This document shows, one piece after another, positions 1 to 50,773 of a DNA stretch of 50,773 nt; position 1 is the first letter of the stretch; the number at the start of each line of letters is the position of its first letter. The notes below the pieces were generated by a model that was not told the DNA's origin, searched no databases, and saw only the letters and a program-made list of their open reading frames with translations. The DNA is from Clostridia bacterium (GTDB lineage Bacteria; Bacillota; Clostridia; Oscillospirales; CAG-272), in the NCBI GenBank assembly GCA_017508425.1, contig JAFVYZ010000019.1:1-50773 (forward strand), written 5' to 3'. A program made the position numbers and the translations under genes.

Positions 1-359
1 ACGCCCTGTGCGTCAAGAGTACCGCGAATGATGTGGTAACGAACACCGGGCAGGTCTCTTACACGTCCGCCGCGAATAAGGACAACGGAGTGCTCCTGCA
101 GGTTGTGACCGATACCGGGAATGTAGGACGTAGCCTCAAGACCGTTGGTAAGACGGACTCTTGCGATCTTACGAAGTGCAGAGTTCGGCTTCTTGGGGCT
201 TGTGGTCGATACCTTCGTGCAAACGCCTCTTCTTTGAGGTGCGCGCTGGTCGGTCTGCTCGTTACGAAGCGTATTCAGTCCTTTTTGCAACACGGGGGAC
301 TTGGACTTGTACGTTTTGTCGGTGCGGCCCTGTCTGACAAGCTGATTGAAAGTTGGCAT
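1..359 (-). CDS. rpsL: 30S ribosomal protein S12, 3' end beyond window
   Basis: The reverse strand encodes the S12 family start [12 protein letters not shown], followed by the conserved stretches [14 protein letters not shown] and [14 protein letters not shown] and the decoding-centre loop [27 protein letters not shown]12 sits at the decoding site of the small subunit and is where streptomycin-resistance changes map. About 119 codons are visible; the C-terminus runs off the left edge. The ATG at 359-357 follows an AAGGAGGAAGGA ribosome site. It lies just downstream of rpoC, the usual bacterial order, but has its own consensus promoter and is separated from rpoC by a terminator. Confidence 0.97.
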
Positions 360-432
360 TTCCTTCCTCCTTCTTAAAAATTTTAACGTTTAAGCCAAAA
401 TGGGCATAGTTATCCCAAAGCGCTTACGGTTT

Positions 433-461
433 ATTATAACACAAGGAAAAATTATTGTCAA
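433..461 (-). promoter_or_regulatory. Consensus sigma-A promoter of rpsL
   Basis: TTGACA at 461-456 and TATAAT at 438-433 are separated by exactly 17 bp and preceded by an extended -10 TG, a full match to consensus. The leader to the rpsL start is about 65 nt. This promoter and the rpoC terminator are the only recognisable elements in the gene-free stretch 360-666; the rest is AT-rich sequence plus a short CG-alternating palindrome near 572-586. Confidence 0.9.
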
Positions 462-616
462 GAGAAAAGTGATTTTTTACTTTTTGCACAAAAAAGGATG
501 CTTTGCGCCCACTATTTTGAACTATTTATGGGTTTTTTATGCATTTTTTTACCAAATATAATAAAAACACACGCGCGTGCGCGTCAGCGGGGCCTTTGCA
601 TCGTGTTACGGCACAC

Positions 617-656
617 AAAAGGGGGCGATGTGCGGCGGTTGCCGCGCATCGCCCCC
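617..656 (-). terminator. Rho-independent terminator of rpoC
   Basis: A near-perfect 16-bp GC-rich stem (left arm GGGGGCGATGTGCGGC, loop GGTT) is followed on the minus strand by TTTTGTG, directly after the rpoC stop codon. Confidence 0.8.
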
Positions 657-666
657 GAGGGTTTCA

Positions 667-3600
667 TTACGCCTCGATCGGTGCGTTTTCGCTTTGCTCG
701 ACGTGAACGTCGTGGTAGCAGGACATGCCCGTACCGGCAGGAATCAGCTTACCGATGATCACGTTCTCCTTCAGACCCATGAGGTTATCGATCTTGCCCT
801 TAATAGCGGCCTCGGTAAGAACCTTAGTGGTCTCCTGGAAGGAGGCAGCCGACAGGAACGACTCGGTTTGAAGGGCTGCCTTGGTAATACCAAGCAGCAC
901 ACGGGATGCCGTTGCCTCGCGGAGATTCTCTTCGCCTGCGGCAACACGCGCCTTGATTTGATTGTTCACTTCCTCGAAGTCAAGAACGTCCATCAGCGTA
1001 CCAATGAGAAGCTCGGTATCACCTGCATCCTCCACATGAACCTTACGGGTCATTTGACGTGCGATGATCTCAACGTGCTTATCGTTTACGCTAACGCCCT
1101 GCGAGCGGTAAACCTTTTGAATTTCCTCGGTGATATACTCGTAAACCTTATCAAGGCCGCTGATACGCATAATATCGGCAGGAGCCTTGCTACCGGCAGT
1201 GAGCACCTCACCGCGCTCAATGTGATCGCCCTCGGCAACCGCGATTTGCATACCGTAAGGAATGGTATATTTGTGCATTTCGCCCGTCGCGTCATCCACC
1301 ACGCTGATCTCGTGCACGTTCACGTTTTCACCGTGTGCAACGCCGGCAATCGTACCGGTCTGCTCACAAATGATCGCAGCCTTCTTCGGAGGCCTTGCCT
1401 CGAAGAGCTCCTCAACGCGGGGCAGACCCTGCGTAATATCGGTGCCTGCGACACCACCGGAGTGGAAGGTACGCATCGTCAGCTGAGTACCGGGCTCGCC
1501 GATCGACTGTGCGGCAATGATACCAACGGCCTCACCGACGCTTACAGTCTTGCCGGATGCGAGGTCCGCACCGTAGCAGTGCGCACAAATACCGTGACGT
1601 GCATGGCACTTGAGAAGCGTACGGATCTTCACCTTCTTGATGCCTGCAGCCTCGATCGCGTTGACGTGTGCCTCGGTGATCATAGTATCGTTTTCCACGA
1701 TAACTTCACCCGTTTCGGGGTGTTTTACCTCACCGAAGGTGTAACGGCCGAGAATACGATCGGCCAAAGCCTCCAAAGGATTGGAGGGATCCTTGACGTT
1801 GGGAATTTCCTTGATCCATTCGCCGTCGGTTGCATCACAGCATACCTCGCGCACGATCACATCCTGCGAAACGTCAACAAGACGACGGGTCAGGTAACCG
1901 GAGTCTGCGGTACGCAGAGCCGTATCGGAAAGCGACTTACGGGAGGAACGGGAGCCCATGAAATACTCAAGGATCTTCATGCCCTCACGGAAGTTCGATT
2001 TGATCGGGATCTCCATCGTTTTACCGTTGGTAGCGAACATCGAACCGCGCATTGCGGCAAGCTGACGCATCTGCTGGATCGAACCACGGGCACCCGAATC
2101 CGCCATGATCTTAATGGGGTTTTGCTGATGGAAGCACTTCATCATCGCGTCGGTCACGTTATCGGTTGCGACCTTCCATACATCAATGATCGAGTTATAA
2201 CGCTCCTCGTCCGTGAGAAGACCACGGCGGAAGGAGGCGTTGATACGGTCCACAGTTGCCTGTGCCGCATTGATCATCGCGGGCTTCTCCTTCGGCACAC
2301 TCATATCGTACACCGAGATCGAAAAGGACGCACGGGTGGAGTACTTGTAGCCCATTTCCTTAATATTATCAAGCATCTGTGCACAGTCAGCGGCACTGTG
2401 ATACTTCAGGCAGTTGTCAATGAGCGCACCAAGGATCTTCTTCACGTTGCCCTTCTTTGCCTTAAGGAAGGCCGTGTCGATCTCCATTTTGAAGAGATTT
2501 TCGGGCTTCGTGCGATCCACAAAGCCGAGATCCTGAGGAATGTTGCTGTTAAAGATCAAGCAGCCGAGCGAGGTCTCAGCCATACCCGTGACCGTCTCGC
2601 CGTTGATCTCTTTGGTCATACGCACCTTAATGGGAGCGTGAAGGCCAAGTACACCGTTGACATAAGCCATATTGACCTCGTCAAAGTTACGGAATACCAT
2701 CCCCTCGCCGGGCTCACCGGGCTTCTCCATAAGAAGGTAGTAGGTACCGAGGATCATATCCTGGGTGGGCACCGCAACGGCACGGCCGTCCACGGGCTTC
2801 AATAGGTTGTTTGCGGAAAGCATCAGGAAACGAGCCTCTGCCTGCGCCTCGGCCGAAAGCGGTACGTGTACGGGCATTTGGTCACCGTCGAAGTCGGCAT
2901 TGAATGCCGTACATACCAGCGGGTGAAGCTTGATGGCACGGCCCTCAACGAGAACCGGCTCAAATGCCTGGATAGAAAGTCTGTGAAGGGTGGGCGCGCG
3001 GTTCAGAAGCACGGGGTGCTCCTTGATGACGTTCTCAAGCGCATCCCAAACCTCGGGGTGCTGGTAAGCACGCTCGATCTTCTTTTGTGCCTCCTTGATG
3101 TTGGTCGCCTTCATCATTTCGGTGAGACGCTTGATCACGAAGGGCTTGAAGAGCTCAAGAGCCATTTCACGCGGCAGGCCGCACTGATAGATCTTGAGGT
3201 TGGGACCGACAACGATAACCGAACGGCCCGAGTAGTCCACACGCTTACCGAGAAGGTTTTGACGGAAGCGGCCCTGCTTACCGCGCAGCATCTCGGAAAG
3301 AGATTTGAGCTGACGGTTCGAGGGGCCCGTAACGGGCTTGCCGCGGCGGCCGTTGTCGATCAGAGCGTCAACAGCCTCCTGGAGCATACGCTTTTCGTTG
3401 CGAACCACGATCTCGGGGGTGTGGATCTCCATGAGCTTCTTCAGACGATTGTTACGCGCGATGACGCGACGGTAAAGCTCGTTGAGGTCGGAGGAAGCAA
3501 AGCGGCCGCCGTCAAGCTGGGTCATGGGACGGATCTCGGGCGGGAGCACAGGCAGTGCGTCAAGGATCATCCAGTCAAGGTGGTTGCCCGACTTGCGGAA

Positions 3601-4260
3601 GGCCTCGATCACCTCAAGACGCTTGATGATACGCGTCTTCTTCTGACCGGTCGCCACGAGAAGCTCATCCTTAAGCTGCTGAGAAAGTGCCTCCACGTCG
3701 ATGCCCTGAAGAAGTTCCTTGATGGCGTCGGCACCCATGCCGACACGGAACTCGTTGCCGTACATCTCGCGGTACTCCTCATACGATTTCTCGGTAAGGA
3801 CCGTGCCCTTTGCAAGAGGCGTAAGGCCGGGATCCAGCACCACGTTCTCAGCAAAGTAGAGCACCTGCTCGAGCTGCTTGGGGGAGATGTCAAGAACCAA
3901 TGCCATACGGGAGGGCACCGCCTTGAAATACCAAATGTGCGACACCGAGCAAGCAAGCTCGATGTGACCCATACGCTCACGGCGTACCTTTTTGGTCGTG
4001 ATCTCCACGCCGCACTTTTCGCACTTATGAACGCGATCGCGCGGCAAGGAGCTGACGTGGGAATTCTTATATTTGCCGCACATGCAAGCGCCATCCTTGG
4101 TCGGGCCAAAGATGCGCTCGCAGAACAGGCCTCCCACCTCGGCCTTGAGCGTGCGGTAGTTGATGGTTTCGGGCTTGGTAACCTCGCCGTAAGACCACTC
4201 ACGGATCATTTCGGGAGAAGCAAGACCTATTTTAATAGAATTGAATTCTTTATTTGCCAT
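667..4260 (-). CDS. rpoC: DNA-directed RNA polymerase subunit beta'
   Basis: Largest subunit of RNA polymerase, forming half of the catalytic cleft. Near the N-terminus is the zinc-binding CMCGKYK...CEKCGVEI region. The Mg-binding catalytic loop [12 protein letters not shown] is present, as are the clamp and bridge-helix regions ([27 protein letters not shown]) and a second cysteine cluster [13 protein letters not shown]. At 1197 aa it is full length for a Firmicutes beta'. Two in-frame ATGs exist (4266 and 4260); GGAGG ends only 3 nt before the first but 9 nt before the second, so 4260 is preferred. The ribosome site overlaps the last codons of rpoB, indicating co-transcription and probable translational coupling. 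Confidence 0.98.
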
Positions 4261-4275
4261 ATTCATGCTCCTCCG

Positions 4276-7200
4276 TTAATCTTCGTAATCTTGGTTGTAG
4301 TTGTCGTCGTCGTAATCGTCCTCAGCAAAGATCTCGATCGCCTCACCGTTCTCGTCCTCGATGGTAAGATCGCCAAGATCGCCCTCTTCGAGGCCACTCG
4401 CACCGAGTGCTTCGTCAATGGCGGCAAGCTCTGCCTTGTTGGAGTAAGGCAGGGGCTCCTCATCATTGCAAAGGGTGGAAAGCTGGATCTCCTCACCGTT
4501 CTTATCCAGCACGCGAACGTCAAGTGCCAAGGCCTGAAGCTCTTTCACAAGCACCTTGAAGGACTCGGGCACGCCGGGCGTGGGAATGTTTTGACCCTTG
4601 ATGATCGCCTCGTATGCACGGCGGCGACCCGTGATGTCGTCGGACTTCACGGTCAAGATCTCCTGCAGGGTGTATGCGGCGCCGTATGCCTCAAGGGCCC
4701 AAACCTCCATCTCACCGAAGCGCTGGCCGCCGAACTGGGCTTTACCGCCAAGGGGCTGCTGCGTGATGAGGGAGTAAGGACCGTTTGCACGGGCGTGGAT
4801 CTTATCGTCAACCAGGTGATGCAGCTTGAGGTAGTACATAATACCAACGGTGACGGGGTTGTCGAAGGGATCACCGGTTCTACCGTCGTAAAGCACGGTC
4901 TTGCCGTCGATGACCTTCACCTTATCCTCAGCGATGAGTGCCGCGATCTTATCGGCATCGGCACGCACCTCGTCCTCGACGCGTACGTAATCCTTCTTGC
5001 CGTCGGCACCGGTTACCTCATAGAAGAGCTCCTTGCCGTCCACGTTCTCACCGGGCAGGATCTTACGGGCCATGCCTGCCATACGCATACATTCCATAAT
5101 ATCCTTCTCGTTTGCACCGTCAAAGACGGGGGTCATGATCTTCCAGCCCAGGTGACGTGCAGCGATACCAAGGTGAACCTCGAGCACCTGACCGATGTTC
5201 ATACGGGAAGGCACGCCCAGGGGGTTCAGCACGATATCAAGCGGCGTGCCGTCGGGCAGGAAGGGCATATCCTCGGGCGGAAGGATGCGAGAAACAACGC
5301 CCTTATTACCGTGGCGACCTGCCATTTTGTCGCCCACGGAGATCTTGCGCTTTTGCGCAATATAAACACGAACCTGCTTGTTGACACCGGCAGGCAGCTC
5401 GTCACCGTTTTCGTGCGAGAACACCTTGACGTCAACAACAATACCGCTCTCGCCGTGGGGCAGACGAAGCGAGGTGTCACGCACCTCTCTTGCCTTCTCA
5501 CCGAAGATGGCGCGAAGCAGGCGCTCCTCAGCCGTGAGCTCAGTCTCACCCTTGGGGGTGATCTTACCGACAAGAATGTCGCCGGCGCGAACCTCAGTAC
5601 CCTTCTTCACGATACCCTCGGCATTGAGGTCCTTCAGAGCGTCCTCGCCGACGTTCGAGATCTCGCGAGTGATCTCCTCCGGGCCAAGCTTCGTATCACG
5701 GGCATCGTGGGTGTATTCCTCAATGTGAAGCGAGGTATATACATCATCGCGGACAAGGCGCTCATTGAGAAGCACGGCGTCCTCGTAGTTGTAGCCCTCC
5801 CAGGTCATGAAGCCGATCAGGGCGTTCTTACCCAAGGAGATCTCGCCGTTTGCGGTCGCAGGACCGTCGGCGATCACAGTGCCGGCCTCAATGATGTCGC
5901 CCTTCGAAACGATCGGACGCTGGTTGAAGCACGTGCCCTGGTTGGTACGCTTGAACTTAATAAGCTCGTAAACGTCGCGCTCGCCATTGTCAAGCACGAT
6001 CTCGATCTTGTCGGCATCGACGTAATCGACGATACCTGCGCGCTTTGCGGTGATCACAACACCCGAGTCAACTGCTGCCTTGTACTCCATACCCGTACCA
6101 ACGATAGGCGAGTCGGTGACCATCAGCGGCACCGCTTGCTTTTGCATGTTCGAGCCCATCAGTGCACGCGAGTTATCGTCGTTTTCAAGGAACGGGATCA
6201 TGGCGGTGGCAACCGATACCACCATCTTGGGCGAAACGTCCATGTAGTCAACCTCGGAAGCCTCGACCTCGCGGATCTCGTTCTTGTCACGGGCGTTAAC
6301 GATCTTGTTGACAAAGCGACCTTCGCTGTCGAGCGGCTCGTTTGCCTGAGCGATAATATAGCGATCCTCGACGTCCGCGGTCATGTACTCGACCTCGTCG
6401 GTGACGATCCCCTTCTCCTTATCGTACTTGCGGTAAGGTGCTTCAATGAAGCCGTAATCGCTGATACGTGCATAGGTGGTAAGATAAGAGATCAGACCGA
6501 TGTTCGGACCTTCGGGAGTCTCGATCGGGCACATACGGCCGTAGTGCGTATAGTGAACGTCACGCACGTCGAAGGACGCGCGATCACGCGACAGACCGCC
6601 GGGGCCAAGTGCCGACAGACGGCGCTTATGCGTGAGCTCAGCCAAGGGGTTGTTTTGGTCCATGAACTGCGAAAGCTGCGAGGAGCCAAAGAACTCACGG
6701 ATACCGGTAGCGATCGGACGGGTGTTGATCAGCATTTGAGGCGTGATCTTATCCGCATCCTGCGTTGCCATACGGTCGGTAATGGTCTTATTCATGCGCG
6801 AGAAGCCGATGCGGAGCTGATTTTGCAGCTGCTCACCGACCGAGCGGATACGACGGTTGCCAAGATGGTCGATGTCGTCGTACTGGCCAAGACCCTGATC
6901 GTGCATCAGGCCCAGCATATAGTTGATCGAAGCAAAGATATCGTCCTTGGTGACGTGCTTGGGGCACAGCTCAGCCATACGGTTGCGCACAAGGGTCTTG
7001 AGGGTATCTACATCACCCTCAGCCTCCTCGATGATCTCAAGAAGCACGGGAATGCGAACGCGCTCATTGACGCCGCAATCCTTCAGGTCATAGCCGAGAA
7101 TGTACTCGGGCTCGATGGTATTGTTCGAGAAGACCTTGACCGCTTCACCGCCCTCAAGCGTAATAGTGACACCGTTGATGCCGGCGCGCTCGATGGCAAG

Positions 7201-8196
7201 GGCATCCTCGTGAGAAAGCAGCTTGCCTGCCTCAAAGATCACCTCACCGGTAAGGGGGCTCACGGCCGCCTCAGCCAAAACTCTGCCCTCGATACGTGCG
7301 GCAAGTGCGACCTTCTTGTCAAACTTGTAACGACCGACGGGGGCAATGTCGTAGCGGCGGTTATCAAACAGGATATCAGACAAAAGCTTTTGCGCGGCAT
7401 CGACCATCGCGGGCTCACCGGGACGCAGCTTCTTATGGATCTCCTTGAGAGCCTCGTGACCGACCGAGGTCAGGTTGTGCTCGGCAAGAACCTCAGACTC
7501 ATCCTTTTCAAAGGTGGCGGCAAGGCGGTCCTCTTCACCGAAGATGGCACAAACATCCTCACGCGTTTCGATCTCCGGCTTGTCCCCCAAAGCACCGAGT
7601 GCACGGATAAACAGGGTAATGGGAAGCTTGCGGTTCTTATCGATGCGCACATAAATAACGCCGTTGTTATCGGTCTCGTACTCCAGCCATGCGCCGCGGT
7701 ACGGGATGATTTGCGCGGTGTAGTTGCGCTTGCCCATTTTGTCGATCTCAGAAGCATAGTACATGCCGGGCGAGCGAATGATCTGCGATACGATCACGCG
7801 CTCTGCGCCATTGATCACGAACGTGCCGTTCTCGGTCATCAGGGGAATGTCACCCATGAAAATATCCGAATTCTGCACCTCGCCCGTTTGCTTGTTGGTC
7901 AAGCGAACGGTGACACGCAGGGGGGCGGCGTAGTTGACATCACGCTCTTTGCACTCTTCAACGGTATACTTGGGCTTTTGATCGATCGAGTAGGACAGAA
8001 ACTCAATGGAAAGATTGCCCGAGAAATCGGTGATCGGCGACACGTCACGCAAAACCTCACCCAGGCCCTCCTCAAGGAACCATTTAAAGGATTTGGTCTG
8101 CACCTCCACGAGATTCGGGAGCTCAAGGTTGTAACGTGCTTTGGAAAAACTCATTCTCGTGTTCTTGCCGAGTTTTTGCTCTTTTACGTTGACCAT
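4276..8196 (-). CDS. rpoB: DNA-directed RNA polymerase subunit beta
   Basis: Second large RNA polymerase subunit. The rifampicin-pocket segment reads [20 protein letters not shown] then [18 protein letters not shown], with the Asp, His and Ser most often changed in resistant mutants all wild type, so the enzyme should be rifampicin sensitive. The flap and C-terminal clamp motif [25 protein letters not shown] are intact. The C-terminus is a very acidic Asp/Glu tail. About 1306 aa. An ATG at 8217 gives seven more residues but has no ribosome site; the ATG at 8196 has GGAGTG upstream. rplL is not adjacent: rpoBC is transcribed from its own promoter. Confidence 0.97.
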
Positions 8197-8347
8197 TTGT
8201 TTTATCACTCCATTCATTGATTTAGAGTACCAAAACGCTTACATTTGCGCCGCCAGAATTCGCGCATACGCGTATATAATAGTTTTGATGCGAACTGTTT
8301 TACTACCTCAAAAAAGCGATAGTAAAGCAATTATAATGCAGTTTAAT

Positions 8348-8376
8348 ATTATAGCAAAGCAATCCCCTCTTGTCAA
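8348..8376 (-). promoter_or_regulatory. Consensus sigma-A promoter of rpoBC
   Basis: TTGACA (8376-8371) and TATAAT (8353-8348) with a 17-bp spacer: a perfect match. The leader to rpoB is about 145 nt and contains a hairpin with arms TTTACTA/TAGTAAA (8305-8332 region). The gene-free stretch 8197-8573 holds this promoter, the divergent rpsT promoter and AT-rich sequence. Confidence 0.88.
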
Positions 8377-8460
8377 GCGTTTTTTGAAGAATTTTTAAAA
8401 TTTTTTCTAAAAAGTGGAAAATTCCCGAAAAAATTTTTTTGGCTTTTTTTGAAAAAACCC

Positions 8461-8487
8461 TTGCATTTTGCGTTTTAATGTGATAAT
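8461..8487 (+). promoter_or_regulatory. Probable promoter of rpsT
   Basis: TTGCAT at 8461-8466 and an extended -10 TGTGATAAT ending at 8487. The spacer is short (15 bp), partly compensated by the TG extension. It is divergent from the rpoB promoter. Confidence 0.6.
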
Positions 8488-8509
8488 ATATATGACTGTA
8501 TGGACTTTT

Positions 8510-8539
8510 ACGACGGCGCACCCTCTCAGGCGCAGTCGT
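8510..8539 (+). promoter_or_regulatory. Hairpin in rpsT leader, possible autoregulatory site
   Basis: Arms ACGACGGCGC and GCGCAGTCGT (one mismatch) enclose a 10-nt loop in the rpsT 5' leader, about 20 nt before the AGGAGGG ribosome site. Ribosomal protein leaders often bind their own product; that role here is inference. Confidence 0.4.
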
Positions 8540-8573
8540 TAATCCGAAAAAATTAAAAGGAGGGTGAACGATA

Positions 8574-8837
8574 ATGCCGAACATTAAAAGTGCCAAAAAA
8601 CGCGTAAAGGTTATTGCTGCCAAGACCCTGCAGAACAAGATCTTCCGCACGCAGATGAAAACTGCGATCAAGAAGTATGAGGCTGCAGTAGAGGCCGGCG
8701 ATGCTGCTCTTGCACAGGAGACCTACAAGGCTGCTGTCAAGAAGATCGATATGGCTGTGTCCCGTGGTATCATCCACAAGAACGCTGCCGCTCGCAAAAA
8801 GAGCCAGTTTACCAAGAAGCTCAACACCATGGCTTAA
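8574..8837 (+). CDS. rpsT: 30S ribosomal protein S20
   Basis: An 87-residue, lysine- and alanine-rich helical protein with the S20 start MPNIKSAKKRVKV and the conserved C-terminal segment GIIHKNAAARKKSQFTKKLN. S20 binds 16S rRNA early in small-subunit assembly. Length is typical for the family. AGGAGGG precedes the ATG by 8 nt. It is a single-gene transcript, with a promoter upstream and a terminator 17 nt after the stop. Confidence 0.97.
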   Translation: MPNIKSAKKRVKVIAAKTLQNKIFRTQMKTAIKKYEAAVEAGDAALAQETYKAAVKKIDMAVSRGIIHKNAAARKKSQFTKKLNTMA

Positions 8838-8853
8838 TTGCCGCAAAAAATAT

Positions 8854-8890
8854 GGAGTGTCCTTTAACCCGAGGGCACTCCGTTTTTGTT
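8854..8890 (+). terminator. Terminator of rpsT
   Basis: Stem GGAGTGTCC/GGGCACTCC (9 bp with one G-U pair, loop TTTAACCCGA) followed by GTTTTTGTT. Confidence 0.85.
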
Positions 8891-8912
8891 ATCCTTCGAA
8901 AGGAGCCACACC

Positions 8913-9797
8913 ATGTCGCTTTACCTCAATGACCTCACCCCACACGTTGGGGGTACAGTACGCTTTTCCCCTCGCGCACCCAAGGGATGCAAATTAACCG
9001 CCGCACACGGCATGACCGCCGCCGGCACAATACATTTGAACCCACAAGAGGGGGACAACACCCCTCTTTACACGGCACTGCACGATTTTTTTAGTGAAAT
9101 GGAGCGTCTTTGCTTCGAATGTGCCTATTTGGTCCCCCCTACGGACCTCGGCTACGAGCTGTGCTCCGTGATTGCCGCCCTGACCGAATGTGACAACGGG
9201 TGTGCCGAGATCTATCTTTGCCTGGGCGACAAAATCCCCCAACCAAAAAGCACGGCAATTGAAGAGTTTATCAAAGGGCTCGGCATTCCCACTCGCACGC
9301 CTTGGATCCCCGCCGAGGAGCACCTTGGCGATGTGATAAGTGACAAGGAGGAAGCGCAGCCGTTTCGCCCGATCCCCAGCATGGCACCGCCCCGCTTTGC
9401 CATGCGTGCCGCGCGTCCCTGCCGCAGCACGAAGCTTGAGGAGGCGTTGAAGAAAAAGGCTGACGGCTTTGCCGCCCACCTCTTCGCGCTCATCGACCAA
9501 AAGGGCCTTGACGACGTGACCTGCTACAAGCGCGCCAACATTGACCGCAAGACCTTTTCAAAGATCCGTTGCGGTACATATCGCACGCCCTCAAAGGCCA
9601 CGGCGCTCGCCCTTGCACTCGCCCTGCGCCTGAACCTCGAAGAAACCGAGGCGCTCCTCAAATCAGCCGGCCTTGCGCTCTCCCCCGCCCGTGAGTTTGA
9701 TATCATCATACGCTTTTGTATTGAGAACGAGATCTTTGACATCCACGAGATCAACGAGGTGCTCTACCGCTACGACCAGCCCCTGCTCGGTGGCTGA
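8913..9797 (+). CDS. HTH-domain protein paired with vWA gene
   Basis: 294 residues; the ATG at 8913 is preceded by AAAGGAG. The first ~150 residues are not recognised and have no membrane segment. Residues from about 180 to the end form a helical module seen in many gut Clostridia next to vWA proteins: ALIDQKGLDDVTCYKRANID then RKTFSKIRCGTYRTPSKATA, ending IHEINEVLYRYDQPLLGG. The segment YKRANIDRKTFSKIR resembles a helix-turn-helix, so nucleic-acid binding is likely but unproven. The next gene encodes a vWA protein. No promoter was found in the 22 nt after the rpsT terminator, so transcription may come from readthrough. Function unknown. Confidence 0.8.
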   Translation: MSLYLNDLTPHVGGTVRFSPRAPKGCKLTAAHGMTAAGTIHLNPQEGDNTPLYTALHDFFSEMERLCFECAYLVPPTDLGYELCSVIAALTECDNGCAEIYLCLGDKIPQPKSTAIEEFIKGLGIPTRTPWIPAEEHLGDVISDKEEAQPFRPIPSMAPPRFAMRAARPCRSTKLEEALKKKADGFAAHLFALIDQKGLDDVTCYKRANIDRKTFSKIRCGTYRTPSKATALALALALRLNLEETEALLKSAGLALSPAREFDIIIRFCIENEIFDIHEINEVLYRYDQPLLGG

Positions 9798-9821
9798 AAA
9801 TGTCGCCTTTCAAGCGACCAC

Positions 9822-9871
9822 ACCTCCTTTATTCGGTGCTACAATGAGAGCACCGAATAAAGGAGGTTTTT
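9822..9871 (+). promoter_or_regulatory. Perfect 19-bp hairpin burying the vWA ribosome site
   Basis: The left arm at 9822-9840 is the exact reverse complement of the right arm at 9849-9867, with an 8-nt loop ACAATGAG. The right arm contains AAAGGAGG, the only ribosome site of the next gene, and is followed by TTTTTC. The structure can therefore act as an intrinsic terminator and as a lock on translation. A smaller hairpin, GTCGC/GCGAC, lies just before it (9802-9818). Confidence 0.75.
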
Positions 9872-9874
9872 CTT

Positions 9875-10468
9875 ATGCAACTAATTGAAGGAAAAAAAGA
9901 GGTCGTGTTTATTCTTGACCAAAGCGGCTCGATGGCATCGCTTGCCGCCGACACGGTAGGAGGCTTCAACAGCACGCTGAAGCGCATGCGCGAAAGCGAG
10001 GGCGAGGCGCTGGTCACAACGGTGCTTTTCAATGACAAGCTCCACACCTTGCACGATCGTATACCGCTTTGCAAAGTACCCGACATAACCGAGCGCGACT
10101 ACACCCCCGTTGGCAGCACTGCTCTGCTTGATGCGGTCGGATCGACGGTGGAGCACATCTCAAGCATTCACCGCTACGCAAGGCCCGAGGATCTACCGGA
10201 GCGTACGCTCTTTTTCATCACGACCGACGGCTTCGAAAACGCCAGCCGCCGCTTCACGGCAAACGAGGTGCAAGCAATGATCCGCGAAAAAACGACGGAG
10301 GCGGGATGGGAGTTCCACTTTTTGGCCGCCAACATCGATGCGGTAAGTGCCGCAAGGGACATTGGCATTCCGCGCGAGCACGCCTATCAGGTGCAAAACG
10401 ACGCCGAGGGGGTACGTCAATGCTTTAGCGGCATTGCTCAAGCCATCACAAGGAGGGCCAAAAAATGA
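9875..10468 (+). CDS. von Willebrand factor A domain protein (TerY-like)
   Basis: A 197-aa stand-alone vWA domain. The metal-ion-dependent adhesion site begins with FILDQSGSM (DxSxS), followed by the conserved Thr region PVGSTALLDAVG and the Asp in FFITTDGFENASRRF. There is no signal peptide or membrane helix, so it is probably cytoplasmic, as for TerY-type vWA proteins that act as scaffolds in stress systems. Its ribosome site AAAGGAGG is entirely inside the preceding hairpin. Its TGA overlaps the next ATG (ATGA), so the membrane protein downstream is translationally coupled. The partner and ligand are unknown. Confidence 0.88.
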   Translation: MQLIEGKKEVVFILDQSGSMASLAADTVGGFNSTLKRMRESEGEALVTTVLFNDKLHTLHDRIPLCKVPDITERDYTPVGSTALLDAVGSTVEHISSIHRYARPEDLPERTLFFITTDGFENASRRFTANEVQAMIREKTTEAGWEFHFLAANIDAVSAARDIGIPREHAYQVQNDAEGVRQCFSGIAQAITRRAKK

Positions 10469-10731
10469 ACACCGCCAAAACTGTCACACATCTTTTATTC
10501 CCGCTTTTCATCGGGCTGATCATCGGCGGCATCATTGTCGGAAGTACCGCGTCGGTCGTATGGGGCATTCTTTTACTGATCGCAGACATCGTAGTCGGCG
10601 TATGCCTGCAAAACGCCCTGGAAAACGCCGCAATGCGCCGTCGCTGGCAAAGCCTTTCCGATGAAGAAAAGCGCGCGCTTGTCCGCGCCTTTGTGGAAGA
10701 AAATTTCCCCGACATCGACGACGATCGTTAA
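10465..10731 (+). CDS. Small two-helix membrane protein
   Basis: 88 residues. Two adjacent hydrophobic segments (about residues 8-27 and 31-48) are followed by a charged cytoplasmic tail with RRRWQSLSDEEKRALVRAFV and an acidic end, FPDIDDDR. It overlaps the vWA stop codon by 4 nt, so the two are made together; it may anchor the vWA or HTH protein at the membrane (inference). I do not recognise a named family. Confidence 0.75.
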   Translation: MNTAKTVTHLLFPLFIGLIIGGIIVGSTASVVWGILLLIADIVVGVCLQNALENAAMRRRWQSLSDEEKRALVRAFVEENFPDIDDDR

Positions 10732-10769
10732 AAGAACCCCGTGCGAAATGTTTCGCACGGGGTTCTTTT
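10732..10769 (+). terminator. Terminator of the HTH-vWA cassette
   Basis: Perfect inverted repeat AAGAACCCCGTGCGAAA...TTTCGCACGGGGTTCTT ending in TTTT, starting 1 nt after the stop codon. Confidence 0.9.
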
Positions 10770-10785
10770 GCCCTATTTTGGATAC

Positions 10786-10814
10786 TTGACACGAAAACGG
10801 CGAAAGTATATAAT
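10786..10814 (+). promoter_or_regulatory. Consensus sigma-A promoter of cysK
   Basis: TTGACA (10786-10791), 17-bp spacer, TATAAT (10809-10814). The leader is only about 22 nt and no T-box or S-box fold fits in it. Confidence 0.9.
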
Positions 10815-10842
10815 TATAGTATAAAATTACGAGGGGGCACGC

Positions 10843-11769
10843 ATGATGTATTACCGCTCTATCAGCGAAATGGTCGGGGCAACACCCTTGCTGGAGCCGG
10901 CCAACTACCAAAAGATCGAGGGGCTTGAGGCCAAAGTTTTACTCAAGCTCGAGGGCTTTAACCCTGCGGGGAGTGCAAAGGACCGCGTGGCCCTTTCCAT
11001 GATCCTTGAAGCGGAGGCAACAGGCAAGCTGAAAAAGGGTGCTACGATCGTGGAGCCCACCAGCGGGAACACCGGCATCGGCCTTGCCGCCATTGGCGTG
11101 CCGCGCGGCTACCGCGTGGTGCTTACCATGCCCGACACCATGTCAGTGGAGCGCCGCCGCTTGCTTGCCGCGTACGGTGCCGAGATCGTACTGACACCGG
11201 GCGCACTTGGCATGCAGGGCGCCATTGACAAGGCCAAGGAAATTGCCGCCGCAACCGAAGGAGCCTTTATCCCCTCTCAGTTTGACAATCCTGCCAACCC
11301 CACAGCGCACCGCACCACCACGGGGCCCGAAATTTTTGAAGATACAAACGGGCACGTGGATATCCTTGTTGCCGGTGTTGGCACGGGTGGCACGCTTTCG
11401 GGCGTTGCTAAATTTTTAAAATCCAAAATTCCCACCCTCAAGGCCGTGGCAGTGGAGCCCGCCTCCTCGCCGCTCCTTTCAAGGGGTGAGTCGGGCCCGC
11501 ACGGCCTTCAGGGCATTGGTGCCAATTTCGTGCCCGAAAACCTGGATCGCCGCCTTGTAGATGAGATTCTTACCGTCACCGAGAACGAGGCGTACGCCGC
11601 CGCAAGGCGGCTTGCACGCACCGAGGGGCTGCTTGTGGGCATTTCCTCGGGTGCGGCGCTCCACGCGGCAACCGTGCTGGCAAAGCGTCCCGAAAACCGC
11701 GGCAAGGTGATCGTAGCGATACTGCCGGATACAGGTGATCGCTATCTTTCGACTCCACTTTTTGAATAA
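10843..11769 (+). CDS. cysK: Cysteine synthase A (O-acetylserine sulfhydrylase)
   Basis: A PLP enzyme converting O-acetylserine and sulfide to cysteine. The PLP lysine lies in FNPAGSAKDRVA (about K46), the substrate-binding loop is EPTSGNTGIGLA, the phosphate-cup glycines are in GVGTGGTLSGV, and GISSGAA is near the C-terminus. 308 aa is the normal length for CysK. Two consecutive ATGs exist (10843, 10846); GAGGGGG is 5 nt before the first. It is followed after 22 nt by a TIM-barrel isomerase gene, probably on the same mRNA. Confidence 0.96.
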   Translation: MMYYRSISEMVGATPLLEPANYQKIEGLEAKVLLKLEGFNPAGSAKDRVALSMILEAEATGKLKKGATIVEPTSGNTGIGLAAIGVPRGYRVVLTMPDTMSVERRRLLAAYGAEIVLTPGALGMQGAIDKAKEIAAATEGAFIPSQFDNPANPTAHRTTTGPEIFEDTNGHVDILVAGVGTGGTLSGVAKFLKSKIPTLKAVAVEPASSPLLSRGESGPHGLQGIGANFVPENLDRRLVDEILTVTENEAYAAARRLARTEGLLVGISSGAALHAATVLAKRPENRGKVIVAILPDTGDRYLSTPLFE

Positions 11770-11791
11770 ATTACGAAAGGAATAAAAAATT

Positions 11792-12640
11792 ATGAAAAAC
11801 TTACGCGTGAGCTCATCGTTTCTCCACTGTCGCCAAGATGAGGATTTTGCCGAGCATATCAAAAGAGGGCTTCTTTTTTTAAAGGAAACAGGCTTTGACG
11901 CCGCTGACTGTTCACTGAAGGGCTTAGACCTTACCGAAAACGGCTGGCAGAGGCAAGTAGAGCAGATGCTTGCCGCCGGCGAGGAATGCGGCATTCGCTT
12001 TGAGCAATGTCACCTCCCCTTTGGCGGTGTCAAGAGCGTGGTAACGGAAGCCTTTGCGGAGAAAATGCACCACGCCATTGACGCAGCGGTGGCGCTTGGC
12101 GTAAAGCACGCTGTAATGCACCCGAACACCACCACGATCCCGCTCATTTCGCACGATCGCAAGGCACTCTTTGATGAGGTTGTCGGGCATCTCGCGCCCT
12201 TTGTGGAGCACGCAAAGAGAGTGGGGCTTGACGTGGTTGTGGAGAATATGCGCGTAGTGCCCGGTATGCGTCTTTCGCACCGCTACTGCCAGGACCCCGA
12301 CGAGCTTTGCGACGTTGCCGACGCCCTTGGCATTGGCGTTTGTTGGGATTTCGGTCACGCGCATCAAAGTGGCGTGAAGCAATCCGAGGCACTCGCCTAC
12401 ATCGGCAAGCGCTTAAAGGTGTTGCACGTCAACGACAACGTTGGCATTGACGACGAGCATCTCCCCCCCTTCCTTGGAAGTGTGGATTGGCGCGATGCGA
12501 TGCACGGCCTGGCGCTCACAGGCTTTGATGGCCTTTTCAACTTTGAGCTTGCCAAGGAAAGGATCCCCGCTGAAATGCGCAAGCCCTTTGCCAACTACGT
12601 GCGCGCCACCGCAACGGAGCTGCTTACTTATATTGAATGA
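11792..12640 (+). CDS. Sugar phosphate isomerase/epimerase-like TIM barrel
   Basis: 282 aa, xylose-isomerase-like TIM barrel family. Probable metal ligands are visible: His in VMHPNT, Glu in VVVENMR, Asp/His in GVCWDFGHAHQSG, and the later VLHVNDNVG segment; the C-terminal FNFEL supplies the last acidic ligand. Such proteins isomerise or epimerise sugars or sugar acids, but the substrate cannot be told from sequence. AAAGGAA precedes the ATG. It sits directly behind cysK and ends in a strong terminator. Confidence 0.9.
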   Translation: MKNLRVSSSFLHCRQDEDFAEHIKRGLLFLKETGFDAADCSLKGLDLTENGWQRQVEQMLAAGEECGIRFEQCHLPFGGVKSVVTEAFAEKMHHAIDAAVALGVKHAVMHPNTTTIPLISHDRKALFDEVVGHLAPFVEHAKRVGLDVVVENMRVVPGMRLSHRYCQDPDELCDVADALGIGVCWDFGHAHQSGVKQSEALAYIGKRLKVLHVNDNVGIDDEHLPPFLGSVDWRDAMHGLALTGFDGLFNFELAKERIPAEMRKPFANYVRATATELLTYIE

Positions 12641-12643
12641 TAA

Positions 12644-12673
12644 AAAGGCTCGAACCTCGGTTCGAGCCTTTCA
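12644..12673. terminator. Bidirectional terminator between convergent genes
   Basis: AAAGGCTCGAACC / GGTTCGAGCCTTT, a 13-bp perfect repeat between the isomerase-like gene (plus) and the DUF2752-MBL gene (minus, ending at 12674). Confidence 0.8.
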
Positions 12674-13996
12674 TTATATAATTTTAAGAAAGCCGTTTTG
12701 GCCGGGCAAAACGTCGGGATCGTGAGACAAAAGCACGGTATGGGTGCTGCCCCCGAAGAGACGCACAAAAGCAAGACTGCGCTCCTTATTGTACGAGGAG
12801 CCTGTCGGGCGTCCCTCGGAAAGGCAACGCTTGGAATAGCACTCATCCCCGGCGATCACATAGCTTTTACCGCCGTGACGAAACGTGACGATGGAAGAGC
12901 CCTTGGAGTGACCGCCCCACACGCGCGCTGCCACACCGACAATACGGCGCCGCGACCGAAAGGGCTTGACCGTAAGCCCCGCGGGCAAAAAGCCCTTTTG
13001 AGTGGCATACTCCACCTCATCCCTTGCAATATGCACAGTTGCGTTGGTAAAATAATGTGCAGCACCCGCGTGATCATTGTGGGCGTGTGTAAGAACAAGA
13101 TCGGTGATATCGGTCGGCAAAAGTCCGTACCGTTTTAAAATTTCGGCGGGTGAGACCTGATGCTTCACATCGTATCCCCGCATGACATCGCAGCCGGCAT
13201 CCACCAGGATCCTACGGCCGCGCGTTTCGATCAGATAAAGCAGCAACGAAATTTCAACGGGATCCTGACATCCCTTGCGATCGGCAAAGGCCATGCGCTC
13301 GGGGATCGTTGTTTCACCGTATTTGAGCACCGTCAGTGACAAGGGACGCGTGCGCCTGTACTGCCAAAGGGCCACACCGACCAAAAGCGGAAGCCACAAA
13401 AGCAACACCCAAGGACTGTACAAAATCGCCGCAAACGGTACGAGAAACACGGCAAAGCAAAGGACCGTTCCAAGATCGTTCCCCCTTTTGGAGGGCAGGA
13501 TCGCCCGACACCCAAGGGCGGTCAATAAGCAAAGCAGGAAGGAGGCAAGCACCGCCCAAACAGGCGTTATGCGTGATGCCCAAAAGGGAGCGATATCTCC
13601 CATTGGGTCCACACCGAACAGGGCCAGCGTGTTCCTCAGCACAAAAAAGGCACCGAAATACCAAACCGAAAACGCAAGGAGCCATTCGGGAAACAGCGGT
13701 TTTCTCTCCTCTTTTACGATCAATACAAGGGCGCGAACGTCCAAGGCAAGGAACAACATCCCCCACGCGATCACCGCAGGATGAAAGATAAGGGCACTAT
13801 GCACATCAAAGCGAAGGCAAGCCAAAAAAGCGCGCGTGCCGCCGCAAAAGGGACAATACAGGTGCGCAACATCGTGCAAAAAGCAATGCGGCACTCGATT
13901 TTCAAAAACCGTGATCATTACGTAAGCGTACACCGCAAAAAAAGCAACGAACAACAAAAACGCCGCGTGAAACCACAAATATCGCTTCAACCGCAA
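12674..13996 (-). CDS. DUF2752 membrane domain fused to metallo-beta-lactamase-fold hydrolase
   Basis: 440 aa. The N-terminal half has several hydrophobic helices and the DUF2752 signature CPFCGGTRAFLACLRFDVH about 50 residues in. The C-terminal half (from about residue 220) is a metallo-beta-lactamase-fold hydrolase with the zinc motif LTHAHNDHAGA, a later VIAGDECY and a terminal LSHDPD. This layout puts the hydrolase in the cytoplasm or at the membrane face. The longest ORF would begin at 14038, but that ATG overlaps the promoter -10. The TTG at 13996, 8 nt after AAAGGAGG, is the better start. Substrate unknown; the lactonase-like MBL group is the nearest resemblance. Confidence 0.85.
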   Translation of the reverse strand: MRLKRYLWFHAAFLLFVAFFAVYAYVMITVFENRVPHCFLHDVAHLYCPFCGGTRAFLACLRFDVHSALIFHPAVIAWGMLFLALDVRALVLIVKEERKPLFPEWLLAFSVWYFGAFFVLRNTLALFGVDPMGDIAPFWASRITPVWAVLASFLLCLLTALGCRAILPSKRGNDLGTVLCFAVFLVPFAAILYSPWVLLLWLPLLVGVALWQYRRTRPLSLTVLKYGETTIPERMAFADRKGCQDPVEISLLLYLIETRGRRILVDAGCDVMRGYDVKHQVSPAEILKRYGLLPTDITDLVLTHAHNDHAGAAHYFTNATVHIARDEVEYATQKGFLPAGLTVKPFRSRRRIVGVAARVWGGHSKGSSIVTFRHGGKSYVIAGDECYSKRCLSEGRPTGSSYNKERSLAFVRLFGGSTHTVLLSHDPDVLPGQNGFLKII

Positions 13997-14026
13997 AGAT
14001 GCCACCTCCTTTTTTCTTGATGTCAT

Positions 14027-14055
14027 AGTATAGCACATTTCGACCTTTTTTTCAA
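14027..14055 (-). promoter_or_regulatory. Promoter of the DUF2752-MBL gene
   Basis: TTGAAA (14055-14050), 17-bp spacer, TATACT (14032-14027). It is divergent from the 14072 promoter, with the two -35 boxes 16 bp apart. Confidence 0.8.
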
Positions 14056-14071
14056 GTTTTTTTGTGAACTC

Positions 14072-14100
14072 TTGATTTTTTTTAAAAAACTCGTTATAAT
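14072..14100 (+). promoter_or_regulatory. Promoter of the DUF4190-like gene
   Basis: TTGATT (14072-14077), 17-bp spacer, TATAAT (14095-14100), 30 nt before the ATG. Confidence 0.8.
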
Positions 14101-14129
14101 GTAAGAAGTAAATGAAAGGAGTGGTCTTG

Positions 14130-14516
14130 ATGAACTACAATCAAAATAATTTTAACGGATACAATAACGGAGGCTACACCCCCTCCATTGACGGTGTAAC
14201 GATGCGTGCGCACAAGCTGGCATCCTCCTCAAGAACCACCGGCATTTTAGGCCTCATTTTTTCGATCCTTTGCTGCCCGATCGTTGGCTTTATCCTCGGC
14301 CTGATCGCCGTTTTACGTGCAAGGACCGCGAAGGTCATGCTTGGCGGCAACCTCTCCGACGGAAACGTCGGCCGTGTGTGCGGCATCATTGCTTTGGTGT
14401 TCAGCATTGCCGAGGTTTTGGTCATCGTTTTTGCGGGATATACCTTATACCTTGCGCTCCTTGAGGCATTGGAGGAGCTGGATTCAACCATGTCACTTGC
14501 CCGCTTCTTACTGTAA
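14130..14516 (+). CDS. DUF4190-like small membrane protein
   Basis: 128 aa. A hydrophilic Asn/Tyr/Gly-rich N-terminus (NYNQNNFNGYNNGGY) is followed by two long transmembrane helices separated by a loop carrying RARTAKVMLGG. This is the layout of DUF4190-type proteins common in Firmicutes, with a flexible cytoplasmic tail and two helices. An ATG at 14112 is in frame, but AAAGGAG lies 8 nt before the ATG at 14130. Function unknown. It forms a monocistronic unit with its own promoter and terminator. Confidence 0.8.
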   Translation: MNYNQNNFNGYNNGGYTPSIDGVTMRAHKLASSSRTTGILGLIFSILCCPIVGFILGLIAVLRARTAKVMLGGNLSDGNVGRVCGIIALVFSIAEVLVIVFAGYTLYLALLEALEELDSTMSLARFLL

Positions 14517-14520
14517 GATA

Positions 14521-14561
14521 AAATACCGCTTTTCGCATTGCGCGAAAAGCGGTATTTTTTT
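14521..14561. terminator. Bidirectional terminator
   Basis: AAATACCGCTTTTCGC / GCGAAAAGCGGTATTT followed by more T residues; it serves the plus-strand DUF4190-like gene and the convergent minus-strand gene ending at 14564. Confidence 0.88.
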
Positions 14562-14563
14562 GC

Positions 14564-16375
14564 TTAAAACAGGGTCAATCCAAAAAAGCAAATCAAGAAC
14601 ACGTAAAAAAGATATATAACCGCGGCGGTAGCGATACGGTGATGCTTTTTGCGATCGAGGACCGTGAGCACAAAGGCCAGGACGTAAACAACGGTTGCGC
14701 CAAGACCCGCTAAGAAGGAAAGCACGCGCATTGCAAAATAAAAGGAGGAAAGCACCTCGGTACCGAGCTTATATGCCAGCACAATTTGAAGGCCGATAAA
14801 CAACGCCAGGATCGCCGACAGCAGCTCGGGCAAAAAGCGAAGCAAGCCAAAACGCTCCCCTTTACGGTCACGCCACGTGAGCCATTCAAAGAGGGAGTAA
14901 AGACCCAAGAGGAAAAAGCCGCACGTCAGGATCACCACAAGGCCAAACAACAGGGAAAAGACCGTTTTGGCATAATAAAACGGGAGCTTTTGATAAAGGG
15001 CACCGTCGGCGGTTACGACGGCGGTCACCTTCCCCTGCTCATCCAACAAAAATTGCAGGACCGGAGTGGTGCCGTCTCCCTTGGCGTCGGCAAATACGCC
15101 GCGTGCGACCTGAACCAGGTGCATCTCGCCAAAAGTGAGAGTTCCATCATCGTTGGGGGTTACCGAAAAGCAATTCCACGACGTCAAAAGGCGACCGACC
15201 AGGGAGCGTTGCTCGAGCGCGGTGCTCGCATAGGTTCCGCGCAAGGTCTTCAGCTCCAAGAGCTCACCCGTAGGATAAACAGGCAGGGGGTCCGTTGAGG
15301 ACAATGCGGTCTCAGGATAAGCGAGGAGCGCGTTTTCCGCCGTGTTGGTGAGCACCAGCACGGCTTCCATTTTACTTCGATCCAGCGCGAGCGAAGCCCC
15401 AAAGCAGGCCGTTTTGGCACGTCGGGAAAGAACACCGTCACAAGCGGAAAAACCGAGTGACGTAGGGCGGAAAATACCGCTTTCATAGGTGTCAAGCAGC
15501 TGGGCCCTCGCGGTCTTGGTCAAAATCACATCGCTCTCGCCAAGAAGCCAAGAAATAAATTTTGCAAGATCACCGGCCGAGGAGACCATGCCCGTGGCAG
15601 GATAAAGCCCTGCATAGGTCTTGCCACCGTTGTGGGGGGCCGTAAAATTCCCCTGCCCCGCCGTCACATAGCCCACGGCATACCCATCGGGTACAGTTTC
15701 GCCAACAAACGGGTAGGTGTTTTTCATACCGAGAGGAGCAAGGATCTTGTCGGTCAGGTAGTCATCATAAGACACCCCCGAGACCGTTTCGATCACAAAG
15801 GCCGCAAGAGCTATACCGAAGGGCGAATACGAATAGGCCGTACCCGGCAAGGTCACCTGCGCCGGCACGTCGGCCAAGATCGCCTCCTCCAGCGTTTCAA
15901 AGGTGTGCCCCTCCTTATCAAAGGAATTGTCGAAGATACGACCGCCGAAGCCGGCGCGTCCCGTCAGCAACTGACGTACCGTGACAGGATAGGAAAGTGC
16001 CAATTTTGCCGCAAAATCAGCCGACAAATAGGTAAAGATATCCGCGTCAAGGGAAAGCTTCCCCTCCCCCTCCAGAACAAGAGCCGCCACCGACACAAAA
16101 GTCGAAGACACCTCACCGATTTCAAAAAGCGTGCTTGCCGTTACGAGAGTTTTGGCCGAAAGATCGGCATACCCAAACCCGTCCGACATCACCACCGATC
16201 CGTTTTTGTAAAGCACCACGGCGGCACCTGCAGTATCGGCACCGACCGATGCCGATACCGCCTCCATCGAGGCACCGACGGCCACGTCAAAGGGCTTGGT
16301 ATCCGCGGCCGTGATCGGCAACGCCAGGCACAAAAGCATGCACAGCGCGAGCAAAATACAAGAAAACCGTTTCAA
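14564..16375 (-). CDS. Beta-lactamase-fold membrane protein lacking catalytic motifs
   Basis: 603 aa. A signal peptide (KRFSCILLALCMLLCLALP) precedes an extracellular domain of the class C beta-lactamase/penicillin-binding fold, then four or more transmembrane helices in the last ~150 residues. The fold is recognisable (YKNGSVVMSDGFGYAD, FEIGEVSSTFVS, VTVRQLLTGRAGF), but all three catalytic motifs are altered: SxxK reads EVSS (about residues 88-91), YxN reads YSP, and the third motif before FGASLALD lacks HxG/KTG. It is therefore probably a non-catalytic relative acting as a binding or regulatory protein. GTG at 16384 abuts the ribosome site; TTG at 16375, 9 nt after GGGAGG, is the preferred start. 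Confidence 0.85.
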   Translation of the reverse strand: MKRFSCILLALCMLLCLALPITAADTKPFDVAVGASMEAVSASVGADTAGAAVVLYKNGSVVMSDGFGYADLSAKTLVTASTLFEIGEVSSTFVSVAALVLEGEGKLSLDADIFTYLSADFAAKLALSYPVTVRQLLTGRAGFGGRIFDNSFDKEGHTFETLEEAILADVPAQVTLPGTAYSYSPFGIALAAFVIETVSGVSYDDYLTDKILAPLGMKNTYPFVGETVPDGYAVGYVTAGQGNFTAPHNGGKTYAGLYPATGMVSSAGDLAKFISWLLGESDVILTKTARAQLLDTYESGIFRPTSLGFSACDGVLSRRAKTACFGASLALDRSKMEAVLVLTNTAENALLAYPETALSSTDPLPVYPTGELLELKTLRGTYASTALEQRSLVGRLLTSWNCFSVTPNDDGTLTFGEMHLVQVARGVFADAKGDGTTPVLQFLLDEQGKVTAVVTADGALYQKLPFYYAKTVFSLLFGLVVILTCGFFLLGLYSLFEWLTWRDRKGERFGLLRFLPELLSAILALFIGLQIVLAYKLGTEVLSSFYFAMRVLSFLAGLGATVVYVLAFVLTVLDRKKHHRIATAAVIYLFYVFLICFFGLTLF

Positions 16376-16407
16376 TCCAATCACCCTCCCTTTGTTAAGA
16401 TAATATT

Positions 16408-16436
16408 ATTTTAGCATAATGAAAACCGTTTGGCAA
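16408..16436 (-). promoter_or_regulatory. Promoter of the beta-lactamase-fold gene
   Basis: TTGCCA (16436-16431), 17-bp spacer, extended -10 TATGCTAAAAT (hexamer 16413-16408). Confidence 0.78.
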
Positions 16437-16477
16437 GTTCTTTTCCCCATTTTTGCCAAAAGTAGGGGGCGGTATGC

Positions 16478-16508
16478 AAAAAAGAGAGTGCGTGGCACTC
16501 TCTTTTTT
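16478..16508 (-). terminator. Terminator of the pgk-tpiA-rbfA-ykvI region
   Basis: AAAAAAGAGAGTGC / GCACTCTCTTTTTT, loop of 3 nt, overlapping the stop codon of the YkvI-like gene. Confidence 0.88.
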
Positions 16509-17604
16509 ATGTATTTACCCCGTTTTTGCGTTTTGAGCGGTAAAAGCGCCACGCGTGGATGAGGAGTAGCATGATCGGCAGGGTGCCGAGGTACCCGAAG
16601 ATGGGGAAAAGCACGCTCACCAGGTTTTCAAATCCGAAAAGGCCAAGGGCAAAGGCCGCAAGCGACACAAACGCCATAACGGGTATCAAAAACCGCTTTT
16701 TGGAGGCGAAGGTACGCGCGAAATATTCGCTGATAGAAGCCGCGGCCGAAAGGGTCGCTGAGAAGATGGCGCACATCAGCAAGAAGCCGTAAACGACGCC
16801 AAAAACCACGCTTTGACGGGTGGCAAGCTCGATCATGGGCAGGGCGCTTTCGCGCACCTCGGGATCGGTGGCAATGGCCAAAAGAATGACGAGCGCGAGT
16901 GCTGTAAAAAGCAGCATTCCGACACATATACCGCGCGAAACGGGGCGCTTTTTTGGGTGCATCGATGCCCCGAAGGGCACGAGCACGGGGAGCATGCAGA
17001 AAAGCGCGAAGGCGGCGTAACTCATACCGTCCAGCGGCCAAATTCCGCTTACCGCCCCTTGTGGCGCCCCCGTGGGGAAGGCGAAGCCCTCGGCCCGTGC
17101 CATCGCAACAAGCGAAATGAGCACCGTGAGCACCACCAAAGTGGGGATCACCAGCGAAAACACGCGGAGCAGCCCTTTGATGCCAAACAGCGACAGGAAG
17201 AACACGAGCACAGTAAAAAGCGCACCGCCCACAGCGGCGGACACGCCGAACATTTGATCGAGCAACGACCCAAAGGCCGAGATGCCTACCAAATAGATCA
17301 TAAAGACAAAGAGGATCTCCAAAACGGCAATCGATACACGCAGGGGCTGACAGTCAAAAAAGACCACAATCTTATCCATGCGCCCCTCGCCTGTATCCAT
17401 GGCGAGGCGAAGCATCACGGCACCGATAAGGCCCATCACGGTCATCGAAAGCGTCACAGCCGCAAAGAGCCACGAGCCGTGGATGCCAAAAAACTGACAC
17501 AACTCCTGCCCCGACAAAAAGCCGGCGCCAATTAACGATCCAAGGAGCGCCATGGCAACGGTAAAGCTGCCCTGACGCTCCCTTTTTTCAGTGATTCTCT
17601 TCAC
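16507..17604 (-). CDS. YkvI-like membrane transporter
   Basis: 365 aa with about ten hydrophobic helices. The first helix carries the broken-helix glycines of the LeuT/APC fold: ALLGSLIGAGFLSGQELCQFFG region, with GAGF as the substrate-site signature. It matches the YkvI family of Firmicutes, for which no substrate is firmly established. The start is GTG at 17604, with GGGGAGG 7 nt upstream; no ATG fits better. It follows rbfA by 30 nt and is the last gene before the terminator. Confidence 0.85.
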   Translation of the reverse strand: MKRITEKRERQGSFTVAMALLGSLIGAGFLSGQELCQFFGIHGSWLFAAVTLSMTVMGLIGAVMLRLAMDTGEGRMDKIVVFFDCQPLRVSIAVLEILFVFMIYLVGISAFGSLLDQMFGVSAAVGGALFTVLVFFLSLFGIKGLLRVFSLVIPTLVVLTVLISLVAMARAEGFAFPTGAPQGAVSGIWPLDGMSYAAFALFCMLPVLVPFGASMHPKKRPVSRGICVGMLLFTALALVILLAIATDPEVRESALPMIELATRQSVVFGVVYGFLLMCAIFSATLSAAASISEYFARTFASKKRFLIPVMAFVSLAAFALGLFGFENLVSVLFPIFGYLGTLPIMLLLIHAWRFYRSKRKNGVNT

Positions 17605-17634
17605 GCCGTCGCCTCCCCTTTTAAGGTAGGGCGA

Positions 17635-18003
17635 TCACGCATTACCGTCTTCCTCTTCCTCAGGTGTAATCTCAATGGTGCTAAGGATCTTTGAAATGTG
17701 TGCGCCGTAGGCAATTGAGTTATCCTCGACAAAGGTAAACTCGGGGGTCGCACGCAAATTGAGGCGCTGTGCCACCTGGCGGCGAATAAAGCCGGCCGAG
17801 GATTTTAAGCCCAAATAGACCTCCTTGGGCTCACCGCGCATGGCCGAATAATAGACCTTTGCAAATTTGAGATCGGGGGTCACGTCAACGCCCGTGATAC
17901 TGACAAACGCATCCTTCACGCGGGGATCCTTGATCTCGCGCAGAATGACGGCAAGCTCCTTTTTCATCTCGTCGTTAATGCGACCTCTTCTGTAATTTGC
18001 CAT
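17635..18003 (-). CDS. rbfA: Ribosome-binding factor A
   Basis: 122 aa, KH-fold. The family features are visible: an N-terminal YRRGRINDEMKKELAVILRE helix, RVKDAFVSITGVDVTPDLKF, and the kinked KH motif region NLRATPEFTFVEDNSIAYGA. RbfA binds the 30S subunit late in assembly and is needed for 16S maturation and cold growth. An acidic tail, PEEEEDG, ends the protein. The ATG at 18003 (not 18009) is 7 nt after GGAGG. Here it sits behind tpiA rather than in the more usual nusA-infB operon. Confidence 0.95.
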   Translation of the reverse strand: MANYRRGRINDEMKKELAVILREIKDPRVKDAFVSITGVDVTPDLKFAKVYYSAMRGEPKEVYLGLKSSAGFIRRQVAQRLNLRATPEFTFVEDNSIAYGAHISKILSTIEITPEEEEDGNA

Positions 18004-18039
18004 AAACATTCCTCCAACAAGCGCGCTTTCGCACGGTTA

Positions 18040-18076
18040 ATAAGGGGCTGCCGCGCGAGCGGACAACCCCTTTTTC
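18040..18076 (-). terminator. Possible weak terminator or processing hairpin after tpiA
   Basis: GGGGTTGTCCGC pairs with GCGGCAGCCCC with one bulge, followed by TTATTAA. The short U-tract suggests partial readthrough into rbfA, for which no separate promoter was found. Confidence 0.45.
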
Positions 18077-18079
18077 CTG

Positions 18080-18847
18080 TTACTGTGCTGCGTCAACGAT
18101 CGCAGTGAATTTCTCTGCCACAAGCGATGCGCCGCCGATCAGACCGCCATCCACGTTGGGCTTTGCAAGCAATTCCGCTGCGTTTTTCTCGTTCATCGAG
18201 CCACCGTACTGAATGGTGGTCGCCTCGGCTACGTCCTTACCGTAAAGCTCTACGAGAACCTCACGGATCACGCCGCAGGTCTGTTCGGCCTGCTCGGGGG
18301 TTGCAGTAAGACCCGTGCCGATCGCCCAAACGGGCTCATACGCGATAACGATATTCTTCATATCCTCGGCACTGACACCGGCAAGGTCCAGCTTGATCTG
18401 CATCGCGCATACCTCATTGGTGATGCCCGACACACGCTGCTCCTTGACCTCACCCATGCAAAGGATGACGCGAAGGCCGGCGGCAAGCGCGGCCTTGGTG
18501 CGAAGGTTTACGGTCTCGTCGGTCTCGCCAAAGTACTGACGGCGCTCGGAGTGGCCGATGATGACGGTGTCAACACCGATGGCCTTGAGCATTTCGGCGG
18601 AAACCTCACCCGTGTAAGCACCCTTTGCGGCGAAATGCACGTTCTCGGCACCGATGACGATGTTCGAGCCCTTTGCAGCCTCCATTGCGGCGGCAATGGT
18701 TACGTAAGGTGCACAAAAAATGATGTCGCAGTTGTCTTTGCCTGCAACCATCGGCTTGATCTCATTGATAAAAGCGGTCGCCTCGGCGGGAGTCATATTC
18801 ATTTTCCAGTTGCCGGCGATCACGGTTCTTCTCTTTGCGGGATTCAT
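18080..18847 (-). CDS. tpiA: Triosephosphate isomerase
   Basis: 255 aa. It interconverts dihydroxyacetone phosphate and glyceraldehyde-3-phosphate. Catalytic residues are in place: Lys in AGNWKMNMT, His in VIIGHSERRQYFGE, Glu in IAYEPVWAIGTGLTA, and the phosphate-binding IQYGGSMNEKNA and GGLIGGASL loops. The longer reading frame from 18949 overlaps the end of pgk; the ATG at 18847 follows AGAGGA and gives the standard TIM start. It lies 31 nt behind pgk in a glycolytic operon. Confidence 0.97.
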   Translation of the reverse strand: MNPAKRRTVIAGNWKMNMTPAEATAFINEIKPMVAGKDNCDIIFCAPYVTIAAAMEAAKGSNIVIGAENVHFAAKGAYTGEVSAEMLKAIGVDTVIIGHSERRQYFGETDETVNLRTKAALAAGLRVILCMGEVKEQRVSGITNEVCAMQIKLDLAGVSAEDMKNIVIAYEPVWAIGTGLTATPEQAEQTCGVIREVLVELYGKDVAEATTIQYGGSMNEKNAAELLAKPNVDGGLIGGASLVAEKFTAIVDAAQ

Positions 18848-18878
18848 TGATACGTCCTCTTTTCGTTTTGTGTCAAAA

Positions 18879-20174
18879 TTATTTGTCAAGCAGGCAAGCA
18901 ATACCGGGAAGGGTCTTGCCCTCAAGGAACTCAAGCGATGCGCCGCCACCCGTAGAAACGTGCGTCATCTTGTCGGCAAAGCCGAGCTTTTCCACAGCCG
19001 CTGCGGAGTCGCCGCCGCCGATGATGGAAATAGCGTCACTCTCAGCCACGGCCTTGGCAACCGTCTCGGTGCCTGCGGCAAAGGCCTCCCATTCGGACAC
19101 ACCCATCGGGCCGTTCCAAACCACGGTCCCTGCGTTCCTTAGAACCTCAGCAAACATTGCCTGCGTCTTGGGGCCAATATCAAGACCCATGTAGCCCTCG
19201 GGCATCTTATCGGAATCCGCAAAGCAGCTCTCGGTATCGGGTGCGTAAGCACGGCCCAGCTTATTGTCAACGGGAAGCATGAACTTCACGCCCTTGGCCT
19301 TGGCCTTTTCCATCAGCTCAAGCGCGAGGTCAAGCTTATCATGCTCGCAAATAGACGTGCCGATCTCGTAGCCCTGTGCCTTGAAGAAGGTGTATGCCAT
19401 ACCGCCACCGACAATGAGGGTATCCACCTTGTCGATGAGGTTGTTGATCACGCCGATCTTATCGGAGACCTTTGCGCCACCGAGAATAGCAACGAAGGGA
19501 CGCTTGGGGTCAGCAAGTGCGCCGCCCATAATGGAGATCTCTTTTTGGATCAGGTAGCCGCAAACTGCGGGCAGGTAGTCTGCAAGACCTGCGGTCGAAG
19601 CATGTGCGCGGTGTGCCGTGCCGAATGCGTCGTTGACGAAGATCTCAGCCATGGAAGCCATTTCCTTGGCGAACTCGGGATCGTTCTTGGTCTCCTTCTT
19701 GTGGAAACGAACGTTCTCAAGCATCAAAACCTCACCGGGCTGAAGGGCCGCGGCCTTCGCCTTTGCGTCAGCACCGATAACGTCCTTTGCCATCTTTACC
19801 TCAATGCCAAGCAGCTCGGAGAGACGCTTTGCAACGGGTGCAAGAGAAAACTTCTTGTCGTCGTTCTTGGCCTTATCAAGAAAAGCGGCGGTAGCGGCAG
19901 CCTGCTCTGCCTCGGGCAGTGCCTCAACCTTTGCCTTCTCCTTCTTGTCAAGCTCAAGCTTTGCGTCGAGCACGTTGTGGGGTCTGCCAAAGTGCGAGCA
20001 AAGAATGACTGCCGCACCCTCGGCAAGCAGGTACTTGATGGTGGGAAGTGCACCGACAATACGCTTGTCATCGGTGATCACGTCGCCGTCCATCGGCACG
20101 TTAAAATCGCAACGGGCAATGACTTTTTTGCCGGCAAGTGCGATATCTTCAATCGTCTTCTTGTTGTAGGTCAT
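18879..20174 (-). CDS. pgk: Phosphoglycerate kinase
   Basis: 431 aa. It transfers phosphate from 1,3-bisphosphoglycerate to ADP. Visible landmarks are [24 protein letters not shown], the [10 protein letters not shown] substrate loop, [38 protein letters not shown] and the nucleotide-site [13 protein letters not shown]. The protein is longer than the usual ~395 residues because about 35 extra charged residues follow SHFGRP (about positions 66-105), a loop at the edge of the N-domain. Gap and gpm are not adjacent; tpiA follows. Confidence 0.97.
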
Positions 20175-20234
20175 GTTACTGATCCGCCTTTCGTAGTGAT
20201 GCCCCCTTTGGGGTCAATATTTCAAAACAGTACT

Positions 20235-20263
20235 ATTTTAGCACATTGTTTAATATTTATCAA
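20235..20263 (-). promoter_or_regulatory. Promoter of pgk-tpiA
   Basis: TTGATA (20263-20258), 17-bp spacer, extended -10 TGCTAAAAT (hexamer 20240-20235). The leader to pgk is about 60 nt. Confidence 0.8.
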
Positions 20264-20285
20264 GATAAAAAATAATGTTTTTTAC

Positions 20286-21023
20286 TTATTTTTTAAAAAT
20301 TCGGTCAAAAATTCCCCCTAAATTGCGTACGTTCTCGCTTTCCCGCGTCGCCTTGGGCGTCGCCCCACTTCGGGGCTGCAGGCGAATAAGCCGAGGAACA
20401 AGTGTGCTTTTTGTCGGCGACGGGGCGGGTGCGAGTGCGGAGTCCGAGGCAGGTGCGACCGATATTTTTTCGGGTGCTTGCACCACAGGCATATCCAACG
20501 CCTCCTCAGGCTCTTCCGCCACGGGCATATCCAACGCCTCCTCGGGCTCCCCTGCCGCACTCGCACCGTTCGGCACCTCAACGGACGTCGAGAATGCTTT
20601 TGGGGTCGGTACCGGCGTGATGCCCTCCAGCGACTTCATTGTCAAAGGAGTGTATCCCTCTTTGCTGTAAAACAGGATCTCAAAATCGACCACGCCCTGT
20701 CGGAGCATGGAGATCGCACGCAGGCACGCCTTTTTGGTGGCGTAAACGGGTGAGGTGATGACGGTCTTACCGTTCGGTGATTTTACCCAAAAGGAAAGTC
20801 CGCCGTCGGCACCGACGATCTCAAATTTCGGATTGGGACCGTATTCACCGGCCGCGGCATCCACGACGGGCATCAGCGGCGCGTTGATCACCAAGCTGGC
20901 GATCCCCTTTTTGCAGGCATCCAGTGTAGCATAGTGACGTGACACTGCAAGGGTACGCCCGGAATCGGACTTCAACTGAAAGCGGTCACCCTTCGGTGTT
21001 CTTGTGATGATAAATTGACCCAT
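20286..21023 (-). CDS. Tandem DUF1508 (YegP) protein with repetitive tail
   Basis: 245 aa. Two YegP/DUF1508 units are visible at about residues 3-48 (FIITRTPKGDRFQLKSDSGR ... ATLDACKKGIASL) and 64-112 (KFEIVGADGGLSFWVKSPNG ... ATKKACLRAISML). These are short beta-hairpin modules of unknown function. From about residue 140 the protein becomes Pro/Ala/Glu rich, with the octad EEALDMPV occurring twice in direct repeat, and ends with a basic GGIFDRIFKK. No signal peptide. It starts 11 nt behind the metallophosphoesterase gene and shares its transcript. Confidence 0.82.
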   Translation of the reverse strand: MGQFIITRTPKGDRFQLKSDSGRTLAVSRHYATLDACKKGIASLVINAPLMPVVDAAAGEYGPNPKFEIVGADGGLSFWVKSPNGKTVITSPVYATKKACLRAISMLRQGVVDFEILFYSKEGYTPLTMKSLEGITPVPTPKAFSTSVEVPNGASAAGEPEEALDMPVAEEPEEALDMPVVQAPEKISVAPASDSALAPAPSPTKSTLVPRLIRLQPRSGATPKATRESENVRNLGGIFDRIFKK

Positions 21024-21034
21024 TTTTTACTCCA

Positions 21035-22165
21035 TCATATTAAAATTTCATGTGTTGCCTCGACCTCTCGCGCTTGGTTGGTAAACTCCACCTTGATACG
21101 GTCGGCAAAAAGCGTAATGGCTGCCCCCACGTAACGAACCCGAACCCTTTCCTCATTGCGGCGCGGTGCCGAGGCGCCAACCATAATGGGCACGGCGTGC
21201 AGCGTATCAAGCTGACCGCCCGCGAGATTGAGCGTGTTTTGGTGCAAATGCCCACCGATCAGCAGCTGCGGCTTTACGTACGTGCCGAGCAGCGTGATCC
21301 ATTCGGTGTAAATATCGTATTCAATGTTAAAGGGCTCCCTCCTCGCTGCGGAAAAGGGGTGGTGCGCGATCACAAGGCGGTGCGTGATGCCCGGCGCCTC
21401 ATATTCGCTTGCGGCATTTTTGATCACCCTTTTGATAAATTCGGTCTGGGCAAGTCGGAACCCATGGCACGCGTTGGTGTGACCGTACGCCTCGTGATCG
21501 TCGGGCTTGTCCTCGCCCGCATCCAACACGATCCCCCACACGTTACCCAAACGGAAGGTAAAATAGGAATTGCCGCGATCGGTGGGGGTGTAATTGATAA
21601 GCTCCTCGCCATAACGCCCACGCATATCGTGATTACCGCGCGAGAAAATGATGGGGCGAGAGCCGCCTGTTATCGCCTCACAGAAGCGATAGATCAAGTC
21701 AAAATTTGCAGGGTCATTGCTGTTGTCCGAAATATCACCGTTCAGGATCAAAAGATCGAGGCCGTCGCCAAAATATCCCGCCGCAGCGACGGGAAGGGGG
21801 AAGTTACCGTGTGTGTCCGACAGATGGTAGATCTGCACGGGGCGATCCGTGGGGATGGGATAAAAGGGATAGGTTGCACGAACCTCATCCTCGCTTTCAG
21901 TAAAAGCGGGCTTGCGATCGATGATCTTGCGATAATGCACGGTGTACGAGCCGACACGATCAAGCAGTGCCATAGGTACGTGCACGGTATGTACCGGCAC
22001 TCTGGAGCGCATAATGCCGTTGATGTGATCATAGAAGGCTTGGTCACCAACGCTTACCCAAAACAAAAGCTCACTTTTGACGGGCACCATGATCTGATAT
22101 TCGTTGCCTACCGCGAAAACGGCAGGGGCGGTCTTGAATTCCTCTAAAAGTTGCACGGTTTGCAT
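21035..22165 (-). CDS. Calcineurin-like metallophosphoesterase
   Basis: 376 aa. The dimetal phosphoesterase motifs are complete: HLSDTHGN (D-x-H), LILNGDISDN (GDxxD), FSRGNHDMRGRYG (GNHD/E), VIAHHPF and IGGHLHQN. The first ~120 residues form a beta-rich domain resembling a fibronectin/Ig-like substrate domain before the catalytic core (YRKIIDRKPAF). No signal peptide is seen, so a cytoplasmic location is likely. The ATG at 22165 with CGGAGG 7 nt upstream is used; the ORF extends upstream only into the promoter. Substrate unknown. Confidence 0.9.
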   Translation of the reverse strand: MQTVQLLEEFKTAPAVFAVGNEYQIMVPVKSELLFWVSVGDQAFYDHINGIMRSRVPVHTVHVPMALLDRVGSYTVHYRKIIDRKPAFTESEDEVRATYPFYPIPTDRPVQIYHLSDTHGNFPLPVAAAGYFGDGLDLLILNGDISDNSNDPANFDLIYRFCEAITGGSRPIIFSRGNHDMRGRYGEELINYTPTDRGNSYFTFRLGNVWGIVLDAGEDKPDDHEAYGHTNACHGFRLAQTEFIKRVIKNAASEYEAPGITHRLVIAHHPFSAARREPFNIEYDIYTEWITLLGTYVKPQLLIGGHLHQNTLNLAGGQLDTLHAVPIMVGASAPRRNEERVRVRYVGAAITLFADRIKVEFTNQAREVEATHEILI

Positions 22166-22202
22166 GGTTCTGCCTCCGATACGGCTTTGATGTAGTATTT
22201 TT

Positions 22203-22231
22203 ATTTTATCATCTTGCGCGCGCGGAGTCAA
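22203..22231 (-). promoter_or_regulatory. Promoter of the metallophosphoesterase-DUF1508 unit
   Basis: TTGACT (22231-22226), 17-bp spacer, TAAAAT (22208-22203). Confidence 0.8.
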
Positions 22232-22282
22232 CAAAAAAATAAAATTCAGTCAAATACAGCTGAAATTGCATCCAAACAGTAG

Positions 22283-22310
22283 AAAAAGTCCACCCGTCGG
22301 TGGACTTTTT
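22283..22310 (-). terminator. Terminator of the DUF11 gene
   Basis: AAAAAGTCCACC / GGTGGACTTTTT, loop of 4 nt. Confidence 0.9.
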
Positions 22311-22323
22311 CCTGTTGAGGGGT

Positions 22324-23145
22324 TTAAGCAGTCACCACACCGTTGAGCGTCAAAACGGCAATGGCCCCCACAGGGAGCATGACCGTGGACGTGGGCTCCA
22401 GCGTAAAGAACCCCTCGGGTGTGACCGTGTAATCGGTACCGGCCACCAGAGACACAGGTGTGCCATCGACCGTAAGCGTTGCCACCGTAAAGGCAAAGCC
22501 CAGGGGCAGCTGGTCGGTCAGGCGGTCCAGCGTAATGGGATCACCCGAATTGTTGGCGATCGTGAACTGATAAGAAATGCTCTGCCCAACGTCGGCCGTT
22601 TCGGGTGCGGTTTTGACAATGCTGAGCGGGGTGCGCGTGATGACAGCGATACCCCCGTCACTGATGGTGGGCCCGGTCGGGCTTCCCTCATTGGCAGCGC
22701 CGATAGCGGTAGATACGATCTCGTTTGCAGTAGCACTTGTCACGGTAGCGCTGTAGGTCAGATAAACAAAGCCCCCGGCCGGGATGGCCGAATCAATCAC
22801 AAAGGTGATGGGCGAGTTTTGAGTGGCGGTCACGGGCACGGCGATCACACCGGTGCCTGCATACAAAAAGGCGCCGGCACTCCCCGGCACGTTAGTGAGC
22901 TCGCCGCCCGTAAAATCAACCGTAACAAAAGGATTGTAAAGCGTGCCCGTACACGTGTTGCGAAGCAGGACCGTATAAAAGATCGTGTTGCCCACGGTGA
23001 AGGTCGTGGGTGTGGCGGCGTGGCTGACCTCGAGCCCGTAGCACACCTCAACCTCGGTCGTAGTAATATTGGTATCCAGGGACTGCTGCTGCCCAAAGGC
23101 GGGGGTAAAAAACAGCGTGCCCTGATTGATGAGTGTTGGCATCAT
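22324..23145 (-). CDS. DUF11 repeat protein without signal peptide
   Basis: 273 aa, beta-rich, Thr/Val/Gly-rich. It contains two DUF11-type modules: one around SHAATPTTFTVGNTIFYTVL and one around SIVKTAPETADVGQSISYQF, the latter a typical DUF11 start. Most DUF11 proteins are secreted wall proteins, but this one begins MMPTLINQGTLFFTPAFG with no signal peptide, no transmembrane helix and no LPxTG motif. Related proteins occur on spore surfaces, which are assembled from the mother-cell cytoplasm, and this region has spore genes; that role is inference. AAGGAAGGAG precedes the ATG pair. A 12-bp palindrome TTTCCGCGGAAA (23155-23166) lies just upstream. Confidence 0.75.
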   Translation of the reverse strand: MMPTLINQGTLFFTPAFGQQQSLDTNITTTEVEVCYGLEVSHAATPTTFTVGNTIFYTVLLRNTCTGTLYNPFVTVDFTGGELTNVPGSAGAFLYAGTGVIAVPVTATQNSPITFVIDSAIPAGGFVYLTYSATVTSATANEIVSTAIGAANEGSPTGPTISDGGIAVITRTPLSIVKTAPETADVGQSISYQFTIANNSGDPITLDRLTDQLPLGFAFTVATLTVDGTPVSLVAGTDYTVTPEGFFTLEPTSTVMLPVGAIAVLTLNGVVTA

Positions 23146-23221
23146 TCTCCTTCCTTTCCGCGGAAAATCCTCCGCATTGACAGGATATGACAATACCCCC
23201 GGGGAAGCTCCCTGAAACGAC

Positions 23222-23252
23222 AAAAAAAGCGAGCCTCGAGGCTCGCTTTTTT
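23222..23252 (-). terminator. Terminator of the TIR-LRR operon
   Basis: Perfect palindrome AAAAAAGCGAGCCTC/GAGGCTCGCTTTTTT, immediately after the last gene of the operon. Confidence 0.9.
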
Positions 23253-23262
23253 ACTTTCGCAT

Positions 23263-23958
23263 TTAGTGCTTTAATGACTTCAGCTGCATGTTGCGGCTTT
23301 CCAGTAATTCCTGTAAATTTTGCGCCTCGGCAATGGCAAGGTCGCTATCCTCTTTTTTTACGGCGGCGGCAAATGCCTTCAGGCCGCCCTTCAGCTGCCA
23401 ATTCAGCTCCGCCACATCCACGTGATCGGTGGGATCGGAATAACGAAGCGCCTCGTAAACCTTTTTCGCCTCAGCTTGCAGGGCGGGGGCAGCGTAGAGC
23501 GAAATGTTTCTTGCCTCATCGATCAGCGCCTTCATCAGTGCCATTTCGCGCTCCACGCGCGTATCGGTATCCGTTACAAGAGCCACCGCCGCACTTGCCT
23601 TCAGCACAGCAACGATATTTACGCCGAGCGTAATCGCACACGAAATGATCGCGACCCAGCTTTTGATAAAGGGCACCGCCATACAAATTGTGCCTACGAT
23701 GAGGGTGGCAATCACACCCGTGTTGCTCACGCCTACAAGTGAAAGGTTATAAAAGGTCTTTTTGATGTCGTTTCGGGCAAGTGCGAACATCACGCAGCCA
23801 TAATGCCCCACAAACGCTACGGTAATGAAAATATAGCCTACCCAAAAGCTACCATCGAATTTATTACCCGCATTGCTTGGCGTTACAAACGTAATAACGT
23901 TGAAAAGTGCAACCGAAACAAACCAAATGATGCTATAATATAATGCCGTTTTTTTCAT
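23263..23958 (-). CDS. Four-helix membrane protein with cytoplasmic helical tail
   Basis: 231 aa. Four hydrophobic helices fall at about residues 7-25, 38-60, 75-95 and 100-125. A hydrophilic alpha-helical C-terminal half follows (RVEREMALMKALIDEARN; EAQNLQELLESRNMQLKSLK) and is probably cytoplasmic. I do not recognise the family. It starts 12 nt after the SPFH gene with GGAGATG upstream and is the last gene before the terminator, so it belongs to the TIR-LRR transcript and may be the membrane partner of the SPFH protein (inference). Confidence 0.75.
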   Translation of the reverse strand: MKKTALYYSIIWFVSVALFNVITFVTPSNAGNKFDGSFWVGYIFITVAFVGHYGCVMFALARNDIKKTFYNLSLVGVSNTGVIATLIVGTICMAVPFIKSWVAIISCAITLGVNIVAVLKASAAVALVTDTDTRVEREMALMKALIDEARNISLYAAPALQAEAKKVYEALRYSDPTDHVDVAELNWQLKGGLKAFAAAVKKEDSDLAIAEAQNLQELLESRNMQLKSLKH

Positions 23959-23970
23959 ATGTACATCTCC

Positions 23971-25209
23971 TTACAGCTTTTCGCCACATTCAAGGCAGAA
24001 TTTCGCACCGTTTGGCACTGTTTTGCCGCATTTCGGGCATACTGCTTCAAGCTTATGTCCGCACTCGGGGCAGAAATTGCCCTTTGCAACAGTTTTGCCG
24101 CAAGCGGGGCAAACAACGGTGTTTTCTGATACCGTTTCTACCTTTTCACCACACAAAAGGCAGAATTTTGCGTTTGCGGGGAGCGACGCGCCGCATTTGG
24201 CACAGGTAATTGCCTGTGCGGCACCCACAGTCCCTACGGCATCCTGCATCATGCCGCCGACGAGGCCGCCAACCGCACCGCCGACGCCTGCCATAGTGCC
24301 AAGCCCCACGCCGAGGTTGGTCATCTGCCCCACCGCCTCGTTTTGAGCAACCTTTTCGGCAACGTCAAAGCCGCGCTCCTGTTGGTAGGTGTAGCCCTCT
24401 TGCGCGCGCTTGGTGGCAATTGCCTGCGACTCGATCACGGTCTTTTGTGCCTCGGTCTGCGCGTCGATCACGCCGATCTGCTGACGGAGCTTTGCCTCTG
24501 CCACGTCGGCATACTGGCGGAAGTGGAGTTCCTTGAACTTCTCATACTGTCGCTCACCGTCGGGCTTGGCGATGTTGGTGATGAAGAACTGCTCAAGTGC
24601 CACGCCATACTCGGCGAAGTCGCCCACCAGCATCTTTTTGATGGAATCAGAGAAAACGGTCAGATTTTCATCGATCTCAAAAATGTTGATGGCGTTGTTT
24701 TTCATCGCCTGCGCGATATAAGTTTTGATACGCGTCATCAAGAACGCGCGGAAGAAGCTGACCAGCTTTTGCTGACCGAGATACTTTTCGGTGCCTACTA
24801 ACTTGATCAGCAGCTTGCGCGCGTTATCGGCGCGCAGCGACATTTCGCCTGATGCACCGATGGAGATCGGGAAGCCGTAGGTCGGCTCTATGTACTGTAC
24901 CTTGCTATCCGTACCCCATTTGATGGACATTTGCTCGGTCTTGTTAATGAAATAGACCTCACAGTGGAAGGGGGATTTGTCGCCCGTGGCACGGTTGAGC
25001 ACCTTGCCGAGCAAAGGAATGTTTTGCGTTTCAAGCGTGTAGCGTCCCGCGCTGAACAGATCTAATGCCTGTCCGTTCATAAAGAAGATCGCTTCCTGTG
25101 ATTCGTGCACGATCAGTTGTGTCAACGAGTTAAAATCCTCACATGGGTGCTTCCAGATGAAGGTGGAATTGTCTCCTTCGTATTTAATGATGTCTGCAAT
25201 TTTGGACAT
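23971..25209 (-). CDS. SPFH-domain protein with three C-terminal zinc ribbons
   Basis: 412 aa, of the YdjI-like ('virion core protein') SPFH group. Residues ~30-260 form the SPFH/band-7 domain, followed by a helical segment (AEAKLRQQIGVIDAQTEAQK), then a Gly-rich linker (VGLGTMAGVGGAVGGLVGGM). The last ~78 residues hold three zinc ribbons: CAKCG...CLLCG, CPACG...CPECG and CPKCG...CLECG. SPFH proteins form membrane-associated ring scaffolds; related YdjI in Bacillus takes part in membrane-stress responses. There is no clear N-terminal membrane helix. It is 27 nt behind the first TIR-LRR gene. Confidence 0.9.
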   Translation of the reverse strand: MSKIADIIKYEGDNSTFIWKHPCEDFNSLTQLIVHESQEAIFFMNGQALDLFSAGRYTLETQNIPLLGKVLNRATGDKSPFHCEVYFINKTEQMSIKWGTDSKVQYIEPTYGFPISIGASGEMSLRADNARKLLIKLVGTEKYLGQQKLVSFFRAFLMTRIKTYIAQAMKNNAINIFEIDENLTVFSDSIKKMLVGDFAEYGVALEQFFITNIAKPDGERQYEKFKELHFRQYADVAEAKLRQQIGVIDAQTEAQKTVIESQAIATKRAQEGYTYQQERGFDVAEKVAQNEAVGQMTNLGVGLGTMAGVGGAVGGLVGGMMQDAVGTVGAAQAITCAKCGASLPANAKFCLLCGEKVETVSENTVVCPACGKTVAKGNFCPECGHKLEAVCPKCGKTVPNGAKFCLECGEKL

Positions 25210-25236
25210 AATCTTTTCCTTTCTTTTGTGATAGTC

Positions 25237-28161
25237 TTAGCTTCGGTACCAAGCATAGGTCGTGTTGGAAGATAACGCGTAGGAATGTACCAAGCCGATT
25301 GCTGCGGTGAAGGGATCTGCCAAGTTGGTTGCTGGGATGCTTATACCATTCTCTGAATACCATCCATTTGTGTTTTCAAAAGTCACATTTGTCAACGAAC
25401 TGCATCCGTAGAATGCAGAAGACCCGATGCTGGTCACACTTTCGGGAATCGTGATAGACGTCAGCGAACTGCATTTGTGAAACGCACCAGTACCGATGCT
25501 AGTTCCACTTGCGATGATAACAGTTTTGAGTGAAGACGGCACATACCACTCGTTATCAAAATAGGAATCTGCGCCAAAAATATAACCAAAGTGTTTATCA
25601 TTTTCGCCGTTTAATGTAGCTCCTACAAAGGGCAACATAATGCTTTCCAGCGAGCTACATTGGGAGAAAGCACCATGACCGATGCTGGTCACACTCGACG
25701 GGATCGTGATGCTCGTGAGGCCCGTGCAACCCTCGAACGCAAAAGAGCCGATGCTGGTCACGCTCGACGGGATCGTGATGCTCGTGAGACCAGTGCAGCC
25801 AGAGAACGCACGATTGCCGACGCTGGTCACACTCAACGAGATTGTGATGTTCGTCAATCCCGTGCAGCACTCAAACGCACCGAAATGAATATTGCCGCCT
25901 GTGATCGTGACAGATTTCAACGACTTGGGAATATAGTACGTTGTGTATATGATTGAATCATAGTGCTGTTTCGTAGCCGTGCCGCCGGTATAGTTGCTTG
26001 TTCCGAAAATGTAACCAAACAAGGTAGAATCCGATTCCGTGGTAGCACTTGCACTGCCGCCTACAAAAGGAAGCGTGATACTCGCGAGGCCCGTGCAGCC
26101 AGAGAACGCAGCAAAGCCGATGCTGGTAACGCTCGACGGGATTGTGATGCTCATGAGGCTCATGCAACAATCAAACGCACTCCAGCCGATGCTGGTCAGC
26201 TTACTGTCCGCCGCAAAAGTCACCGTTTTAAGTCCCGTGCAGCCAGAGAACGCCCTCCAGCCGATGCTGGTCACACTTTCGGGAATCGTGACCGAAGTCA
26301 GCGAGCTGCATCCTTCAAAAGCGCAAATATCTATTTCAACCAAAGATGGGGACAATTCTATTTGTTGCAAATTGTAACATCCACCAAAAGCTCCCCAGCC
26401 AATACTTTTTATTGAAGATGGCAAGGAAATAGAAGTCAAATAAGAATTGTTTTGAAACGCACCCGCTCCAACACGTACTACGGGAATTCCTTCTATCTCC
26501 TCAGGAATGGTGATTTCGCCAGAAGCGGAGCTCGCGCCGTCTACGCAATAACCATCATTATTTTTAGTATAGCGAATACCATCTACCCATTCGTAGATGA
26601 TAACATTGACAATGATGGCAACAGTCCCCGCAAGAATGCAGAGCCCAATCAAAACGGCAAGAGTAACTCTCGCGATTTTTTGTTTTTTTGCAGCTCTTTC
26701 TAAATCTATTTTTTCTTGTTCTTTTGCTTCACACTCTTGCTTTATGTACAATTCTTTTAGAATGATCTCTGTTTGTTTAATCAATTGGGTAGAATTTTTC
26801 CAACCAACAATTTTGCCCAGATCTTTTAAGGCGTCATCTAATAATTCTATTGCAGTTTCCGTGTTTTCTTCTTTTGATTCTGCCAATTTCTTCAATGCGC
26901 CTAAATAGATGTCTTCTTTCTTTTTGTCCTCGCAATTTTTTTGAATAATATTACGATATTCTTGTAGTTGCTGTTTTAAATCATCATCACCAAAACGAAT
27001 CGCCTTTTGATAATTCCCATTTTTTTCGATTTGCGCTTCGCACAACACAAGATCTTTGGGGATTCTTACACCAAAATCGATCATCAGTTTAGCCAAATAC
27101 GCCTTGGCATTTTGGGGATCTTGGTTGAGCACTTGCTCACAAAAGTCGCCCGCGCGGTCGAATTCACCGTCTTCCAAAAACAGGAATGCACGCTCCAAAA
27201 GTGGGACAACATTGACCGCTATCGCGGGCTCGACAGTTTCCACGCGCACCGTTTCTTTTTTGGCATCTACCGCTATTATTTTTTTGATGCCACGGGTAAG
27301 ATCCTGCATAAAGCCGAGCTTGGACATGTCCTGTGCTTGCAGGTGGGAAAATTCCTCGGGCAGGTCGTAAGGATCCATATCACGGTAGGCGGGGATCAGC
27401 ATCTTGCGCGCGCCGTTTTTGATGAGCGCAAGAAAACGGCTCCATTCGTTTTTTACCCAAACGGCGTTGAAGTGCTCAGGTTTCGTACCAAGCACCACCA
27501 TCACCTTCGCGGAATTGAGCGCGGCGAAAATATACGGCTCGTATTCCTGCCCAAGCTTATCCTCTAAGGTGATACGCGAGAAAAAGACCTTAAAGCCCTC
27601 GCGCGCGAGCTCGTGGTAAAGCTCGGTGGCAAGCACGCTATCCTGTGTACGCCTGCCGTTATTGTCGGTTTCTTTATAGCAGATGAACACGTCAAAGGGC
27701 TCTTCTTTTTGCGAGATAGCAAGGATATTCTTTTGCAGCTCGTTGATGGCGTTTGCCTCTGCCTCATAGATCTCGCGCTGATAGCCGTCGGCGTTGGCGA
27801 TGGCAGACTTATAGTCCTCGTCATCGAAAATTGACGTGAACTGTGCACGGTTGACCGTGGGCACGCGACGGCGCGTGGCAGGATCTTCTACATATTCGAT
27901 GCCGTAGCGGCACAGCACGATCGACCAATACGCCTCGGCGTCGGTGGGCTCCTCATTGAGAATCTGCTCAAAGATTCCCATCGCCTTGTCGAAATCGTTA
28001 TTTCGCCGGAAGTGGTTGGCGCGGTCATAAAGGTTTGCGCGGCGCTCGTCATCAAGACGCGGCAGCGTCTGCTTTGTGCCGCAATATTCACAGGTGGCGA
28101 CGGATTGCGCGCTGTCAATTTCCAGCGCCCCGCCGCAGATTTTACATTTAAAAAGTGCCAT
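25237..28161 (-). CDS. Zinc ribbon-TPR-TIR-TM-leucine-rich repeat receptor-like protein
   Basis: 974 aa from the ATG at 28161, which follows AAGGA. Domains in order: a zinc ribbon (CKIC at 6-9, CEYC at 24-27); TPR-like helices (~45-90); a TIR domain (~154-295) opening with FDVFICYKETD and carrying KNEW near 239, whose Glu fits the NAD-cleaving catalytic position; a second TPR-like region (~320-475); a basic stretch, then one hydrophobic helix (~498-523, VTLAVLIGLCILAGTVAIIV); then about eleven BspA-type leucine-rich repeats of ~23 residues (AFEGCTGLTSITIPSSVTSI) to the end. No signal peptide, so the single helix should place TIR inside and repeats outside. Ligand and output unknown. Confidence 0.9.
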   Translation of the reverse strand: MALFKCKICGGALEIDSAQSVATCEYCGTKQTLPRLDDERRANLYDRANHFRRNNDFDKAMGIFEQILNEEPTDAEAYWSIVLCRYGIEYVEDPATRRRVPTVNRAQFTSIFDDEDYKSAIANADGYQREIYEAEANAINELQKNILAISQKEEPFDVFICYKETDNNGRRTQDSVLATELYHELAREGFKVFFSRITLEDKLGQEYEPYIFAALNSAKVMVVLGTKPEHFNAVWVKNEWSRFLALIKNGARKMLIPAYRDMDPYDLPEEFSHLQAQDMSKLGFMQDLTRGIKKIIAVDAKKETVRVETVEPAIAVNVVPLLERAFLFLEDGEFDRAGDFCEQVLNQDPQNAKAYLAKLMIDFGVRIPKDLVLCEAQIEKNGNYQKAIRFGDDDLKQQLQEYRNIIQKNCEDKKKEDIYLGALKKLAESKEENTETAIELLDDALKDLGKIVGWKNSTQLIKQTEIILKELYIKQECEAKEQEKIDLERAAKKQKIARVTLAVLIGLCILAGTVAIIVNVIIYEWVDGIRYTKNNDGYCVDGASSASGEITIPEEIEGIPVVRVGAGAFQNNSYLTSISLPSSIKSIGWGAFGGCYNLQQIELSPSLVEIDICAFEGCSSLTSVTIPESVTSIGWRAFSGCTGLKTVTFAADSKLTSIGWSAFDCCMSLMSITIPSSVTSIGFAAFSGCTGLASITLPFVGGSASATTESDSTLFGYIFGTSNYTGGTATKQHYDSIIYTTYYIPKSLKSVTITGGNIHFGAFECCTGLTNITISLSVTSVGNRAFSGCTGLTSITIPSSVTSIGSFAFEGCTGLTSITIPSSVTSIGHGAFSQCSSLESIMLPFVGATLNGENDKHFGYIFGADSYFDNEWYVPSSLKTVIIASGTSIGTGAFHKCSSLTSITIPESVTSIGSSAFYGCSSLTNVTFENTNGWYSENGISIPATNLADPFTAAIGLVHSYALSSNTTYAWYRS

Positions 28162-28224
28162 TTTCAATCCTTGTTGTTAAGTAATAAGTTATTAACGCTT
28201 TTTCAAATATCCTTTCGGGTTGGA

Positions 28225-29355
28225 TCAACCTTTTTTCCAGTAGTAAGTGCAATAAGTAGAAGTTAAATAAGTCTTAGCGGTAGAAGGAATGCTTAATGAT
28301 CCCGGTGAGAGATCTTTACGAGAAGAAAAAGTGTCTGTTTGACTGACAGCCCAATCATTAAAATCTTGGAACGTAACTGCCGTAAGAGAATCGCATCCTG
28401 CAAAGCAGAATATCCCTATGCTTTTTACAGAAGCTGGGATCGTGATACTTGTAAGCTCTGTGCATTCGGAGAATGCCTGCTCTCCAATGCTCGTGACACT
28501 CGACGGAATTGTTACGTTTGTAAGTTCTGTGCAGCCATAAAATGCACAAGCACCGATGCTCGTAACGCTCGATGGGATTGTGATACGCGTCAACTTTGAG
28601 CAGCCGAAAAAAGCAAAGTTTTTAATGCTTGTTACAGAACTTGGTATTACAAGTACCCTCACTAAGGTGCCTTTTAAATACAGATTTTTTGCATATTGTA
28701 ATGGGTTAGCTTCGCTATCTTCGAACGTAATTTTGCACCATGCGGTTATATCTGTGATACGCACTTCCTTTAAGCCGATACAATTATAAAATGCACCTTC
28801 ACCTATTTTTGTGACGTCTCTTCCGATTGTTACGCTTGTCAAATTCTCGCAATTTGCAAATGCACCGCTTGGAATATCTCCGCCCAGTATCGTTATGGAA
28901 CTCAAACTTACAGGGATATAGTAGTTTATAGAGCTTTTTCCGCGGTCAGAATACGCGGTCTGCGTTACTTCAATTGCACCTTTATAATTGCTTGTGCCAA
29001 AATAGTATCCAAATGGATATGTAAATGTGGCGCCTACACTCCTGTCTTCTGCTTGTATTCCTACAAATGGGAGCGTCATGCTTTTTAGATTAATACATCC
29101 ATTAAACGAACCCTTTTCAATGGTAGTTATACTTGAAGGAATTGTGACGCTTTGCAATTCAGTACAATTTTGGAATGCCGATGCTTTGATTGTCGTTACG
29201 GGCTTTCCTTCTATCTCGGAGGGAATGGCAACGGCTGAATTCTGCCCGTTGTATGCGGTGAGATGGTATGTGTCATCCACCTTTTTAAACACCAATCCAT
29301 CAATTTCGGAGAAGTTACCGTATTGTAATAAATGATGAAGGCAATCACAGCGCAT
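28225..29355 (-). pseudogene. Leucine-rich repeat part of second TIR-LRR gene, out of frame
   Basis: About 376 codons. Beyond codon ~12 the frame reads as the juxtamembrane segment (SEIDGLVFKKVDDTYHLTAY) and about ten BspA-type leucine-rich repeats, ending in STYCTYYWKKG, like the end of the neighbouring paralog. The segment before is only the other-frame reading of the preceding ORF, and no ribosome site precedes its first ATG. It therefore continues the gene that starts at 30812, after a net -1 shift (one base missing, or two extra) between about 29317 and 29345. Whether this is a sequencing error, a real mutation or phase variation cannot be told here. Confidence 0.75.
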
Positions 29356-30812
29356 ACAACCGGAATAATCAGCGAAAGTGCAATGATACGGCTACGCCTG
29401 GCGCGCTGTCTTGCAGCGCGTTGGGCAGCTTGCCATGCCTCCTCCGATTTTTTACGTGCACGGGCAGCTTCCTGGCGACAGCTCGCCGCACGCTTGGCAG
29501 CATCCTTATAGTTTGCAATACTCTCAAACAGTTCCGCGGCAGCAATGAGAGCCGCTGAATCCTGGCACTCTGATGCATACATAGCAGCCTTATTATAAAC
29601 GATCTCGCTATTGCAATTTAGTATTTTTTGTTTGAGCTCATCATCTGCAAAGCGAAGCACCTTTTTGTAATCCGGATCATCGTTCAGCGGATAATTTAGT
29701 TGACACAAATCTGCCGGGCGGCGCACTTGCAATTTTGCCATCAGCTTGCCCAGGTACACTTGGGCGTTTTCAGGATCCTGGTCAAGCACTTTTTCGCAGT
29801 ATTCATTTGCACTTTCAAAATCACCGTCTTCAAGAAACATAAAGACGCGTTTCAAAAGAGGGGTAATGTTAAGTGCGGTTGTTGCTACCGTTTCCTTACT
29901 GGTTCCTTTGGGTGCATCGGCTTCAACAATTTTTTTGATACCGCGGGTAAGATCCTGCATAAAGCCAAGCTTGGACATATCTTGTGCCTGCAGGTGGGAA
30001 AACTCCTCGGGCAGGTCGTAGGGGTCCATGTCGCGGTAAGCGGGGATCAGCGTTTTCTTAGCGCCGTTTTTGATGAGCGCGAGATAACGACTCCATTCGT
30101 TCTTCACCCAAACAGCATTGAAATGCTCGGGGCGAGTGCCGAGAACAACCATCACCTTTGCCGAGTGGAGCGCAGCGAATATGTACGGCTCGTAGGCAAC
30201 GCCAAGCTTATCTTCCAGCGTGATGCGAGAGAAGAAGACCTTAAAGCCTTCCTTGGTCAGCTCATGATAAAGCTCGGTGGCAAGCACACTATCCTGCGTG
30301 CGTCTGCCATTTGCATCGGTTTCCTTGTAGCAGATGAACACGTCAAAGGGCTCTTCTGCTTGCGAGATCGCAAGAATCCCCTTTTGCAGCTCGTTGATGG
30401 CGGTTGCCTCTGCCTCATAGATATCGCGCTGATAGCCGTCGGCGTTGGCGATGGCAGACTTATAATCCTCGTCATCGAAGATCGACGTGAACTGCACGCG
30501 GTTAATGGTCGGTACGCGGCGACGCGTGGCGGGATCTTCTACGTACTCGATACCGTAGCGGCAGAGCACGATCGACCAATACGCCTCGGCATCGGTGGGC
30601 TCTTCGTTGAGAATTTGCTCAAAAATTCCCATCGCCTTATCGAAATCGTTGTTTCGACGGAAGTGGTTAGCGCGGTCATAAAGGTTGGCGCGGCGCTCGT
30701 CATCAAGACGCGGCAGCGTCTGCTTCGTACCGCAATATTCACAAGTGGCAACGGACTGCGCGCTATCAATTTCCAGCGCTCCGCCGCAGATTTTACATTT
30801 AAAAACTGTCAT
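29211..30812 (-). CDS. Zinc ribbon-TPR-TIR-TM part of second TIR-LRR gene
   Basis: 533 codons. The first ~295 residues differ from the neighbouring paralog at only about 18 positions by eye: the same CKIC/CEYC zinc ribbon, TPR-like helices, and TIR domain with FDVFICYKETD and KNEW. The following TPR-like linker is clearly more diverged and richer in Arg/Ala (AWQAAQRAARQRARRSR), then comes one hydrophobic helix (IIALSLIIPVVCAVIAFIIY). The last ~34 codons (from about TVTSPKLMDW) are out of frame with the repeat domain encoded at 28225-29355; read across the shift, the product would be a full TIR-TM-LRR protein of about 860 residues. GGAAG precedes the ATG. It starts 17 nt behind the ribbon-helix-helix gene. 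Confidence 0.85.
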   Translation of the reverse strand: MTVFKCKICGGALEIDSAQSVATCEYCGTKQTLPRLDDERRANLYDRANHFRRNNDFDKAMGIFEQILNEEPTDAEAYWSIVLCRYGIEYVEDPATRRRVPTINRVQFTSIFDDEDYKSAIANADGYQRDIYEAEATAINELQKGILAISQAEEPFDVFICYKETDANGRRTQDSVLATELYHELTKEGFKVFFSRITLEDKLGVAYEPYIFAALHSAKVMVVLGTRPEHFNAVWVKNEWSRYLALIKNGAKKTLIPAYRDMDPYDLPEEFSHLQAQDMSKLGFMQDLTRGIKKIVEADAPKGTSKETVATTALNITPLLKRVFMFLEDGDFESANEYCEKVLDQDPENAQVYLGKLMAKLQVRRPADLCQLNYPLNDDPDYKKVLRFADDELKQKILNCNSEIVYNKAAMYASECQDSAALIAAAELFESIANYKDAAKRAASCRQEAARARKKSEEAWQAAQRAARQRARRSRIIALSLIIPVVCAVIAFIIYYNTVTSPKLMDWCLKRWMTHTISPHTTGRIQPLPFPPR

Positions 30813-30829
30813 TCTTACTTCCTGCTTTG

Positions 30830-31015
30830 TTATTTTATCTCAAGGTTTTCAACCGAAAATTCAAGACATTTTTGCACGATTTCATTGCGTGTTCTGCCCG
30901 TTTTCTCCGCGATATCATCGAGCTGCTTAATGAGCTCACTGGGTAGCCGCACGGAGAGTACGGCAGAGTCGCCACGATATCTTTTGCTTGAGATCACGAA
31001 CTTTTTATCCGCCAT
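30830..31015 (-). CDS. Ribbon-helix-helix (CopG/Arc-type) DNA-binding protein
   Basis: 61 aa. The sequence SAVLSVRLPSELIKQLDDIA then EKTGRTRNEIVQKCLEFSVE is a standard ribbon-helix-helix: a beta strand that enters the major groove, followed by two helices. No toxin partner is adjacent; instead the TIR-LRR gene follows after 17 nt, so it may be the autorepressor of this operon (inference). The ATG at 31015 is preceded by GAGAGG at 8 nt; a GTG at 31024 overlaps that site and is rejected. Confidence 0.85.
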   Translation of the reverse strand: MADKKFVISSKRYRGDSAVLSVRLPSELIKQLDDIAEKTGRTRNEIVQKCLEFSVENLEIK

Positions 31016-31045
31016 TATATTCACCTCTCTTCTCGAGTTGCTTCA

Positions 31046-31075
31046 AGAATACCACAAATGTATTACAATTGTCAA
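31046..31075 (-). promoter_or_regulatory. Promoter of the TIR-LRR operon
   Basis: TTGACA (31075-31070), 18-bp spacer, TATTCT (31051-31046). It lies just upstream of the ribbon-helix-helix gene. No other clear promoter was found between here and 23263. Confidence 0.75.
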
Positions 31076-31088
31076 TGGGGTTGAAACA

Positions 31089-31122
31089 AAAAATGCCGAA
31101 ATCGCGAAATTTCGGCATTTTT
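31089..31122 (-). terminator. Terminator of mscL
   Basis: AAAATGCCGAAAT / ATTTCGGCATTTT followed by T residues; it insulates mscL from the TIR operon promoter. Confidence 0.88.
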
Positions 31123-31135
31123 ATTAATTTATACA

Positions 31136-31753
31136 TTATTTCTTCGCAATTTCTTCAAGGAGCTTGGTTTGCAGCTCCACGTTAGCATAGAATTTGGCGA
31201 GGGCTTCTTCCTTGGCCTTTTGCTCGGCGGCAAGGGCATCAGCCTTAGCCTTTTCCTCGGCCTTCTTTTTGGCATCGGCCTCGGCAATGGCGGCCAGCTC
31301 CTTGGCACGCAAACGGTTATTGATGCCCGTAATAATGCGCACCGCCACGAAAATACTGATTGCGATAATAAAGAAGTTGATGATCGTTTGGATCCACTCG
31401 CCCCACAGGATCGCGACCTCAGCCGTAGCAACCTCGCCGGCCTCGTCAAGCACCTCTTTCACCAGTACGGTCTTCCATCCGTCAAGGCTGACGCCGCCGG
31501 TGAGGAGTGCGATCACAGGATTGATGATCATTTTCACAAGTCCGTTGACAATGGCACTGAACGCCGAGCCGATCACAACACCGACGGCCATATCAATGAT
31601 ATTGCCCTTGGTAATGAATTTTTTGAAATCCCTAAAGAATCCATCCTTTTTGGCTTTGATCTTCTTTTTCATTTTCCTTTGTCTTTCCTTTCTCATAGTC
31701 TCTTCGCCCGCTTTGATGCGAGACTCCAATACCTTTTTATCCTCCAAGCCCAT
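31136..31753 (-). CDS. mscL: Large-conductance mechanosensitive channel
   Basis: 205 aa. The MscL core is clear: an amphipathic start FFRDFKKFITKGNIIDMAVG, pore helix GVVIGSAFSAIVNGLV, a periplasmic-type loop, and second helix IINFFIIAISIFVAVRIITG. The channel opens under membrane tension to release solutes. It is unusually long: about 38 very basic residues precede the core (KERQRKMKKKIKAKK), and a long Ala/Lys/Glu coiled-coil tail follows. The ATG at 31753 has GGGAGG 5 nt upstream; internal ATGs at codons 20 and 28 would give a more standard N-terminus and cannot be excluded. Confidence 0.93.
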   Translation of the reverse strand: MGLEDKKVLESRIKAGEETMRKERQRKMKKKIKAKKDGFFRDFKKFITKGNIIDMAVGVVIGSAFSAIVNGLVKMIINPVIALLTGGVSLDGWKTVLVKEVLDEAGEVATAEVAILWGEWIQTIINFFIIAISIFVAVRIITGINNRLRAKELAAIAEADAKKKAEEKAKADALAAEQKAKEEALAKFYANVELQTKLLEEIAKK

Positions 31754-31791
31754 AGCATCCTCCCGTCAAAGCAGATCAAGATTGTAATTTG

Positions 31792-31820
31792 ACTATATCA
31801 CGCCACGAGAAAAAAGTCAA
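31792..31820 (-). promoter_or_regulatory. Promoter of mscL
   Basis: TTGACT (31820-31815), 17-bp spacer, TATAGT (31797-31792). Confidence 0.8.
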
Positions 31821-31844
31821 GAAAAAACGCGAAATTTAGAAAAG

Positions 31845-31879
31845 AAAAGGTCGCCACAACGTCTTGTGGCGACCTTTTT
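31845..31879 (-). terminator. Terminator of DAHP synthase gene
   Basis: AAAAGGTCGCCACAA / TTGTGGCGACCTTTTT with a 4-nt loop, abutting the stop codon. Confidence 0.9.
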
Positions 31880-32907
31880 CAGATCATATCCGCAATATCA
31901 AGGACCAAGCGCTCGGTCTTTTTCCACCCAAGGCAGGGGTCGGTGATCGATTTACCGAACACTCCCTCACCGATCTTTTGGCAGCCGTCCTCAAGGTAGC
32001 TTTCGATCATAAAGCCCTTGACCAAGCGGCCGATGCTCTCGTTATGTCGGCAGGCGTGCAACACCTCCTTGGCGATACGGGGCTGCTCGGCAAATTTTTT
32101 GCCCGAATTGGCGTGATTGCAGTCAATGATCGCGGCAGGATGCTTCAACGCCGCGATCTCATAGAGAGCGCAAAGATGTGCGAGATCCTCATAATGATAA
32201 TTTGGCAGGCTTTGCCCGTGACGGTTGACGTATCCGCGCAAAATGGCGTGCGCCAACGCATTTCCCTCGGTCTCCACCTCCCAGTTTCGATACTGAAAAA
32301 CGTGGGGATGCTGAGCGGCGGTGATCGAATTCATCATCACCGAAAGGTCGCCACCCGTGGGGTTTTTCATACCGACGGGCACGTCCATACCGCTTGACAC
32401 CAAGCGGTGCTCCTGGTTTTCCACCGACCTTGCCCCCACGGCAACGTAGGAGAGCAAATCGGAAAGATACTGGTAATTGGTAGGGTACAGCATCTCATCG
32501 GCCGTCGGCAGACCCATATCGGTCAAAACGCGCGTGTGCAGCTCGCGGATCGCCAAAAGTCCGCTGTAAAGATCGGGCTTCTTGGTGGGGTCGGGCTGGT
32601 GGAGCATGCCCTTGTAGCCATCCCCCGTGGTGCGTGGCTTATTGGTATATACGCGCATCACAAGCGCAAGCTTATCCTTGACTCGTTCCTGCAAACGCGA
32701 CAGGCGCGCCGCATATTCCAACACAGGGGGCTCGCTATCCACCGAGCAGGGGCCTATGAGCAACACCTTTTTTGCACTTTCCCCTTTGAATATCCTCGCC
32801 AGCTCCGCATCAAGCCCCGCCTTGATCGCAAGGGCGCGATCGGTAACGGGATAGGTGGCCTTGACCTGCTCGGGCGTAGGAAGCTCGTGACTAAACCTCA
32901 TGGACAT
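31879..32907 (-). CDS. 3-deoxy-7-phosphoheptulonate (DAHP) synthase, class I
   Basis: 342 aa. It catalyses the entry step of the shikimate pathway, condensing PEP with erythrose-4-phosphate. It is of the AroF/G/H type: IGPCSVDS near residue 52, MRVYTNKPRTTGDGYKGM (PEP and phosphate binding), VGMKNPTGGD, and metal ligands in DCNHANSGK, with KGFMIESYLEDGCQ near the end. The isozyme letter (feedback by Phe, Tyr or Trp) cannot be assigned by eye. The start at 32907 has only a weak GAGTG upstream; a second ATG two codons later is possible. It is transcribed away from the TetR-aro genes from a shared control region. Confidence 0.95.
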   Translation of the reverse strand: MSMRFSHELPTPEQVKATYPVTDRALAIKAGLDAELARIFKGESAKKVLLIGPCSVDSEPPVLEYAARLSRLQERVKDKLALVMRVYTNKPRTTGDGYKGMLHQPDPTKKPDLYSGLLAIRELHTRVLTDMGLPTADEMLYPTNYQYLSDLLSYVAVGARSVENQEHRLVSSGMDVPVGMKNPTGGDLSVMMNSITAAQHPHVFQYRNWEVETEGNALAHAILRGYVNRHGQSLPNYHYEDLAHLCALYEIAALKHPAAIIDCNHANSGKKFAEQPRIAKEVLHACRHNESIGRLVKGFMIESYLEDGCQKIGEGVFGKSITDPCLGWKKTERLVLDIADMI

Positions 32908-32961
32908 AAAGCATCACTCTTTTCTTTTTTAAATTTGATGTGACAAATTTTGTCACACCTG

Positions 32962-32990
32962 TTGACAAGTACGTCCATATATGTTACACT
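32962..32990 (+). promoter_or_regulatory. Promoter of the TetR-aroBACEKQ operon
   Basis: TTGACA (32962-32967), 17-bp spacer, TACACT (32985-32990) with TG extension. The -10 lies inside the first operator unit. Confidence 0.78.
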
Positions 32991-33026
32991 TGTAATGGTT
33001 ACACTCGTAACGGTTACAAGTGTACC
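32983..33026. promoter_or_regulatory. Three tandem operator-like palindromes
   Basis: GTTACACTTGTAAT, GTTACACTCGTAAC (perfect GTTAC-N4-GTAAC) and GTTACAAGTGTACC are centred at 32989.5, 33004.5 and 33019.5, exactly 15 bp apart. They cover both -10 boxes. They are the likely binding sites of the adjacent TetR protein (inference). Confidence 0.7.
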
Positions 33027-33047
33027 ACCTAAAAGTACGGTTGTCAA
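33019..33047 (-). promoter_or_regulatory. Promoter of the DAHP synthase gene
   Basis: TTGACA (33047-33042), 17-bp spacer, TACACT (33024-33019). It points toward the plus-strand promoter, so the two transcripts should overlap at their 5' ends. Confidence 0.78.
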
Positions 33048-33088
33048 CCGAATTTCTTTTCGGTGTGACAAAATGGAGGTTTTTGTTT

Positions 33089-33649
33089 ATGTCTAAGGGT
33101 AGTGAATCCAATCGCCTTGCCAAAGAATGCATCGTGACCGCACTGGTCGAATTGATGAAGGTGCGTGATTACGACAGCATTTCGATCACCGATATTGCCA
33201 AAAAGGCAGGGGTGTCGCGCATGGCGTATTATCGCAATTACACCTCGAAGGATGATATTTTAAACAAGTATATCGAGGAGGTGGGCGAGCGCATTCACCA
33301 ACGCATTGCCGAAAGCAACAGCTCGGCAATTCCCTACGAATACTTTTACGCCCTGTTTGAGCAGCTGGGCAATTACAGCGACCTTGCGATCGTGGCATAC
33401 CGCGCGCACCTTGGCGAGCTGATTCTTACAGCACTCATTAAAAATATGTTTATAACCTTCCCGCCGCCAAACAACAGCACCGAGGAGCGTTATCACCGCT
33501 TTTTCCTTGCCGGGGCTTTTTACAACGTCTTTATTGAATGGCTCAAGGGCGGACTGCACGAGTCCCCCGAGGTCATGGCAAGGATCTGCGCGGAAATGGC
33601 AACCAACGGCTGCCCCACACCTTTCGATGAGGTCGATCACCGAAAGTAA
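33089..33649 (+). CDS. TetR/AcrR-family transcriptional regulator
   Basis: 186 aa. The N-terminal helix-turn-helix is clear: SISITDIAKKAGVSRMAYYR then NYTSKDDILNKYIEEV, typical of TetR. The remaining ~125 residues form the helical ligand-binding and dimerisation part, ending near a conserved-looking FFLAGAFYNVFIEWLKGG. The ATG at 33089 follows TGGAGG; upstream in-frame sequence is the operator region. Because it heads the aromatic operon and sits beside an array of palindromes shared with the DAHP synthase promoter, it probably controls both transcripts in response to an aromatic product or intermediate (inference). Confidence 0.9.
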   Translation: MSKGSESNRLAKECIVTALVELMKVRDYDSISITDIAKKAGVSRMAYYRNYTSKDDILNKYIEEVGERIHQRIAESNSSAIPYEYFYALFEQLGNYSDLAIVAYRAHLGELILTALIKNMFITFPPPNNSTEERYHRFFLAGAFYNVFIEWLKGGLHESPEVMARICAEMATNGCPTPFDEVDHRK

Positions 33650-33670
33650 CACAAAACGGAGATGAAACGT

Positions 33671-34729
33671 ATGCAAACGATACCCGTAAAAGCATCGAAA
33701 AGCTATAACGTGCACGTGGGCAGCAAGCTTTTGCCCACACTCGGCGAGCGACTTGCCGACCTGCTGCCGCCGCCGCGTCACCTGTTACTTGTCACCGACG
33801 ACACCGTAGCGGCCCTCTACGCCGACACGGCCGCGGATGCGCTGGAAAAGGCAGGCTACACCGTGACCCGCTTTGTATTTGCAAGCGGCGAGGCCTCCAA
33901 AAGCACCGCCACACTCCTGCGGCTTTGGGATAAAATGGCCGAGGTCGGGCTTTCACGCACCGACGCGGTCATTGCCCTTGGCGGCGGCGTGGTAGGAGAC
34001 CTGTCCGGGTTTGCCGCGGCCACCTATTTGCGCGGCATTGCTTGCTATATGGTCCCCACCACCCTGCTTGCGATGGTTGACAGTGCCGTCGGCGGCAAAA
34101 CGGCAGTGGATCTTACGGCAGGCAAAAACCTTTGCGGCGTCTTCGCACAGCCCATAGGAGTTCTTTGCGATACCGATACCCTCAAGACCCTGCCCCCCGA
34201 GATCTTTGCCGACGGGTGTGCCGAGGTTATCAAATACGGCTACATTGGCGACAAGGAGCTGCTTTGCTTGCTCGAGACTCCTTTTGATCGCGCACCCGAG
34301 CGCGTGATCGCGCGTTGCGTGGATCAAAAAAGAAGCCTGGTGGAGCGCGATGAGCAGGACGGCGGATGCCGTCAGCTCCTCAATCTCGGGCACACGGGCG
34401 GCCACGCCGTTGAGCTGCTCTCAAGCTACAGCATATCGCACGGCAGGGCCGTGGCGATCGGCATGATGCTCGCCGCAAGAGCGGCGGCGGCCTTAAGGCT
34501 TTGCGAAAAAGGTCTGCCGATGCACGTTGAAAATATGCTGAAGCGATACCACTTACCGACCGAATGCCCCTACACCGCAAGGGACCTGGCCGAGGCGGCG
34601 CTCCGCGACAAAAAGCGGCGCGGTGACACCCTCACGCTGGTCCTGCCCCGGGCACTTGGCGAAAGCGTGCTTTACCCCATTGAGATCACTGCGCTCGAAA
34701 GGATCTTTGCCCTTGGGGGTGCGTTATGA
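33671..34729 (+). CDS. aroB: 3-dehydroquinate synthase
   Basis: 352 aa. It converts DAHP to 3-dehydroquinate using NAD and a divalent metal. Recognisable are the NAD-site ALGGGVVGDLSGFAAATYLR, the VPTTLLAMVDSAVGGKTAVD block, the metal and substrate region CAEVIKYGYI, and LNLGHTGGHAVE (metal His; NFGHT in most relatives). ATG at 33662 sits almost on the GGAG, so the ATG at 33671, 9 nt downstream, is preferred. Its stop overlaps the aroA start (ATGA), giving translational coupling. Confidence 0.96.
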   Translation: MQTIPVKASKSYNVHVGSKLLPTLGERLADLLPPPRHLLLVTDDTVAALYADTAADALEKAGYTVTRFVFASGEASKSTATLLRLWDKMAEVGLSRTDAVIALGGGVVGDLSGFAAATYLRGIACYMVPTTLLAMVDSAVGGKTAVDLTAGKNLCGVFAQPIGVLCDTDTLKTLPPEIFADGCAEVIKYGYIGDKELLCLLETPFDRAPERVIARCVDQKRSLVERDEQDGGCRQLLNLGHTGGHAVELLSSYSISHGRAVAIGMMLAARAAAALRLCEKGLPMHVENMLKRYHLPTECPYTARDLAEAALRDKKRRGDTLTLVLPRALGESVLYPIEITALERIFALGGAL

Positions 34730-36000
34730 CCGTCACGCTGCAAAAGCCCGATTACGCCGCGACCGTAGCGGCCCCCACCTCAAAATCAGCGGCGCACCGC
34801 GCCCTCATTGCGGCGGCCTTCGGGGACAAAAGGACCTCGATTGTCCTGCGGACCTCTTGCGAGGATATTGAGGCGACCGCCCGTTGTCTTCGGGCACTGG
34901 GTGCGGTCATTGAAAAAACCGAAAACGGACTTGACGTCACCCCGATTTGCCATCAAAGCATCCCTCAAAACGCCGTACTCGACTGCGGTGAATCGGGCTC
35001 CACGCTCCGCTTTTTACTCCCCGTGTGCGCCGCGCTTGGCGTAAATACCGATTTCATTAGGCGCGGGCGGCTGTCAAAGCGTCCCTTATCTCCCTTAACC
35101 GAGCTCCTGACGGGGCACGGTGCCAGCATCGCCGAAAAAGATGACGTACTCCTGCTTCGCGGGAGGATCGAATCGGGCGACTACCGCATGGCACCCGGTG
35201 TTTCCTCGCAATACGTTACCGGACTGCTGTTCGCATTGTCCCTTTTGGATGAGCCTTCGACCCTGTCACTGACGGGAAAACTCGAATCGACCCCTTACAT
35301 CGACATGACATTGGATACGCTATCGGCCTTCAATGCCCCTCCAACGGTACGGGAAAACGGTACCTTGTTCCACATTTCGGGATATCGGGCCGCGCCCTTG
35401 ACCTCTATGGACATCTTTGTAACCGAGGGGGATTTTTCCGGTGCCGCCTTCCCGCTTGCGATGGGAGCGATCGGCACACATCCCGTCACCGTTACGGGGC
35501 TTGATCTCAACACCAAGCAGGGCGACCGCGCCATATTGACGCTTTTGACGCAGTTTGGTGCTGACGTTACGGCAAAAAGCGATACGGTAACCGTTTCCCC
35601 CGCGCCGCTTTGCGGCATTACGGTGGATGCGGGAGACATCCCCGATCTTGTTCCCGTGCTTGCTGTGATCGGTGCCGCCGCCAAGGGGACCACACACATC
35701 AAAAACGCCGCGCGACTGCGCCACAAGGAAAGCGACCGCCTTTCGGCCATATCCGCGTTTTTGCGCACCCTTGGTGGGGATATTACCGAAACCGACGACG
35801 GTCTTATCATTCGGGGCGTAGGGCGTCTTACGGGCGGCACCGTCGATGCCCGTCACGATCACCGCATCGCCATGAGCGCGGCCGTAGCCTCTCTTTTGAC
35901 CGACAACGCCGTTGTCATTCCCGATGCGGAATGCGTGAGCAAATCCTACCCGACCTTTTTTGAGGAGGCCATGCCCCTCACTGACAAGGAGCAATTATGA
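34726..36000 (+). CDS. aroA: 3-phosphoshikimate 1-carboxyvinyltransferase (EPSP synthase)
   Basis: 424 aa. It joins PEP to shikimate-3-phosphate. Conserved elements are APTSKSAAHRALIAAA, the PEP-loop DCGESGSTLRFLLP, SSQYVTGLLFAL, ESTPYIDMTLDTL, GDIPDLVPVLAV with the catalytic Asp, RHKESDRL and DHRIAMS. The PEP loop has ESGST where E. coli has NAGTA, a variant common in Clostridia; effects on glyphosate sensitivity cannot be judged by eye. It overlaps aroB (ATGA) upstream and the aroC fusion (ATGA) downstream. Confidence 0.97.
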   Translation: MTVTLQKPDYAATVAAPTSKSAAHRALIAAAFGDKRTSIVLRTSCEDIEATARCLRALGAVIEKTENGLDVTPICHQSIPQNAVLDCGESGSTLRFLLPVCAALGVNTDFIRRGRLSKRPLSPLTELLTGHGASIAEKDDVLLLRGRIESGDYRMAPGVSSQYVTGLLFALSLLDEPSTLSLTGKLESTPYIDMTLDTLSAFNAPPTVRENGTLFHISGYRAAPLTSMDIFVTEGDFSGAAFPLAMGAIGTHPVTVTGLDLNTKQGDRAILTLLTQFGADVTAKSDTVTVSPAPLCGITVDAGDIPDLVPVLAVIGAAAKGTTHIKNAARLRHKESDRLSAISAFLRTLGGDITETDDGLIIRGVGRLTGGTVDARHDHRIAMSAAVASLLTDNAVVIPDAECVSKSYPTFFEEAMPLTDKEQL

Positions 36001-38237
36001 AAAACACGTACGGAAGCAATTTAACACTCCGCGTATTCGGCGGCTCGCATGACCCCGAGATCGGCATGACACTTGAGGGATTCCCCGCCGGTCTTGCCGT
36101 GGATCTTGACGCCCTTTACGCGCTGATGGCCCGTCGTGCCCCCGGTCATTCACCGCTTGCCACGGCACGCCGCGAGGATGACCGACCCCTATTTCTCGAA
36201 GGGCTTGACGAGCGGGGTGTGACGACCGGAAGGACTCTTCGTGCCATCATCAAAAACGAAAACACGCGCTCCTCGGATTACGGCTTTATCTACGATACCC
36301 CACGTCCCGGCCACGCCGACTTTGCGGCACTTGAAAAGTACGGAGGGGACGTTGATCTTCGCGGCGGAGGGCACTTTTCGGGACGGCTTACCGCACCGCT
36401 TTGCATTGCGGGAGGCCTATGCCTGCAATATTTGAAGGAAAAAGGGATCCGCATCGGTGCGCATATCGCCTCGGTCGGTGAAGTATGTGACACCCCGTTT
36501 GATCCCGTTTGCCCTGATGTGACACTGTTTGACACGCTCGCTGCGCGTACCCTTGCCGTGATCGACGAAAGCAAGAGGCAAGAAATGGAAAGCGTTATTT
36601 TAGCCGCCAAGGGCGAGGGCGATTCGGTCGGAGGCACGGTGGAATGTATGATAACCGGACTGAGGGCAGGTCTTGGCGAGCACATGTTTGACGGCGTAGA
36701 GGGACGGCTTTCCTCCGCGCTCTTCTCGATCCCTGCCGTGAAGGCCGTGGAATTCGGTGCCGGATTTGCGCTCGGCAAAATGCGTGGGAGCGAGAGCAAC
36801 GACGCCTTTGTGACCGACGGCACCCGTGTCAAGACCGAGACAAACCGCTGCGGAGGCATTCTTGGCGGTATGACAAACGGTATGCCCGTAGTCTTTCGCA
36901 TCGCCGTAAAGCCGACGCCCTCGATCGCCAAGGAGCAGCGCACCGTATCGCTGCAGCGTATGGAAAACACCACGTTAGCGATCAAGGGACGCCATGACCC
37001 CTGCATCCTCCCCCGTGTCGTGCCCGTCACCGAGGCGGTTGCGGCACTTGCCGTGATGGATCTGATGCTTGACGAATCCCCGAAAGCCGACACAAAGCCG
37101 CTTGACCTTGGTCGCTTGCGCGAAAAAATTGACCGCATTGACAAGGAAATGGTCGCACTTTTCGCGGCACGTATGCAGGTTTCCTCGGACGTTGCCGAAT
37201 ACAAGCGCTCGGTCGGCATGGCGGTGACGGACCCTGCGCGCGAGGCGGCGTTGCTTGACCGCATCGAGGAAAGCTCCCCCGTTGAATTCAAAAAATACGC
37301 GCGCACGCTCTACACCGATATCCTTTCCCTGTCCCGTGCTCATCAGCACGCCAAGCTGGGAGCCGATTCCCCCTTGACAAGATCGATCGCAAAAGCGATC
37401 GAGACCACCCCCAAATCCTTCCCCAAGACCGCCACAGTGGCCTGCCAAGGCACGGCAGGGGCCTACTCCTGCGCGGCGGCCAAAAAGCTCTTTGATACCC
37501 CCGACATCCGTCATTATCCTCATTTTTCCGACGTATTTGAGGCCATTGAGCAGGGGGAATGCCGCTACGGTGTGTTGCCGATCGAAAACAGCACTGCCGG
37601 ATCGGTAACCGAGATCTATGATCTGCTCTCACGCCACCGTTTCTTTGTGGTGCGTGCACTAAAGCTGAGCGTGGATCATCATTTACTTGCCAAACGGGGT
37701 GCGAAAATTGAGGATATAACCGAGATCGTGTCGCACAAGCAAGCCCTCATGCAATGCGATGAATTTCTCAAGGCGCATCCGGGCATTAAGCTCACACCCA
37801 TGGAAAACACCGCGCTTGCCGCCAAATATGCGGCCGAATGCGATGGGCACGTTGCCGCCATTGCAGGCGGTGAATGCGCCTCGCTTTACGGCCTTGATAC
37901 GCTTTCCTGCGGCATTTGCAACAGCAAGAGCAACCGCACGCGCTTTATTTGCATTTCAAAATCGCTTGAGATCTACGAGGGCGCCGACAAAACCGGCTTG
38001 ATCCTGACCCTGCCGCACAAGGCCGGCTCGCTTTCACGACTCTTAAAGCGCTTTGACGCCTTCGGGATCAACCTCACCAAGCTGGAATCAAGGCCCGTGC
38101 CCGAACGCGATTTTGAATTCCGCTTCTATTTTGATCTGATCGCACCCGCAAACACCGAGGCACTTTACGGCCTGCTTGCCGAGCTGGACGGCGAGCAAGA
38201 GGCCTTCCGATACCTCGGCACCTACCATGAACTGTGA
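35997..38237 (+). CDS. aroC-pheA: Chorismate synthase-chorismate mutase-prephenate dehydratase fusion
   Basis: 746 aa in one uninterrupted frame. Residues ~1-360 are chorismate synthase: FGGSHDPEIGMTLEGFP, RPGHADFAALEKYGG, RGGGHFSGRLTAP, KGEGDSVGG and KGRHDPCILPRVVPVTEA. Residues ~370-455 are an AroQ-type chorismate mutase (LREKIDRIDKEMVALFAARM, then EYKR and TDPAREAALLDRI). Residues ~478-655 are prephenate dehydratase (CQGTAGAYS, LPIENSTAGSVTEIYDLL, catalytic TRF in SNRTRFI), followed by an ACT domain (TLPHKAGSLSRLLKRF, ESRPVP) that normally senses phenylalanine. One protein thus makes chorismate and carries it to phenylpyruvate. The ordinary pheA is two-domain; adding aroC in front is unusual. 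Confidence 0.95.
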   Translation: MKNTYGSNLTLRVFGGSHDPEIGMTLEGFPAGLAVDLDALYALMARRAPGHSPLATARREDDRPLFLEGLDERGVTTGRTLRAIIKNENTRSSDYGFIYDTPRPGHADFAALEKYGGDVDLRGGGHFSGRLTAPLCIAGGLCLQYLKEKGIRIGAHIASVGEVCDTPFDPVCPDVTLFDTLAARTLAVIDESKRQEMESVILAAKGEGDSVGGTVECMITGLRAGLGEHMFDGVEGRLSSALFSIPAVKAVEFGAGFALGKMRGSESNDAFVTDGTRVKTETNRCGGILGGMTNGMPVVFRIAVKPTPSIAKEQRTVSLQRMENTTLAIKGRHDPCILPRVVPVTEAVAALAVMDLMLDESPKADTKPLDLGRLREKIDRIDKEMVALFAARMQVSSDVAEYKRSVGMAVTDPAREAALLDRIEESSPVEFKKYARTLYTDILSLSRAHQHAKLGADSPLTRSIAKAIETTPKSFPKTATVACQGTAGAYSCAAAKKLFDTPDIRHYPHFSDVFEAIEQGECRYGVLPIENSTAGSVTEIYDLLSRHRFFVVRALKLSVDHHLLAKRGAKIEDITEIVSHKQALMQCDEFLKAHPGIKLTPMENTALAAKYAAECDGHVAAIAGGECASLYGLDTLSCGICNSKSNRTRFICISKSLEIYEGADKTGLILTLPHKAGSLSRLLKRFDAFGINLTKLESRPVPERDFEFRFYFDLIAPANTEALYGLLAELDGEQEAFRYLGTYHEL

Positions 38238-38246
38238 GGGCCTACG

Positions 38247-39479
38247 ATGAAACCAAACGATCTTCACATCAAGCTCATCGGAAAGCCCTTGGGACACAGC
38301 TATTCCAAAGAAATTCACGCGCATTTGGCGCCCTACCGCTATTCCCTGCAGGAGCTTGAGCGAGATGAGCTTGAATCCTTTTTCACCGAAAGGGATTTCG
38401 ACGGTCTTAACGTCACCATCCCCTACAAGGAGGCTGTTATTCCCTATCTTACCCGACTTTCTAACACCGCCGCGACCATCGGCGCGGTCAACACGGTCGT
38501 CAAGGAGCCCGACGGCACCCTTACGGGCTACAACACCGATTACCCGGGATTTTTGGATCTTTTTTTCTCCCTTGGCATCGCGATCAAGGACAAAAAAGCC
38601 TTGGTGCTCGGCTCCGGCGGCGCTTCCAAAACAGTGGTCGCGGTTTTAAAGGACCTGAAAGCCAACCCCGTAGTGATCTCGCGCCGGGGAGAAAACAACT
38701 ACCAAAACCTTGACCGACACACCGACGCCGCCCTGATCGTGAACACCACGCCCGTCGGGATGTACCCCAACAACGGAAACGCCCCGCTATCGCTCGAAGG
38801 CTTCCCGCGTCTTGAGGGCGTGCTTGACCTCATCTACAATCCTGCACGCACTGCCCTGCTGCTGGAGGCCGAGGCGCGCGGAATTCCTTGTAAAAACGGG
38901 CTTTTGATGCTGGTGGCACAGGCCCGAAGTGCGGCGGAGCATTTTACGAAGGTCTTGATCCCCCGTAAGCGCTCGGGCGAGATCGAAGGGCTGCTTAAAA
39001 AGCAAACCGAAAACATCATTCTCATCGGCATGCCGGGGGTGGGAAAGACCACGCTGGGCAAGGCTCTGGCCGAATGCCTGAACCGTCCGTTCGTCGATAC
39101 CGACGCCCTGATTGAAAAACAGGCGGGGATGACGATCCCCGACATCCTTCAAAGGGAGGGTGAGCGCGGCTTTCGCGCCCGCGAGAGCGAGGTACTGAAG
39201 ACTGTTGGCCGCGGCAAGGGACAGGTAATCGCCACGGGTGGCGGATGCGTGACAATTGAGGAAAATTACGCCCACCTTCACCAAAACGGCAGGATCGTAT
39301 TTCTAAATGCGCCGCTTTGCCGTCTCGCAACCGAGGGCAGGCCCTTGTCACAAGCGCGAACCCCCGAGGCTCTTTACCGCGAACGAGAGCCGCTTTACCG
39401 TCGTTTTTCCGACGTGAGTGTCGCGCTCACCGAGGATAAAGAAAAAAATATTTCCCTGATCAAGGAGGCTATTTTATGA
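38247..39479 (+). CDS. aroE-aroK: Shikimate dehydrogenase-shikimate kinase fusion
   Basis: 410 aa. Residues 1-~245 are AroE: KLIGKPLGHSYSKEIH, catalytic Lys in NVTIPYKEAVIP, NTDYPGF, the nucleotide loop VLGSGGASKTVVAVL, and NTTPVGMYP. Residues ~253-410 are shikimate kinase: P-loop IGMPGVGKTTLGKALA, VDTDALIEKQAGMTIPDI, GERGFRARE, GGGCV and lid-region EGRPL. It carries out two consecutive steps: 3-dehydroshikimate to shikimate (NADPH) to shikimate-3-phosphate (ATP). Nine nt separate it from the aroC fusion, and its TGA overlaps the aroQ ATG. Confidence 0.95.
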   Translation: MKPNDLHIKLIGKPLGHSYSKEIHAHLAPYRYSLQELERDELESFFTERDFDGLNVTIPYKEAVIPYLTRLSNTAATIGAVNTVVKEPDGTLTGYNTDYPGFLDLFFSLGIAIKDKKALVLGSGGASKTVVAVLKDLKANPVVISRRGENNYQNLDRHTDAALIVNTTPVGMYPNNGNAPLSLEGFPRLEGVLDLIYNPARTALLLEAEARGIPCKNGLLMLVAQARSAAEHFTKVLIPRKRSGEIEGLLKKQTENIILIGMPGVGKTTLGKALAECLNRPFVDTDALIEKQAGMTIPDILQREGERGFRARESEVLKTVGRGKGQVIATGGGCVTIEENYAHLHQNGRIVFLNAPLCRLATEGRPLSQARTPEALYREREPLYRRFSDVSVALTEDKEKNISLIKEAIL

Positions 39480-39907
39480 AACTTCTCGTCATTAACGGCC
39501 CGAGCATCAACATGCTCGGCATTCGCGAGCCCGATATTTACGGCAAAGAAAGCTACTTTGCACTTTGTGACTTCATCGAGTCGGCCGCAAAGGAGGCCGG
39601 TGTATCGGTCAAGCTCTTTCAATCCAATCACGAGGGTGCGATCATTGATACGATCCAGGCCGCTTACGGAAAGTTTGACGGCATCGTCATCAATCCCGCA
39701 TCCTACACGCACACCAGCCTCGCGATCGCCGATGCCCTGAGCGGCGTCGCGATCCCAACGGTAGAGGTACACATTTCGGACATTATGAAGCGCGAGCCCT
39801 TCCGTCACCATTCCTTTGTATCGGCAGTCGCAGTAAAGACCTACACAGGTCTTGGCTTCGAAGGATACCGCAAAGCGATCCGCTATTTGGCATTGAAGGA
39901 AGAGTGA
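39476..39907 (+). CDS. aroQ: 3-dehydroquinate dehydratase, type II
   Basis: 143 aa. It removes water from 3-dehydroquinate. The type II signature is visible: LVINGPSINMLGIREPDIYG with the catalytic Arg and Tyr, NPASYTHTS, and EVHISDIMKREPFRHHS with the catalytic His. Ser-Ile-Asn-Met replaces the usual Asn-Leu-Asn-Leu in the first motif, a mild change. Length is typical. It is the last gene of the aro operon; an ATGA overlap couples it to aroE-aroK, and a strong terminator follows. Confidence 0.96.
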   Translation: MKLLVINGPSINMLGIREPDIYGKESYFALCDFIESAAKEAGVSVKLFQSNHEGAIIDTIQAAYGKFDGIVINPASYTHTSLAIADALSGVAIPTVEVHISDIMKREPFRHHSFVSAVAVKTYTGLGFEGYRKAIRYLALKEE

Positions 39908-39915
39908 TCGTAATC

Positions 39916-39954
39916 AAAAAAGCACCGAGCGGCAAAACTGCTCGGTGCTTTTTT
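39916..39954 (+). terminator. Terminator of the aro operon
   Basis: AAAAAAGCACCGAGC / GCTCGGTGCTTTTTT with a 9-nt loop. The following ~140 bases to 40090 are AT-rich and hold nothing I can identify. Confidence 0.92.
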
Positions 39955-40092
39955 GACGGATTTTGTTCGACAACATTCTCCATTTCCAAATATTTATATA
40001 AATTTTCCAATTTTACAAAACTCATTTTCTAATTTTCTTTTTCGACTTTTTTATTTTTGACCCGACAACACCCATTTTTTCTCGAGAGGATA

Positions 40093-40132
40093 TTCAAAAG
40101 GGGCGCGATGTAAAGGCCGCGCCCCTTTTGAA
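40093..40132 (-). terminator. Terminator at the end of the recJ-yabQ gene run
   Basis: TTCAAAAGGGGCGCG / CGCGCCCCTTTTGAA, a perfect 15-bp stem with a 10-nt loop, right after the stop of the 70-aa gene. Confidence 0.75.
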
Positions 40133-40133
40133 T

Positions 40134-40346
40134 TTATGAACGAAAAATGGTCACGCTCAGGATCGTGTCGGTGCGTTCTACCTTAACAATGCGCTTACCG
40201 GTTCGATCGGTATAAATGATCTTGATCCATTCCTCGTCCACGTCAAGCACCTCGCAAACGATATCCGCGCTCCCTGTCAGGTACTCCTCCTCGTCATTTT
40301 TGATACTGCAGCAGCAATTTTTGAGTTCAAGCAGCATATTGGACAT
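40134..40346 (-). CDS. Uncharacterised 70-residue protein
   Basis: 70 aa from the ATG at 40346, preceded by AAGGGGGA at 8 nt. It contains a Cys triplet near the start (LKNCCCSIKNDEEEY) and a short beta-rich body, CEVLDVDEEWIKIIYTDRTG then KRIVKVERTDTILSVTIF, resembling small Sm-like or DUF6897-type proteins. The match is by impression only. The longer ORF upstream reads through the inverted repeat and is not credible. Its ribosome site lies in the right arm of that repeat, so expression is probably controlled at translation. Confidence 0.65.
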   Translation of the reverse strand: MSNMLLELKNCCCSIKNDEEEYLTGSADIVCEVLDVDEEWIKIIYTDRTGKRIVKVERTDTILSVTIFRS

Positions 40347-40349
40347 CAC

Positions 40350-40427
40350 AAAAATCCCCCTTGTGTAAATTTGGTACGGCGGCAAATACCGCCGACACTT
40401 CCATTTTTTACACAAAGGGGGATTTTT
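40350..40427 (-). promoter_or_regulatory. 78-bp inverted repeat enclosing a ribosome site
   Basis: Outer arms 40350-40369 and 40407-40427 (AAAAATCCCCCTT(T)GTGTAAA) match except for one extra base. Inside is a second hairpin, CGGCGG/CCGCCG (40377-40394). On the minus strand the second outer arm contains AAGGGGGA, the ribosome site of the 70-aa gene, and ends in TTTTT. It could act as an attenuator or a translation lock. Confidence 0.7.
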
Positions 40428-40644
40428 ATACGAAAAATTCAAAAAAACTTTCTGATTGAGCAGAAGGCGGGAGCGTCGATGCCGTTTTTTGTGTCAGGTC
40501 CTTCTTTTTCTCATCGTTGTGAATGGCCTCGGTAATTCGATTAAAGGCAATGATGACCGAGGCGATAAATATCACCACGATCAGGAGCCGTATCATCAGC
40601 GTCAGGGGCGAGATGCCGCCACCCTTTTTTCTTTTTTTCGACAT
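40426..40644 (-). CDS. Short single-helix membrane protein in divIC position
   Basis: 72 aa. A basic start (SKKRKKGGG) is followed by one transmembrane helix (LMIRLLIVVIFIASVIIAF) and a short polar tail, NRITEAIHNDEKKKDLTQKT. In the order yabM-yabN-yabO-yabP-yabQ-divIC of Bacillus this is where the septum protein DivIC lies. The layout (basic N-terminus, one helix, outside tail) fits, but the extracytoplasmic coiled coil and C-terminal domain of DivIC are missing. It is therefore either a much reduced DivIC or an unrelated small protein. AAAGGA precedes the ATG; it overlaps the yabQ end by 43 nt. Confidence 0.65.
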   Translation of the reverse strand: MSKKRKKGGGISPLTLMIRLLIVVIFIASVIIAFNRITEAIHNDEKKKDLTQKTASTLPPSAQSESFFEFFV

Positions 40645-41267
40645 AATTTTTTATTCCTTTTCGATGTTTTATCAAGGCCCTGCAAAGCAAGAGCGCGTTG
40701 GGCGGCGCAAAGTCGTTGCGTACGCTTTTGGCAAAGCGAAGCCAAAGTGGCACGCCACAGCGATAAAAATGGCAAAAGCAAAAACCGCTTCAAAAAGCGC
40801 CATAAGATGGTAGGCGGAAAAAGCAAAAGCACCTTGCCGTAAACACCCAGGGCACAAAGCGCATACGCAAATGCTGCCATAGGCCCTATAAAATGGCGCG
40901 AAAGCCCCACGCGAAACAGTGAGAGCCCGATCAAAAACAATAAAACGGCACTCGCGCGAAAAATTCCGTTTTGAAAACGAAATAAAATATAAAGCACGTA
41001 AAGTGCCACAAGCACGGAAAAGGCAATATCCGCACAAATTTGAACGGTGCCGGCCCAAGCACGGCGCGGTGCCGTCTTGCGAAAGCGAGGAGCTCGCCCA
41101 ATAAGGGGGAGCGGTCTTTCATAGCGCGCACGCAAGGCCGGGGGCGGCACATAGGCCCCGACAAGAATCCTTACGACCTTACCAACCTCTCCGAGAAGGC
41201 CAAAGGCCAAGCCGCCCAAAAACGCCCAAAGACAAAGCGAAAATTGAGCTACGGGATCGATCGTCAT
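40602..41267 (-). CDS. yabQ: Spore cortex protein YabQ-like membrane protein
   Basis: 221 aa. The N-terminal helix FSLCLWAFLGGLAFGLLGEV and two to three further helices (SVLVALYVLYILFRFQNGIF; ASAVLLFLIGLSLFRVGLSR) match the layout of YabQ, a membrane protein needed for spore cortex formation in Bacillus. The loop between the first two helices and the C-terminal tail are strongly basic. Identification rests as much on position, directly behind yabP with an ATGA overlap, as on sequence. Confidence 0.8.
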   Translation of the reverse strand: MTIDPVAQFSLCLWAFLGGLAFGLLGEVGKVVRILVGAYVPPPALRARYERPLPLIGRAPRFRKTAPRRAWAGTVQICADIAFSVLVALYVLYILFRFQNGIFRASAVLLFLIGLSLFRVGLSRHFIGPMAAFAYALCALGVYGKVLLLFPPTILWRFLKRFLLLPFLSLWRATLASLCQKRTQRLCAAQRALALQGLDKTSKRNKKLCRKKEKRVAASRP

Positions 41268-41554
41268 CGCCAACCGCCACCGAAAAGGCCCTTTTTACGC
41301 TGCCGAGTTTCGGTATAATAAAGCGCATGGACCTTGCCGTCAATCACAAGCAGCCCGTGTGTCATATCCAGTATGCCGACGCGAAGCTCCTCTCCCTCGA
41401 CCGTGAGCTCTCCCGATACCGTTGACAGCACCACACAGGTCTCGTCGAAGCTATTGACCTCGGTCACACCCGAAAGCTCCGCGTGAGAACGTGACCGAAG
41501 TGAGAGCGTGTGCGCTCCCTCCTGCTTTTTTTCAATTTCTTTAAGATCCGCCAT
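41264..41554 (-). CDS. yabP: Sporulation protein YabP
   Basis: 96 aa. It shows the compact beta-sandwich pattern of the YabP/YqfC family: HTLSLRSRSHAELSGVTEVN then SFDETCVVLSTVSGELTVEG, followed by LRVGILDMTHGLLVIDGKVH. YabP is produced in the mother cell and required for spore morphogenesis in Bacillus. GGAGG precedes the ATG by 7 nt. It lies 45 nt after rqcP and overlaps yabQ by 4 nt, so the two are translated together. Confidence 0.9.
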   Translation of the reverse strand: MADLKEIEKKQEGAHTLSLRSRSHAELSGVTEVNSFDETCVVLSTVSGELTVEGEELRVGILDMTHGLLVIDGKVHALYYTETRQRKKGLFGGGWR

Positions 41555-41599
41555 AACTTACCTCCGAAAATTCATCGGTAAATTATATGTGAGATCCGC

Positions 41600-41842
41600 T
41601 TATTCTATAACCTCGTACAGCGACGCCGCGTCGGCCTTGCCCGCAATTTCCTTAACGGTCAAGACACGGATTTTAAGCGTACGTGCACCAAACGCCACCT
41701 CGACCACGTCATTTTCCTTCACCTCATAGGAGGCCTTAACGGGACGGCCGTTGACCGTAACGCGTGCTGCATCGCAAGCATCGTTTGCCACGGTTCTGCG
41801 CTTGATAATACGGGAAACCTTTAAATATTTATCAATTCTCAT
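41600..41842 (-). CDS. rqcP: S4-domain RNA-binding protein RqcP (YabO/Hsp15-like)
   Basis: 80 aa, a single S4 domain: MRIDKYLKVSRIIKRRTVAN then DACDAARVTVNGRPVKASYE, followed by VKENDVVEVAFG. RqcP binds stalled 50S subunits and works with RqcH to add alanine tails to blocked nascent chains. Position between hup and yabP matches yabO in Bacillus. The ribosome site is weak (AAAGG 2 nt before ATG), and the HU terminator lies only 12 nt upstream, so expression may depend on readthrough. Confidence 0.92.
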   Translation of the reverse strand: MRIDKYLKVSRIIKRRTVANDACDAARVTVNGRPVKASYEVKENDVVEVAFGARTLKIRVLTVKEIAGKADAASLYEVIE

Positions 41843-41854
41843 ATCCTTTTTTCA

Positions 41855-41886
41855 AAAAACACGCGGCGAGGAAGCCCCCGCCGCGT
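41855..41886 (-). terminator. Terminator between hup and rqcP
   Basis: ACGCGGCG / CGCCGCGT with a 10-nt loop, followed on the minus strand by GTTTTTTG. Downstream rqcP-yabP-yabQ lack an obvious promoter. Confidence 0.78.
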
Positions 41887-41901
41887 ATTTTATCGCCTAA
41901 A

Positions 41902-42174
41902 TTACTGTACAGCGTCTTTGAGAGCCTTGCCGGCAGCGAAGGTGGGAACCTTTGCAGCAGCAACCTCGATGGTAGCACCGGTCTTGGGATTGCGAGCGGT
42001 TCTTGCAGCACGGGCCTTAACGGCAAAGGTGCCAAAGCCGACAAGCTGAACCTTATCGCCAGCCTTAAGTGCTTCCTTGATGGCGTCAACGACGGCGTTG
42101 AGAGCCTCCTCGGCATCCTTCTTGGAAAGTTCGCTCTTTGCTGCGATAGCTTCGATCAATTGTGCTTTGTTCAT
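41902..42174 (-). CDS. hup: DNA-binding protein HU
   Basis: 90 aa, full length. It starts [20 protein letters not shown] and carries the HU signature [20 protein letters not shown] with the DNA-bending arm Arg-Asn-Pro. HU is an abundant nucleoid protein that binds and bends DNA without sequence specificity. AAAGGAAG precedes the ATG. It has its own promoter and terminator inside the longer recJ-yabQ gene run, consistent with high expression. Confidence 0.97.
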
Positions 42175-42242
42175 AGGTCAATACTTCCTTTCTTTTATGT
42201 TGGGAACGAACCGAGCAACGAGCCTTGCTCATTACTAATAAT

Positions 42243-42271
42243 ATATTACCATAAAATTCACAAAATTGCAA
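42243..42271 (-). promoter_or_regulatory. Promoter of hup
   Basis: TTGCAA (42271-42266), 17-bp spacer, TAATAT (42248-42243). The leader contains a short hairpin, GAGCAA/TTGCTC. Confidence 0.75.
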
Positions 42272-42300
42272 GAGTGATTTTCAAAAAATTAGCCAATTTC

Positions 42301-43116
42301 TCACAAATTATTGATTTTTTTTGCTCTTTTCCACAAATTTTCCTTATCCTCGTCGCTCATCACCGTCAAATCAAGCCCGAGATCGGCGGCAGTTCGCTCC
42401 AAGGCGGCAAAACGTGAAATGAATTTATCCGTGGCACCCGTAAGGGCCTCCTCGGGTGCAACCCCTGCAAATCGAGCCAAGCTGGTCACGGACAAAAGCA
42501 GATCACCGATCTCTTCCTTAATATGATCGCCCTCACCCTCACGAAGGGCCGACTCCACCTCAAGGAGCTCCTCCTTCACCTTTTCAAGGACCGAGGCTGT
42601 GTTCGGGAAATCAAAGACCGACGCCTTTTTGCCGACCTTGGCCGCACGCATCAAAGCCGGCAGCTGGCGCGGAATAGCATTCAGCTTGTCGGTGATGGTA
42701 TTGCGACTCTTCTCCTCGCTTTTGATCGCCTCCCAATTCGAAAGGACCTCCGCCACGCTCTCGGCTTTTCCCTGACCGAAAACGTGAGGATGACGATGGA
42801 TCATTTTTCGGCAAATGCCGTCGGCGATCTCACGAAGTGTCGCACGCCCCTGCTCCTCCTCGAGCCTTGCGTGAAACACGATTTGGAGAAGCGCATCGCC
42901 CAGCTCCTCCTTCAAAAGGTCGGCGTCGCCGTTATCAATGGCCTCGATGACCTCGTAGGTTTCTTCGATCAAATCCGCGCGCAGGGACTCGTGCGTTTGT
43001 TCACGGTCCCAAGGGCATCCCCCGGGCGAGCGAAGCAGCTCTACTATCGTAACCAGGTCCTCAACATCGTATTCATTTTTTTCTAAAATCAGCCGAAGCT
43101 GTTCTTCTCTTGTCAC
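42301..43116 (-). CDS. mazG: Nucleoside triphosphate pyrophosphohydrolase MazG
   Basis: 271 aa. Two MazG units: the first has SPGGCPWDREQTHESLRADL and the metal-binding EETYEVIEAI...EELGDALLQIVFHA; the second has LEKVKEELLEVESAL...IKEEIGDLLLSVTSLA. The enzyme hydrolyses non-canonical or surplus NTPs to NMP and pyrophosphate. It corresponds to the MazG part of Bacillus YabN; the N-terminal methylase-like domain of YabN is absent. It overlaps the end of the SpoVB-like gene by 44 nt. Confidence 0.95.
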   Translation of the reverse strand: MTREEQLRLILEKNEYDVEDLVTIVELLRSPGGCPWDREQTHESLRADLIEETYEVIEAIDNGDADLLKEELGDALLQIVFHARLEEEQGRATLREIADGICRKMIHRHPHVFGQGKAESVAEVLSNWEAIKSEEKSRNTITDKLNAIPRQLPALMRAAKVGKKASVFDFPNTASVLEKVKEELLEVESALREGEGDHIKEEIGDLLLSVTSLARFAGVAPEEALTGATDKFISRFAALERTAADLGLDLTVMSDEDKENLWKRAKKINNL

Positions 43117-44749
43117 TGTACTGAACCTCTTTTAATAATTTAAATTTCAACAGCCAACGGCAAAGAAACGCGCCGCCCGGCAAATTTTCAACATCTTCCT
43201 TTAAAACCGCCCCGAAAAGGAGCGCAAGGGCTGCATAGAGCGCCACCACCAGCAAAAGCGTCGGCGGTGTTTGCCACGCGGCTTGACCCAACAGCCGCCA
43301 CAGGTAAAAAAGCAAGGCTCCCCCCGAAAGCACCGCGAGCGCGGCGGCCAAAAGCGGGCGAAAGAAGGCACCCGGTGACAGGGCCCGAAGATCCAACACT
43401 CTTGACAGCACAAGGAGATTGATCGTAAGCACCGTAAGATTGCAAAGAAGCGTGCTGATCGGTGCCCCGAGAATGCCCACGGGGGGGATCGGCAAAAGCA
43501 CCGCCTCGGCGATCAATTTAACCGCGGCACCCACCAGCATAGACCACACGGGCACCGCCGCCCTATTGGCGGCTTGAAGTGCCGCGCCCGTAAGGGCGAT
43601 CAGCACCGCCGGCAGCAGGGCCGGTGCAAGCCATGCGAGCAAGGGGGTGGCCACCGCTACCGCCGGCTCCGTTTCCCCGTAAAGCAGGGTTAAAATGGGG
43701 CTTGCAAACACCGAGAGCCCAAGCGATGCGGGGATCGCGATCAAGGCCGTGAGGCGAAAGGCTCCCGAAAAGGCCGTTTTTACGCCCTCCTCATCCCTTG
43801 AGGCAAAGGCGGAGGAAAGCGCAGGAGTCAACGATAAGGTAATGGGGGCCAGGAGTGCCGGCACAAGATTGTAAAGCGGCACCGCCAAATTGCCGTACGT
43901 GCTGTAAAGCGCGTTCGCCACCGAGGGAGTAAAGCCCGCCGATTGCAGGCGGCCCGAAATCAAAACGGTATCCACAAGGCTCACCAAGCTCATCACCGAG
44001 GCACTGACTGTTACGGGCAGCGCTACGCGCAGCATTTCGGTCAGGACCGCGCTACGGCGTGGTAAAATGCCCTTATCACCGCCAAAAAGTGTTTTGCGCG
44101 CAAAAAAAAGATGCACGCCGAGATACACCGCCGCCCCGAAAATGCCGAGTGTGATGCCAAGCACCGCCGCCGCGGCGATCTGGGGGACCGATGCGCCCCT
44201 CTCGCTTACCCAAGATGCAAGTGTAATACCGAAAGCGAGCTTACCCACTGCCTCGATCACCTCGGAAAGCGCCGTTGGCAGCATATTGTGATACCCTTGA
44301 AATACGCCCCGCGCCGCACCCACAAAAACCGACAACAGGAGCGCCGGGGCAATTGCCATAAGAGAAAGGGCAGAATCGCGCATGGAAAGACCGGCCGCGA
44401 TCTCCTCGGCAAAAAAGAAAAGCGCGGCCGTACCGAGCGACGCCACCAGGAAGAACACCCCCAGCGCCACCAAAAACAGGCGCGAAACGGCACCGTTGCC
44501 ACACAGGGCCACACGGCGCGACACCAAGAGCGACAACGCACCGGGGAGCCCTGCCGCTGAGAATACAAAAAGGAGCGAATAAACATGGTAGGCCGACAAA
44601 AAATAGGCCATCCCCTCCACCCCTACAACGTGCAGGAGCGGAATTTTATAAAAAAGACCGATCAATTTCGCCAAAAGCGTTGCGGGGGTGAGTATCATCA
44701 CCCCGCGCATAAATTTTTTCTCTTTCGTAGGTACATCCTGCAAAAGCAA
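43073..44749 (-). CDS. spoVB: SpoVB/YabM-like polysaccharide flippase
   Basis: About 558 aa with roughly 14 hydrophobic helices. It starts near KKFMRGVMILTPATLLAKLI and contains FYKIPLLHVVGVEGMAYFLS, the start pattern of SpoVB-type members of the MOP flippase superfamily, which move lipid-linked peptidoglycan precursors during spore cortex synthesis. It holds the position of yabM in front of mazG. No ATG sits at the expected start: a GTG at 44758 abuts GGGGG, and the TTG at 44749 has that site 7 nt upstream, so the TTG is preferred. The C-terminal tail is basic and overlaps mazG. Confidence 0.88.
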   Translation of the reverse strand: MLLQDVPTKEKKFMRGVMILTPATLLAKLIGLFYKIPLLHVVGVEGMAYFLSAYHVYSLLFVFSAAGLPGALSLLVSRRVALCGNGAVSRLFLVALGVFFLVASLGTAALFFFAEEIAAGLSMRDSALSLMAIAPALLLSVFVGAARGVFQGYHNMLPTALSEVIEAVGKLAFGITLASWVSERGASVPQIAAAAVLGITLGIFGAAVYLGVHLFFARKTLFGGDKGILPRRSAVLTEMLRVALPVTVSASVMSLVSLVDTVLISGRLQSAGFTPSVANALYSTYGNLAVPLYNLVPALLAPITLSLTPALSSAFASRDEEGVKTAFSGAFRLTALIAIPASLGLSVFASPILTLLYGETEPAVAVATPLLAWLAPALLPAVLIALTGAALQAANRAAVPVWSMLVGAAVKLIAEAVLLPIPPVGILGAPISTLLCNLTVLTINLLVLSRVLDLRALSPGAFFRPLLAAALAVLSGGALLFYLWRLLGQAAWQTPPTLLLVVALYAALALLFGAVLKEDVENLPGGAFLCRWLLKFKLLKEVQYSDKRRTASADFRKK

Positions 44750-44778
44750 ACGTATCACCCCCAGGACGGGGCACGGAC

Positions 44779-46266
44779 TTAAAGGCCGCGTTCCCGATAA
44801 AATGATACGATCTGATCGTGCTGGTCAGCATCCACGCCCTTATCGAGATACTCGTAAGGGTATTTGGCATTGAACAGGCGCGTGATCACGCTCTTTTTGC
44901 CGCTTTCAGGCGTTCCGTACTCCATCAGCTTGGTCACGGCACCGGCCCCCGCGGCAAAAATGGAGTGGACCTCTTCCATCATATAAATATTATATAGTCC
45001 CTCAAAGCCCTCTTTGGTAAAGCCCACGTTTTCGTAATTGCCCACCATATTCTTTTGACGGTACATATAATAAGGCTTATACCCTGCCTCAGCCGCACGG
45101 ATCTGCGAATAATCCACACACTTGCCGGCATCGCCACCGCGCAAATTATAAATGCGATGATCCTGCCTTAGGATCTCCGCCGCGCGTTTCACGCAAAAGG
45201 TATGTACGGTAATGTTTTCGGGATCGAGGCGAAGGATCTCGTCAAAGGTCGCGGAAAAGGTCGTAAAGGTATCGCCCTGAAGGCCTACGATCAAATCGGT
45301 ATTGATACACTTTATGCCCGAATTTCTCGCAATATCATAAGCGCGATAAAAATCATCGATCGTATGCGAACGGCCAATGCCGCGGAGCACCTCGTCCGAG
45401 AGCGTTTGCGGATTCACGCACACGCGCGTGACGCCGTATGCCTTCGCAATGGCCATCTTCTCGGCGTCAATGGTGTCGGGTCTGCCGCTTTCAAGGGTGA
45501 ATTCCTGCAGGGCCGATACGTCCGTGCCCTGTGCAATCGTTTCAAGCAGCTCCTTCAGCTGTGCAGCCGTTAAAATGGTGGGCGTACCGCCCCCGATATA
45601 GACCGTAAGGACCCGAAGACCCAGCTCCTTGATGATGCGGAATTTCTCTTTGATCTCGGCCTTGAGGAGCTCAAGATAATCCGGGATCAACGACAAAAGA
45701 CGCTTGGAGGTGTAGGAAACAAAAGAGCAATACGAGCAGCGCGACGGGCAAAACGGGATCGAAATGTACACGCTGCAATCACGGAAATCGGGCGTGCCGA
45801 TGATCTGCTGCTCGTAAAGCGCCACGTCGGTCGCCAAGGCCGCCTTTTTAGGGATCACCAAATAATCCGACGCCAGCGCCTTTTTGGTGCGTGTTTTACT
45901 GTTGCCCAGCTGCAAAAGCTCGGTGGCGACCTTGGAAGGACGCACACCCGTCAGCATTCCCCACGAGGGGCGATAGTGCAGGACCTCGCCCGCAGCATTT
46001 AAGACCACATGACCGATCGCGATCTTTTTGAGGCGGTCGGCCGTAAGATCTGCACGGGGCTCGAGGGTCTTTTCGGCCGTCGCAGTCTTACCGTCGCAAA
46101 CGATGCGTGCGGTTGCCGTCACGCCACCCTCGGATTCGGTGACCGTCAAGTAGAGCTCGTGTGGATCCTCAACCCCCTCGGGAGAGAACTTTTCACCGGG
46201 GAAAAAGATCATGCAAAGCGTTTGCACGTAATAGGCATTGATGTTGCCCTCAATATGCAGCTTCAT
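44779..46266 (-). CDS. hemZ: Coproporphyrinogen dehydrogenase HemZ (radical SAM)
   Basis: 495 aa. The radical SAM cluster motif is IPFCPSRCSYCSFVSY (CxxxCxxC), followed by YIGGGTPTIL and VNPQTLSDEVLRGIGRSHT, as in the oxygen-independent coproporphyrinogen oxidase family; the ~165-residue N-terminal extension is typical of HemZ. No other heme genes are nearby. Its ATG overlaps the dtd stop (ATGA), with GGGGGAAG as ribosome site. Confidence 0.92.
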   Translation of the reverse strand: MKLHIEGNINAYYVQTLCMIFFPGEKFSPEGVEDPHELYLTVTESEGGVTATARIVCDGKTATAEKTLEPRADLTADRLKKIAIGHVVLNAAGEVLHYRPSWGMLTGVRPSKVATELLQLGNSKTRTKKALASDYLVIPKKAALATDVALYEQQIIGTPDFRDCSVYISIPFCPSRCSYCSFVSYTSKRLLSLIPDYLELLKAEIKEKFRIIKELGLRVLTVYIGGGTPTILTAAQLKELLETIAQGTDVSALQEFTLESGRPDTIDAEKMAIAKAYGVTRVCVNPQTLSDEVLRGIGRSHTIDDFYRAYDIARNSGIKCINTDLIVGLQGDTFTTFSATFDEILRLDPENITVHTFCVKRAAEILRQDHRIYNLRGGDAGKCVDYSQIRAAEAGYKPYYMYRQKNMVGNYENVGFTKEGFEGLYNIYMMEEVHSIFAAGAGAVTKLMEYGTPESGKKSVITRLFNAKYPYEYLDKGVDADQHDQIVSFYRERGL

Positions 46267-46739
46267 TTTACTTCCCCCTTTCCTTTTTGAGTAAGCACGC
46301 GGCTATCCATCACAATGGTAACGGGACCGTCGGCCTCCATATCAATTTTCATATCCGCACCGAACTCACCGCGCGCGACGGGCTCGCCAAGGCAAGCACT
46401 CAGTACTTCGCAAAACAAATGATATTCTTTTTTCGCCACGTCCGGTGCCGCCGCCCCGAAAAAGGAGGGGCGGTTCCCGTGACTGTAATCGGCGCAAAGC
46501 GTGAAATTGGACACCACCAGCGCCCCGCCGCCGATATCCTTCAGCGACAAATTCATTTTGTCGTTTTCATCGCAAAAAATGCGATGTGCGGCAATTTTTT
46601 TGGCCAAAGCCTCGCGGTCCTTTTCGGTATCCTCACCCGTGACGCCGACAAGGATCAAAAGGCCCTTGCCGATCTCACCGACGGTTTCGCCCTCGACGCG
46701 AACGGCGGCTCGGTTCACACGCTGTAATACGGCGATCAT
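46263..46739 (-). CDS. dtd: D-aminoacyl-tRNA deacylase
   Basis: 158 aa. It removes D-amino acids and glycine mischarged on tRNA. It begins MIAVLQRVNRAAVRVEGE, typical of Dtd, and carries the active-site segment VVSNFTLCADYSHGNRPSF, with the cross-subunit motif ADGPVTIVMDS close to the C-terminus. The consensus SQFTL appears as SNFTL. The ORF runs further upstream, but only into relA coding sequence; ATG at 46739 overlaps the relA TGA by 4 nt. relA-dtd adjacency is common in Firmicutes. Confidence 0.94.
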   Translation of the reverse strand: MIAVLQRVNRAAVRVEGETVGEIGKGLLILVGVTGEDTEKDREALAKKIAAHRIFCDENDKMNLSLKDIGGGALVVSNFTLCADYSHGNRPSFFGAAAPDVAKKEYHLFCEVLSACLGEPVARGEFGADMKIDMEADGPVTIVMDSRVLTQKGKGEVK

Positions 46740-48958
46740 GAAAAACCTCTTCCGATATCGACCACATCCTTGAGTCCCTTCAAGCGCGACACGATGGAGT
46801 GATAGTGATCGACGTTCTTGCAACTGATTTTAAGATTGATGATGAGTCGGCCGTCGTTCTTTTGCTGCGTATTGATCTGCAAAAGCAGCACCTTCATATC
46901 CGCCAAGGCCATCGTGATCTCGGCCAGGATCGTAAGACTGCTGTACGCGTAAATTTGCACCAGCGCCTCGTAAACGTCGTGCGAATTCTCGGCACGGCCG
47001 CGCTCCCAGTGTGCCTCGACCCAACGGTCGGCATCCTCGGGCCTCTTCATTCCGTTTTCTACATTGGGGCAATCGACCTTATGGATCGAAATGCCAAAGC
47101 CCTTTGTGATAAAGCCGATGACGTTGTCACCCGGCAAGGGATTGCAGCACTTGGCAAATTTGACCTGACAGCCGCGCTCGCCGTCCACGACGATGCCACT
47201 GTTGTGGCGCAGCTGCTTCGGCTTATCCGACACACGGATATTTTCCACCCTCAGCGGTGCTTTTTCCTCATTCACGGGCTCTGCCGGGCGAACCACCTTG
47301 TCAAACTCCTCACGCAAGCGCGTGACGATCTTCGAGACGGTAATGCCGCCGTAGCCGATGGTGTTAAAGAGATCATCCGCCGAAGCGTAGCCCACGCGCT
47401 GTGCGGTAGCAGCAATGATCTCACTGCGCTGCGGCTCGTTGGTGGGTCGGCCGAATTTTTTGATCTCCATTTCCACCGCGGCCTTGCCGACCACGATGTT
47501 GTCGGAGCGTTTTTCTTTTTTGAACCATTGACGGATCTTACTGCGTGCCTGGCCCGTTTTGACAATGTTGAGCCAATCGCGCGAGGGACCCTTGGAGGCG
47601 TTTGACGTGATGATCTCCACGATCTCGCCGTTTTGCGGCACACGGTCGATCGGCACGATCATGCCGTTGATCTTCGCGCCCGTCATCTTATTGCCGACTG
47701 CCGAGTGAATGGCGTAGGCAAAGTCAATGACCGTAGCACCCTTTGAAAGGGTGATGACGTCGCCCTTGGGCGTAAAGACAAAGGTCTCATCCTGGAATAC
47801 GTCGGTCTTAAAGACGTCAATGAACTCGTCGGGATCGCGCGTTTCCTCCTCGCTCTCAAGAAGGCGCGACACCCAAGCAAGCTTTTTATCCATATCCTCT
47901 CGGCTCGTAGCCCCCGACTTATACTTCCAGTGCGCGGCGATACCGAACTCCGCGATCTCGTGCATCTCCCTGGTACGGATCTGAACCTCAAAGGGTACGC
48001 CGAAGCGACCAATGACCGTGGTATGGAGCGAACGATACAGGTTGGGCTTGGGCGTCGAGATATAGTCCTTAAAGCGGCCGGGGATCGAGTTGTACATCTC
48101 GTGGATGATACCAAGAGCCGTATAGCACGCAAGCTCGGTATCCACGATCAGACGCAGGGCGTAAAAGTCGTAGATCTCATCAAAGCTTTTGTTTTGCGTG
48201 TACATCTTTTTGTAGATGCTGTACACCGATTTGATGCGCCCCTCCAGCGTGAAGGAAATGCCGTTTTCACGCATCTTATCACCGACCTGCTTACGGATGT
48301 GCTCCACAAAATCGGTATGCATACCGTATTTCTTTTCAATATCCTGCTTGACCTCGTAATAGCCGTAGGGGTCCAGATACATCAAACTGAGGTTCTCGAG
48401 CTCCTGCTTGATGCGCTGCATACCGAGGCGGTGCGCAAGGGGGGCATACACGTGCATCGTTTCAAGCGCGGTGGTGCGTTGCTTATGATCGGGCTGGGCC
48501 CCGAGCGTGCGCATATTGTGCAAGCGATCGCACAGCTTGATGAAAATAACGCGCACGTCACGCGACATCGCGAGAAGCATCTTGCGGAGCGTTTCGATGT
48601 GCGCCTCCTCCTTGTCCTCGACCTCCAGCACCACGATCTTGGTAAGACCGTCCACGAGAAGTGCCACGTCTGCGCCAAAGCGTTTTTCAATCTCTTTTAA
48701 ATTGGTCTTGTCGGCGCAATCCTCCACCGTGTCGTGCAAAAGCGCGGCACAAATAGAGTCGGAATCAAGCCCCAGCCCCGCCACGATCTCGGCCACGGCA
48801 ATGGGATGCGAAATATACGCCTCACCGCTCTTGCGCCACTGCCCCTCGTGAAGAATGGCCGCATACTCATACGCGGTGGTTATTTTTGCAATATTATAAT
48901 TGTTGCCCGATGCGCTGAGGATCTCAAACAATCGGGTAGTATCGGGGATAGCGGGCAT
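46736..48958 (-). CDS. relA: Bifunctional (p)ppGpp synthetase/hydrolase
   Basis: 740 aa, Rel/SpoT long form. Order: HD hydrolase domain (HPIAVAEIVAGLG, ALLHDTVEDC, KLCDRLHNMRTL), synthetase domain (GRIKSVYSIYKKM, ISTPKPNLYRSLHTTV), TGS domain (VFTPKGDVITLSKGATVIDF), a zinc-finger-type CCNPLPGD segment and a C-terminal ACT domain. Both active sites look intact, so it should make and degrade the alarmone. AAAGGAG precedes the ATG; recJ ends 13 nt upstream and dtd overlaps its stop. Confidence 0.97.
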   Translation of the reverse strand: MPAIPDTTRLFEILSASGNNYNIAKITTAYEYAAILHEGQWRKSGEAYISHPIAVAEIVAGLGLDSDSICAALLHDTVEDCADKTNLKEIEKRFGADVALLVDGLTKIVVLEVEDKEEAHIETLRKMLLAMSRDVRVIFIKLCDRLHNMRTLGAQPDHKQRTTALETMHVYAPLAHRLGMQRIKQELENLSLMYLDPYGYYEVKQDIEKKYGMHTDFVEHIRKQVGDKMRENGISFTLEGRIKSVYSIYKKMYTQNKSFDEIYDFYALRLIVDTELACYTALGIIHEMYNSIPGRFKDYISTPKPNLYRSLHTTVIGRFGVPFEVQIRTREMHEIAEFGIAAHWKYKSGATSREDMDKKLAWVSRLLESEEETRDPDEFIDVFKTDVFQDETFVFTPKGDVITLSKGATVIDFAYAIHSAVGNKMTGAKINGMIVPIDRVPQNGEIVEIITSNASKGPSRDWLNIVKTGQARSKIRQWFKKEKRSDNIVVGKAAVEMEIKKFGRPTNEPQRSEIIAATAQRVGYASADDLFNTIGYGGITVSKIVTRLREEFDKVVRPAEPVNEEKAPLRVENIRVSDKPKQLRHNSGIVVDGERGCQVKFAKCCNPLPGDNVIGFITKGFGISIHKVDCPNVENGMKRPEDADRWVEAHWERGRAENSHDVYEALVQIYAYSSLTILAEITMALADMKVLLLQINTQQKNDGRLIINLKISCKNVDHYHSIVSRLKGLKDVVDIGRGFS

Positions 48959-48971
48959 ATAATAGCTCCTT

Positions 48972-50773
48972 TCAGGCGTTGTCCTGACACTGCGAGCGAA
49001 GACGTTTTAAAATAAACGACTTCTCAATGTTGGTTTTTTCGGTTTTGTAATAAACGTCAAAAATATAGTTCCCCTCCGACACCTCTTCCACACCGCAGAT
49101 CTGCAATTCGCGAAAGATGTCAAGAATATACTTCATACAAGGGTACCCGATCCTTCGGGGGGCACCGATATTGAAGAGCGACAAAAGCTCCCCTTCGCCA
49201 AAACGCGATCTGCCGCGCCGAAATTCACGACGCAAAGCCACGTACGCGTGGCCGCAAAGCTCGCGGTCGGGAAGCACGCCCTCCGAGACTGCGAAGGGTG
49301 CTCCCGCACGAAGCTCAAGGTAACGCTTGCGCCCGAGCTCCAGCTCCTTGACGTAATCCCCCGACAGCTTGATGTCCTGCACCGTCAGCTGTACCGAACG
49401 CACGTCGCGGAACTCATTGACATCAAGCGTGGCCAACAGGTCGATGCGGTCGCCCTCACAAAACTCAATTTCGGAGCGAGAGGTCGAGAACAAAAGCGCA
49501 AAAAGCGAGCGAGAGCCCGATGAAACGGTCAGCTTAAGGTGCTTGCCGCCGCCAAGCTCGGTGATGCGCTCCACCACAAGGTCGCGCAACAAAAAGCGCG
49601 GCTGCGGATTGCCCGTGCCAAACGGTTCAAGCGAAAGCAGCTCATCGGCAAGCGAGAGGGTGGCATTCGAAAGATCCAGCTCCATATCCACGTCCAGCGA
49701 CACGCCGACGGCACTGCTGTCCGTATGCGTCGCCACGTATTCATTCAGGCGACGGCGAAGCTCGTCAAGACGGCCGCGCTTGACGGTAAGACCTGCCGCC
49801 AGCTCGTGTCCGCCGAATTTATCCAAAATATCCGCACTGTCCGAAAGTGCTTCCACAAGGTTGATGCCCTTCAGGCTGCGTCCCGAGCCCTTACCTGCGT
49901 CAAACGCACTCGGCTCGCCCGACACGGCGCCGTCAAAGGTAATAAGGATCGCGGGCCTTGCGTAGCGCTCGGTCACGCGCGAGGCCACGATCCCGATGAC
50001 GCCTTGACGCCAATGGTCGGCCTCGAGGACAAGGATCCGTGTTTGATCCAGGTCAAATTCCTCATCAATACGGGCAAAGGCCTCCTCGGCCATACGCCCC
50101 TCCTCCTGCTGGCGCTCCAGGTTGATGCGGCACAGCTCCACCGCCAAGCGTCGTGCCTCGGCAGGCTCCTTTGCCAACAAAAGCGAAACCGCGAGCGATG
50201 CGTCACGCATACGTCCTGCGGCATTCAAGCGCGGTGCAAGCGTGTACCCGATAAACGAGGCCGTGATGCGCTTGCGGCGCGTGGAATCGGCGTTGGCCTC
50301 CTCGATCAAGGCGGCAAGGCCGGGGCGATCGGTGTGCTGCAGCTTATCAAGGCCAAACTTGACCATGACGCGATTTTCATCCACCAAGGGCATCACGTCC
50401 GCCACCGTGCCGATCGCCATAAGGTCGGCATATTCCAGGCAAATTTTGCGAACGCCGTCGATCTCGCGCTCGCCGCGCGCAAGGGCCAGCTCACTTTCAA
50501 AGGCCGTCACAAATTTAAAGGCCACGCCCACGCCCGCCAGCTCCTTAAAGGGATAAGGGCAATCGGGGCGGTGGGGGTTGACGACCGCCACCGCCTCAGG
50601 CAGCGGCAAGCGGCACTCGTGATGGTCGGTCACAACCATATCAATGCCAAGCTCGGTGGCATAACGCACCTCGTCGTTGGCGGTAACACCCGTATCCACG
50701 GTAATGATGCAGGTCACGCCCTCGGCGGCAAATTTATCGAGCGCAGCGGCCGAAAGGCCGTAGCCCTCGCCCG
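48972..50773 (-). CDS. recJ: Single-stranded-DNA-specific exonuclease RecJ, 5' end beyond window
   Basis: About 600 codons are visible; the N-terminus is cut by the right edge. The DHH motif is in VVTDHHECR, preceded by TVDTGV; then GVGVAFKFV, the DHHA1-type region APRLNAAGRMRDASLAVSLL, and GKGSGRSLKGINLVEAL...KFGGHELAAGLTV. A C-terminal OB-type domain and a further ~120-residue helical tail (to QCQDNA) follow, as in Firmicutes RecJ. It degrades single-stranded DNA 5' to 3' in recombination and repair. First visible gene of the recJ-relA-dtd-hemZ run. Confidence 0.95.
   Translation of the reverse strand, partial: GEGYGLSAAALDKFAAEGVTCIITVDTGVTANDEVRYATELGIDMVVTDHHECRLPLPEAVAVVNPHRPDCPYPFKELAGVGVAFKFVTAFESELALARGEREIDGVRKICLEYADLMAIGTVADVMPLVDENRVMVKFGLDKLQHTDRPGLAALIEEANADSTRRKRITASFIGYTLAPRLNAAGRMRDASLAVSLLLAKEPAEARRLAVELCRINLERQQEEGRMAEEAFARIDEEFDLDQTRILVLEADHWRQGVIGIVASRVTERYARPAILITFDGAVSGEPSAFDAGKGSGRSLKGINLVEALSDSADILDKFGGHELAAGLTVKRGRLDELRRRLNEYVATHTDSSAVGVSLDVDMELDLSNATLSLADELLSLEPFGTGNPQPRFLLRDLVVERITELGGGKHLKLTVSSGSRSLFALLFSTSRSEIEFCEGDRIDLLATLDVNEFRDVRSVQLTVQDIKLSGDYVKELELGRKRYLELRAGAPFAVSEGVLPDRELCGHAYVALRREFRRGRSRFGEGELLSLFNIGAPRRIGYPCMKYILDIFRELQICGVEEVSEGNYIFDVYYKTEKTNIEKSFILKRLRSQCQDNA

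Follow-up and report, generated by a model that had tools for sequence, protein, structure and literature searches.

The window analysed here is the whole 50,773-nucleotide stretch of contig JAFVYZ010000019.1 (assembly GCA_017508425.1) from a Clostridia bacterium. Its minus strand carries five genes separated by short gaps only, which encode a small ribbon-helix-helix (RHH) protein, two TIR proteins (TIR-A and TIR-B), an SPFH protein with zinc ribbons, and a protein with four predicted membrane helices (the four-TM protein, 'TM231'). They likely form one operon, presumably read as a single transcript. The features are:

31046..31075, minus strand: promoter-like site TTGACA-18-TATTCT (10/12 in a consensus scan)
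30830..31024, minus strand: small RHH (CopG/Arc-type) protein, first gene of the operon (RHH_1 1.8e-6, over cut-off)
29211..30812, minus strand: TIR-A, zinc ribbon-TPR-TIR-TPR-TM part (TIR_2 1.4e-12; TM helix at aa 476-494)
29307..29325, minus strand: likeliest place of the frame change in gene A (from the sequence, EIDG motif)
28225..29355, minus strand: LRR part of TIR-A in another frame, an ORF of 376 aa (LRR_5 7.5e-56)
25237..28161, minus strand: TIR-B, intact, 974 aa, zinc ribbon-TPR-TIR-TPR-TM-BspA LRR
27316..27690, minus strand: TIR domain of TIR-B, aa 158-282 (Pfam TIR_2, alignments)
27445-27447, minus strand: putative catalytic Glu239 of TIR-B (alignments)
26596..26652, minus strand: TM helix of TIR-B, aa 504-522, rich in K/R towards the TIR domain (hydropathy)
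25279..26538, minus strand: BspA-type leucine-rich repeats of TIR-B, about aa 542-961
23971..25209, minus strand: SPFH (Band_7_1) protein with C-terminal double zinc ribbons (PF13421 7.2e-39, DZR 4.1e-16)
23263..23958, minus strand: four-TM protein, four predicted membrane helices followed by a helical bundle
23223..23252, minus strand: intrinsic terminator-like site at the operon end, 13-pair stem and T run

The promoter call is weak, because the number of promoter-like sites in the region did not exceed that in shuffled sequences (10 vs 11.3). The RHH protein is a probable regulator heading the operon. By eye, an AATAC...GTATT pair lies within the promoter-like site and could be an RHH operator. 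Downstream of the terminator-like site, a DUF11-repeat protein is encoded at 22324-23223. No TM segment was detected by hydropathy in the SPFH protein. The four-TM protein belongs to no Pfam family that we could find; hydropathy gave three segments over the cut in the window copy and four in many relatives, and its AlphaFold model has a pLDDT of 92.

The earlier note on this DNA had described two adjacent genes with the same layout. Both genes have this layout. TIR-B is intact; TIR-A is split after the TM helix by a frame change located between the TM codons and about position 29307. In TIR-B, profiles and hydropathy confirmed the order that had been read as a Toll-like-receptor layout in reverse. 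According to PMC7075850, animal Toll and Toll-like receptors also combine LRRs, a single TM helix and a TIR domain in one chain. The window proteins differ from them in several respects: the TIR domain is N-terminal and the LRRs C-terminal, so that they do not have the layout of a Toll-like receptor; they have no signal peptide; their LRRs are of the BspA type and are replaceable; and they have an additional zinc ribbon and TPR as well as operon partners. The BspA assignment follows from the presence of both the LRR_5 profile and the LRR fold in the repeats, which match surface proteins of gut bacteria. This resemblance would suit a host-directed function, with the repeats attaching to cells of the host and its TLR signalling being disturbed by the TIR domain. 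Such a function is extremely unlikely, as the missing signal peptide and a TIR domain predicted to lie inside the bacterium, the SPFH and four-TM genes of the operon and the other tails found on relatives all speak against it.

Both window copies match the TIR domain superfamily PF13676 (43.8 and 48.6 bits, cut-off 28) and have a Glu at the WxxxE position. The claim that this residue fits the catalytic position was supported: it aligned with the Glu of the TLR TIR domain 7ylf (E 2.9e-4) and with that of the plant TIR domain 7vu8 (E 0.55), and it was kept in 69 of the 72 relatives found without the motif, the exceptions being L063, L068 and L185. In the other set, which was collected in part via the motif, all 98 relatives kept it as well; counts on these scan loci are circular, because the scan was seeded in part by WV[KR]NEWSR, and the two sets overlap in part, some rows being the same DNA (L072 and L168). 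A TIR domain with this Glu is common to Thoeris and other TIR defence systems. By the curated cut-off the window proteins do not qualify as Thoeris, the match to NCBIfam Thoeris III ThcB4 being weak (25.8 bits, cut-off 220). The TM helix, the ectodomain and the SPFH and four-TM partners come in addition, and among ORFs of at least 100 aa within 6 kb no neighbour other than these two partners recurred broadly. A PADLOC search with eight proteins found no family at E 1e-3 (best hit PDC-S66, 0.0021).

The charge pattern around the TM helix agrees with the positive-inside orientation proposed earlier. The mean number of K/R in 15 residues was 6.4 before the helix and 2.0 after it, and 80 of the 84 single-TM relatives favour the TIR domain inside, three being equal and one against (77 complete at both ends). 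The four-TM proteins of some relatives have tails of their own. Those of L180, L181, L183, L184 and L185 carry an extra TM helix with TPR-like repeats and a DUF6273-type segment after it (of these, L180 was scanned with Pfam, and L184 is truncated by its contig end). In L036 and L146, the first and second TM helices are separated by an inserted stretch of about 300 aa, part of which resembles BspA repeats by eye. Both tail places would be outside if the lysine-rich N-terminus of the four-TM protein is inside. From the charge bias and from these tail places, the TIR domain is predicted to lie inside and the tail outside.

At least 12 tail-bearing relatives (eight DUF6273, three RCC1, one LRR) lack a TM helix, no hydropathy segment above 1.2 being found between TIR and tail. 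As they carry the same tails, such modules can apparently be cytoplasmic too. The surface sensor suggested in the earlier note is therefore only partly upheld: the charge bias and the external tail places on the four-TM partner agree with it, and the TM-less relatives speak against a simple surface sensor throughout the family. The latter would be expected if the system acted in anti-phage abortive infection with a sensor that reads an intracellular phage product, the TM helix being a mere anchor or the tail being cytoplasmic, and bacterial TIR proteins are known as defence effectors, such as SpbK (PMC12847820). We consider this quite unlikely in view of the K/R bias in 80/84 relatives, and since the DUF6273-type tail of the four-TM protein is accompanied by a further TM helix.

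C-terminal tails were classified in 110 proteins longer than 400 aa with a complete 3' end, out of 127 family proteins (from the window, L004 and L034-L151, a sample weighted to close relatives). The local tail profiles were built from Pfam-named segments, so that weak or other tails are missed in the following counts:

DUF6273 tail, one TM: 46/110
DUF6273 tail, without TM: 8/110
RCC1 tail, one TM: 6/110, plus one RCC1+DUF6273
RCC1 tail, without TM: 3/110
LRR_5 tail, one TM: 9/110, or 10 with L054
LRR_5 tail, listed without TM: 2/110, one of which, L102, has a weak hydrophobic stretch
InlB-type tail alone: 2/110
Unrecognised tail: 32/110 (15 with one TM, including the TIR-A stub, 11 multi-TM, six listed without TM)

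L113 and L054 have one TM helix each, and L055 has three although listed without TM. The commonest tail in the sample is thus DUF6273, and LRR is one among several kinds. The earlier note singled out the TM-plus-LRR arrangement, which is present as one tail type among several, and overlooked the SPFH and four-TM partner genes. According to PMC10743442, DUF6273 resembles the C-type lectin fold, and this C-type-lectin-like module occurs in DGR target proteins (tentaclins). In the relatives of the window proteins, by comparison with tentaclins, it is placed behind TIR and TM. RVT_1 had no match in the genome containing the window (83% complete), so that the window proteins lack this mark of DGR-diversified proteins.

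The identity between the two window copies varies along their length. At the protein level their N-modules are 93.9% identical, the stretch from TIR to TM 38.6%, and the LRR parts 49% over 294 aligned positions; this last value comes from a separate comparison, the pair-table row for the window covering only the 59-aa stub of gene A. The same contrast was observed at other loci with tandem copies. In nine of the 26 same-locus copy pairs outside the window (L077, L107, L109, L110, L125, L133 with three pairs, and L146), N-modules were 89-99% identical while tails were 26-80% identical by best local alignment, for instance L125 (95.6% vs 25.8%) and L146 (94.9% vs 25.7%). There was little or no contrast between N-module and tail in L079 (65.0/63.5), L082 (60.5/63.3), L117 (60.5/60.1) and one L109 pair (61.9/64.0). 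The window N-modules have a dS of 0.82 and a dN of 0.046 over 300 codons; the low dN relative to dS indicates that the pair has been under purifying selection. Where computed, tandem N-modules gave dS values of 0.4 to 1.3 and dN values of 0.007 to 0.05, a misaligned L109 row being left out. These ratios point to long purifying selection on the N-module rather than to very recent copying.

Several tandem copies with a conserved TIR part and differing tails, some of them adhesive or lectin-like in kind, would also fit kin or neighbour recognition, in which variable adhesive ectodomains read adjacent cells and the TIR domain stops growth on mismatch or contact. The gut or rumen origin of many relatives agrees with this possibility. 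No gene for a partner ligand came to notice; we regard this role as very unlikely.

The TIR family is patchily distributed. At E 1e-3, 34 of 146 family genomes matched; in 12 of these the match was stronger than 1e-40, and a single genome had as many as 10. The three same-genus genomes of this sample gave no match. In a phylum sample of 299 genomes, two matched at E 1e-40, the genome containing the window and G367. A species-genome scan confirmed at least 571 stretches, of which 79 loci were kept; the relatives sample is weighted to close relatives, mostly found partly via the conserved motif. Scan titles mostly named Clostridia or their families and genera, many from gut or rumen samples; among the exceptions, one was labelled a planctomycete and another Erysipelotrichaceae, and two carried no name of this kind. 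No family match was found in the plasmid and phage records searched, and two viral contigs matched, one of them weakly and partially at the contig end. The 18 kb IMG/VR contig L151 carries SPFH, four-TM and TIR genes. The genome containing the window has a third TIR copy (L004), of 2561 aa and again beside SPFH and four-TM genes, whose tail combines InlB-type (Flg_new) and LRR repeats detected by local profiles with GLUG-like repeats seen by eye. Fic, ImmA/IrrE-type and phage-integrase genes lie upstream of it (L004 518-4770) and, by reading, a serine-recombinase-like gene downstream, so that this copy appears to sit in a mobile setting.

Neighbour genes were clustered from ORFs of at least 100 aa within 6 kb of TIR genes at 104 loci, many of which are cut by contig ends. 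The only broadly recurrent neighbours were the SPFH gene (58/104) and the four-TM gene (56/104), the next clusters covering 11 loci. Where a genome_contigs locus had flanks of at least 4.5 kb on each side, SPFH was present in 28 of 33 cases (28/28 on the TIR strand) and the four-TM gene in 24. At loci from the own and family genomes with both flanks, where more distant members are included, the counts were 5/14 and 4/14; as SPFH was present at only 5/14, many TIR members stand without the platform. The association was also examined from the side of the four-TM gene, which gave 26 matches in the class sample (391 genomes) and 23 in the order sample (245 genomes). Of 52 distinct places, 40 were examined (L168-L207), seven were covered by other loci (G000 twice, G003, G057, G022 twice, G367), and five weak or partial ones were left out (in G439, G487, G750, G595 and G907); L157-L166, chosen for lacking a TIR match beside the four-TM gene, do not enter this count. 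SPFH was adjacent at all 33 of the 40 places scoring above 100 bits, and three of the seven weaker ones have it. Of the places above 100 bits, 24 had flanks of at least 2.5 kb on each side. SPFH was adjacent in 24/24 of them; 18 have a TIR gene within 6.5 kb, five have a different zinc-ribbon protein immediately downstream, and one has neither. Finally, the four-TM gene occurred in 18 of the 146 family genomes (E up to 1.5e-8) and in 10 of the 12 whose TIR match is strong (E below 1e-40), against 1.5 expected (hypergeometric P 3e-9, kinship ignored).

RHH homologues were found in 20 further rows. L169 lies on the opposite strand, L157 overlaps an extended SPFH start, and L072 is the same DNA as L168. 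This leaves 18 distinct loci besides the window in which the homologue is co-oriented and heads the cassette, whether or not a TIR gene is present. Zinc ribbons are present on SPFH proteins and on client proteins alike, and several of these clients have no TIR domain. Zinc ribbon-DUF6591 clients were found in L174, L178 and L195 (Pfam) and in L175 (by likeness to L174), and the L193 client (6204-8186) is a zinc ribbon-TPR protein with a C-terminal ribosomal L7/L12-like domain (4.8e-14). Two more come from the L157-L166 set selected for no TIR match beside the four-TM gene: a zinc ribbon-LRR protein in L160, and a zinc ribbon-trypsin-zinc ribbon protein that occupies the client position next to the SPFH and four-TM genes of L163 (4150-5025). 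By reading, a cut TIR-family tail lies upstream of the L163 client.

According to PMC8581546, the PspA-YdjGHI system of B. subtilis likewise has an SPFH protein without TM helix, whose gene lies beside those of two membrane proteins; YdjI is soluble and depends on YdjG and YdjH, the membrane proteins of its operon. The window SPFH protein is of the same family, PF13421 (match given above), of which the B. subtilis member is presumably YdjI. The window operon differs from PspA-YdjGHI by having no PspA and by a client that bears TIR and a sensor.

TIR domains are active when brought together, as in SARM1 and plant TIRs. This activation by proximity and the YdjI analogy lead us to favour a receptor/effector in which the outside domain or the state of the platform controls TIR clustering: we give a probability of roughly 0.5 to the window operon encoding a TIR receptor/effector that is anchored in the membrane and carried by an SPFH platform. 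The zinc ribbon-TPR-TIR part would lie in the cytoplasm, with one helix across the membrane and the LRR outside as sensor, a place taken in relatives by DUF6273, RCC1 or InlB-type modules. The four-TM protein would anchor the SPFH-zinc ribbon protein, by analogy with YdjI, and the two would form a membrane platform gathering zinc-ribbon clients, which in this operon are the TIR proteins. TIR domains would cluster when a ligand binds outside or when the platform is disturbed, and this clustering would lead to NAD cleavage, followed by cell arrest or death, or to the making of a signal; the role may be in phage defence or in envelope surveillance.

The same gene set could instead serve envelope maintenance in the manner of YdjGHI, SPFH and membrane partners holding a stress complex in which the TIR protein is a scaffold and not a killer enzyme. 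The SPFH family shared with B. subtilis, the dependence of YdjI on its membrane partners, the occurrence of clients without TIR, and an SPFH gene beside a TIR-less zinc ribbon-TM protein in the genome containing the window (L156) would fit such a platform. It is nevertheless unlikely: the window operon has no PspA gene, the family is patchy and multi-copy, its Glu is conserved and its tails are diversified.

The receptor/effector reading may be extended, tentatively and with less confidence, to a class of bacterial transmembrane immune receptors with a conserved TIR part inside and an exchangeable recognition domain outside, in which tandem copies would diversify the sensor, zinc ribbons would dock on an SPFH/four-TM platform open to other clients such as the trypsin-like protease of L163, and the four-TM protein might be a pore or executioner. 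Its helical bundle gave weak matches to MLKL and to plant CC/CC_R domains, within the chance level for helical bundles. To our knowledge, bacterial TIR defence systems are cytoplasmic and respond to cues inside the cell. A recurring operon in which a membrane helix links the TIR domain to an exchangeable domain outside would, if true, give bacteria an equivalent of surface pattern receptors. The operon would also tie SPFH proteins to a putative immune-type enzyme, and it can be cloned, which would allow a test of outside sensing of phage or neighbours through TIR.

TIR, BspA LRR, SPFH and RHH are known kinds of domain; the combination of a reverse-TLR receptor, exchangeable tails and an SPFH/four-TM operon was not recognised in the open PMC literature, where no paper on this TIR family or on a TIR-SPFH operon was recognised from titles and abstract starts. 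In PMC7159879, SPFH appears solely in a reference title. In L156 (4891-8076), the TIR-less SPFH gene (PF13421) is followed by the zinc ribbon-TM gene and then, by reading, by genes for a signal-peptide-like membrane protein and an LRR-rich lipoprotein-like protein; this is perhaps the ordinary form of the platform.
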